Shown: piece after piece, positions 1-34,959 of the stretch | Position numbering within the stretch: position 1 is the first letter of the stretch | Layout of the letters: the number at the start of each line of letters is the position of its first letter | NCBI GenBank assembly: GCA_009784725.1 | Contig: WQXS01000020.1 | Coordinates: forward strand, 1 to 34,959 | Reading direction: 5' to 3' | DNA: 34,959 nucleotides | From: Oscillospiraceae bacterium | GTDB lineage: Bacteria; Bacillota; Clostridia; Oscillospirales; Oscillospiraceae | Translations under genes and position numbers: made by a program | Notes under the pieces: generated by a model | Told to the model about the DNA's origin: nothing | The model's input: the letters and a program-made list of their open reading frames with translations, nothing else | Database searches by the model: none

Positions 1-99
1 CCAACCGCATGATTCCATCATCAAACGGATTTGGAATCTTTCCAGAAGCAGGAAACTGTTGAATGAATAATCATTCGGATCTATCCAATTTAAAGACAT
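1..99 (-). CDS. Unidentified protein, N-terminal fragment (runs off the window)
   Basis: The gene enters from the left edge; only the first 33 codons are visible. ATG at 99 is chosen because a GGAGG ribosome site lies 5 bases upstream. An in-frame ATG at 111 has no such site. The visible peptide begins MSLNWIDPND and continues with a mostly hydrophobic, probably helical stretch. I do not recognise the family. A hairpin and a short upstream reading frame precede it, which suggests translation-level control. Confidence 0.5.
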   Translation of the reverse strand, partial: MSLNWIDPNDYSFNSFLLLERFQIRLMMESCGW

Positions 100-103
100 A
101 TTT

Positions 104-144
104 TCCTCCATTATGCAGGAGGGCTAAAGTATAGTCACCCTCCT
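104..144 (-). promoter_or_regulatory. Candidate translational attenuator with mutually exclusive hairpins
   Basis: On the minus strand AGGAGGG (144-138) can pair with CCCTCCT (123-117), giving a perfect 7-bp stem. The inner CCTCC of the second arm can instead pair with GGAGG (108-104), the ribosome site of the next gene, as a 5-bp stem with an 8-base loop. The two pairings exclude each other, and a ribosome on the short leader frame would sit on the first arm. This matches the logic of translational attenuators; the inducer is unknown. Confidence 0.4.
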
Positions 145-180
145 TGTTTCTTTCGCGTGAACTATAAATAAATAAGTCAT
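124..180 (-). CDS. Possible 18-codon leader peptide upstream of the partial gene
   Basis: A short frame starts with ATG at 180 behind GAAAGGGTG (spacing 6) and ends at TAG at 124-126. The peptide would read MTYLFIVHAKETRRVTIL. Its last codons run through the 5' arm and loop of the hairpin in front of the next gene, the layout expected of a regulatory leader peptide. No homologue is recalled, so the call rests on position, ribosome site and overlap with the hairpin. It could be a chance frame. Confidence 0.35.
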   Translation of the reverse strand: MTYLFIVHAKETRRVTIL

Positions 181-233
181 TTTTAACACCCTTTCATAAT
201 TTTACTAATATCGCAGAATAAACTGCGTTATTG

Positions 234-482
234 TTATATATATACAATCAATTCATCGACCATTATTATCGATGAAAAATAAAGCTTTTCATGAGTATAA
301 ACCGGATTACTTATTCTCCCGATATAATCCGGCAATGATATAAATTCAGGTATATAGACATAGTCATCATCTTTGGAAATTGTGTCAGCATCATCATCAC
401 CGTTTTTGCAAGCGACAAACAATGACAACGACATCATAACAATTAATAGAATTGAAATTACTCTTAAATTATGCTTCTTCAT
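234..482 (-). CDS. Truncated lipoprotein (probable remnant)
   Basis: Translation from ATG at 482 gives MKKHNLRV, a hydrophobic segment and a lipobox ending FVAC, so this is an exported lipoprotein start. After the acidic linker the mature part reads as the beginning of a larger extracellular domain (a 'YVYIPEFI' stretch followed by 'EKLYFSS') and stops at TAA after about 45 residues. Such openings resemble large solute-binding or beta-propeller lipoproteins of Clostridia, so I read this as a gene cut short rather than a natural small protein. No ribosome site is visible. A promoter-like TTGAAA-N16-TATAAT ends 9 bases before the ATG. An alternative start at 503 also lacks a ribosome site. Confidence 0.5.
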   Translation of the reverse strand: MKKHNLRVISILLIVMMSLSLFVACKNGDDDADTISKDDDYVYIPEFISLPDYIGRISNPVYTHEKLYFSSIIMVDELIVYI

Positions 483-491
483 AATATTTGT

Positions 492-519
492 ATTATACAG
501 CATTATATTTTCATTTCAA
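492..519 (-). promoter_or_regulatory. Promoter for the truncated lipoprotein
   Basis: Read on the minus strand: TTGAAA (519-514), 16-base spacer, TATAAT (497-492). The expected transcription start is only about 3 bases before the ATG at 482, so the message would be nearly leaderless. It lies directly after the response-regulator stop codon, so the lipoprotein gene can be transcribed separately from the upstream operon. Confidence 0.5.
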
Positions 520-531
520 TGTTTCCAATGA

Positions 532-1527
532 TTATCCTAAATATTTACCCACAATAGTCAACAGATATTCATAAGTCGTTGGTTTTACAATAAAGTCATT
601 ACAACCATTGAGCATAGCTGCGGTAACATGATCCCGTGAGGAGTTGCCTGTCAGAAATACCACCGGTTTTTTAGAAAATTCGTCAGAGCTGCGTACTATC
701 ATAAGCAGCTCAAAACCATCCATTTCGGGCATATCGATGTCAAACAGGAATAAGTCGGGCTTTTGTGTTTTCATGACATTAAGTGCTGCTTTCGCGCTTG
801 GAACGGCTATTACTCTATAGTGGCTTTTTAGTGCGTTGTTGACAAACGACAGTATCTCCGGCATATCATCTACAGCAAGTATCGTCTTTGACATGTTTGT
901 CCCCGCAAGCTTGTCAACTGCATCAATATGCTTTGCTCTTAGTTCATAAGCAGCTCTTTTTGCGTCTTCGAATTTCCTTGCGGCAATCAGATTCATAATC
1001 CTGAAATAAGATGGCTCTTCTTTATCGCGCTCCGCCAGTTGCTCAAGCATTCTGCGTGCTTTTCTGTTTTCACCGTCATCTAAAAAGTTGCAAACGGTCT
1101 GTATATTTCTCGCAAGGTCGGCATGTATCTCTATCTCGCTGACGTATTCGCTGGCAAACCCACCTGCGTTTTGTGCTTTTTGCATTCTGACAGACAATGA
1201 AAGGACATCTGTTAAAAAAGGCTTCAACATTTTACTCGCCACCGGCAATTTACTTTTGTCAGATACGCAAGCCATAATCCTTTGTGCGTCTGATTCCAAA
1301 CCGCTGGCATAGACATTCTGCAGGAGCTTAAACAATGAGTTGATAGCGTCGGTAAATAAAACCTCTTGCGTTTCAAAATTATGAAAGGTGTCTTCAACCG
1401 CTTCAGTTAAGCGCGGCACAGTGTCTATAAACTCATTTATTGCAGGAACGATTTCTTCATGTTTTACTGAATTTTCCACCCATAATCCGGGAATTCGATG
1501 GTAGTATCTGATCACTCTATCTTCCAC
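532..1527 (-). CDS. Response regulator with a helical N-terminal module and C-terminal REC domain
   Basis: The protein has 331 residues. Residues 213-331 form a receiver domain: acidic pair D220/D221, phosphoacceptor D263 in 'LFDIDMP', T293 and K315 in 'VKP'. Residues 1-210 are predicted helical and I recognise no known domain there; no DNA-binding or enzymatic output module is visible. It is the last gene of the operon and overlaps the hybrid kinase gene by 11 bases, so it is the likely partner of that kinase's Hpt domain. A REC domain at the C-terminus behind a long N-terminal module is less common than the reverse. The N-terminal module may be the output or an interaction domain. No terminator follows. 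Confidence 0.85.
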   Translation of the reverse strand: MEDRVIRYYHRIPGLWVENSVKHEEIVPAINEFIDTVPRLTEAVEDTFHNFETQEVLFTDAINSLFKLLQNVYASGLESDAQRIMACVSDKSKLPVASKMLKPFLTDVLSLSVRMQKAQNAGGFASEYVSEIEIHADLARNIQTVCNFLDDGENRKARRMLEQLAERDKEEPSYFRIMNLIAARKFEDAKRAAYELRAKHIDAVDKLAGTNMSKTILAVDDMPEILSFVNNALKSHYRVIAVPSAKAALNVMKTQKPDLFLFDIDMPEMDGFELLMIVRSSDEFSKKPVVFLTGNSSRDHVTAAMLNGCNDFIVKPTTYEYLLTIVGKYLG

Positions 1528-3676
1528 TTAAAAGATCCTCCAGTTTGGTTATATTATTTAGTGCCTCTTCACAGTCAAAGGCTTCAAATGCAAAAGTTAT
1601 TTTTTCCAGCAGTTCATTTGTTTCTTCATCAGTGCCGGTATCGGCAAATGGCGAAATAAGCTCAAGCCCGCGATCGCGGTCATATACTTCAGCAGCGGTT
1701 TTTGCCTCGGAAAGTTTTGATATAAGTTCTTCCGAATTATCCCCGGCAAGCTGTGAGCCGGTTAGCTGCGAGCCGGGTTTTGAGCCCTGCTTAAGAGCTG
1801 TGCTCAGGTTTTTTTCCAGTTCTGTCAATCCCAATTTGAAAGGCGGATAATTTTCATTACATAATATATTATCGTTTTCCAAAGCAGCGCGTTCGAGACC
1901 TGCAGCAATATTACCTAATGCCGATGCTCCGATGTTTTTTAACACGCTTTTAAGACCATGTACCTCAACGGCAAACGATTTTATATCGGATACGATATAT
2001 CCATCCATTCTCTCTATTCTTTCAGGTAAGAGCCGGACTGTAAGCTTAACTGTGTCTATGTACACATCTTCCATGTCATTCATCGCTGTAAGCGCAGAAT
2101 CAACTTCCAATCCGGGAATCTCCTTTAGCGCCGATAATATCCCGTCAGACCCTGTACCGGTTGCATTACCGAGTCTCGGACAATCACCTGCTCTGGGACA
2201 CTCGTCCATCCAACGGCAAGTTTCGTCTTGTGAGCTTTTCTCTGTCAATAATTTTTTCTGCCGCTTTGCTTCCTCGAGAACCTCCGGTGGTTGCTTGTCG
2301 TGTATAAATGTATTGAGGACCCGGTTAAGCTGCCTTGTATCGATCGGTTTGGAAACAAAATCATCAAAACTATTTTCTGTGAAAAATTCCTTCATGCCTG
2401 CGACAGCATTTGCAGTGAGCGCTACAACAGGTTGATTGTAACCTTCATCACGCAGTATTTTTGTTGTTTCGACACCATCCATACCCGGCATCATATGATC
2501 CATAAAGATGATATCAAACGTACTCCCGGCGCGGACTTTATCGAGTACTTCATACCCGCTTGACGCTGTGTCGAGTGCAAAACCATAAGGCTTCATCAGC
2601 CCTTTTGCAACAAATACATTTGCATCGACATCATCGACAATGAGTACACTGCCGTACGGCATATATTCACGTTCAAGTTTTTTTCTTGTTGCCTGTGATG
2701 TAAATTGAAAGTTGCAAAGATTTTCAGCAATCTCTTTACCTAGAGGTTCGGCATCTGCAGATTGTTGCAGCAGGTACACTTTAAAGATTGAGCCGACGCC
2801 CGGTTCACTTTCGGCAACAATCCTGCCGTTCATCATCTCGACAAGCCCTTTTGTGATGCTCATGCCGAGACCCGTGCCTTCCGTCTTACGGTTGGCTTCC
2901 TGATTAAACATCGTGTACTCGTCATAAAGAGCGGCAAGCTGTTCATTTGTCATACCTTGTCCGGTATCCGCAATGGTCAGGACAAGATATATTCCGGTTT
3001 CGCAAACCTCAGAATCAACTCCGAAGGTTACCGTTCCTTTATCTGTGTATTTTATAGAGTTTGAAAGCATATTGTTCAATATCTGTTTAATACGAAGGTC
3101 ATCGCCGAACAGAACCGAAGGAAGTGTTTCGGCGACTTTAATAACAAACTCTATAGGCTTGCTTCCGATGCGCATAATGTTCAGACGTGCTGTGTCGTTT
3201 ATTAAGCCTGATGTTTCGTACTTGACCGGCACAAGTTCAAGTTTTCCTGTTTCAACTTTTGACATATCCAGTATATCATTGATAATACCCAAAAGTGTCT
3301 TGCCTGAGTTATTTATCCTGTCAAACGAGTCTAGTACCTCGGGCGAATGAGTATCGTTTTCAAGCTCAATATCGGATATTCCGATTATCGCATTCATAGG
3401 TGTACGTATCTCATGACTCATCGTTGCCAGAAACTTACTCTTTGCTTGTGTTGCATCTATAGCTATCTGCTTCGACTCATTTAAGCTATTTGTCAGCATG
3501 TCGGAATGTTTTGTAATCCTGCGCATTAGCTTGAGAGCACGTTTATACTCCTTAACCAGTTTTGCAAACTCGGATTTATCGACAGATTCTTTGTTATTCA
3601 TTGATGCCAAATAATCTGTGATATGGTCAAGGGTTTTTTGTTCTTCTGCGTATAGATCTGACATTTTATCCGTCAC
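1517..3676 (-). CDS. Soluble hybrid histidine kinase (coil-HisKA-HATPase-REC-Hpt)
   Basis: The protein has 719 residues and no membrane segment. Order: N-terminal helical segment 5-70; HisKA with H88 in 'MSHEIRTP'; HATPase with N-box near 201-211, 'DTGQG' at 237-241 and 'GTGLGMS' at 267-273; receiver 342-458 with D348/D349, phosphoacceptor D393 and K443; Hpt with H573 in 'VHGLKS'. A linker at 487-499 has three Cys spaced CX5CX5C. The first 65 residues resemble the start of the neighbouring GGDEF protein, suggesting a shared regulator, probably the SiaC-like protein. GTG at 3676 overlaps the stop of the SiaC-like gene (GTGA); ATG at 3664 is an alternative. Phosphate would pass H88-D393-H573 to the following response regulator. 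The C-terminal 90 residues are helical and unassigned. Confidence 0.9.
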   Translation of the reverse strand: MTDKMSDLYAEEQKTLDHITDYLASMNNKESVDKSEFAKLVKEYKRALKLMRRITKHSDMLTNSLNESKQIAIDATQAKSKFLATMSHEIRTPMNAIIGISDIELENDTHSPEVLDSFDRINNSGKTLLGIINDILDMSKVETGKLELVPVKYETSGLINDTARLNIMRIGSKPIEFVIKVAETLPSVLFGDDLRIKQILNNMLSNSIKYTDKGTVTFGVDSEVCETGIYLVLTIADTGQGMTNEQLAALYDEYTMFNQEANRKTEGTGLGMSITKGLVEMMNGRIVAESEPGVGSIFKVYLLQQSADAEPLGKEIAENLCNFQFTSQATRKKLEREYMPYGSVLIVDDVDANVFVAKGLMKPYGFALDTASSGYEVLDKVRAGSTFDIIFMDHMMPGMDGVETTKILRDEGYNQPVVALTANAVAGMKEFFTENSFDDFVSKPIDTRQLNRVLNTFIHDKQPPEVLEEAKRQKKLLTEKSSQDETCRWMDECPRAGDCPRLGNATGTGSDGILSALKEIPGLEVDSALTAMNDMEDVYIDTVKLTVRLLPERIERMDGYIVSDIKSFAVEVHGLKSVLKNIGASALGNIAAGLERAALENDNILCNENYPPFKLGLTELEKNLSTALKQGSKPGSQLTGSQLAGDNSEELISKLSEAKTAAEVYDRDRGLELISPFADTGTDEETNELLEKITFAFEAFDCEEALNNITKLEDLLSGR

Positions 3677-4059
3677 TTATTCCCTATTATAATATTGAAC
3701 TCAAGATTTTCCATATCTTCCTGGTAATCTTCGCCGCACTCGATAAGCATATCATCATCCTCATCGGCGACAATCCAATTTATTACCATCTTCTTGTCTG
3801 AAGCGTTAGCGTCCATAGCTCTCATTATATTATATAATTGCTTTGTCGTTGAACTGTTGAAATATTCCATCGCACATTCAAAAGTCAATTCGGCACAATC
3901 GGTTGCGAGATATTTTTCAAGCCATTCGTTTACTTCCATAAAAAATCCGACTACGTCCTCAAGATAGCTTTCGCCTTCAAAACGCATAAAACCTTTTTCC
4001 TCGTCAATGAGGATATATGGTGTCGTTTTTGTTTTTTCACGTTCTAATTTAAAAGCCAT
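3673..4059 (-). CDS. siaC: SiaC-like regulatory phosphoprotein (DUF1987)
   Basis: The protein has 128 residues, the usual length for DUF1987. Family features seen: an N-terminal 'TTPYILID' strand, 'FFMEVNEWLEKYL' helix, 'MEYFNSSTTKQL' segment and an acidic C-terminal half with 'ECGEDYQED'. In P. aeruginosa SiaC, a Ser/Thr in the equivalent segment is phosphorylated by SiaB and dephosphorylated by SiaA, and only the unphosphorylated form binds and activates the cyclase SiaD. Here S69, S70, T71 or T72 are candidate sites. The start shares a base with the stop of the SiaB-like gene (TAATG), so the two are translationally coupled, and its own stop overlaps the hybrid kinase start. The symbol is by family analogy; function in this lineage is inferred. 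Confidence 0.8.
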   Translation of the reverse strand: MAFKLEREKTKTTPYILIDEEKGFMRFEGESYLEDVVGFFMEVNEWLEKYLATDCAELTFECAMEYFNSSTTKQLYNIMRAMDANASDKKMVINWIVADEDDDMLIECGEDYQEDMENLEFNIIIGNK

Positions 4060-4628
4060 TACTCTTTTACCTCCTGTGCTATTTCAACATACAACGTGAA
4101 ATAAGTCATGTTTTCGTCAATAGGTTCAAGTGTATATTCAATCGGTGCAGTCACTCGTCTTGCGATTTCAATCAGCCCCAGACCTGCACCCTTGCTGTCG
4201 GGGTTATCGTTTTCGCTCCGCATTTTTTCTTTCTGATATTGACGCAGCTCTTTTTTATCAAGAGTGTTTAAATGGTCAATCTTTTGCTTGACATATTCAG
4301 CGCTACTGCTTTTTATTGCATTTCCGGTTTGGATAAAATAAGTATTGCCTTTATGTCCCAATGCCAGCATCCCGGTTGAAACTTCTTCGGTATCTAATTG
4401 GGTGTAGAGTTCTTTTTCTGCCGAATGCATAATCATATTTGTTGTTTGCTCCACAAAAACCGAAAAAATCGCTTTAGATGCTCCACTCGATAAATCATCA
4501 CTTGCTAAACTTGTTTTAACCATTTCGGCAATACCTTTAATGCCGTCATCCCATAAAGGACCGTTGTAATAAATACTAATGTTTAAATCCTTGAATCTGT
4601 CGGTATATTCTCGCATGTTCAGTACCAT
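4059..4628 (-). CDS. siaB: SiaB-like protein kinase of the SiaC switch (DUF6272, GHKL fold)
   Basis: ATG at 4628 is chosen because GGAGG lies 9 bases upstream; the longer frame to 4751 would overlap the GGDEF gene and adds an unlikely sequence. The 189-residue protein has features of a GHKL ATPase without a phosphorylatable His domain: an N-box-like 'EQTTNMIMH' at 60-68 and a glycine lid 'GAGLGL' at 148-152 after an extended insertion. SiaB proteins phosphorylate SiaC on Ser/Thr, as anti-sigma kinases such as SpoIIAB do for their antagonists. Spacing to the GGDEF stop is one base and the stop overlaps the SiaC-like start. The family assignment rests on sequence pattern and on gene context. 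Confidence 0.75.
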   Translation of the reverse strand: MVLNMREYTDRFKDLNISIYYNGPLWDDGIKGIAEMVKTSLASDDLSSGASKAIFSVFVEQTTNMIMHSAEKELYTQLDTEEVSTGMLALGHKGNTYFIQTGNAIKSSSAEYVKQKIDHLNTLDKKELRQYQKEKMRSENDNPDSKGAGLGLIEIARRVTAPIEYTLEPIDENMTYFTLYVEIAQEVKE

Positions 4629-4629
4629 T

Positions 4630-5361
4630 TTAAGTGACCTCCAAAAAATTATTATATGTATAACGATTGCGCCCGTTTTGCTTTGACATGTATAAAGCCT
4701 TATCCGCCTGCTTGATGTAATCATCGCCGCTATGCGTATGATGCACCTCACTTGTCGTTACCCCGATAGATGCAGTTACGCAACCTGCAACTTCATTTTT
4801 TTCATGAGGGATGTTTTTCGCCCGTATGTTATTAAGTATCCTGTCTGCCATTAGTCGTGCGCCGCTTTCGCCTGTATCCGGCAGAATTACGGTAAATTCT
4901 TCACCTCCGTAACGTGCAACGAAATCATCAGCTCTCGACAGGCTTTCTGCGATGGCATCCGCAACAGCTTTTAAGCATAAATCACCCTCACTGTGTCCAT
5001 ACGTGTCGTTGTACTTCTTGAAGTAGTCAATATCCATCATTAGTACGCTTAATTCGCCGCCGGAGCGCGAAATCGACTTGATTATTCTCGCCAAATTTTC
5101 ATCCAGAAATCGCCTGTTATAAACACCTGTAAGCATATCGAAATGAACTTTGTCGAGCAAATCGTGTTTGCTTGTGTTTAAGGTCATTGTCGTTCTGTCG
5201 GAAACCTTTGTCGAGCGGCGAAGTTGCTTTAGCAATCTACCGTATTCTTTTACAAGTGAATCATATTCCGATTTTTCTATCATGCTTTCGTTAGCGAAGC
5301 GCTTAGAATAGTCATTTGCTGTATCATAAATTTCCTGTTCAACAGCAAACAAATCGTCCAT
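4630..5361 (-). CDS. Diguanylate cyclase with N-terminal coil (SiaD-like)
   Basis: The protein has 243 residues. Residues 75-240 are a GGDEF domain with the active-site signature 'GGEEF' at 152-156 and an intact allosteric inhibitory site RxxD (R143, D146) upstream, so it should make c-di-GMP and be feedback inhibited. Residues 1-70 are helical, probably coiled coil, and match the start of the hybrid kinase. In P. aeruginosa SiaD the N-terminal stalk is where SiaC binds; I infer the same here. No membrane segment. It starts one base after the phosphatase stop and ends one base before the SiaB-like start, so it lies inside the switch operon. Confidence 0.9.
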   Translation of the reverse strand: MDDLFAVEQEIYDTANDYSKRFANESMIEKSEYDSLVKEYGRLLKQLRRSTKVSDRTTMTLNTSKHDLLDKVHFDMLTGVYNRRFLDENLARIIKSISRSGGELSVLMMDIDYFKKYNDTYGHSEGDLCLKAVADAIAESLSRADDFVARYGGEEFTVILPDTGESGARLMADRILNNIRAKNIPHEKNEVAGCVTASIGVTTSEVHHTHSGDDYIKQADKALYMSKQNGRNRYTYNNFLEVT

Positions 5362-5362
5362 A

Positions 5363-6961
5363 TTAATGGTTATTTCCTCCTGTTCCGGGTTTGAAGGTTA
5401 AAAGCTCAATGTCATCCCGCCTCGGTTCTTCACCCTGGTATTTTATAAAAGCATCCCATATCTTCTGAGAAATGACTGATTGCGGCTCGTTGTGGTTTTC
5501 CAGGATAATGCTTTTAAATTCCTTGTATCCATATCGTTTATTACGCTCGCCGCCGATTTGGTCCGACAACCCGTCCGAGGCGATATAAAACTTATTATCG
5601 GGGTTTGCGGGAATGGTTATTGTTTTTATTTCATCCTTACTTGCTATTTTTCCTTCTCCCACAAAAATTGATTGTCCTTTATGGCGGGTTACTTCTGCTC
5701 CGTCACAAACGAACACACAGGTATTTCCTGCCGATATGGTAACACTGCCGTCATTTGCAATAAATAATACGGCAAGGTCACAACCGTCATTTATGTCCAT
5801 GCTGACAATATCATCGTCACTGACATTCATCGCAGATACAATTTTTTGATCAAGATTCCATATAATGCCTGCGGTATCATGACAGTTACCCGGCTCAAGT
5901 GTTGATTCGAGTGAGCTAACGACCAGCATGGTAAGTAATGCACCCGGTGTTCCGTGTCCGGTGCAGTCCGCTACGCAAAGAACCGTACCGCTATCGTATT
6001 TTTTAGCCCAATAAATATCACCGCCAACAATGTCGCGCGGTTCCCAAATGATGGAATAGTCTTCAAACGTTTCTTCAAAAATACTCCGGGGCGGCAGGAG
6101 GTTCTTTTGTATTTTACTTGCGTAGGTGATACCGGAAACCATGATTTCCCTGGCCTTCAAACCATGAATCATATACCGGAAGCTGTCAGCAAGAATACCA
6201 AGCTCACTTTTTGAATGATAATCCAGCTCTACCGTATCAAGATTACCGTTAGATAACTCAAGAGCAACGCCTGTTACTTTATTAAGCGGTCGTATAATCG
6301 AACGTGCGAATACGAATGCGCTGAATGTAAGAATTAGCATACTCATAACGAGGATAACAACAAATAAGATGACCGATTCTGTGAACTGTCTTGAAGCGCG
6401 AAGGTTCGCATCATTTGACTGAGCTTCAAGAATATCCGTAAGCAACAGCAATTCCAGCGATATATCTTCGGCAACGTCATAGAAGTCGCCTCTCATCAGC
6501 CGTATGGAGTGGGCTTCAAAACCGGTCTGTTCGGCATACGAAATAATATACATCACATGCTCGCGGAGAGATGGAAGTATTTCGTAAAGGTAATAAACAG
6601 CTTCACGCTCGTACTGTGCATTTGTACCGTGTGTGTCTAATACACTTTTATACTGCCTTATGTTTTCTTCAAAATTACCTAAATTGCGCTCTACATTTGC
6701 TCTGAAGTGTTGATTTTCTTCTCCGGTGTTAAAATCAATCGCTAAGTTTTGTAAATTTGAACGCATTGCGTTAAACTCACCGCGTGCGTTTGCAATAAAT
6801 TTCAATGGAAGCGTAATCGCTTCGTAACCGAGGCTTATTTCGTTAGAAAGACGGCGAGTGTTTAATAGACCCGTCGTTTCGGTAACAAAAATCAATATAA
6901 ACGCAAAGCACATTATAATGGCAAGACGACGCCCGATTTTAATATCTTGAAATGATTTCAT
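5363..6961 (-). CDS. siaA: SiaA-like membrane phosphatase (4-helix sensor, HAMP, PP2C/SpoIIE)
   Basis: The protein has 532 residues. A first membrane helix at about 12-33 and a second at 195-218 enclose an extracellular helical sensor region (45-190). A HAMP linker (about 219-271) leads to a PP2C-type SpoIIE domain (about 275-528) with 'KIQKNLLPP', 'VGGDIYW' (metal-binding D315), 'ADCTGHGTPG' (D332) and a late 'ASDGLSDQ'. SiaA removes phosphate from SiaC and so turns the cyclase on; signal sensing outside the cell would tune this. The ATG overlaps the stop of the binding-protein gene by 4 bases (ATGA). Other SpoIIE phosphatases of the RsbU type look similar; the SiaB and SiaC neighbours make the SiaA role most likely. 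Confidence 0.85.
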   Translation of the reverse strand: MKSFQDIKIGRRLAIIMCFAFILIFVTETTGLLNTRRLSNEISLGYEAITLPLKFIANARGEFNAMRSNLQNLAIDFNTGEENQHFRANVERNLGNFEENIRQYKSVLDTHGTNAQYEREAVYYLYEILPSLREHVMYIISYAEQTGFEAHSIRLMRGDFYDVAEDISLELLLLTDILEAQSNDANLRASRQFTESVILFVVILVMSMLILTFSAFVFARSIIRPLNKVTGVALELSNGNLDTVELDYHSKSELGILADSFRYMIHGLKAREIMVSGITYASKIQKNLLPPRSIFEETFEDYSIIWEPRDIVGGDIYWAKKYDSGTVLCVADCTGHGTPGALLTMLVVSSLESTLEPGNCHDTAGIIWNLDQKIVSAMNVSDDDIVSMDINDGCDLAVLFIANDGSVTISAGNTCVFVCDGAEVTRHKGQSIFVGEGKIASKDEIKTITIPANPDNKFYIASDGLSDQIGGERNKRYGYKEFKSIILENHNEPQSVISQKIWDAFIKYQGEEPRRDDIELLTFKPGTGGNNH

Positions 6962-8154
6962 TGACCGTCAACCTCCCTTACATTATCGACAAACCAATCA
7001 ATTGAGAGCTTTTCGCTGTCCGACAAGGTTTGTCCTGCTTGAACACGGATCGCTCCCTCGTTGTCATTTATCGGCCCTGTAAAGACGTCAAAACCGCTTA
7101 TTATTCGGAGCCGCGCCTGTTCAACGGCTTCCCCCGTGCCGGGTGCAACGTTTTCCGTCAGTTCCTCAAGCATTACGATTCCTGTTTCAAGTCCGTCCCA
7201 ATGATTTCCCGACTCCCATGTGCCATCGATGATTTGCTGTACCTGTTCAATCATAAACGGTCCCCAGTTCCATAAAGGTGCAGTCAGATACGCATTTGGT
7301 GAACGAAAGCCCATCGGCGAATTGTAACCAATACCCCAAATGCCTGATTCTTCTGCAACAATTTGCGGTTGTAAAGAATCCTGATGCTGTGCAATAACAT
7401 CACATCCGATATCAACCAACTCTAGGGCAAGATCACGTTCAAGACCTGTGCTTAACCATGTATTTGTCCATGTGACATTAACCGTTGCGTCGGGGTTTAC
7501 GCTTTTTACTCCTAATGCAAAAGCATTTATACCTCTGCGGACTTCAGGTATGGGAAGCGCTGCAACATATCCGATTTCGTTTGTCTCTGTGCGAAGCCCT
7601 GCGACGATTCCGCTGAGATAACGCATTTGATACATCCTGCCAAAATAAGCCGACATATTATCTGAGGTCATATAGCCGGAGCAATGGAAGAAAATAATGT
7701 CGGGATTTTGCTCTGCCATTAAAGCTGTAGCTTCCATAAACCCGAAACTGCATGAAAATATTACAGTGCAGCCTTCATCAATAAGCTCCTGTATCATTTC
7801 AATGGTATGCTCACCCGGGGTAACCATTTCCCGCCAAAATGTTTCAACGCCAAGTTCTATAGAGAGGGCAAGCCGTCCCTGATTCTGTGCGTATGTAAAT
7901 CCAAAATCCCCAATGTTGCCGTTGAAAATGAAACCTACTTTTAAGTCATGGCGTATTGTATACTCGTCGGTAGCCGCTTTTTCGATTTCGGGGAAACTGT
8001 GTCTTTTACCAACTCGTGTTTCCGGTGTATTGCCGGCAGTAGCTGTCTTGAATCCGCTGCTTTCCGAACATCCGCTTATCGCAAACAGCAAAGTAATCAT
8101 AACAGCAAGCAGAACGATTCTTCGTACGAACGCACTGCGGTTGTTTTTAGACAT
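6958..8154 (-). CDS. BMP/PnrA-type substrate-binding lipoprotein
   Basis: The protein has 398 residues. A signal peptide ends in 'AISGC', so it is lipidated at C29 and held on the outer face of the membrane. The rest has the two-lobed BMP family pattern (purine nucleoside and related binding proteins): 'KVGFIFNGNIGDFGFT' near the N-lobe start, 'VIFSCSFGFME', and 'DVIAQHQDSLQP' in the hinge region. ATG at 8154 follows AGGAGG by 10 bases. No ABC permease or ATPase gene is nearby; instead the gene overlaps the SiaA-like sensor gene by 4 bases. I infer it presents a bound ligand to the sensor rather than feeding a transporter. The ligand cannot be told from sequence. Confidence 0.88.
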   Translation of the reverse strand: MSKNNRSAFVRRIVLLAVMITLLFAISGCSESSGFKTATAGNTPETRVGKRHSFPEIEKAATDEYTIRHDLKVGFIFNGNIGDFGFTYAQNQGRLALSIELGVETFWREMVTPGEHTIEMIQELIDEGCTVIFSCSFGFMEATALMAEQNPDIIFFHCSGYMTSDNMSAYFGRMYQMRYLSGIVAGLRTETNEIGYVAALPIPEVRRGINAFALGVKSVNPDATVNVTWTNTWLSTGLERDLALELVDIGCDVIAQHQDSLQPQIVAEESGIWGIGYNSPMGFRSPNAYLTAPLWNWGPFMIEQVQQIIDGTWESGNHWDGLETGIVMLEELTENVAPGTGEAVEQARLRIISGFDVFTGPINDNEGAIRVQAGQTLSDSEKLSIDWFVDNVREVDGQ

Positions 8155-8232
8155 AGAACTGTAGCCTCCTAATTATCAAAATTCGTCCTTATATAAAAGC
8201 ATAGAAGTACTGAAAATACAACAAGAAAAGCA

Positions 8233-8266
8233 GAAAACAACAAACTTATTTTCGTTTGTTGTTTTC
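8233..8266 (-). terminator. Hairpin terminator after the J-domain gene
   Basis: A perfect 13-bp inverted repeat (8233-8245 with 8254-8266, 8-base loop) lies between the J-domain gene stop and the start of the signalling operon. On the minus strand it is followed by a T-rich tract. It separates the two transcription units; I see no clear promoter consensus between it and the lipoprotein gene. Confidence 0.7.
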
Positions 8267-8294
8267 TTGGTGTTGTTGTGATGTTATGTTGATG

Positions 8295-8987
8295 TTAACG
8301 GATTAGTTTTTCAGCCTTATCAGCTTTTACAAGTGCGAGGATTTCTTCGATTCTTTGTTTCCTCTCAGCTTCCTCTGCCATTCTGCGCATGTTTGAATCA
8401 TCTTCTCTGACAAGCGATAAAAGCACCTTAATGGCATGATGGCGTTCTTCATCTGTTTCAAGGTTTCGCCGTATTCTTGCATCGCTTTTTCTGTGAAGCA
8501 TTGCAAGTGTGTCAATTACTTTTTGCTTTTCGGGGTCAATCTCTTCCTTTTTATTGTTTGAAGAAGCTGCCTCCGCCTTTTTTTCTGCTCTTTTTTTTGC
8601 ATGCTCCATCATCATTTGGCGTTTTTTCTCTTCTTTTTTCAATCTTTCCTCGGCTTTTTGACGCAAAAACTCCGCTTTATCCGCCCGGCTGTCCGTGTTT
8701 TGGCTCGGTGTTTCTTTTTGCCATTGCGGGTGTGTTGCCTTGCGGGCTTCGGCGCAACTCTGCGGGTTTGGATTATGACCCGATTTTAAACTGTTGTCAT
8801 ATTCCTTACGTTTTGTTGAGTCTGATAAAATTTCATACGCTTCATTCAGTTTCGTCATTTTTTCGTGAGCATCCCTGCTGTTATTTACATCGGGATGATA
8901 CTTTTTTACCAGCTCACGGTGCTTAATATTTATGGTTTTTGATGAAGCTGTAGGTGATACATCAAAAACATCGTAATAATTTTTCAC
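8295..8987 (-). CDS. J-domain protein with a charged C-terminal coil
   Basis: The protein has 230 residues. Residues 3-65 are a DnaJ domain with the essential HPD motif at 31-33 followed by 'LNEAYEILSD'. The rest is highly charged (Lys/Glu/Arg) and predicted to be long helix or coiled coil, without the Gly/Phe or zinc regions of true DnaJ. Such proteins stimulate DnaK on particular clients. Start is GTG at 8987, with AAGGAG 7 bases upstream. It is the third gene of a unit with a polysaccharide deacetylase and a repeat-bearing membrane protein (11-base gap) and is followed by a strong terminator. Its client is unknown. Confidence 0.85.
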   Translation of the reverse strand: MKNYYDVFDVSPTASSKTINIKHRELVKKYHPDVNNSRDAHEKMTKLNEAYEILSDSTKRKEYDNSLKSGHNPNPQSCAEARKATHPQWQKETPSQNTDSRADKAEFLRQKAEERLKKEEKKRQMMMEHAKKRAEKKAEAASSNNKKEEIDPEKQKVIDTLAMLHRKSDARIRRNLETDEERHHAIKVLLSLVREDDSNMRRMAEEAERKQRIEEILALVKADKAEKLIR

Positions 8988-8998
8988 AAAGCAGCTCC

Positions 8999-9946
8999 TT
9001 AATCCTCTTGAGGATAGTTTCTCATTATATCGAACCTGTAGCCAAGCTCACGCAGCCCTTCTATTATAGCAGGAAGAGCTTCCAGAGTTGTCTGTCTCCA
9101 TTTATAGTCATGCATCAGTATGATTACATGCTCTCTTGCACCCAAATTACCCAACACATTTCTTGTGAGTGTCGCTGCACTTGTATCAACACCGCTCGGT
9201 GCGGCATCATTTGAGTCTACATGCCAGTCAAAATCGATGTAATTAAGCTCACTTAAAACCTCACGGCGTGCCGCTATACCGTCACGGTTCCATGATGCCG
9301 AACCGCCCGGAAAACGAAATACTGTCATTTCATAGTCATAGGTCTCAAGAATAAAATCGTGCAGCCGCAGAATATCTTCTTTAAATGCATCGACTCCCCT
9401 GCTGTAAAGCCTGTTATAGTTATGTGTATATGAATGATTTGCGATTTCATGACCCTCTGCAATTATCCGCTCGTACAGGTCTTCAACCTCAACACGGTTT
9501 ATAACAAAAAAAGTTGCTTTTATATCTTCTTCCGCCAGCAAGTCTAAAATTCCTGCTGTAACGCTGCGGGAAGGCCCGTCGTCAAATGTAAGATATGCAA
9601 CTCCGAAATAATCAATCTCAGGTTCATCGGGTTCCTGTAAATCATCCGAAGAAGCTTCGTCTAACAAAGCGGCAGTTTGCTCCTTTAGCAGTTCCTCTTG
9701 GATTTTTCTTTTCTGCTCCTCGAGCTTATATAACTCACTGCTTGATGCTGCATGTGTTTTTCTCCATGCATTCCCGATTTCCGTATATATTTGTGCCGAA
9801 TAATTTTCATCTGCAGAATATGTTGCAAAATAAACAGATGTAAACAATAATGCTGCAAACATTAATACAGCAATAATCGCAAGCACAAAATTTCGGGTGT
9901 TTTTGTGCTTGCGGTATTTTGTTACAGCTTCATTTGATTTTTCCAT
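8999..9946 (-). CDS. Membrane-anchored polysaccharide deacetylase (NodB/CE4)
   Basis: The protein has 315 residues. One membrane helix lies at about 20-42, with the catalytic domain outside after a charged linker. The five CE4 motifs are present: 'TFDDGPS' at 120-126 with both Asp; 'HSYTH' at 171-175 with the metal-binding His pair; 'RFPGG' at 211-215; 'DWHVDSND' at 240-247; and 'LMHD' at 277-280. It should remove N-acetyl groups from peptidoglycan or another N-acetylated cell-surface glycan. The gene starts 6 bases after the upstream stop and has no clear ribosome site, so coupling to the upstream gene is likely. Confidence 0.9.
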   Translation of the reverse strand: MEKSNEAVTKYRKHKNTRNFVLAIIAVLMFAALLFTSVYFATYSADENYSAQIYTEIGNAWRKTHAASSSELYKLEEQKRKIQEELLKEQTAALLDEASSDDLQEPDEPEIDYFGVAYLTFDDGPSRSVTAGILDLLAEEDIKATFFVINRVEVEDLYERIIAEGHEIANHSYTHNYNRLYSRGVDAFKEDILRLHDFILETYDYEMTVFRFPGGSASWNRDGIAARREVLSELNYIDFDWHVDSNDAAPSGVDTSAATLTRNVLGNLGAREHVIILMHDYKWRQTTLEALPAIIEGLRELGYRFDIMRNYPQED

Positions 9947-9952
9947 TGTTGA

Positions 9953-12073
9953 TTATCGTATCTTGACTATCTCTTCTTTTTCTTTTTCAAAATCACCTTT
10001 TAGGTATCTTTCCCTGTCTTTTTCTTTTTTATAGAAAGCAACTCTTTGATTGTAATAATTCTCCCAGTTTGTCAGTTCCTGAAGAGCATTGGTTAAAAGA
10101 CCGTAATTATCGTTTATTGACAAGGTAATTCTTTGAAGAATCAATGTCCCGATATCTTCAACCGAATCCTCTCTCGACAATGCGTCAAGCCATTTGAGCA
10201 TATCCTGTTTAAACTCTCTGGTATTGCCGACATTATGATTTACATGCAAAACTTCAGTGTTTTTAATGTCTACTTTTTTTGCACGGTTCACCATTATGGT
10301 TATTGCCATGCCGTAAAGAAGATCGTCACCGTTGATATAACCGAGTTCGGACTGATAATACTGCTTGTATATGGGTCTTGATTTGCTGATAATAAGATTA
10401 TGATTGTCGATTGAATGAGCCATGTTTGTGATAATTTTATTAAACTCGGAGTTTGGATCCATATTTCTTATCATTCTTTCGACAAAAAGCATCTTGGAAA
10501 TACATGTACAGGTGAGTAATAAATCAACAAGATAAATCAACGCATCTTTATAATTCTCGCTGAGATGATCGAGCTTGTAGTTTCTTTTGGAATCGGAAAT
10601 TTCCTCATTTCCGGATAATGCAGAGATATATTTTACGGATTCAAATGTGTTAATGGTTTCACAAATTTTATTAATAAATCTGTTCTTTGTAATTCTTGCT
10701 TTCCGAAATGCTGTTCTTCTCGGAAGCGAATCACCTATCCCCCGTTTGACAAACACAGTTATTTTGCCGAGATATCTTGTTATTTTCCATTTATAGTATG
10801 ATTTATTAAACAGGCTGTTAAGCTGTTCAATATCGGTTGCAAAATATGTATCCTGACAGAACTTGAGCAATATTAAACGGATATCCGGTTTTTTAAGCTC
10901 TCTTATAAACGGAGAGGCCGCTTTTGTTTTCGTATCACTCAGCATGATTGCTATTGCACTTGTTGTAATCATGTCAAGAGTATCGAACTGTCTTTTTATA
11001 ACCTCTTCAACATCACTTGAATCAAGGTCTCTGAAATCTTCATCTATTCGGGAGCTCGCCCATCCTGCAGATGTTCCTCTGCGTGATGTGTCCGCTCCAT
11101 CGGGATTATAGCCGTAATCAGCTTCATCATCGGACCTGTCTCCAATTTTCCCTGCAGGAGCAAGACTCTTGACTTTTCCGAGTGCCGATCTTAAACCTCT
11201 TCTGGCACCTGCAAATATGTCAATGGGTTCTTTGTCATCGTTATCATATCGGATTGATTGTGTTACTCCGGGTGCAACCTGAACGGGGGCTGTATATGCT
11301 GCAGCTGTCGGTTGTGGTTTCGGACTGCTTCCTGCTGTTGGTTCCTGTTCGGTTTTTGTTTCTTCTGCGGCTTCAGCTTCGTCAGCAGGTTTATCTTCTG
11401 CAGTATCGGATATTACTTCCTCAGCAGCTGCTTCATCTTTTTCAGAGGTTTTTGCAGGAACTTCGGTTTCAGTTGCTTTAGCCGCAGCTGTTTCATCTAT
11501 AGTCATTTGCCCGTCGTCATCCGGCTCGGGCGGTGCAGATGGTGCAGTATTGTCTTCTTCCTGCGCAGAGGTTGGCTCCTCCGGCTGTGGTGAAGCAGGA
11601 GCAGTGGGGGTGTCTTGTGAGACAGGGGCAGAATCCGGGGTTGTGTTATTTGGAACAGATTCAGGAAGGGTGTCCTCTATAGTTGTGTCTTGTTCTGTTT
11701 CCTGTTGTTTATTTTGTGTGGCAAAGTCCGCTTTCATCTTGGCAGCCTTATCCGAAAGGTCTTTAGTTTTGCTTGCGGCTTTTTCAGTTAAATCCTTTGT
11801 TTTGCTGACGGCTCTTCCCGATATATCTTTGGTTTTGCTTACTGCTCTTCCCGATATATCCTTTGTTTTAGTTAAAGCTTTGCCGGATATTGATGTGATA
11901 AATCCTGCTGCTTTTGAAAAGATGGCTGTGATTACATCCTTGCTTAACCAAAAGAAAATAGCAGCGGGAAGAAGGTATACAAAAGCGACCGGTAAAAACA
12001 CAAATGCCATCACCGGAATCAACAATAAACATATACATCCTATACAAAAATATACAATACTTGATTTTTTCAT
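9953..12073 (-). CDS. Membrane protein with 11-residue repeats, acidic linker and unknown C-terminal domain
   Basis: ATG at 12073 gives 706 residues starting MKKSSIVYFC; the longer frame would need TTG at 12094. Residues 5-55 hold two hydrophobic helices. Residues about 66-112 contain four to five 11-residue repeats of the type KTKDISGRAVS, suited to an amphipathic helix. Residues 115-280 are rich in Glu, Thr, Ala and Pro and look disordered. Residues 350-706 form a helical domain I do not recognise. It heads the unit with the deacetylase and J-domain protein, so a cell-envelope role is plausible but unproven. No ribosome site is visible; an extended -10 TGGTATACT ends 7 bases before the ATG, implying a leaderless message. 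Confidence 0.75.
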   Translation of the reverse strand: MKKSSIVYFCIGCICLLLIPVMAFVFLPVAFVYLLPAAIFFWLSKDVITAIFSKAAGFITSISGKALTKTKDISGRAVSKTKDISGRAVSKTKDLTEKAASKTKDLSDKAAKMKADFATQNKQQETEQDTTIEDTLPESVPNNTTPDSAPVSQDTPTAPASPQPEEPTSAQEEDNTAPSAPPEPDDDGQMTIDETAAAKATETEVPAKTSEKDEAAAEEVISDTAEDKPADEAEAAEETKTEQEPTAGSSPKPQPTAAAYTAPVQVAPGVTQSIRYDNDDKEPIDIFAGARRGLRSALGKVKSLAPAGKIGDRSDDEADYGYNPDGADTSRRGTSAGWASSRIDEDFRDLDSSDVEEVIKRQFDTLDMITTSAIAIMLSDTKTKAASPFIRELKKPDIRLILLKFCQDTYFATDIEQLNSLFNKSYYKWKITRYLGKITVFVKRGIGDSLPRRTAFRKARITKNRFINKICETINTFESVKYISALSGNEEISDSKRNYKLDHLSENYKDALIYLVDLLLTCTCISKMLFVERMIRNMDPNSEFNKIITNMAHSIDNHNLIISKSRPIYKQYYQSELGYINGDDLLYGMAITIMVNRAKKVDIKNTEVLHVNHNVGNTREFKQDMLKWLDALSREDSVEDIGTLILQRITLSINDNYGLLTNALQELTNWENYYNQRVAFYKKEKDRERYLKGDFEKEKEEIVKIR
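11742..11891 (-). repeat. Tandem 33-bp coding repeats
   Basis: Units of 33 bp (for example 11793-11825, 11826-11858 and 11859-11891, with a degenerate copy at 11760-11792) lie head to tail inside the membrane-protein gene. The two central copies are the most alike and share GCTCTTCCCGATATATC. They encode the KTKD(I/L)(S/T)xxA repeats. Their number could change by slippage without breaking the frame. Confidence 0.8.
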
Positions 12074-12080
12074 GAAAGCG

Positions 12081-12089
12081 AGTATACCA
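12081..12089 (-). promoter_or_regulatory. Extended -10 promoter for the repeat-protein unit
   Basis: On the minus strand TGG followed by TATACT matches an extended -10 element. It ends 7 bases before the ATG at 12073, so transcription would begin within about a base of the start codon. No good -35 is seen, as is common for extended -10 promoters. Confidence 0.45.
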
Positions 12090-12161
12090 CACAAAAAAGA
12101 AAAATGCTATAGGAATTTTGCATGTTATGTTAACAATATTATCATTGTTTTTTGGAGTAAT

Positions 12162-12189
12162 TTGAATTATAGTATTTTTAGCATATAAA
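12162..12189 (+). promoter_or_regulatory. Promoter for the lipoprotein at 12226
   Basis: TTGAAT (12162-12167), 16-base spacer, TATAAA (12184-12189). The predicted start is about 30 bases before the ATG and leaves room for the AAAGGAAG ribosome site. Confidence 0.6.
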
Positions 12190-12225
12190 TGTCTTGTACA
12201 CGCACGGAAAGGAAGCAGTAAAATA

Positions 12226-13119
12226 ATGTTTAAACGAGTTATCCCTTTTATATTAGCCGCTTTTTTACTTCTTTCTTACGGATGCACAGAAAACCCCGAG
12301 CCTGATGAGACACCCGGTTCCGGACCGGTAAGAACCCCTTCGCCGACTCCGGTATATATACCCGAAGAAGAATGCTCCCATTTCTGGAAAAACCCCGATT
12401 GCTTCACTCCTTATGTCTGCATCGATTGCGGGGAAGAAAAAGATTTTCCGTTAGAGCATGTGTGGCTGCCGGCAAACTTTCAAGAGGGTCCGATATGTGA
12501 GCTGTGCGGAGAAATCGGCGGCGACCCGATAGAGCCGAATTTTACAAAGCACGGATATAAGATAAACACAACCTCAGGGCGTCCGTATGACTATTTAACC
12601 ATCACCGGTCACAACTCCGATTTATCTACTACCGGGACTGCAACACTTTTATATATCGACATCTTTGAATCAGACGGAGAGTATCCTGCCAAAGACGGAT
12701 ATGAGTATATAGTTGCCAGAATAATGATTACATTTGACGATGAAAATTCACGCATTCACGGATTTACATACATAACGGGGCAGCTTGATTACTTTGGATT
12801 TGATCCTAATGAAAGATCAGTAGCACATAATGAGCTTCGCGACAGTGATACTCCCGGCTTCAAGATTGCTAACAGAGAGCTGAATTATTTCGGTGAAAAT
12901 TATGAATACTATATAAAACATACCCAGTTTCAAAATGAATGGGTCGGTGATATATCGTATGTAGTTCTTGAATATGCATTTTTGGTGCCCGTCGGGTTTG
13001 ACGGAATGGTTGTTTATATTTCAAGCGCAGCAAACTGGTCGGACAGCGGTACCAGGGTATTATCCGACAACTTCGATGATGATACTCTCTTTTTCAGACT
13101 CAGAACCCAATCAAGCTAG
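12226..13119 (+). CDS. Lipoprotein with Cys-pair motifs, function unknown
   Basis: The protein has 297 residues. A signal peptide ends 'LLSYGC' (lipid Cys at 20), followed by a Pro/Thr-rich tether. Residues 50-100 hold two repeated Cys-His motifs of the type CxxCG ('CIDCGEE' and 'CELCGEI'), each with nearby upstream Cys or His, a pattern seen in many clostridial surface lipoproteins and possibly metal-binding. The remaining ~190 residues are rich in Tyr, Asp and beta-strand residues; I do not assign a domain. It has its own promoter and AAAGGAAG ribosome site. Its stop lies one base from the stop of the convergent ATPase gene. Confidence 0.75.
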   Translation: MFKRVIPFILAAFLLLSYGCTENPEPDETPGSGPVRTPSPTPVYIPEEECSHFWKNPDCFTPYVCIDCGEEKDFPLEHVWLPANFQEGPICELCGEIGGDPIEPNFTKHGYKINTTSGRPYDYLTITGHNSDLSTTGTATLLYIDIFESDGEYPAKDGYEYIVARIMITFDDENSRIHGFTYITGQLDYFGFDPNERSVAHNELRDSDTPGFKIANRELNYFGENYEYYIKHTQFQNEWVGDISYVVLEYAFLVPVGFDGMVVYISSAANWSDSGTRVLSDNFDDDTLFFRLRTQSS

Positions 13120-13120
13120 T

Positions 13121-15811
13121 TTATCTGCGGGAGCTGAGTTTTGATATTTCAAATCCCGCAACCGCTGTAAGTACAAGAATAAGGCATATTACAACCTCAG
13201 TTATATTAAGCGGAACTACAGAAAAAAGATTGCCGATAACCGGAACAAACATTACCGCACATAATATAACGAAGCCGATGAGAGTTGCAATATTCAGGAA
13301 TTTATTACCGAATAACCCTGAGCCTGCTCCCAAAAACGTGTCTGACTTCGACGGGTAAACAATCAGAAGTTCACATGCAACAAGCGTAAAGAAACACATG
13401 CTCATTGCAAGTAAATGCCTGTCGAAGCCTTCAGGTGCAACAGCACCGAAATAACCGTATAAAAATGCGGCAAATGATGCAATGCAAATCAATACCGATC
13501 TTACGATTACCGAACTCATTGTACGCCTGTTTACAATTGCGTCCTTTGGGTTTCTTGGTTTTCTGTTCATAATACCAGGCTCCTTGCTTTCCATTCCGAG
13601 AGCGAAAGCAGGAAGTGCATCCGTGAGCAGATTAATAAACAAAAGCTGAGTAGCAATCAGCGGAACAGGAAGCCCTAAAATGACGGCAAGAAGGACAATC
13701 ATTATCTCGCCGATATTACACCCTAGAAGATATCCCGTCACTTTTCTTATGTTTCCGAAGATAATTCTGCCCTGCTCAACGGCACTGACAATACTTACAA
13801 AATTATCATCCGTCAATATCATATCGGCAGCTTCTTTTGTGACATCGGTTCCCGTTATTCCCATAGCTATTCCGATATCCGCGTTTTTTAATGACGGAGC
13901 ATCATTTACACCGTCGCCGGTCATAGCAACGATATTATTATTAGCTTTAATTGCTGTAACTATCCGCACCTTATGTTCGGGAGAAACACGGGCAAAAACA
14001 TTAACAGTTTTAACTTTTTCGATCAACTCTTCATTGGATAATGAGTTAAGTGCAATCCCGTCGAGAACCTCTTCGTCATTATCAATAATCCCTAAAATCC
14101 GTGCAATCGCAGCTGCCGAGGTTTTATGATCACCTGTAATCATTTTTACATTAATCCCGGCAGTACGGCATTCCTCAACGGATGCTTTAACTTCTTCCCT
14201 TGGCGGGTGCATTAAACACATCATTCCGACAAATACAAGGTCATCTTCGACATTGTCAATTTTCTTAACGCTTTCATATCTTTTATAAGCAAATGCAAGA
14301 ACACGCAGTGCCTGCCCTGCAAGCTGTTCATTTAACTGCATCAGATGGCTTTTTGCAGAATCGGACATCGGAACAATTTCACCGTCAATAAAAAGGCTTG
14401 AGGAACGGCTGATTATCGAGTCCGGCGCACCTTTTGTATTCATAATAACGCTGTTTCCGAGAACGTTATATGTAGACATCATCTTTCTGTCGGAGTCAAA
14501 AGGAATCTCGTGAATACGCTTGTGAGTTTCTGCCATATCTTCTTTGTACTGACCCATTTTTGCGCCGAAAACAAGCATTGCACCTTCGGTTGGGTCACCG
14601 ATTATTGAGGATTCTTTTTCATTATAAACAGCATCATTGCATAGAATACCGATTTCCGACATCAGGGTGATATTTCTCGATATCATACCCTCGGCAACGA
14701 CATGACCTTTCGCTTTATATCCGACTCCCGTGACATCATATATGGTTTCGGGGTCACATACTTTTACGACTGTCATTTTATTTTGTGTCAATGTTCCTGT
14801 TTTATCGGAACAGATTACCGTTGTGCTTCCAAGTGTTTCCACTGCACGTAAACGTTTGACAATAACATGCGATCTGACCATTTTCTGCACACCGACCGCA
14901 AGTATCACAGTTGCCACAATAGCTATACCCTCGGGAACCGCTGCAACTGCAAGCGATACCGAAACCATCAGCATTTCAATCAAATCCCTGTGGTCACCGT
15001 ATCCTAAAAGGTTATAAACAAGTCCTACAATAAATACGAACGCACATGTGATAATGCAAAGAATTCCAAGAGATTTTGCAAGACTGTTCAGTTTTTCCTG
15101 CATCGGAGTTTTTCCGCTGTCTGTATCCTCAAGCAGCTTTGCAATTTTACCCATTTCGGTATTCATACCGGTTGCATAAACTACGCCCTCTCCTCTGCCG
15201 TATGTGATTATCGTTCCCGAAAACGCAGTATTTATCCTGTCACCCTGCACTGCATCCTCCGGCACTGCGGTATTTGCGTTTTTCTTGACGGCTTCCGATT
15301 CACCGGTAAGTGAGGATTCATCAATTCTCATATTTACACAGCTTATAAGTCTTATATCGGCCGGTACATAATCACCTGTTTCAAGAATTACAATATCCCC
15401 CGGTACAACCTCGCATGCATCGATTTTATGTATTTCACCGTCTCTTTTTACTTTTGCTTTCGGTCCCGACATATCTCTTAGTTCTTCAAGTGCATTATCC
15501 GCTTTTCTCTCTTGAGAAATACCGATTATCATATTAATAATTAAAATTGCAATAATGATTATTGCATCTTTTAATCCATCGCCGACAAATAGAGAAACAA
15601 TCGCTGCAGCAATCAGAATAAGTGCCAGAAAATCCTTAAACTGGTCGAGAATACGAAGGAATATTGATCGTTTCTTTTTTCCTTTGAGTTGATTTTTTCC
15701 GTTTTGCCGAAGGCGTTCTTCTGCCTCGTCGGCTGTAAGACCGTTATTTAGGTCTGAGTTTAAGGCAGTTAAGGCCTGCTGTACTTGCATTGTATGGAAT
15801 AATGTGTCCAA
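13121..15811 (-). CDS. P-type Ca2+-transporting ATPase (type IIA)
   Basis: A TTG start at 15811 is chosen because AAAGGA lies 8 bases upstream; this gives 896 residues. ATG at 15790 is the alternative. Seen in order: cation-ATPase N-terminal domain; actuator with 'LTGES'; 'AVPEGI' in the fourth membrane helix; phosphorylation site 'CSDKTGTLT' (Asp about 336); 'KGAPD' in the nucleotide domain; 'MTGDGVNDAP' hinge; and helices with 'CNIGEI' and 'NLLTDALP'. The Glu, Asn, Asp and Thr that form the Ca2+ sites of SERCA pumps are all present, so calcium export is the best call, though some close relatives move Mn2+ or Na+. It is divergent from the SprA-like gene, with overlapping promoters. Confidence 0.9.
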   Translation of the reverse strand: MDTLFHTMQVQQALTALNSDLNNGLTADEAEERLRQNGKNQLKGKKKRSIFLRILDQFKDFLALILIAAAIVSLFVGDGLKDAIIIIAILIINMIIGISQERKADNALEELRDMSGPKAKVKRDGEIHKIDACEVVPGDIVILETGDYVPADIRLISCVNMRIDESSLTGESEAVKKNANTAVPEDAVQGDRINTAFSGTIITYGRGEGVVYATGMNTEMGKIAKLLEDTDSGKTPMQEKLNSLAKSLGILCIITCAFVFIVGLVYNLLGYGDHRDLIEMLMVSVSLAVAAVPEGIAIVATVILAVGVQKMVRSHVIVKRLRAVETLGSTTVICSDKTGTLTQNKMTVVKVCDPETIYDVTGVGYKAKGHVVAEGMISRNITLMSEIGILCNDAVYNEKESSIIGDPTEGAMLVFGAKMGQYKEDMAETHKRIHEIPFDSDRKMMSTYNVLGNSVIMNTKGAPDSIISRSSSLFIDGEIVPMSDSAKSHLMQLNEQLAGQALRVLAFAYKRYESVKKIDNVEDDLVFVGMMCLMHPPREEVKASVEECRTAGINVKMITGDHKTSAAAIARILGIIDNDEEVLDGIALNSLSNEELIEKVKTVNVFARVSPEHKVRIVTAIKANNNIVAMTGDGVNDAPSLKNADIGIAMGITGTDVTKEAADMILTDDNFVSIVSAVEQGRIIFGNIRKVTGYLLGCNIGEIMIVLLAVILGLPVPLIATQLLFINLLTDALPAFALGMESKEPGIMNRKPRNPKDAIVNRRTMSSVIVRSVLICIASFAAFLYGYFGAVAPEGFDRHLLAMSMCFFTLVACELLIVYPSKSDTFLGAGSGLFGNKFLNIATLIGFVILCAVMFVPVIGNLFSVVPLNITEVVICLILVLTAVAGFEISKLSSRR

Positions 15812-15828
15812 AATACCGGTCCTTTCTA

Positions 15829-15857
15829 TTGAAATTAATTGGATTATATGGTATAAT
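15829..15857 (+). promoter_or_regulatory. Promoter for the SprA-like gene
   Basis: TTGAAA (15829-15834), 17-base spacer, TATAAT (15852-15857) preceded by TGG as an extended -10. This is close to consensus. It overlaps the opposite-facing ATPase promoter. Confidence 0.75.
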
Positions 15858-15871
15858 ACCGGGATTAACAA
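15843..15871 (-). promoter_or_regulatory. Promoter for the P-type ATPase
   Basis: On the minus strand: TTGTTA (15871-15866), 17-base spacer, TATAAT (15848-15843). Its -10 box sits inside the spacer of the plus-strand promoter and the reverse, so polymerase can probably occupy only one at a time. Confidence 0.6.
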
Positions 15872-15907
15872 GACTTTTATCGGTAATGGGAAAGTGAGGT
15901 GTCAGCT

Positions 15908-16480
15908 GTGAATATCGGAGGTCTTTCCGGCGTTAATTTTAATGCTGCTGCCTTATATATGAAACCTCCTGTTTCACAACAGCAGGCTCCCTCACCTGTT
16001 TTATCGGGATTATATCCTGCAATTTCGCCTGTTCTTCAACCGTCACAAGGCAACAGTGCAATGTTTTTCAGTATCGACGGCGACAGAGCCGAGATATCTT
16101 ACGGGCTTCTTGAAGCTCTTAAAGCCGAAGGTGTATGTGAAACATGTGAAAACCGCAGATATGTCGACCAGTCGAATGATTCTTCCGTCAGTTTTCAAAC
16201 ACCTACAAAAATCAGTCCGAATATGGCTGCAGCCGCAGTAGCATCTCATGAGCAGGAGCATGTCAGAAACGAGCAGGCAAACGCACAAAGGGATAACCGT
16301 GAAATAATTAGCCAGTCGGTGACCCTCACATATGATACATGCCCCGAATGCGGCAAACAGTATGTTTCCGGCGGAACCACAAGGACAACCTCCATCGGCA
16401 AATCTGAATCAGAGGATGATTTTGAACCCCATAAAATCGAAGCCGGCGGGTTTAATGCCGATACTGCCGACGAAGATTAA
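15908..16480 (+). CDS. SprA-related putative metalloprotease
   Basis: GTG at 15908 is chosen because GAGGTG lies 6 bases upstream; GTG at 15899 would add three residues. The ~190-residue protein has the layout of the SprA-related family: a Pro/Ser-rich N-terminus, a Cys pair 'CETC' (77-80), 'SVSFQTPTKI', an 'ASHEQEH' zinc-protease motif (HExxH at 114-118) followed by a helix, then a second Cys pair 'CPECG' and 'YVSGGTT'. No signal peptide or membrane helix is seen. In this family the HExxH suggests zinc hydrolase activity, while the Cys pairs may hold a structural metal. Substrate unknown. The last 25 residues are acidic. Confidence 0.75.
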   Translation: MNIGGLSGVNFNAAALYMKPPVSQQQAPSPVLSGLYPAISPVLQPSQGNSAMFFSIDGDRAEISYGLLEALKAEGVCETCENRRYVDQSNDSSVSFQTPTKISPNMAAAAVASHEQEHVRNEQANAQRDNREIISQSVTLTYDTCPECGKQYVSGGTTRTTSIGKSESEDDFEPHKIEAGGFNADTADED

Positions 16481-16528
16481 TTTCAAGGTCAGCCGTAAAG
16501 CAATTAAATGACAGAAATAACAGTGCTG

Positions 16529-17920
16529 CTAAAACTCCGAAGAACCAACCGTTCTCGGAAACGGCAGCACATCTCTTATATTGGAAACACCAGTCAGATA
16601 CATAAGCAGCCTTTCAAACCCGAGCCCGAAGCCGGCATGCTTTGTTCCACCGTAACGCCTGAGCTCAAGATACCACCAATATGATTCCTTGTCGAGATTC
16701 ATTTCTTTTATCCGGGACTCCAGAACATCAACACGCTCCTCACGCTGGCTGCCGCCAATTATTTCACCAATTCCGGGGGCAAGTAAATCCATTGCGGCAA
16801 CTGTTTTTCCGTCATCGTTTAATCTCATGTAAAAGGCTTTAATATCTTTTGGGTAGTCTGTTACAAACACAGGCTTTTTAAAATACTCCTCGGTTATATA
16901 CCGTTCATGCTCGGTTTGCAGGTCCGAACCCCATGAAACGGGAAACTCAAAGCTTTTTCCCGATTTTTCGAGAATATCTATTGCTTCGGTATATGAAATA
17001 TGTGCAAACTCCGCATTTGCAACACTTGTCAGCCGTTCAAGCAGCTCCTTGTCAACAAAACTGTTTAAGAAATTAAGTTCATCGCTGCATTCCTGCATAA
17101 CCTTTTTAATTACATACTTTAGCATATCTTCTGCAAGCTGCATGTCATCTTTTAAATCCGCAAATGCGATTTCGGGTTCAATCATCCAAAACTCCGCTAC
17201 ATGCCTCGGAGTATTTGAGTTTTCTGCCCGAAATGTCGGTCCGAATGTATATACACCTCCAAATGCCAGTGCAAAAGCCTCTGCATTGAGCTGACCGGAA
17301 ACAGTCAGTCCCGCTTTTTTCCCGAAGAAGTCGCCTGTATAATCTATGCTGCCGTCCGGGTTGACAGGGACTTTTGACAGGTCAAGTGTCGTAACATGGA
17401 ACATCTCCCCTGCTCCTTCGGCATCGCTGCAGGTAATTATCGGAGTGTGGACATTAACGAAGCCGCGTTCCTGAAAGAACGAATGTATTGCATGCCCTGT
17501 AACGGAACGTATTCTGAAAACAGCCGCAAACAGGTTTGTTCTCGGTCTTAGATGTGCAATGGTACGAAGAAATTCCGGCGAATGGCGTTTTTTCTGAAGA
17601 GGATATTCGGGAGTTGATTCCCCTTCTATTATTACTTCCTGTGCCAGTATTTCAAACGGCTGCTTTGCACCCTGCGTTTCCTTAAACAGACCCGTAACCG
17701 TAAGAGCAGCACCGACGTTTTGTTTTACTGCATCCTTAAAAGAATGAAGAGAGTCTTCCTCAAGAACAATCTGGACACCTTTAAATGAGCTTCCGTCGTT
17801 TAGGTCAATAAAACCGTACGCTTTCATATCACGTATTGATCTTACCCATCCTTGTACCGTAACGATTTTACCCGGGTAATTCTTTTGATTGAGATACAGT
17901 TCTCTAACAGTTGTTTTCAT
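16529..17920 (-). CDS. asnS: Asparaginyl-tRNA synthetase
   Basis: The protein has 463 residues from ATG at 17920, which has GGAGA 8 bases upstream; an ATG at 17935 would sit on that site. An N-terminal OB-fold anticodon-binding domain ('[21 protein letters not shown]') is followed by a class IIb catalytic core with '[22 protein letters not shown]' (motif 2, split here by its loop) and '[15 protein letters not shown]' (motif 3). The '[11 protein letters not shown]' form is typical of AsnRS rather than AspRS. It charges tRNA-Asn with asparagine in the cytoplasm. It overlaps nrdG by 17 bases and so is probably read from the nrdD promoter as the last gene of the operon. Confidence 0.93.
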
Positions 17921-18410
17921 TAAGCATTTCTCCATTTCCGGTTTTCAGGCTTTTTTGAACATCAATTAACCGCTGATTTTTGCTTCCTCTCCATTTTAAC
18001 GCAAGTGTACGCTCTTTTGCAATATATCTTCCGTCAATAAGTACATCGGTAAGTGATAAAAGTTTATATGCATCGGTTTTCTGCTTTGCTTCCGCAAATA
18101 TCTCTTCAAAGGTTTTCCCCGTATAAACCCACACATTTAAACCCCTTTCACGTGCAACAGCCGCAAGACTTATACAGTCTGCAGCCTGCTCGAACGGTTC
18201 ACCGCCCGATAATGTCAGTCCGTCTGTTAAGGGGTTGGTAAGCATGTCATTTATTATTTTTTCAACAGAGATTTCATTTCCGCCGTCAAAATCCCATGTT
18301 TGCGGGTTGTGGCATCCGAGACAGCAAAGACTGCAGCCCTGGGTATAAACAACATATCTTATACCCGGCCCGTCTACTATGGAATCATGAACCAATCCCG
18401 CTATTTTCAT
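17904..18410 (-). CDS. nrdG: Anaerobic ribonucleotide reductase activating protein
   Basis: The protein has 168 residues, normal for NrdG. It is a radical SAM enzyme with the CX3CX2C cluster motif at C26, C30 and C33 followed by 'HNPQTWDF', and a 'LSGGEPF' SAM-binding stretch. It uses an iron-sulfur cluster and S-adenosylmethionine to place the glycyl radical on NrdD. An extra Cys (C29) sits between the cluster ligands. It starts one base after the nrdD stop and overlaps asnS. Confidence 0.95.
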
Positions 18411-18411
18411 T

Positions 18412-20757
18412 TTAATGTCTGCCGGAGTCTTTCATATCATGAAGGACCCTGTCTTTTTCTTCGGCACGTTTAGCGTCATTGAATCTGTCAACCGTACCTA
18501 CAAGATATCCCGTTATCCGCCTTATGCGTTCAAATCCCGGTTCATTATCGTTATACTCAAGTCTTCCGCAGCTTGGGCATTCATCTTTAATAAAACCTGT
18601 ATAACCGCAAACAGGATCCCTGTCGACGGGGTGGTTGACAGAGCCGTAGCCGACACCGGTTTCATGCATAAATCTTATGATTTTTTCAAACGCCTCAAGA
18701 TTATCAAGCGGATTCCCGTCCATTTCCACATAACTTATGTGCCCTGCATTTGTAAGTGCATGGTATGGTGCTTCAAGCCTGATTTTATCAAATGCGTTTA
18801 TTTTGTAATCAACGGGAATATGAAAACTGTTTGTGTAATATTCCTTGTCTGTTATTCCGGCGAGCCTTCCGTAACGTTTTTGATCCAGCTTTACAAATCT
18901 GCCTGCAAGACCTTCGGCAGGGGTTGCAATAAGAGTAATGTTCAGACCTCTTTCATTTGTTTCTTTATCGCATCTTGAACGAAGATGGCTGATGATTTCG
19001 AGCCCGAGATTCTGAGCACGTTCACTTTCACCGTGATGCTGACCGATAAGAGCCTTTAATGTTTCTGCAAGCCCTATAAAACCTATGGTCAAGGTGCCGT
19101 GCTTGAGAATTTCGCGAACCTCGTCATTATAACCGAGTTTTTCCGAACCAAGCCATACACCCTGACCCATTAAGAACGGGAAATTATATACACGCTTACG
19201 GCATTGAACTTCAAATCTCTCCAAAAGCTGGTCAATAACAAGATCCAGCTTATAATCAAGGTCCTCGAAAAATCTTTCAATGTTCCCGCCTGCTTTAATT
19301 GCAAGCCTCGGAAGATTAATTGATGTAAAGGAAAGGTTTCCCCGCCCGTTGCAGATTTCCTGAGATGGGTCATAGGTATTTGCTATAACACGGGTTCTGC
19401 AGCCCATGTATGCAATTTCTGTTTCTTTAATGCCTTCCTTGTAATATTTTAAGTTAAACGGGGCATCCACAAATGCAAAGTTCGGGAACAGGCGTTTTGC
19501 ACTGCAGCGGCATGCGAGCTTAAACAGGTCGTAGTTCGGGTCACCCGGGTCGAAGCTTACACCTCTTTTAACACGGAAAACCTGAATCGGATATATCGGT
19601 GTTTCTCCGTTTCCGAGTCCCGCTTCCGTTGCAAGCATGACATTTTCCATTACCATTCTGCCTTCGGGGGATGTATCCATGCCGTAATTAATTGTGGAAA
19701 ACGGTGTCTGAGCGCCTGCACGCGAGTGCATTGTGTTAAGGTTATGTATAAGTGCCTCCATTGCTTGATATGTTGCACGGTTCGTTTCTTTTTTTGCAAA
19801 ATGGAGGGCTGTTTCCTGAATTTGTTCAATATCACCCGTGTCGCCGTAAAGATTAATAAGCTCCGGGCGCTCCAGGCTTAAATACTTTTCGTTGCTTTCA
19901 AGTGTCGGGACAAATCCGGTTTCCTTTTTTATTTTCTTGATTATTTTTTTTACATCGGCCTCGGGGTCATCAATCCGTTTTGCAAGCATAAGTGCTTTTG
20001 CCATGTTTTGACGGTATAATTTTATGAATGTTTTTTTGACTCCTTCTGCCATGCCATAGTCGAAATTAACTATGCTCTGACCGCCGTGCTGGTCGTTTTG
20101 ATTTGATTGAATTGCAATGCAGGCAAGAGCCGTATATGACGCAATGTCATTCGGCTCCCGAAGATGCCCGTGCCCTGTAGAAAAACCGCCCTTGAACAGC
20201 TTTATAATATCTATCTGACAGCAGGTTGTGGTAAGAGTTAAAAAATCCAGGTCGTGTATATGTATATCGCCGTCGGAATGTGCCGAGGAGTGCTCCGGCT
20301 TTAATACAAACATGTTGTAGAACTGTTTTGCACCCTCGGAGCCGTATTTGAGCATAACACCCATAGCGGTATCGCCGTCAATGTTTGCATTTTCTCTTTT
20401 TACATCGCTGTGGCGGGCATCGGTGTTGGTAATCTCCTCATATGTTTTCATGAGGCGTGTTCTCATCTGACGGACACGGTTTCGTTCATTTCTGTAGAGA
20501 ATATATGCTCTTGCAGTTGCTATATACCCGTTATCCATCAAAACCTTTTCGACTATATCCTGAATATGCTCGACATCCGGAACCTCAATACCCTCAAGCT
20601 CAAGGACAGAAAGAACCTCATCGGCAAGCTTATCGGATAAATCACCGTTTCCCGGTCTGTAGGTCGCCTTAAAGGCTTTGCAGATTGCATCGGAAATTTT
20701 CGAGATATTAAACTCGGAGGTTCTTCCATCTCGTTTTTTGATGCCGGTAATCGCCAT
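18412..20757 (-). CDS. nrdD: Class III (anaerobic) ribonucleoside-triphosphate reductase
   Basis: ATG at 20757 follows GGAGGG by 9 bases and gives 781 residues; the longer frame would start inside the promoter. Residues 2-90 are an ATP-cone, the allosteric activity site. The catalytic barrel follows. Near the C-terminus are a four-Cys zinc site ('VCGYTG' and 'CPSCGR') and the glycyl-radical loop 'RITGYLVG' with the radical Gly near 750. It reduces ribonucleotides to deoxyribonucleotides without oxygen, which fits an anaerobe. A strong promoter, an NrdR-box-like site and a possible ribosome-site hairpin lie in its leader, so dNTP-responsive control is likely. Confidence 0.96.
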   Translation of the reverse strand: MAITGIKKRDGRTSEFNISKISDAICKAFKATYRPGNGDLSDKLADEVLSVLELEGIEVPDVEHIQDIVEKVLMDNGYIATARAYILYRNERNRVRQMRTRLMKTYEEITNTDARHSDVKRENANIDGDTAMGVMLKYGSEGAKQFYNMFVLKPEHSSAHSDGDIHIHDLDFLTLTTTCCQIDIIKLFKGGFSTGHGHLREPNDIASYTALACIAIQSNQNDQHGGQSIVNFDYGMAEGVKKTFIKLYRQNMAKALMLAKRIDDPEADVKKIIKKIKKETGFVPTLESNEKYLSLERPELINLYGDTGDIEQIQETALHFAKKETNRATYQAMEALIHNLNTMHSRAGAQTPFSTINYGMDTSPEGRMVMENVMLATEAGLGNGETPIYPIQVFRVKRGVSFDPGDPNYDLFKLACRCSAKRLFPNFAFVDAPFNLKYYKEGIKETEIAYMGCRTRVIANTYDPSQEICNGRGNLSFTSINLPRLAIKAGGNIERFFEDLDYKLDLVIDQLLERFEVQCRKRVYNFPFLMGQGVWLGSEKLGYNDEVREILKHGTLTIGFIGLAETLKALIGQHHGESERAQNLGLEIISHLRSRCDKETNERGLNITLIATPAEGLAGRFVKLDQKRYGRLAGITDKEYYTNSFHIPVDYKINAFDKIRLEAPYHALTNAGHISYVEMDGNPLDNLEAFEKIIRFMHETGVGYGSVNHPVDRDPVCGYTGFIKDECPSCGRLEYNDNEPGFERIRRITGYLVGTVDRFNDAKRAEEKDRVLHDMKDSGRH

Positions 20758-20764
20758 TTCAGCT

Positions 20765-20821
20765 GTCCCTCCACAAAATTGAGTCATACTATATATTGCG
20801 ATAAAAAAAGCCCGCAGGGAC
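20765..20821 (-). promoter_or_regulatory. nrdD leader with possible ribosome-site pairing
   Basis: Near the predicted 5' end of the message GTCCCT (20821-20816) is complementary to AGGGAC (20770-20765), which overlaps the GGAGGG ribosome site of nrdD. The same 5' segment can instead fold into a small local hairpin, AAG-(bulged T)-CCC with GGG-CTT, followed by seven T. The two folds exclude each other. Control by such a switch is inferred only. Confidence 0.3.
20786..20801 (+). promoter_or_regulatory. nrdR box: NrdR-box-like operator in the nrdD leader
   Basis: ATACTATATATTGCGA agrees with the known NrdR box pattern acaCWAtATaTwGtgt at 13 of 16 positions, including the whole CWATATATWG core. 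It lies downstream of the nrdD -10 element and before the ribosome site, where a bound repressor would block elongation or initiation. A second, properly spaced box is not clear. nrdR itself lies 5 kb away. Confidence 0.5.
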
Positions 20822-20824
20822 TTC

Positions 20825-20853
20825 ATTGTACAACCAATAGTTTCTAAAGTCAA
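20825..20853 (-). promoter_or_regulatory. Promoter of nrdD-nrdG-asnS
   Basis: On the minus strand: TTGACT (20853-20848), 17-base spacer, TACAAT (20830-20825), near consensus. It gives a leader of about 65 bases. Confidence 0.75.
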
Positions 20854-20881
20854 TATCAAAACCCGTCTTTTTTGCTTTATC

Positions 20882-20911
20882 TTGAAATAAATTTTACTGC
20901 TATGGTATAAT
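20882..20911 (+). promoter_or_regulatory. Promoter for the DUF975 and nucleotidase genes
   Basis: TTGAAA (20882-20887), 18-base spacer, TATAAT (20906-20911) with TGG in front, an extended -10. It is back to back with the nrdD promoter. A perfect 12-bp palindrome TTCGGTACCGAA at 20963-20974 follows in the leader, just before the GAAAGGAAG ribosome site. Confidence 0.7.
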
Positions 20912-20990
20912 TTAATCCGTCTTTGATTCAGCTAACCGACTCTTGTTTAGTTTAATTGTAATTTCGGTACCGAAAGGAAGATTTTCAGAT

Positions 20991-21704
20991 ATGCCGGGTT
21001 CTGCATTAAAATCCGTTGCTCGCAGATTGATTTTCCAAAACGCTCCAAGGATTTTTTTGATAAGCTTGATTTATGTAACTCTGACTGCGCTTGTTTCGTG
21101 GCTTGCCGTACGCCTCCCCGGGAGCATCAGCATGTCCGGAATAAACAGCCGTCTTGCGTCCGGTGAAATCCCAAGTCTTGCAATTCTTTATTCCGACTTC
21201 AGACCTATCGGGGTATTTCTCGCATTATTAATGTTTATGCTGCAGCCTTTTCTTGACGTGGGTTTTATGAGCATATGCCTGAAAGTAAAACGTGAGGTTG
21301 TCACGGATATCAAGGATTTATTTAACGGTTTTATTTTTTTTATCAAGGTTCTGACAATTTTTCTTATTACAACCATATATATTTTTCTATGGAGCCTTTT
21401 GCTGATCATCCCGGGAATTATTGCTGCATATAGATACAGACAGGCTTATTATATTCTGATTGATGACCCGAGAAAAAGCGCCTTGCAGTGTATATCCGAA
21501 TCGGCCTTAATAATCAACGGCAGAAAGCTGGACCTTTTTATAATTGATATATCATTTATCGGCTGGTTCGCACTTGATATAATTGTATATTTACTGATAC
21601 CGCTGCCGTTTGCAATTCCGGTTGTTTCAATATGGCTCTCGTTATATCTCGGTCTTACACGAGCTGCTTTTTATGAGGATTTAATTTCGGGCGCCGCAGT
21701 CTGA
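20991..21704 (+). CDS. DUF975-family integral membrane protein
   Basis: ATG at 20991 follows AAAGGAAG; the longer frame from 20943 would start ahead of that site. The 237-residue protein has about five to six membrane helices, a cytoplasmic start with 'ARRLIFQNAPRIFLISLIY', and the late signature 'IPGIIAAYRYRQAYYILIDDP' region (helix end plus loop) typical of DUF975. Function of the family is unknown. It is followed after 34 bases by the YfbR-like gene, with its own GAAAGGAACGG site, so the two may share the upstream promoter. Confidence 0.8.
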   Translation: MPGSALKSVARRLIFQNAPRIFLISLIYVTLTALVSWLAVRLPGSISMSGINSRLASGEIPSLAILYSDFRPIGVFLALLMFMLQPFLDVGFMSICLKVKREVVTDIKDLFNGFIFFIKVLTIFLITTIYIFLWSLLLIIPGIIAAYRYRQAYYILIDDPRKSALQCISESALIINGRKLDLFIIDISFIGWFALDIIVYLLIPLPFAIPVVSIWLSLYLGLTRAAFYEDLISGAAV

Positions 21705-21738
21705 AACGGCAGTTTAATACGAAAGGAACGGTTATTTA

Positions 21739-22338
21739 ATGAAAACAAAATACAGCTTTTTCGCTTTGATATCCAGAATGAAAAATATCACAAGATGGTC
21801 ACTTATGAGAAACAATACTCTTGAGAATATTCAGGAGCATTCTCATACAGTTGCGGTAATCGCTCATGCGCTTGCTGTAATAAGAAAGGATGTTTTCGGC
21901 AGGAAGGCAGACCCCGGACTTGCCGCATCCATGGCACTGTTTCACGATTCGTCAGAGATATTTACGGGAGATATGCCGACACCGATTAAATACTATGATG
22001 CAGAAATTATGGAAGCATACAAAAAGGTTGAGTCGGTTGCATCAAAGAAATTACTTACTGCTCTCCCCTCCGAAATGCGCCCCGCATATAAGAAAATTCT
22101 TTCTCCCGATGAAAAGAATGAAATGACTGAGCTGGTAAAAGCCGCCGACAGGCTTGCTGCATATGTTAAATGCATTGAAGAGCTCAAAACAGGAAATCTT
22201 GATTTTAAGCTTGCTGCAGAGCAGTCAAGGGATAAACTCTCAAAGCTTGATTTGCCCGAGGTAAAATATTTTATGGACAACTTCATACCGGCGTATGAAC
22301 TGACGTTGGACGAGCTGGATTTTTCTTTCGAAATGTAG
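21739..22338 (+). CDS. yfbR: YfbR-like HD-domain 5'-deoxynucleotidase
   Basis: The protein has 199 residues, the same length as E. coli YfbR, and matches it closely along its length: 'SRMKNITRWSLMRN' near the start (R19, W20), 'NIQEHSHTVA', 'ALFHDSSEIFTGDMPTPIKY' with the HD pair at 69-70, and 'LVKAADRLAAYVKCIEEL' with the second metal-site Asp at about 137. The enzyme removes phosphate from deoxyribonucleoside 5'-monophosphates and so lowers dNTP pools. It lies divergent from nrdD, which makes dNTPs. Its stop codon lies inside the stem of a small terminator. Confidence 0.92.
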   Translation: MKTKYSFFALISRMKNITRWSLMRNNTLENIQEHSHTVAVIAHALAVIRKDVFGRKADPGLAASMALFHDSSEIFTGDMPTPIKYYDAEIMEAYKKVESVASKKLLTALPSEMRPAYKKILSPDEKNEMTELVKAADRLAAYVKCIEELKTGNLDFKLAAEQSRDKLSKLDLPEVKYFMDNFIPAYELTLDELDFSFEM

Positions 22339-22356
22339 AAATTTTCTACACTTTTT
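22334..22356 (+). terminator. Terminator overlapping the yfbR stop codon
   Basis: TGTAGAAA (22334-22341) is the exact inverted repeat of TTTCTACA (22343-22350), followed by CTTTTT. The TAG stop of the nucleotidase gene is inside the left arm. The stem is AT-rich, so termination may be partial. Confidence 0.5.
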
Positions 22357-22371
22357 GCGTTTAAACGTTTA

Positions 22372-22401
22372 TTGAAATGTGTAAAGGGTTTGTGCTAGCA
22401 T
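22372..22401 (+). promoter_or_regulatory. Candidate promoter for comEC-holA
   Basis: TTGAAA (22372-22377), 18-base spacer, TAGCAT (22396-22401) preceded by TGC. The -10 has only four consensus bases but the extended TGn may compensate. Confidence 0.45.
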
Positions 22402-22403
22402 TT

Positions 22404-22431
22404 CGGTATCGAGACTTTTGATACCGGGAGG
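22404..22431 (+). promoter_or_regulatory. Hairpin abutting the comEC ribosome site
   Basis: CGGTATC (22404-22410) pairs with GATACCG (22420-22426) over a 9-base loop. The last stem base adjoins GGAGG (22427-22431), the comEC ribosome site 8 bases before the ATG. The stem would start at or near the 5' end of the message, so it may stabilise the RNA or limit ribosome access. Confidence 0.4.
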
Positions 22432-22439
22432 TATAGTGT

Positions 22440-24722
22440 ATGCGCAAGCTTGCTTTATTTTCTTTTTCGTTTGCTGTTGCTGTTTTTCTGTCAAGGTATT
22501 TTCTGCCGTTTGATTATTTGCTTATTGCCGGGGCAGCAGCAGCGGTATGTTCTTTATCCGGGCTTTTATTCGGCGGTATTAAACGTAAGCGGATTATTAC
22601 AGTTTTTTTATCTATGGCTGTCGGGTTTTTCTGGTTTTTTACTTATACAACAATATTTGCAAAACCATATTGGAGTTATCATGATGAGACACGGACTCTT
22701 ACTGCAACCGTTACCGGGTATCCCACTTCGAGAGAACCGCGAGGATACAGAGTCGATGCGGAAATCAAGCTTGAAAAACACCCTAAAACCGGAATCCGCT
22801 TCTATTATTATAACGAAATTGAGCTTAAGCCCGGCGATATTATTGAAGTTACCGCACGCCTCCGGCGGACCGATATAACAGATAGCGGAGACAGACTTGA
22901 TATCCTGTCTTCAAGGGGAATTCATCTTTCGGGAAGTATTTCCGGCAATATCAGTATAAAGGAAGAACACAGCGGGATTCGTTTTATTCCGAAGCTAACG
23001 GCGGAAAAATTTTCAAAAACCGTTGACGAAATATTCCCGGATGACATTTCACACTTTATGCAGGCTCTTTTAATGGGTAAACGGGACGACCTGTATAAAG
23101 ATAAAGCCCTGGCTGCAGCATTCTCTGCTTCCGGTGTAATTCATATCATTTCAATATCGGGCATGCATATATCTTTTCTTATGGGTTTTCTTGCTTTGAT
23201 TATCAAAAATAAGAAGCTGTTTTCTTTTTACGGCATTCCTCTTCTGATATTTTTTATGGCAATGACAGGTTTTACGCCTGCCGTTACAAGAGCGGGTATA
23301 ATGCAGGTGTTTTTAATTACAGCGCCGCTGATAAGGCGTGAAAGAGACAGTATCACATCACTTGCCGCTGCACTTCTTGTTTTACTTGCTTTTAATCCGT
23401 TTGCATGTGCATCTGTCGGGCTTCACCTGTCATTTTTTGCAACTCTCGGAATTATACTTTTTACGAAACGCATTAACTCTGCTGTATCCGATTCACTTCG
23501 CGGCAATAAGTATTTCAGAAAAAAAGTACCCCGCTTTTTTATCAGATTCATAACATCAAATCTTGCGACAACGATCGGAGCTTTGATATTCACCCTGCCG
23601 CTTACAGCTATTCATTTCGGTTATGTATCACTCATTGCACCCCTTACAAATTTACTTGCCATCGGTGCTGTTTCGCTTGCTTTCCCGCTTGGGCTTATTG
23701 CAGCACTATTAGGGCTGATAAGTCCGTTGCTCGGAATAATAGCCGCATTTCCCGTTACGCTGATTGCACGATACATTATTTTTATTGCAAGGTTGTTTGG
23801 CTCTATCCCCTTTTCGGTTGTGTATTCATCCAATGTGTATATTATGTTCTGGCTTGCTTATGTATATATAATCTTCACTGCTTTGCCTATACTGAAAAGC
23901 AGGCTGCGTCAGTATATATACCCATGCTGCGTTTCTTTGATACTGTTATTTTGCATAATACTGCTTTCCGTGGTCACACCTGTTACTGCGAGCGGAAGTT
24001 CAATAGCTGTTGTTGATACGGGACAAGGGTTGAGCACTGTAATTACCGCCGATTCGCACACAATTGTTGTTGACTGCGGTAGCAGCAATCAGATTAATGC
24101 AGGTGAGATTTTACATGAGTTTTTACTAAACAACGGCTCTACATCAATAGATTTGCTTATAATTACACATTTTCATTCGGACCATGTTAACGGCATTGAG
24201 TTTCTTTTAAGCAGAGTGTCTCTTTCTACTTTGATTATCCCCGACCCCGAGGGTTCATTTCTTGCCGAGGATATAATCGAACTTGCAAGAAAACGGGGAA
24301 CTGATATAATATATGTGACGGAAACCTATACAATTACATTTGATGATATTTCAATTTTTATCTACCCGCCGCTCGGCTCAGGTGATGAAAACGAACGGGG
24401 ACTCAGTATACTTACAACGGGTGATATAACCGCACTGATTACCGGTGATATGAATTCCTCCACCGAAAGAGCCCTGTTACGATTTGCGGCAATACCAAAG
24501 CTTGATTTACTTGTTGTCGGTCATCACGGCTCTAAGAATTCCACTTCCGAAGAGCTTTTAAGCGCGGCACTGCCGGATATTGCTGTAATCCCTGTCGGGT
24601 CCAACAGCTTCGGACATCCGTCTGCGGAAGTGCTTCGACGGCTTGAAGGTTCGGGAGCTTTAATTTACAGAACAGATGAGCATGGTCATGTTATCATCTG
24701 CGGAGGCAAAAAATTTGGATAA
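22440..24722 (+). CDS. comEC: ComEC/Rec2 DNA-uptake channel protein
   Basis: The protein has 760 residues and all three parts of ComEC: an N-terminal membrane and OB-like region (about 1-190, DUF4131), the Competence membrane domain (about 200-500, with 'ASGVIHIISISGMHISFL' at about 230-247), and a C-terminal metallo-beta-lactamase-like domain (about 515-760) with 'HFHSDH' at 577-582 and a later 'VVGHHGSKNST'. ComEC carries single-stranded DNA across the membrane during natural transformation; the C-terminal domain is thought to degrade the other strand. The frame is intact. No comEA lies next to it. Its end overlaps holA by 8 bases. Confidence 0.93.
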   Translation: MRKLALFSFSFAVAVFLSRYFLPFDYLLIAGAAAAVCSLSGLLFGGIKRKRIITVFLSMAVGFFWFFTYTTIFAKPYWSYHDETRTLTATVTGYPTSREPRGYRVDAEIKLEKHPKTGIRFYYYNEIELKPGDIIEVTARLRRTDITDSGDRLDILSSRGIHLSGSISGNISIKEEHSGIRFIPKLTAEKFSKTVDEIFPDDISHFMQALLMGKRDDLYKDKALAAAFSASGVIHIISISGMHISFLMGFLALIIKNKKLFSFYGIPLLIFFMAMTGFTPAVTRAGIMQVFLITAPLIRRERDSITSLAAALLVLLAFNPFACASVGLHLSFFATLGIILFTKRINSAVSDSLRGNKYFRKKVPRFFIRFITSNLATTIGALIFTLPLTAIHFGYVSLIAPLTNLLAIGAVSLAFPLGLIAALLGLISPLLGIIAAFPVTLIARYIIFIARLFGSIPFSVVYSSNVYIMFWLAYVYIIFTALPILKSRLRQYIYPCCVSLILLFCIILLSVVTPVTASGSSIAVVDTGQGLSTVITADSHTIVVDCGSSNQINAGEILHEFLLNNGSTSIDLLIITHFHSDHVNGIEFLLSRVSLSTLIIPDPEGSFLAEDIIELARKRGTDIIYVTETYTITFDDISIFIYPPLGSGDENERGLSILTTGDITALITGDMNSSTERALLRFAAIPKLDLLVVGHHGSKNSTSEELLSAALPDIAVIPVGSNSFGHPSAEVLRRLEGSGALIYRTDEHGHVIICGGKKFG

Positions 24723-25746
24723 GTTTAAGAAAACAAAAAACGACAGCAGTTATCCCGACCTTATATCGGCAATTAAAGCCGGCAGTCTTGATAAGCTTTA
24801 TATTTTTCACGGTGAGGAAAGATACCTGCTTGACCGGTGTTTGATAAGTATCCGGGAGCTGCTTTGCCCCGGCGGTCTTGACAGCTTTAACTATAAACGA
24901 TTTGATGAGAAAAACCTGCCGATTGATGAGTTTGAGGATGCTGTCAACACAATGCCTGCATTTGCGGAGAAAACTCTGATTGAGATTCATGATTTTGATG
25001 TTTTTAAAAATACCTCAAAGGAACGTTTATGTGATTTCCTTTCCGATTTACCCGATTATGTCTGCGTTATTTTTGTATACAATACAGTCGAGTTCAAACC
25101 GGACAGCAGACTGAAAATCAATAAGGAAATTCTTAATTTTGTCACAGTTGTAGACTTTATGACCCAGGAGCAGGACAAGCTTGTCAATTGGATTAAGCGT
25201 CATTTTAAGGATGCAGGGAAAAATATAAGCACAGGTGATGCAGAATATCTTGCGTTTATAACGGGCGGCCTTATGACAGTGCTAAACGGCGAGATAGAAA
25301 AAACCGCTGCATATTCAAAAACGGAAACGATTACAAAAACAGATATCGATGCAGTTGTTACTCCCGTTCTTGATGCGGTAACATATAAACTGACGGATGC
25401 TTTAATTAATAAAGAAAATAAAAAAGCGGTCCGGATTCTAGGTGAGCTTTATCAGATGCGTGAGGCTCCGCATAAAATAATGTCTGCAATTGCAATAAAA
25501 ATACGTCAGCTTTTAGCCGCAAGGATTTGCCTTGACAATAAGCTCGGTAAAACAGAGCTCATGAATATGTGTAACATAAGGCATGAGTTCCAGGCCCGGA
25601 ATCTTATGGCTACAGCAGGCAAAACGACACTTGCGGATTGCCGCAAGGCGGTTTTATTCTGCTCGGAAACAGCGATGGAGTTAAACAGCACCGCCGAACC
25701 CGAGGCAGGCATGACAGAATTGATTGCAAAGCTTGTGCTGAATTAA
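24715..25746 (+). CDS. holA: DNA polymerase III delta subunit
   Basis: The start is taken as TTG at 24715, which has GGAGG about 8 bases upstream; it overlaps the comEC stop. The 343-residue protein matches HolA: an N-terminal 'KLYIFHGEERYLLDRCL' region, 'NTMPAFAEKTLIEIHDFD', 'CVIFVYNT', and a C-terminal collar domain from about residue 215. It opens the beta clamp for loading during replication. The order comEC-holA is common in Firmicutes. No terminator is seen before the nrdR promoter. Confidence 0.9.
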   Translation: MDKFKKTKNDSSYPDLISAIKAGSLDKLYIFHGEERYLLDRCLISIRELLCPGGLDSFNYKRFDEKNLPIDEFEDAVNTMPAFAEKTLIEIHDFDVFKNTSKERLCDFLSDLPDYVCVIFVYNTVEFKPDSRLKINKEILNFVTVVDFMTQEQDKLVNWIKRHFKDAGKNISTGDAEYLAFITGGLMTVLNGEIEKTAAYSKTETITKTDIDAVVTPVLDAVTYKLTDALINKENKKAVRILGELYQMREAPHKIMSAIAIKIRQLLAARICLDNKLGKTELMNMCNIRHEFQARNLMATAGKTTLADCRKAVLFCSETAMELNSTAEPEAGMTELIAKLVLN

Positions 25747-25777
25747 GCGGGTTTAAATAAGCCGGTAACATGTAAAT

Positions 25778-25828
25778 ATACTATACAAAAAAAGACACTA
25801 TACAAAATATAGTATAGTGTGGTATAAT
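25778..25828 (+). promoter_or_regulatory. nrdR promoter with inverted and direct operator repeats
   Basis: TATAAT (25823-25828) is preceded by TGG and, 18 bases upstream, by TATACA. Over the -35 and spacer lies a 9-bp inverted repeat, ACACTATAC (25795-25803) and GTATAGTGT (25812-25820), and ACTATACAAAA occurs twice (25780-25790, 25797-25807). The half-site ACACTATA is the left half of the NrdR box. This suggests that NrdR represses its own gene, although the spacing differs from the standard 16-bp box. Confidence 0.5.
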
Positions 25829-25877
25829 GACGTACAATCTGTGCAAAAACGTTCTATGAAAGGAATGAATTTTATCA

Positions 25878-26330
25878 ATGAAATGTCCTTTTTGCGGTTA
25901 TTCGGAAAGTAAGGTTGTAGATTCCCGGCCTGCCGAGGAGGGTGCAACAATAAGGCGGAGGCGCGAATGCCTTAGCTGTCAGAAGCGATTTACTACATAT
26001 GAAATTATGGAAAGGCTTCCTCTTATAGTAGTTAAAAAAGACGGAAGCAGGCAAACATTTGATAAACAAAAACTTATAAACGGTATGCTAAGAGCCTGTG
26101 AGAAACGCCCTGTACCTCTTGCCGAGCTTACAAATGTCGCCGACGAGATAGAGCAGGACCTCCAAAACTCACTTGAGCGTGAAATAAAAACAACCGATAT
26201 CGGTGAGATGATTATGAACGGTTTAAAATCCCTTGACGAAGTTGCGTATGTCCGCTTCGCCTCCGTTTACCGTCAATTCCGCGACATTAACTCATTCATG
26301 GATGAACTGAATAAACTCTTGATTGAATAA
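25878..26330 (+). CDS. nrdR: Transcriptional repressor NrdR
   Basis: The protein has 150 residues, the standard length. It has an N-terminal zinc ribbon (C3, C6, C31, C34: 'CPFC' and 'CLSC') with 'RRRRECL', then an ATP-cone from about residue 47 ('[19 protein letters not shown]'). NrdR senses ATP/dATP through the cone and represses ribonucleotide reductase genes. Start ATG at 25878 follows GAAAGGAATG. It is a single-gene unit with its own promoter and a strong terminator; targets likely include nrdD at 20757. Confidence 0.95.
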
Positions 26331-26340
26331 TATCTTAAAT

Positions 26341-26385
26341 AGGAAATGTCCCAATTTGGGACATTTCCTACCTAATTATTTTTTA
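26341..26385. terminator. Bidirectional terminator between nrdR and the E2-like gene
   Basis: A perfect 13-bp inverted repeat AGGAAATGTCCCA (26341-26353) and TGGGACATTTCCT (26357-26369) with a 3-base loop lies between two convergent genes. A T-run (26379-26384) follows on the plus strand. A symmetric unit of this type could also be a repeated genomic element. Confidence 0.75.
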
Positions 26386-27264
26386 ATCGATATCTTCAAT
26401 TATATTATCCGGAGGCTCATCAAGGGTTTCCGGATTTTTCATTATGCTTTTGAAGTATTTAAAGGCTTGTGAAAAATAGAAACCGTCGCATATGCGTTCA
26501 TCGACCACAAGCTTGAATTCTACGTATTTTTTAAGTTCAACCTCGCCCTTTGAGTTTAACTCATACTTTCGTTTTTTTGCACCGAGTGCTATAAATATAG
26601 GAAGGTTTCCAAAATCGTACAGATGGTGGTATATTGCCGGAAGCCCTACAGAACCTAAATCCGTAATTATTACAGAGCCGTGAAAAGGACTTGCGTCTAT
26701 AAGTGATTTCGGAAGCATCCCGAAATAATCCAAAAGCTCGAGAAATCTGACGGTGATGCGTAAAATCACTCTCGGAAGCTTAACAAGTGATGCTGCTATA
26801 TCGTCCGTGCTTGTAGCTTCTCCCTCATCTCTTACCTTGCTTATTTCACTGTTTAATTTATTGTACACATCATCAATTGTTGCAGTTTTTTCAAATGATG
26901 CTTTTATGGATGTAGAGTCAGCATCCATTTTCATCTGCTTTTTGATTGTCATCATAAACTCTACATTTTCTCTTGTGTAGACTCTTTGCCCGGAGCAAAA
27001 TCTGTTGATTGCGGGATATTGTGCCGCAGTTCTTATATATGATGCGGTAAAAAGGTGCAGCATTCCAAGACCCGGTTTTCCCGAAGCACGTTTTTTTCTC
27101 AGATATTTTTCAATATCCGTAACCTCAACCTCTTCGGAAAAGTAATTGCTCGCTTCGCTTTTTTCTCTCATTATAAAAGGAGTCATTGCATGATACGGGT
27201 CAAGCGTGCGTAAACGCCTGCCTTCGCGTCTGTCGCCAAATCTTCTTTTTCTGTTTGTTGCCAT
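26383..27264 (-). CDS. E2/CAT-fold protein lacking the catalytic His (2-oxoacid dehydrogenase acyltransferase-like)
   Basis: The protein has 293 residues with the overall pattern of the catalytic domain of 2-oxoacid dehydrogenase E2 or chloramphenicol acetyltransferase: 'TDLGSVGLPA' at 201-210 and a C-terminal 'VDERICDGFY' at 254-263. In true E2 enzymes that last motif is HxxxDG; here His is Glu (E256), while D260 and G261 remain. No lipoyl or subunit-binding domain precedes it, and no E1 or E3 gene is near. Residues 1-25 are strongly basic. It may be a non-catalytic or altered acyltransferase relative; substrate unknown. ATG follows AAAGGGAA. It has a near-consensus promoter of its own. Confidence 0.7.
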   Translation of the reverse strand: MATNRKRRFGDRREGRRLRTLDPYHAMTPFIMREKSEASNYFSEEVEVTDIEKYLRKKRASGKPGLGMLHLFTASYIRTAAQYPAINRFCSGQRVYTRENVEFMMTIKKQMKMDADSTSIKASFEKTATIDDVYNKLNSEISKVRDEGEATSTDDIAASLVKLPRVILRITVRFLELLDYFGMLPKSLIDASPFHGSVIITDLGSVGLPAIYHHLYDFGNLPIFIALGAKKRKYELNSKGEVELKKYVEFKLVVDERICDGFYFSQAFKYFKSIMKNPETLDEPPDNIIEDID

Positions 27265-27314
27265 TTTATTTCCCTTTATAACAGAAGTGTTTAAGCTTAT
27301 ATATATTGTAACGG

Positions 27315-27343
27315 ATTCTACATTATTGACATATACTTGTCAA
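27315..27343 (-). promoter_or_regulatory. Promoter of the E2-like gene
   Basis: On the minus strand: TTGACA (27343-27338), 17-base spacer, TAGAAT (27320-27315), one base off consensus. The -35 is one arm of the palindrome TTGACA-TATACT-TGTCAA (27326-27343), shared with the divergent promoter. Confidence 0.75.
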
Positions 27344-27366
27344 ATTCATTACCGATATGATACAAT
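27337..27366 (+). promoter_or_regulatory. Promoter of the V-ATPase-like operon
   Basis: TTGTCA (27337-27342), 18-base spacer, TACAAT (27361-27366) preceded by TGA as an extended -10. It overlaps the -35 of the opposite promoter, so the two units are probably co-regulated or compete. Confidence 0.65.
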
Positions 27367-27438
27367 AGCCGGGTTAATACTGACTGGCTGTTTTTTCAGT
27401 GTGACACTGCAACAATTTTGACCCGAGGAGATGCTATA

Positions 27439-27753
27439 ATGTTATCTGATTCAATTAAGTATGTTCTGGCTGCCGAATATGAAGCAAACCAGGTTAAGCT
27501 AATCGTTCTTAATAAATCAAAGGAGACAATTGAACAGGCAACAGCCGAAGGCGAGCAATCGGTTGCTTCATCATTGTCCCGTGCCGAAAATGAAATCGAG
27601 CAGCTTAAAAAAGCATCGGACCATAAAGCAATGGAGGCTGCGGCAGAGCTCGCTTCCTCAACCGCAAACCGCCTTGCAACCATGCGCGCCCGCGCCGATA
27701 AACGCCTTGACACGGTCGCCCAAAGAATATTTGAAAGAATCATCAGTGTTTAA
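27439..27753 (+). CDS. V-type ATPase subunit G/H-like coiled-coil protein
   Basis: The protein has 104 residues from ATG at 27439 (GAGGAG 7 bases upstream). It is one long helix rich in Ala, Glu, Lys and Arg, with the late 'RADKRLDTVAQRIFERIISV' segment typical of the small peripheral-stalk subunit (AhaH/NtpF). In archaeal-type ATPases it pairs with subunit E to hold the catalytic head still. The next two genes resemble subunits I and E, which supports the call. No catalytic A/B genes are present in this unit. Confidence 0.65.
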   Translation: MLSDSIKYVLAAEYEANQVKLIVLNKSKETIEQATAEGEQSVASSLSRAENEIEQLKKASDHKAMEAAAELASSTANRLATMRARADKRLDTVAQRIFERIISV

Positions 27754-27811
27754 TCTTTTATCGTCATGTTGTTTGAAATTTGATTAATGAATTCTGAAAG
27801 GAACAGACATA

Positions 27812-28237
27812 GTGGCAGGAATGAAAAAGCTAAATTTAATAGTTGCACATACAGATATTGTCAGTATCATAAGTGAGCTGATTATTTTAGAGTGTGTTGA
27901 ACCTATTGAACCCGAGCTTACCCTTGATCCTCCCGAGCTAACCGACCTTGTCCGTCACGAGGTAATGGAACTCGATGATTATGACGCAAATAAAGAGAGC
28001 ATTGTATTGCTTGCAACTCAGTACACTTATACTATCGTCGGATGGATACCCGCAGAATTTGAACAGGAAATTAATATGGTTCTTTCGGATTTCCAGTGTG
28101 CCTGGTCTGTCGAGGATCCGCATCCCTACGATTACGACAGTATTCCTGTCTATATAAAATACCCTCAGCTCTTCGGAAAACTAAGAAGCGGCGGCAGGAG
28201 GGTTTTTGAACCGCTGTCAAAAAAGCATTTACTTTAG
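27812..28237 (+). CDS. Miniature, soluble V-type ATPase subunit I-like protein
   Basis: Start is GTG at 27812 (AAAGGA 9 bases upstream). The protein has only 141 residues, against about 650 for subunit I, and no membrane helix. Residues 4-40 resemble the first beta-alpha-beta unit of subunit I ('KKLNLIVAHTDIVSII'), and residues 72-125 resemble its distal domain, with 'IVGWIPAEFEQEI' and a 'PVYIKYP' plus 'FEPLSK' end. The long helices between these parts and the membrane half are absent. The frame ends cleanly, so this looks like a reduced protein rather than a frameshift. It may connect stalk subunits G and E. Similarity is by pattern and needs a profile search. Confidence 0.55.
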   Translation: MAGMKKLNLIVAHTDIVSIISELIILECVEPIEPELTLDPPELTDLVRHEVMELDDYDANKESIVLLATQYTYTIVGWIPAEFEQEINMVLSDFQCAWSVEDPHPYDYDSIPVYIKYPQLFGKLRSGGRRVFEPLSKKHLL

Positions 28238-28270
28238 TATCCGCATAAGCTGTGAAAGGATAGTTAATTA

Positions 28271-28705
28271 ATGCAGGGTTTTGAAAAAATAATCGACCAT
28301 ATTAAAAGTGAATCCGAAAAAGAATGTAAGGAAATTGCACTTAAAGCTAACGATGAAGGCAAGCGTGTCCGTTCCATATATTCGCAAAAGGAGCAGGAAG
28401 CGTATTGGGCTTGCGTTAATAAGGGTTCTAAAGAGATAGAAAAGCGTATAGAGAGCTTATCCGAGCTTGCATCGGACCAGGCAAGAAAAAAACTTATCGA
28501 GGTCCAGCAGAATGCTCTTGATGAGGTTCTTGCACTCACCGCGAGAAAGCTTTCGGCACTTCCGTCGAGAAAATATGAAGAGCTTCTGACAAGACTCGGA
28601 ATAGAACAAGGCTGCAGACCCGAATACCTTGTCGAACAATACCGAGATGAGCTCACACCCTCAGTCCTGTCCGCACTATTCGACAACAGAGACGGCACAA
28701 CATAA
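28271..28705 (+). CDS. V-type ATPase subunit E-like stalk protein (short)
   Basis: The protein has 144 residues; full subunit E has about 190-200. The first 90 residues form a charged helix ('KIIDHIKSESEKECKEIALKA') as in the E stalk, and a short C-terminal part ('LTARKLSALPSRKYEELLTRLG') begins the E globular domain but stops early. ATG at 28271 has AAAGGA 10 bases upstream. It is the last gene of the three-gene unit. Subunit E normally pairs with G/H, the first gene here. An annotation as a generic coiled-coil protein would be the alternative. Confidence 0.6.
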   Translation: MQGFEKIIDHIKSESEKECKEIALKANDEGKRVRSIYSQKEQEAYWACVNKGSKEIEKRIESLSELASDQARKKLIEVQQNALDEVLALTARKLSALPSRKYEELLTRLGIEQGCRPEYLVEQYRDELTPSVLSALFDNRDGTT

Positions 28706-28723
28706 AAATAGAAAAAGCTATTA

Positions 28724-28820
28724 AAGAGAGTAAGACTCCTCTCCTTTTTGTATCGAGGGAATTCCGGCAACCGACACGGAACTGACTGAGATACAAAAAG
28801 GAGAGGAGTCTTGCTCTCTT
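28724..28820. repeat. Long inverted repeat (31-bp arms, 35-base loop)
   Basis: Arms 28724-28754 and 28790-28820 match at 30 of 31 positions, and the one mismatch is a possible G-U pair in RNA. The loop holds a smaller repeat, TTCCG and CGGAA. It sits between convergent genes, so it may end transcription from both sides, but the arms are much longer than the other terminators here and no T-run follows. A palindromic mobile repeat (MITE-like) or a structured RNA is also possible. A 14-bp palindrome CAGATAATTATCTG (28822-28835) follows at once. Confidence 0.8.
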
Positions 28821-28828
28821 ACAGATAA

Positions 28829-29509
28829 TTATCTGTGTGATAATTTTTTGCTTAGTATGGCTCTTGTGAGGCGTGCTTTTTCGTCGGGCATGTTGTCGAA
28901 GATGAATTGGAATCCGTAGTCGTATCTTCCGATTTTTGTGCGGGGGTAGTTTGATTTGCGGACAACCCTTGACGGAATTAAAAATGTATCCTTGTCGGAA
29001 AATGAAAATGATACAAGAAAATACGGGTCAAATTTGGAATTTAAAAGTGAGTTTGTTACAACGCAGAGACCGCCCGAGCTTATATCAAATGAAACATCCG
29101 TAAGGTCCGGTGCGGCTTGGGGTCTGTCAAATACAGTTGAGGACAGCTTTGCTTCCGGGAGGCCGTAAACGCTGACATTTACCCTGATTTCATCTCTGTC
29201 AAACTGCCTGCGGCTTTTTGTTTCAACCTCGGTGAGCTGCTCTATCATAACAAGGCCGTTGCCTCGCAGTTTTTCATGTATTCTCCCTGTAAAGGTATGA
29301 ACCTCGGAGCCTTCGTCGTAGTTTATGCTCAGTTTTGACCCAAGAGTCAACCTGTCATAGTTTTCATGTAACCACGGGCATTGAAAAACGATTAGTCTGT
29401 CGCTTTCGAAGTAACGGAATATCGCTTCATGCTCGTCACTGACAGCACGGTTTTGCAGTTCTTCATAGACCATGAATTTCGTGCCTTTATCTATATGCCT
29501 TAAGTTCAT
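28829..29509 (-). CDS. PilZ-domain c-di-GMP receptor (YcgR-like)
   Basis: The protein has 226 residues: an N-terminal YcgR-type beta domain (about 1-95) and a C-terminal PilZ domain (about 98-222). The c-di-GMP motifs are intact: RxxxR at R101-R105 ('RQFDR') and DxSxxG at 142-147 ('DISSGG'). Such proteins change motility or surface polymer production on binding c-di-GMP. No flagellar or pilus gene is in view, so the target is unknown. ATG follows GAGGTG by 6 bases. It has its own promoter and is a natural receiver for the GGDEF enzyme at 4630-5361. Confidence 0.85.
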   Translation of the reverse strand: MNLRHIDKGTKFMVYEELQNRAVSDEHEAIFRYFESDRLIVFQCPWLHENYDRLTLGSKLSINYDEGSEVHTFTGRIHEKLRGNGLVMIEQLTEVETKSRRQFDRDEIRVNVSVYGLPEAKLSSTVFDRPQAAPDLTDVSFDISSGGLCVVTNSLLNSKFDPYFLVSFSFSDKDTFLIPSRVVRKSNYPRTKIGRYDYGFQFIFDNMPDEKARLTRAILSKKLSHR

Positions 29510-29561
29510 TGTAACACCTCGCCATTGGCACTGTTGCTGTTTACTGCTTACTATTGCTGAT

Positions 29562-29590
29562 AATATAGCATATTATCGTTGTTTTTTCAA
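29562..29590 (-). promoter_or_regulatory. Promoter of the PilZ gene
   Basis: On the minus strand: TTGAAA (29590-29585), 17-base spacer, TATATT (29567-29562) with TGC in front, an extended -10. The leader is about 45 bases. Confidence 0.7.
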
Positions 29591-29618
29591 TAAATGTTTT
29601 TAACTTTCCGTTTCGCTT

Positions 29619-31196
29619 TTATACATGCACAAGTATGAATGCAGCATGCTTAACAGGCTCACCCTGCGGTAAATTCTCCATCCACTCAGTATGCGCGGCA
29701 GTTCTCATTCTGTCTGCCGATATCAGTTCAAAAAACGGATCGCCGAAGCCCATAAAATATATAAGATGGTAGCCGAAATCGGATGTATAGATAAGCTTCG
29801 AATCCCCTTGTACCCTGCCTTCTTCAAACAGCCAATCTTCAATTTCGGGAACAACCTTCATAATGGTCAAATGAGGGCTGTTGTAGGAAAACTTGGCGAT
29901 ATCCTCATAAAGACCACCTTCGGTCGTATCATCGGAATGCTCCGCCATAAGACTGATAAGTGCATCTTCTGTTTCGCCCGCTGCTGTAAACAATGAGTTT
30001 ACAAGCTCTGCACGCTCACGTGCATTTGCTTCGGCAAGCTCTGTTGCGGCTATGTAGCCGGGGTCATCGGCACCCATTGCAAATTCGGCAGGGTCAATAC
30101 TTTCACGCGATATAAGTATCTGCCTCATTGCTGCGGTTTTATATGTATTATCATCACGCGAAATAAAATACATCAGTGTACTGCCGGTATTATTATCGAC
30201 TGCCGTAACATCACCGTAAACACGGGATTCGTCTCTGAGCCAGTCTTCGAATGTTATATCAAGGTTCTCACCCATACGGTTCTGAACTGCTGCTACCCAA
30301 CTCATTGTGCTGTCTGCTTCTTCTTGTGCTGCGGCGACAAAGGCCTCGGCGTTTTCGAAGCCTTCGGAAACGAGTTTTGCAGCTTTTTGCTGTGCCTGTG
30401 CAAGTGCATCTGCCACCGCTGCTTCATAGTCTTCATCGGAATCAAATTCTGTTGAATCAATATATTCGTGATTTATGGAAAATGTTCTGAAATTAAATAC
30501 ATCAAGATCGTCCGAATTTTCAGCATAAAAATCGGCAAGCTCCTGCGGGCTGTAGTTAAAGGACTCACGGATATGTTCACTGTATGCGGTTGCCGTTGTG
30601 ACAAACTCCATGATGCTCCGGTATTGATTTTCGTTAATACTGTTTCCGAACAGCTGTTGTAAAAATGTGTCTGTGTTCGGAAAACTTTCAATCATTGCTT
30701 GAAATCCAATCATTAAAAGATCCTGCTCTATTTCCTCATAGTGCTCCTCGGATAATGCAAAACCGTCCGATTGCGCAGCATTATAAAGGCTTGCCAGAAC
30801 CGACATCCTTTCGAGAGCTACCTCTGTAAAAAAGTCAGCCCAGGTTTCTCCTGTTTCATTATCATATACCTGTGTCGAAAGAGGTCTTCCTGCAGTCGGG
30901 AGATTACCGCCCATACCTTGAAACTGGGACATCATGTTCATATATTCAATGTATTGGGAGTTAAAGAAATATTCAAACTCGGTCGTTGTAAAGCCGACCC
31001 CTTCAATTGTCACAACAGGTAATGTACGGCGGATAAAACTTGAGTTGACAAAAATAGCCGCAGCGGCAACCAGTACTAAAAGCGAAAGCACAAGTATCGT
31101 AATCAACCTGGTTTTTTTCTTTGCTTTTTCTTCCTTTTGAGTTCTGGCAAGCTTGCGGCTCGCTTTATCCGATTTAGTTTCAAACATTCCACTCAT
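29619..31196 (-). CDS. Membrane-anchored PpiC/SurA-like foldase
   Basis: The protein has 525 residues. A basic cytoplasmic start (1-30) and one membrane helix (about 31-52) leave the rest outside the cell. A SurA-N-like helical region (about 60-230) is followed by a parvulin-type rotamase region near 355-490, with 'AMRQILISRE' and 'SDFGYHLIYFMG' fitting the first and last parts of PpiC domains. The internal active-site part is divergent, so it may be mainly a chaperone. AAAGGA lies 12 bases before the ATG. It starts about 35 bases after the 3' end of 6S RNA with no clear promoter between. It likely helps fold exported proteins. Confidence 0.8.
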   Translation of the reverse strand: MSGMFETKSDKASRKLARTQKEEKAKKKTRLITILVLSLLVLVAAAAIFVNSSFIRRTLPVVTIEGVGFTTTEFEYFFNSQYIEYMNMMSQFQGMGGNLPTAGRPLSTQVYDNETGETWADFFTEVALERMSVLASLYNAAQSDGFALSEEHYEEIEQDLLMIGFQAMIESFPNTDTFLQQLFGNSINENQYRSIMEFVTTATAYSEHIRESFNYSPQELADFYAENSDDLDVFNFRTFSINHEYIDSTEFDSDEDYEAAVADALAQAQQKAAKLVSEGFENAEAFVAAAQEEADSTMSWVAAVQNRMGENLDITFEDWLRDESRVYGDVTAVDNNTGSTLMYFISRDDNTYKTAAMRQILISRESIDPAEFAMGADDPGYIAATELAEANARERAELVNSLFTAAGETEDALISLMAEHSDDTTEGGLYEDIAKFSYNSPHLTIMKVVPEIEDWLFEEGRVQGDSKLIYTSDFGYHLIYFMGFGDPFFELISADRMRTAAHTEWMENLPQGEPVKHAAFILVHV

Positions 31197-31229
31197 TTTG
31201 ATTAATTGTCCTTTAATATAAATTTACTA

Positions 31230-31436
31230 AAAGTCCCCGCACAGCCGTGTAAACCCGTTTATAACCTGCACCATCGGGCAGGTGGGTCGCCTCCTTCCTG
31301 TTTCGCTGCTTCCAACGTCCGAATCGTGAAATCACGGCCCGGGAGGCCTGCAATTCGCAGGAAGAGTACCGGCATCCCTTATAAAAAATGTGGGTTTAAA
31401 AAGGCCTATCACGAACGTAGCAGGGAGATATTGCCT
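31230..31436 (-). ncRNA. ssrS: 6S RNA
   Basis: About 205 bases with the 6S layout of Firmicutes. A closing stem pairs TCCCTGC at the 5' end with GCGGGGA at the 3' end. A large open region with 'GGCCTTTTTAAACCCAC' on one side and 'GCAGCGAAACAGGAAG' on the other is followed by an apical stem starting CTTCC and ending GGAAG. 6S RNA mimics an open promoter and binds housekeeping RNA polymerase in stationary phase. The ends are approximate. It lies between the DUF1292 gene and the foldase gene on the same strand. Confidence 0.85.
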
Positions 31437-31447
31437 TTGTATATAAA

Positions 31448-31753
31448 TTATTCTGCGTCACTGCCGTTTTCTTCGCTTATATCTTCTTCTGCGAGTCTGT
31501 CTACAAAGGTTTCATATAAGCTTTCAAGCAGCTCGTCATCATCATCGATCGATACAAGGACATCTTCACCGTTTTCTTCGACAACCCTTAAGATTATAAG
31601 ACCGTAGTTTTCATCATCCTCGCCTATGTCGGTCGGCAGAAACGCCATATAAAAGGTTTCGTCTATTTCTATTGTATCGAGATGCTCAAGAACAAAATCA
31701 TTACCGTCATCATCTGATATTGTTATAAAATCATTTCCGAAATCATTGCTCAC
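31448..31753 (-). CDS. DUF1292 protein (YrzB-like)
   Basis: The protein has 101 residues, strongly acidic, from GTG at 31753 (GAGGT 7 bases upstream). 'FITISDDDGNDFVLEHLDTIEIDETFYMAF' (a strand-turn-strand start) and 'ILRVVEENGEDVLVSIDDD' match DUF1292, a small Firmicute family of unknown function often near yrrK/yrzL. Here those partners are absent; the following element is 6S RNA, 11 bases beyond the stop. The gene may share a transcript with 6S RNA. Confidence 0.85.
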   Translation of the reverse strand: MSNDFGNDFITISDDDGNDFVLEHLDTIEIDETFYMAFLPTDIGEDDENYGLIILRVVEENGEDVLVSIDDDDELLESLYETFVDRLAEEDISEENGSDAE

Positions 31754-31821
31754 GGCATAAACCTCACTGTAACACCCGTATCCCGAAGAATACTATATAT
31801 TGTATCCTTTATATGTTATAA

Positions 31822-31852
31822 TTGCCATAAAATGTAGTTTTTTTCGTATAAT
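31822..31852 (+). promoter_or_regulatory. Second, weaker promoter upstream of the penicillin-binding protein
   Basis: TTGCCA (31822-31827), 19-base spacer, TATAAT (31847-31852). The spacer is longer than ideal. The 193-base AT-rich region 31754-31946 holds this, the main promoter, and minus-strand TACAAT elements for the DUF1292 gene. Confidence 0.35.
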
Positions 31853-31887
31853 ACACATTAATTTAACATTTTAATTCATCTATAATA

Positions 31888-31916
31888 TTGAATAATAGCG
31901 TAAAATGTGCTATAAT
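31888..31916 (+). promoter_or_regulatory. Main promoter of the penicillin-binding protein
   Basis: TTGAAT (31888-31893), 17-base spacer, TATAAT (31911-31916) with TGC in front, an extended -10. The start is about 24 bases before the ATG, after which AGAGGT serves as ribosome site. Confidence 0.75.
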
Positions 31917-31946
31917 GCAAGATGATTTTATCAGCAGAGGTAATCA

Positions 31947-34331
31947 ATGGATACAATAAAAGTAAAAAGAATTGCCAAAAAAGTTGCAAAAAACGGTTTT
32001 TGGATTATAAGTGATATCTTCTTTCTCGGCTTGAAGATAGCAGGAACATTTGCCCTGATTGCTATTACAACAGCCGTGGTTTTTGCATGCTTCTTTATTT
32101 ATTATATAAGAACCGACCTTGCTACGGGGCTTGAAATAAACCCGGCAGACTTTGTCATGAACCAGTCGAGCATTATCTACTATGTTGACCCGCACACCGG
32201 GCGCGAGGAAGAGCTTGCTGTCATTCAAAGCACCGAGTTTCGCAGGTGGGCGGACTATTCCGAGTTTCCCGACCATCTGATAAATGCCGTGGTTGCCATA
32301 GAGGACCACCGCTTTTGGAACCACGACGGAGTTGACTGGTACAGAACAGCCGGTGCTTTTATGAACATGTTTCTCAGCATGCGCGACACCTTCGGCGGCT
32401 CGACAATAACACAGCAGGTTATTAAGAATCTTACGCATGAGGACGATGTCACCGTTCAGCGTAAGCTGCAGGAAATATTCAGGGCACTCGAATATGAAAG
32501 ACAGTTTAATAAACAGGAGATTCTTGAATTATACTTAAATCTCGTATATTTCGGTCACGGCTGTTACGGTATCGGAGCAGCTGCGGATTATTATTTTGCA
32601 AAAGAAGTTTCACAGCTCACCCTGCCCGAGGCTGCAGCAATTATCAGCATAACAAACAACCCGTCAAAATTCAGCCCGTACACCAACAGGGAGGAAAACA
32701 AGGATAGGCAGGAAATAGTTCTTCGCAGAATGTATGAGCTTGGCTTTATAAACGAACAGGAGCTCAGACAGTCCATACGTACGGTTCTCAACTTCCAGCG
32801 TGGTGTTGATGATGATGCTGAAATGATTGTATATACATGGTATGAGGAAGCGATAATGCGCGATGTTGTTGCCGACCTTGTAAGGCATTTAGGCTGGTCC
32901 GAGCAGGTTGCAAGAAGGTATTTATTCTCGGGCGGTCTTAGGATAATCGCTTCTATCGACCTCGAAATGCAGGCAATCGTTGACGAAGTATATCAGGACC
33001 CCGAAAATCTTCCGAACGTCACAGGCTCGGCGCAACAGCTCCAGTCCTCTGTTATTATCGCAGACCCTTATACGGGGGAAATAAAAGCTCTCTCCGGCGG
33101 TGTCGGGGTAAAAACCAGAAACATGCTGCTGAGCCGTGCTACACAAACACGCAGGCCGCCGGGTTCATCAATAAAGCCGATATCCGTATACGCACCTGCG
33201 CTTGATTACGGATTATTAACTCCCGATTCAAATTACCTCGACAGCCCGAATGTTGTACTAAAAGGTACTCCATGGCTTCCGAGAAACTCAACCCGTTCCT
33301 ATAGCGGTATGATTTCTGTCAGAACAGCACTGCGTAACTCCGTTAACACTGTTGCTGCAATTGTTCTCGACCAGCTCACTCCCGCTACATCATATTCATT
33401 CATGAGGGATATTCTTGGCTTTAACCTCTCCCCCGCCGATTCGGATTATGCTCCTCTTGCAGCAGGTCAGTTGACATACGGTGCTACACTTCGTGAAATG
33501 GCATCCTCTTATACAATGTTCCCGAACATGGGGACAAGAGTAGAGCTTCGCACTTATTCAAGGATTTATGATAACTTAGGTGAAATCCTTCTCGATAATT
33601 CTTCACCTACAGAGATTCCGGCAATCAGCGATGTCACTGCTTTCTGGATGACGGACATGCTCATTGATGCCGTTACAAACGGAACAGGCGGCTCTGCTAA
33701 TCTCGGCAGAATGCCTACGGCAGGCAAAACAGGAACATCCTCTGACAGTAAGGACCGCTGGTTTATCGGCTATACTCCGTATTATCTATGCGCCGTCTGG
33801 ACAGGCTTTGATACACCTGCGGAAATGAAATCCTCCGGTAATCCCGCTGCACAAATCTTCAGAATGTTAATGGCTCCGATCCATGAGGATCTACTTATAA
33901 AAAGTTTTAACAAGCCTGCCGATGTCACTCTTGATCCGGTAAGAAACAATTTTGAAATGGATATTGCTTCTTATACTGTCATTGGTGTAGACACAGCAGG
34001 AAATGTCATATATGAAAGGTCTGTTGCATCCGCAATCGGTGCAGAAGTTACAGAACACGCACCCGGAATACACGGCTGGAGAGTAGTCGGCCAAAGCTTT
34101 GGCGCAGTACAGGTATCCTCCGACACCTCAAGAAATGTCATAAGATTTGTCTACGAATACGTAGGCGTTGCAGAAACACCTCCACCCGAGGCTCCGCCAC
34201 CCGAAACACCTCCGCCAGTGGCTGAGGTTCCTGCAACACCGCCACCCACACCGACACCCACACCGACACCAGTCGATCCCACACCTGACCCAGTCGATCC
34301 CACACCGGATCCTGATGCTGGGGTTGATTAA
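31947..34331 (+). CDS. Class A penicillin-binding protein (PBP1A-type)
   Basis: The protein has 794 residues. A short cytoplasmic start and one membrane helix (about 22-53) precede a family 51 glycosyltransferase domain with 'VAIEDHRFWNHDG' (catalytic E119) and 'GGSTITQQ' at 150-157. The transpeptidase domain has S407 in 'SSIK', 'SVN' at 465-467 and 'KTG' at 594-596, all intact. A C-terminal tail from about 745 is Pro/Thr/Asp-rich repeats (PPPE, TPTP, VDPTPDP), perhaps passing through the wall. It polymerises and crosslinks peptidoglycan on the outer face of the membrane. It ends at a strong bidirectional terminator. Confidence 0.94.
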   Translation: MDTIKVKRIAKKVAKNGFWIISDIFFLGLKIAGTFALIAITTAVVFACFFIYYIRTDLATGLEINPADFVMNQSSIIYYVDPHTGREEELAVIQSTEFRRWADYSEFPDHLINAVVAIEDHRFWNHDGVDWYRTAGAFMNMFLSMRDTFGGSTITQQVIKNLTHEDDVTVQRKLQEIFRALEYERQFNKQEILELYLNLVYFGHGCYGIGAAADYYFAKEVSQLTLPEAAAIISITNNPSKFSPYTNREENKDRQEIVLRRMYELGFINEQELRQSIRTVLNFQRGVDDDAEMIVYTWYEEAIMRDVVADLVRHLGWSEQVARRYLFSGGLRIIASIDLEMQAIVDEVYQDPENLPNVTGSAQQLQSSVIIADPYTGEIKALSGGVGVKTRNMLLSRATQTRRPPGSSIKPISVYAPALDYGLLTPDSNYLDSPNVVLKGTPWLPRNSTRSYSGMISVRTALRNSVNTVAAIVLDQLTPATSYSFMRDILGFNLSPADSDYAPLAAGQLTYGATLREMASSYTMFPNMGTRVELRTYSRIYDNLGEILLDNSSPTEIPAISDVTAFWMTDMLIDAVTNGTGGSANLGRMPTAGKTGTSSDSKDRWFIGYTPYYLCAVWTGFDTPAEMKSSGNPAAQIFRMLMAPIHEDLLIKSFNKPADVTLDPVRNNFEMDIASYTVIGVDTAGNVIYERSVASAIGAEVTEHAPGIHGWRVVGQSFGAVQVSSDTSRNVIRFVYEYVGVAETPPPEAPPPETPPPVAEVPATPPPTPTPTPTPVDPTPDPVDPTPDPDAGVD

Positions 34332-34338
34332 TAAATAT

Positions 34339-34378
34339 AAAAGAGGATGGTGGTCAAAATGACCACCATCCTCTTTTT
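34339..34378. terminator. Bidirectional terminator between the penicillin-binding protein and enolase genes
   Basis: A perfect 18-bp stem (34339-34356 with 34360-34377) with loop AAA. T-runs follow on the plus strand (to 34378) and, less strongly, on the minus strand. It lies between convergent stop codons. Confidence 0.9.
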
Positions 34379-34388
34379 ACTTTATTTC

Positions 34389-34959
<571 letters not shown>

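Follow-up and report, generated by a model that had tools for sequence, protein, structure and literature searches.

A putative SiaC-docking coil shared by a diguanylate cyclase and a hybrid histidine kinase in an Oscillospiraceae partner-switch operon

A SiaD-like diguanylate cyclase and a hybrid histidine kinase encoded in one operon of an Oscillospiraceae bacterium begin with closely similar segments of about 70 residues, and sequence comparison supports the view that this segment is a SiaC-docking element of the SiaD type. It would thus be a portable coil, and it is quite likely that a single SiaC docks on both proteins and sets cyclase and kinase together. The operon (Table 1) lies in the window, the 34,959-nucleotide stretch of contig WQXS01000020.1 that was analysed.

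Table 1. Features of the window operon and the evidence on which each assignment is based.
Feature	Position	Strand	Basis and remarks
Response regulator: N-terminal part without Pfam match, then REC	532..1527	-	Ortholog in two-output locus L025
Hybrid histidine kinase, HisKA-HATPase-REC	1517..3676	-	Pfam domains; acceptor H88
N-terminal coil, hybrid histidine kinase residues 5-77	3446..3664	-	BLASTP; profile A3, 75 bits (A3 member); AlphaFold2
Putative SiaC-docking motif, kinase residues 50-67 (R53, K56, S58, D59)	3476..3529	-	Alignment with SiaD of 7E6G and published contacts
SiaC-like switch protein, PF09345 (3.9e-33)	3673..4059	-	Pfam; between GGDEF and kinase genes
SiaB-family kinase (DUF6272; NF038262)	4059..4628	-	Start taken at ATG 4628
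SiaD-like diguanylate cyclase (GGDEF 1.1e-50)	4630..5361	-	Pfam domain
N-terminal docking coil (putative), GGDEF protein residues 1-73	5143..5361	-	BLASTP; profile A3, 82 bits (A3 member); AlphaFold2
Putative SiaC-docking motif, GGDEF residues 46-63 (R49, K52, S54, D55)	5173..5226	-	Alignment with SiaD of 7E6G and published contacts
SiaA-like phosphatase, 4HB_MCP-HAMP-SpoIIE	5363..6961	-	Pfam domains
Bmp/PnrA-like substrate-binding lipoprotein	6958..8154	-	Pair with SiaA recurs in L027

How alike are the two segments? A preliminary description of this DNA placed the two genes correctly (5361-4630 and 3676-1517, reverse strand) and claimed 32 ungapped identities between GGDEF residues 1-65 and hybrid kinase residues 5-69; a recount also gives 32. 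BLASTP of the two proteins yields a single significant alignment, ungapped, of GGDEF residues 1-73 with kinase residues 5-77 (33/73 identical, 42 positive, E=3e-14), and the remaining listed pieces all have E >= 4. The coil pair has a Smith-Waterman score of 150. Plain shuffling (5000 rounds) reached at most 61, and shuffling that preserves the hydrophobic/polar pattern (also 5000 rounds) at most 72; coiled-coil composition therefore does not explain the likeness. In AlphaFold2 models, the GGDEF coil is a short helix followed by a long stalk helix (6-21 and 27-73, mean pLDDT 92) that bears the SD motif S54-D55, and the kinase coil (helices 10-25 and 34-105, mean pLDDT 81), with its SD motif at S58-D59, runs into the DHp helix.

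In the P. aeruginosa SiaC-SiaD complex (7E6G), the SiaD residues S82, D83, K77 and R80, among others, contact SiaC (PMC8457831). The window coils align with SiaD residues 47-113 of this structure, the SiaC-contacting part of the stalk (HMMER, PDB sequences, E=0.036), but this match is weak by itself and is tied by one unrelated chain, so the case for a docking site rests on the aligned contact residues. Both window proteins retain S82, D83 and basic residues at 77 and 80 (SiaD numbering). In the kinase, S58/D59 and the basic positions are retained, but R84 and Q86 of SiaD are replaced by M and T; the affinity of its coil for SiaC could therefore differ. A fold search with the GGDEF model matches 7E6G along residues 5-242 with an rmsd of 19.9, ranked behind WspR entries, and so adds little about the coil.

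The contact positions are conserved well beyond the window. All 87 aligned coils have D at the D83 position and 75 have S at the S82 position, while K or R occupies position 77 in 78 and position 80 in 62; these counts are somewhat flattered, since one genome or more is represented twice (L057 and L127 lie on contigs of equal length and match in their gene lengths) and the set was selected by profiles built from such coils, A3 being built only from coils at SiaC loci. All four positions are kept in 21/21 plain coil kinases, while hybrid kinases are looser, with S at the S82 position in 3/5, window included. On the SiaC side (n=94), Y65 and T/S68 are found in every sequence, N67 and S69 in 92 each, and an acidic residue at 110 in 92 and at 114 in 93.

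The neighbouring proteins match the broad Sia families and fall below the narrower equivalog models. The window SiaC scores 114 bits against PF09345 (cut-off 24.5) and 71 against NF038265, the equivalog for SiaC proper (cut-off 150); its N-[ST]-S acceptor motif is N68-S69-S70, in which the predicted phospho-acceptor S69 corresponds to T68 of P. aeruginosa SiaC. The SiaB-family kinase reaches 163.7 bits against NF038262 (cut-off 85) and 98 against the equivalog for SiaB proper (cut-off 225), and the phosphatase 56 against SpoIIE (cut-off 25) and 176 against the equivalog for SiaA proper (cut-off 700). With 172.5 bits against equivalog NF038266 (cut-off 290), the cyclase is classed by its sequence as SiaD-like, not SiaD proper; it aligns with SiaD in having an N-terminal stalk that bears SiaC-contact residues, and a simple motif pattern found no second SiaC motif about 32 residues upstream. 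In the hybrid kinase, the acceptor His lies 29 residues after D59, and an Hpt match is under Pfam's cut-off. The siaC and kinase genes overlap by 4 bases. The lipoprotein is a possible input partner of SiaA. No relatives of the whole window kinase were found on viral contigs. Elsewhere in the genome, a canonical siaABCD is located on contig 27, and contig 5 carries a coil GGDEF gene beside two STAS proteins with no SiaC nearby.

Which enzymes carry the coil next to SiaC? A search for the segment near SiaC genes, proposed in the preliminary description, found a coil-bearing ORF in 69 of the best 80 of at least 318 SiaC loci and no coil match in the other 11. The outputs in these best 80 loci are 41 GGDEF and 4 GGDEF-HD-GYP proteins, 19 histidine kinases, 4 hybrid kinases, 1 LytS-type kinase and 1 class III cyclase, as classified by phmmer with single domain queries; a Pfam scan covered seven coil proteins, five of them among these 70, and for the coil protein of L093 it showed the ATPase domain and nothing else. 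The plain coil kinases occupy the siaD slot, 18/19 starting -60 to +150 bases from the siaC end; in the alphaproteobacterial loci L093 (Magnetospirillum) and L053 (Azospirillum) the kinase is alone in that slot. Of the 11 loci that gave no match, L021, L026, L072, L087, L094 and L097 show no coil in the locus DNA read. One of 13 further SiaC loci, L134 (the second SiaC of G605), lacks a coil match, and there a PAS-type kinase follows siaC; proximity of a kinase gene to siaC therefore does not guarantee a coil. No ORF of the best 80 of at least 318 loci matches both SiaC and coil as a natural fusion, and in L091 SiaB is joined to SiaC only. The two-output arrangement does recur, in L025 and G377/G605 as well as in the window. 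Among the papers available to the search, the cyclase case was the only one found. Since similar coils head several sorts of signalling enzyme encoded next to siaC, different bacteria probably use one switch for different outputs, and the window operon for two simultaneously.

The distance from the docking D to the output domain often follows the coil repeat. It is 22, 29, 29, 29, 36, 36 and 36 residues to the acceptor His in 7 of 26 kinases, and in 43 of 47 cyclases the GGDEF motif follows the docking D at 20, 27 or 55, so that within each class the spacings are whole heptads apart. Off these series lie 18 of the 26 kinases, a related and mostly alphaproteobacterial group, at 52 (outside the 1 mod 7 series), one kinase at 153 with a PAS domain between, and 4 of the 47 GGDEF proteins at 24.

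Covariation between coil and SiaC (85 pairs) gives a mixed picture. Among the top 20 of 3564 column pairs, 15 fall in published interface elements, a number reached in one out of 107 circular shifts; when the 50 or the 100 highest pairs are taken, 11/107 and 13/107 shifts do as well, and the mean rank fraction of published contact pairs is 0.46. No signal is present in the 39 non-GGDEF pairs. A basic residue occupies coil position 84 in 30/30 cases where SiaC 110 is D, versus 23/52 where it is E, a difference confounded by descent and counted with the window rows left out; the window kinase is an exception, with M paired with D. The shared docking put forward in the preliminary description is supported as far as the coil's identity as a SiaD-type element is concerned, through the 7E6G alignment, the restriction to SiaC genomes in two overlapping samples and the kinases in the siaD slot, but covariation does not support it in the non-GGDEF subset.

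A plausible mechanism begins with SiaA and SiaB, phosphatase and kinase, which would control whether S69 of SiaC carries a phosphate. In its unphosphorylated form, SiaC would dock at the SD motif of both dimeric proteins, on the stalk of the GGDEF protein, as happens in P. aeruginosa, and likewise on the hybrid kinase. Its binding would fix the register of a parallel coil that continues directly into the paired GGDEF domains or, in the kinase, into the DHp helices, and hence one switch would set c-di-GMP synthesis together with the phosphorelay to the adjacent response regulator. It is likely that SiaC binds the coil of the hybrid kinase; that docking activates the kinase is somewhat favoured over inhibition.

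Might the segment be no more than a common signalling coil or S-helix that has no particular partner? Helices joined to DHp and GGDEF domains are common. However, the coil profile matched 10/398 genomes of a phylum sample, exactly the 10 with SiaC above the cut-off, and 2/291 of an overlapping class sample, the same 2 that have SiaC; at E 0.001 it matched 0/388 and 0/289 genomes without SiaC above the cut-off, although such genomes contain many kinases and cyclases, so the coil is not generic. One genome, G179, is marked 11% contaminated. In the phylum sample, 14/15 coil matches are no more than 5 kb away from SiaC. The preliminary description had set against its own reading a dimerisation coil shared by unrelated kinases; this distribution in two samples contradicts both that case and an S-helix found irrespective of SiaC; with shuffle scores far below that of the real pair, a coil lacking a specific partner is extremely improbable. 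It is also quite improbable that cyclase and kinase form mixed dimers or bundles through the common coil and are coupled directly, SiaC being a partner of the cyclase only. The window coils are alike (46% identity across 67 profile columns), and, judging from SiaD and DHp domains, both are presumably parallel dimers. However, 23 of the 24 coil kinase ORFs (19 plain, 4 hybrid, 1 LytS-type) in the best 80 of at least 318 loci have no coil GGDEF in the locus DNA read, L025 alone having both, and the conservation extends to SiaC-contact residues, beyond core positions alone.

That the kinase coil binds another switch protein, the contig 27 SiaC or a contig 5 STAS protein, instead of the SiaC of its own operon is unlikely. 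The genome offers such partners, with two SiaC (52% identical), two STAS proteins by a coil GGDEF gene, and four coil proteins in all, but the gene overlap links siaC to the kinase, and L025 retains siaC, coil GGDEF and coil kinase together. A probability lower than that of joint control, yet appreciable, attaches to SiaC docking on both coils with opposite signs or in different phospho-states, activating the cyclase while inhibiting or being held by the kinase, and so choosing between outputs. At the positions of R84 and Q86 the kinase and GGDEF motifs are unlike each other, and a switch protein with two partners has a parallel in HsbA, an anti-anti-sigma protein of P. aeruginosa, of which FlgM is another partner. 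In the HptB pathway the partner of HsbA is the cyclase HsbD (PMC5085249). Against opposite signs, the S, D and basic positions that meet SiaC near the acceptor residue are kept in both window coils, and heptad spacing into cyclase and kinase outputs suggests the same mechanical use.

The shared-docking reading has its closest precedent in P. aeruginosa SiaABCD (7E6G; PMC8457831), with a SiaA-type phosphatase, SiaB kinase, SiaC switch and a GGDEF helical stalk carrying SiaC-contact residues. The window operon differs in that one docking motif per chain is recognised, compared with two in SiaD, Ser replaces Thr as the acceptor, the gene order is A-D-B-C, and the operon contains a further output with the coil, namely a hybrid kinase accompanied by a response regulator. 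An anti-anti-sigma type switch protein also interacts with a diguanylate cyclase in HptB-HsbA-HsbD; HsbA is STAS-type, not SiaC, and the abstract of PMC5085249 mentions no docking coil common with a kinase. In BgrSTUWV-BgrR of Sinorhizobium meliloti, as cited in PMC8457831, a partner switch likewise acts on a diguanylate cyclase, there with the STAS partner BgrV and a single cyclase output. The nearest solved folds to the core of the window kinase are GacS/RetS hybrid kinases (7z8n, 6dk7), and the rows shown in the fold search with its model are histidine kinases.

Hybrid kinases of the GacS/RetS type receive inputs via membrane sensor domains and are not known to use a SiaC coil. Partner switches and two-component systems are usually treated apart, and the docking coil would join them: if the proposal is true, phosphorylation of one small protein sets both a cyclase and a histidine kinase. 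The cyclase case of this docking-coil module is already represented by one crystal structure. The coil also gives a rule for reading sequences: an N-terminal coil near siaC that bears an SD motif and, in many members, keeps heptad spacing predicts what input reaches many cytoplasmic kinases, cyclases and HD-GYP proteins of several phyla. There is a fair likelihood that SiaC is the hub of a broad modular class, in which a coil of about 70 residues on at least six kinds of output would allow a Ser/Thr partner switch to control two-component phosphorelays and second messengers, in some operons both via like docking sites.

Do the cyclase and the hybrid histidine kinase of the window carry the same N-terminal coil? 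BLASTP aligned 33 of 73 residues of the two N-termini as identical and ungapped (E=3e-14), and the remaining pieces matched between these proteins had E values of 4 or higher. The preliminary description had placed residues 1-65 of the GGDEF protein against 5-69 of the kinase with about 32 identities and no gaps, and the recount gave 32. Coiled-coil composition is excluded as the cause of this likeness: the alignment score was 150, against maxima of 61 in 5000 plain shuffles and 72 in 5000 pattern-keeping shuffles.

The coil resembles the SiaD stalk, which is contacted by the switch protein SiaC (PF09345/DUF1987). A four-coil profile matched the SiaD chain of the Pseudomonas aeruginosa SiaC-SiaD complex (7E6G; E=0.036), aligning the S-D pair of the coil to SiaD S82-D83. 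As described for that structure (PMC8457831), SiaC T68 is bonded to S82 and Q86 of SiaD, Q86 and D83 interact with SiaC Y65, S69, and N67, and acids of SiaC helices are bonded to stalk residues including K77, R80, and R84; phosphorylation of T68 blocks SiaD binding. In 87 aligned coils, the D83 position is D throughout, S82 is S in 75, and a basic residue is found at 77 in 78 and at 80 in 62; in the 21 plain kinase coils, all four features are present in 21/21 each. Among 94 SiaC proteins, Y65 (94), N67 (92), S/T68 (94), S69 (92), and acids at 110 (92) and 114 (93) are likewise retained, the acceptor site of the window SiaC being S. At the putative docking motif, the window GGDEF protein has R49, K52, S54, D55, and R56, and the kinase has R53, K56, S58, D59, and M60; equivalents of R84 and Q86 are absent from the kinase. 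Covariation between coil and SiaC was absent in the non-GGDEF subset.

The genome to which the window belongs, as contig 20, is a 2.77 Mb draft, 98% complete. Seven of the window genes lie end to end, adjacent pairs sharing 1 to 11 bases or leaving a 1-base gap, and because of this tight packing they very likely form a single transcript. Another SiaC locus, L027, has orthologs of both the Bmp-type lipoprotein and the phosphatase, which is SiaA-like with a 4HB sensor; because this pair recurs, SiaA may receive its signal from the lipoprotein. The ~200 N-terminal residues of the window regulator matched no Pfam family at E 0.01.

Coordinates of the window genes and of features at other loci
Feature	Location	Strand
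Bmp-type lipoprotein	window 8154-6958	minus
SiaA-like phosphatase, 4HB_MCP-HAMP-SpoIIE	window 6961-5363	minus
GGDEF protein	window 5361-4630	minus
SiaB-family kinase	window 4628-4059	minus
SiaC	window 4059-3673	minus
Hybrid histidine kinase	window 3676-1517	minus
Response regulator	window 1527-532	minus
Orthologous lipoprotein-phosphatase pair	L027:6578-9432	
Coil GGDEF gene with STAS gene neighbourhood, contig 5 of the window's genome	L015:2080-5381	
Orthologous regulator	L025:14744-15739	
PAS-class III cyclase-REC coil protein	L095:7476-9461	

Is the coil found only with SiaC? Among 291 genomes from the class, a profile built from 29 coils, all from SiaC loci, matched 2, the same 2 that have SiaC. 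In an overlapping sample of 398 phylum genomes, the 10 positive genomes were identical to the 10 with SiaC above the cut-off; in G304, which lacks the coil, a SiaC match interrupted by stops fell below the cut-off. SiaC is no more than 5 kb away from 14 of the 15 coil matches of the phylum sample. The remaining match belongs to one of two further clear coil proteins, both GGDEF, in the window's genome. The gene on contig 27 lies 3' of siaC in a canonical siaA-B-C-D operon; the gene distant from SiaC, at the end of contig 5, stands beside two STAS genes, an RsbW-like ATPase, and a SpoIIE phosphatase with no SiaC nearby, a neighbourhood that looks like a classical partner switch. Its ORF leaves the contig end, and the upstream sequence resembles the first helix of the module. 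Ordinary STAS switch proteins may be further users of the coil.

The 13 best SiaC matches (L018-L030) are all from MAGs labelled Defluviitaleaceae, Oscillospiraceae, Lachnospiraceae, Treponema, or Fibrobacteria/Fibrimonadales, several with identical sample codes. SiaC is present in just 2/291 class genomes. The pattern resembles transfer of SiaC across phyla that share a habitat, which the genome labels suggest is probably the termite gut.

Which outputs carry the coil? The segment had been proposed for a search in other proteins near DUF1987 genes, and it was indeed recovered there: in a scan for SiaC relatives with one genome per species, 69 of the best 80 of 318 loci have coil ORFs (70 in total). 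These 70 ORFs from the best 80 loci comprise 41 GGDEF proteins, 19 histidine kinases (mainly Azospirillum and Magnetospirillum relatives, also Ammoniphilus), 4 hybrid kinases, 4 GGDEF-HD-GYP proteins, a LytS-type kinase (Treponema), and a PAS-class III cyclase-REC protein encoded 3' of siaC in a Thiotrichaceae MAG, for which a cAMP or cGMP output is possible. The Pfam scan covered 5 of the 70 and two other proteins. At the same best 80 loci, the coil starts -60 to +150 bases from the siaC end in 34/41 GGDEF-SiaC pairs and 18/19 plain kinase pairs, a count that omits L046 (no SiaC ORF called) and enters L078 twice. The plain kinase thus starts directly 3' of siaC and occupies the place of siaD. 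Of 13 further SiaC loci read, 12 have a coil protein, all but L134.

The coil was unmatched at 11 of the best 80 loci. L018 is cut by a contig end, the GGDEF protein of L047 is cut, and L042, L044, and L052 have a GGDEF protein with, by eye, a reduced motif (KLARIGDRTQ). The coil was not found in the DNA around L021, L026, L072, L087, L094, and L097. The Treponema loci L021 and L026 have a full siaA-B-C set with no coil match in ~10 kb on each side, and their output may be encoded in another part of the genome. At the second SiaC locus of genome G605 (L134), siaA-B-C is followed by a PAS-type kinase without coil; the other SiaC locus of G605 has two coil proteins.

Two outputs at one locus are found once among the best 80 of 318 loci (L025) and at 3 of the 13 others read (the window, G377, and G605). 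L025, from an Oscillospiraceae MAG with sample code Emb289P3, has the order siaA-siaB-siaC-coil GGDEF-coil kinase-second SpoIIE-regulator; its kinase is orthologous to that of the window (74% identity over the aligned kinase part), as is the regulator 3' of the second SpoIIE gene (E=2e-93). In G377 and G605, which belong to one genus, a single SiaC is flanked by a coil GGDEF-HD-GYP protein and a divergently read coil kinase.

How might docking be transmitted? AlphaFold2 single-chain models predict helix 6-21 and a long motif-bearing helix 27-73 in the GGDEF protein (mean pLDDT 92), and helices 10-25 and 34-105 in the kinase (mean pLDDT 81, pTM 0.54), the latter bearing the motif and running unbroken into the DHp helix. 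From docking D to acceptor His, the spacing in 26 kinases is 22 (1), 29 (3), 36 (3), 52 (18, one related group), or 153 (1, with PAS in between); from docking D to the GGDEF motif, it is 20 (27), 27 (15), 55 (1), or 24 (4) in 47 cyclases. PAS-linked coil proteins have a spacing of 23 in 11/11. Because 22/29/36 and 20/27/55 differ by whole heptads, the spacings suggest that the putative docking is read through the coil register; 52 and 24 lie outside these series.

Chen et al. proposed that DUF1987 proteins generally modulate adjacent proteins, and their main text has no mention of histidine kinases (PMC8457831). Among the titles and abstract openings searched, with most subscription papers outside the set, none dealt with a coil by which kinases would dock SiaC. 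The window case is read as a variant of the SiaABC partner switch, and the general hypothesis behind this reading is considered strong.
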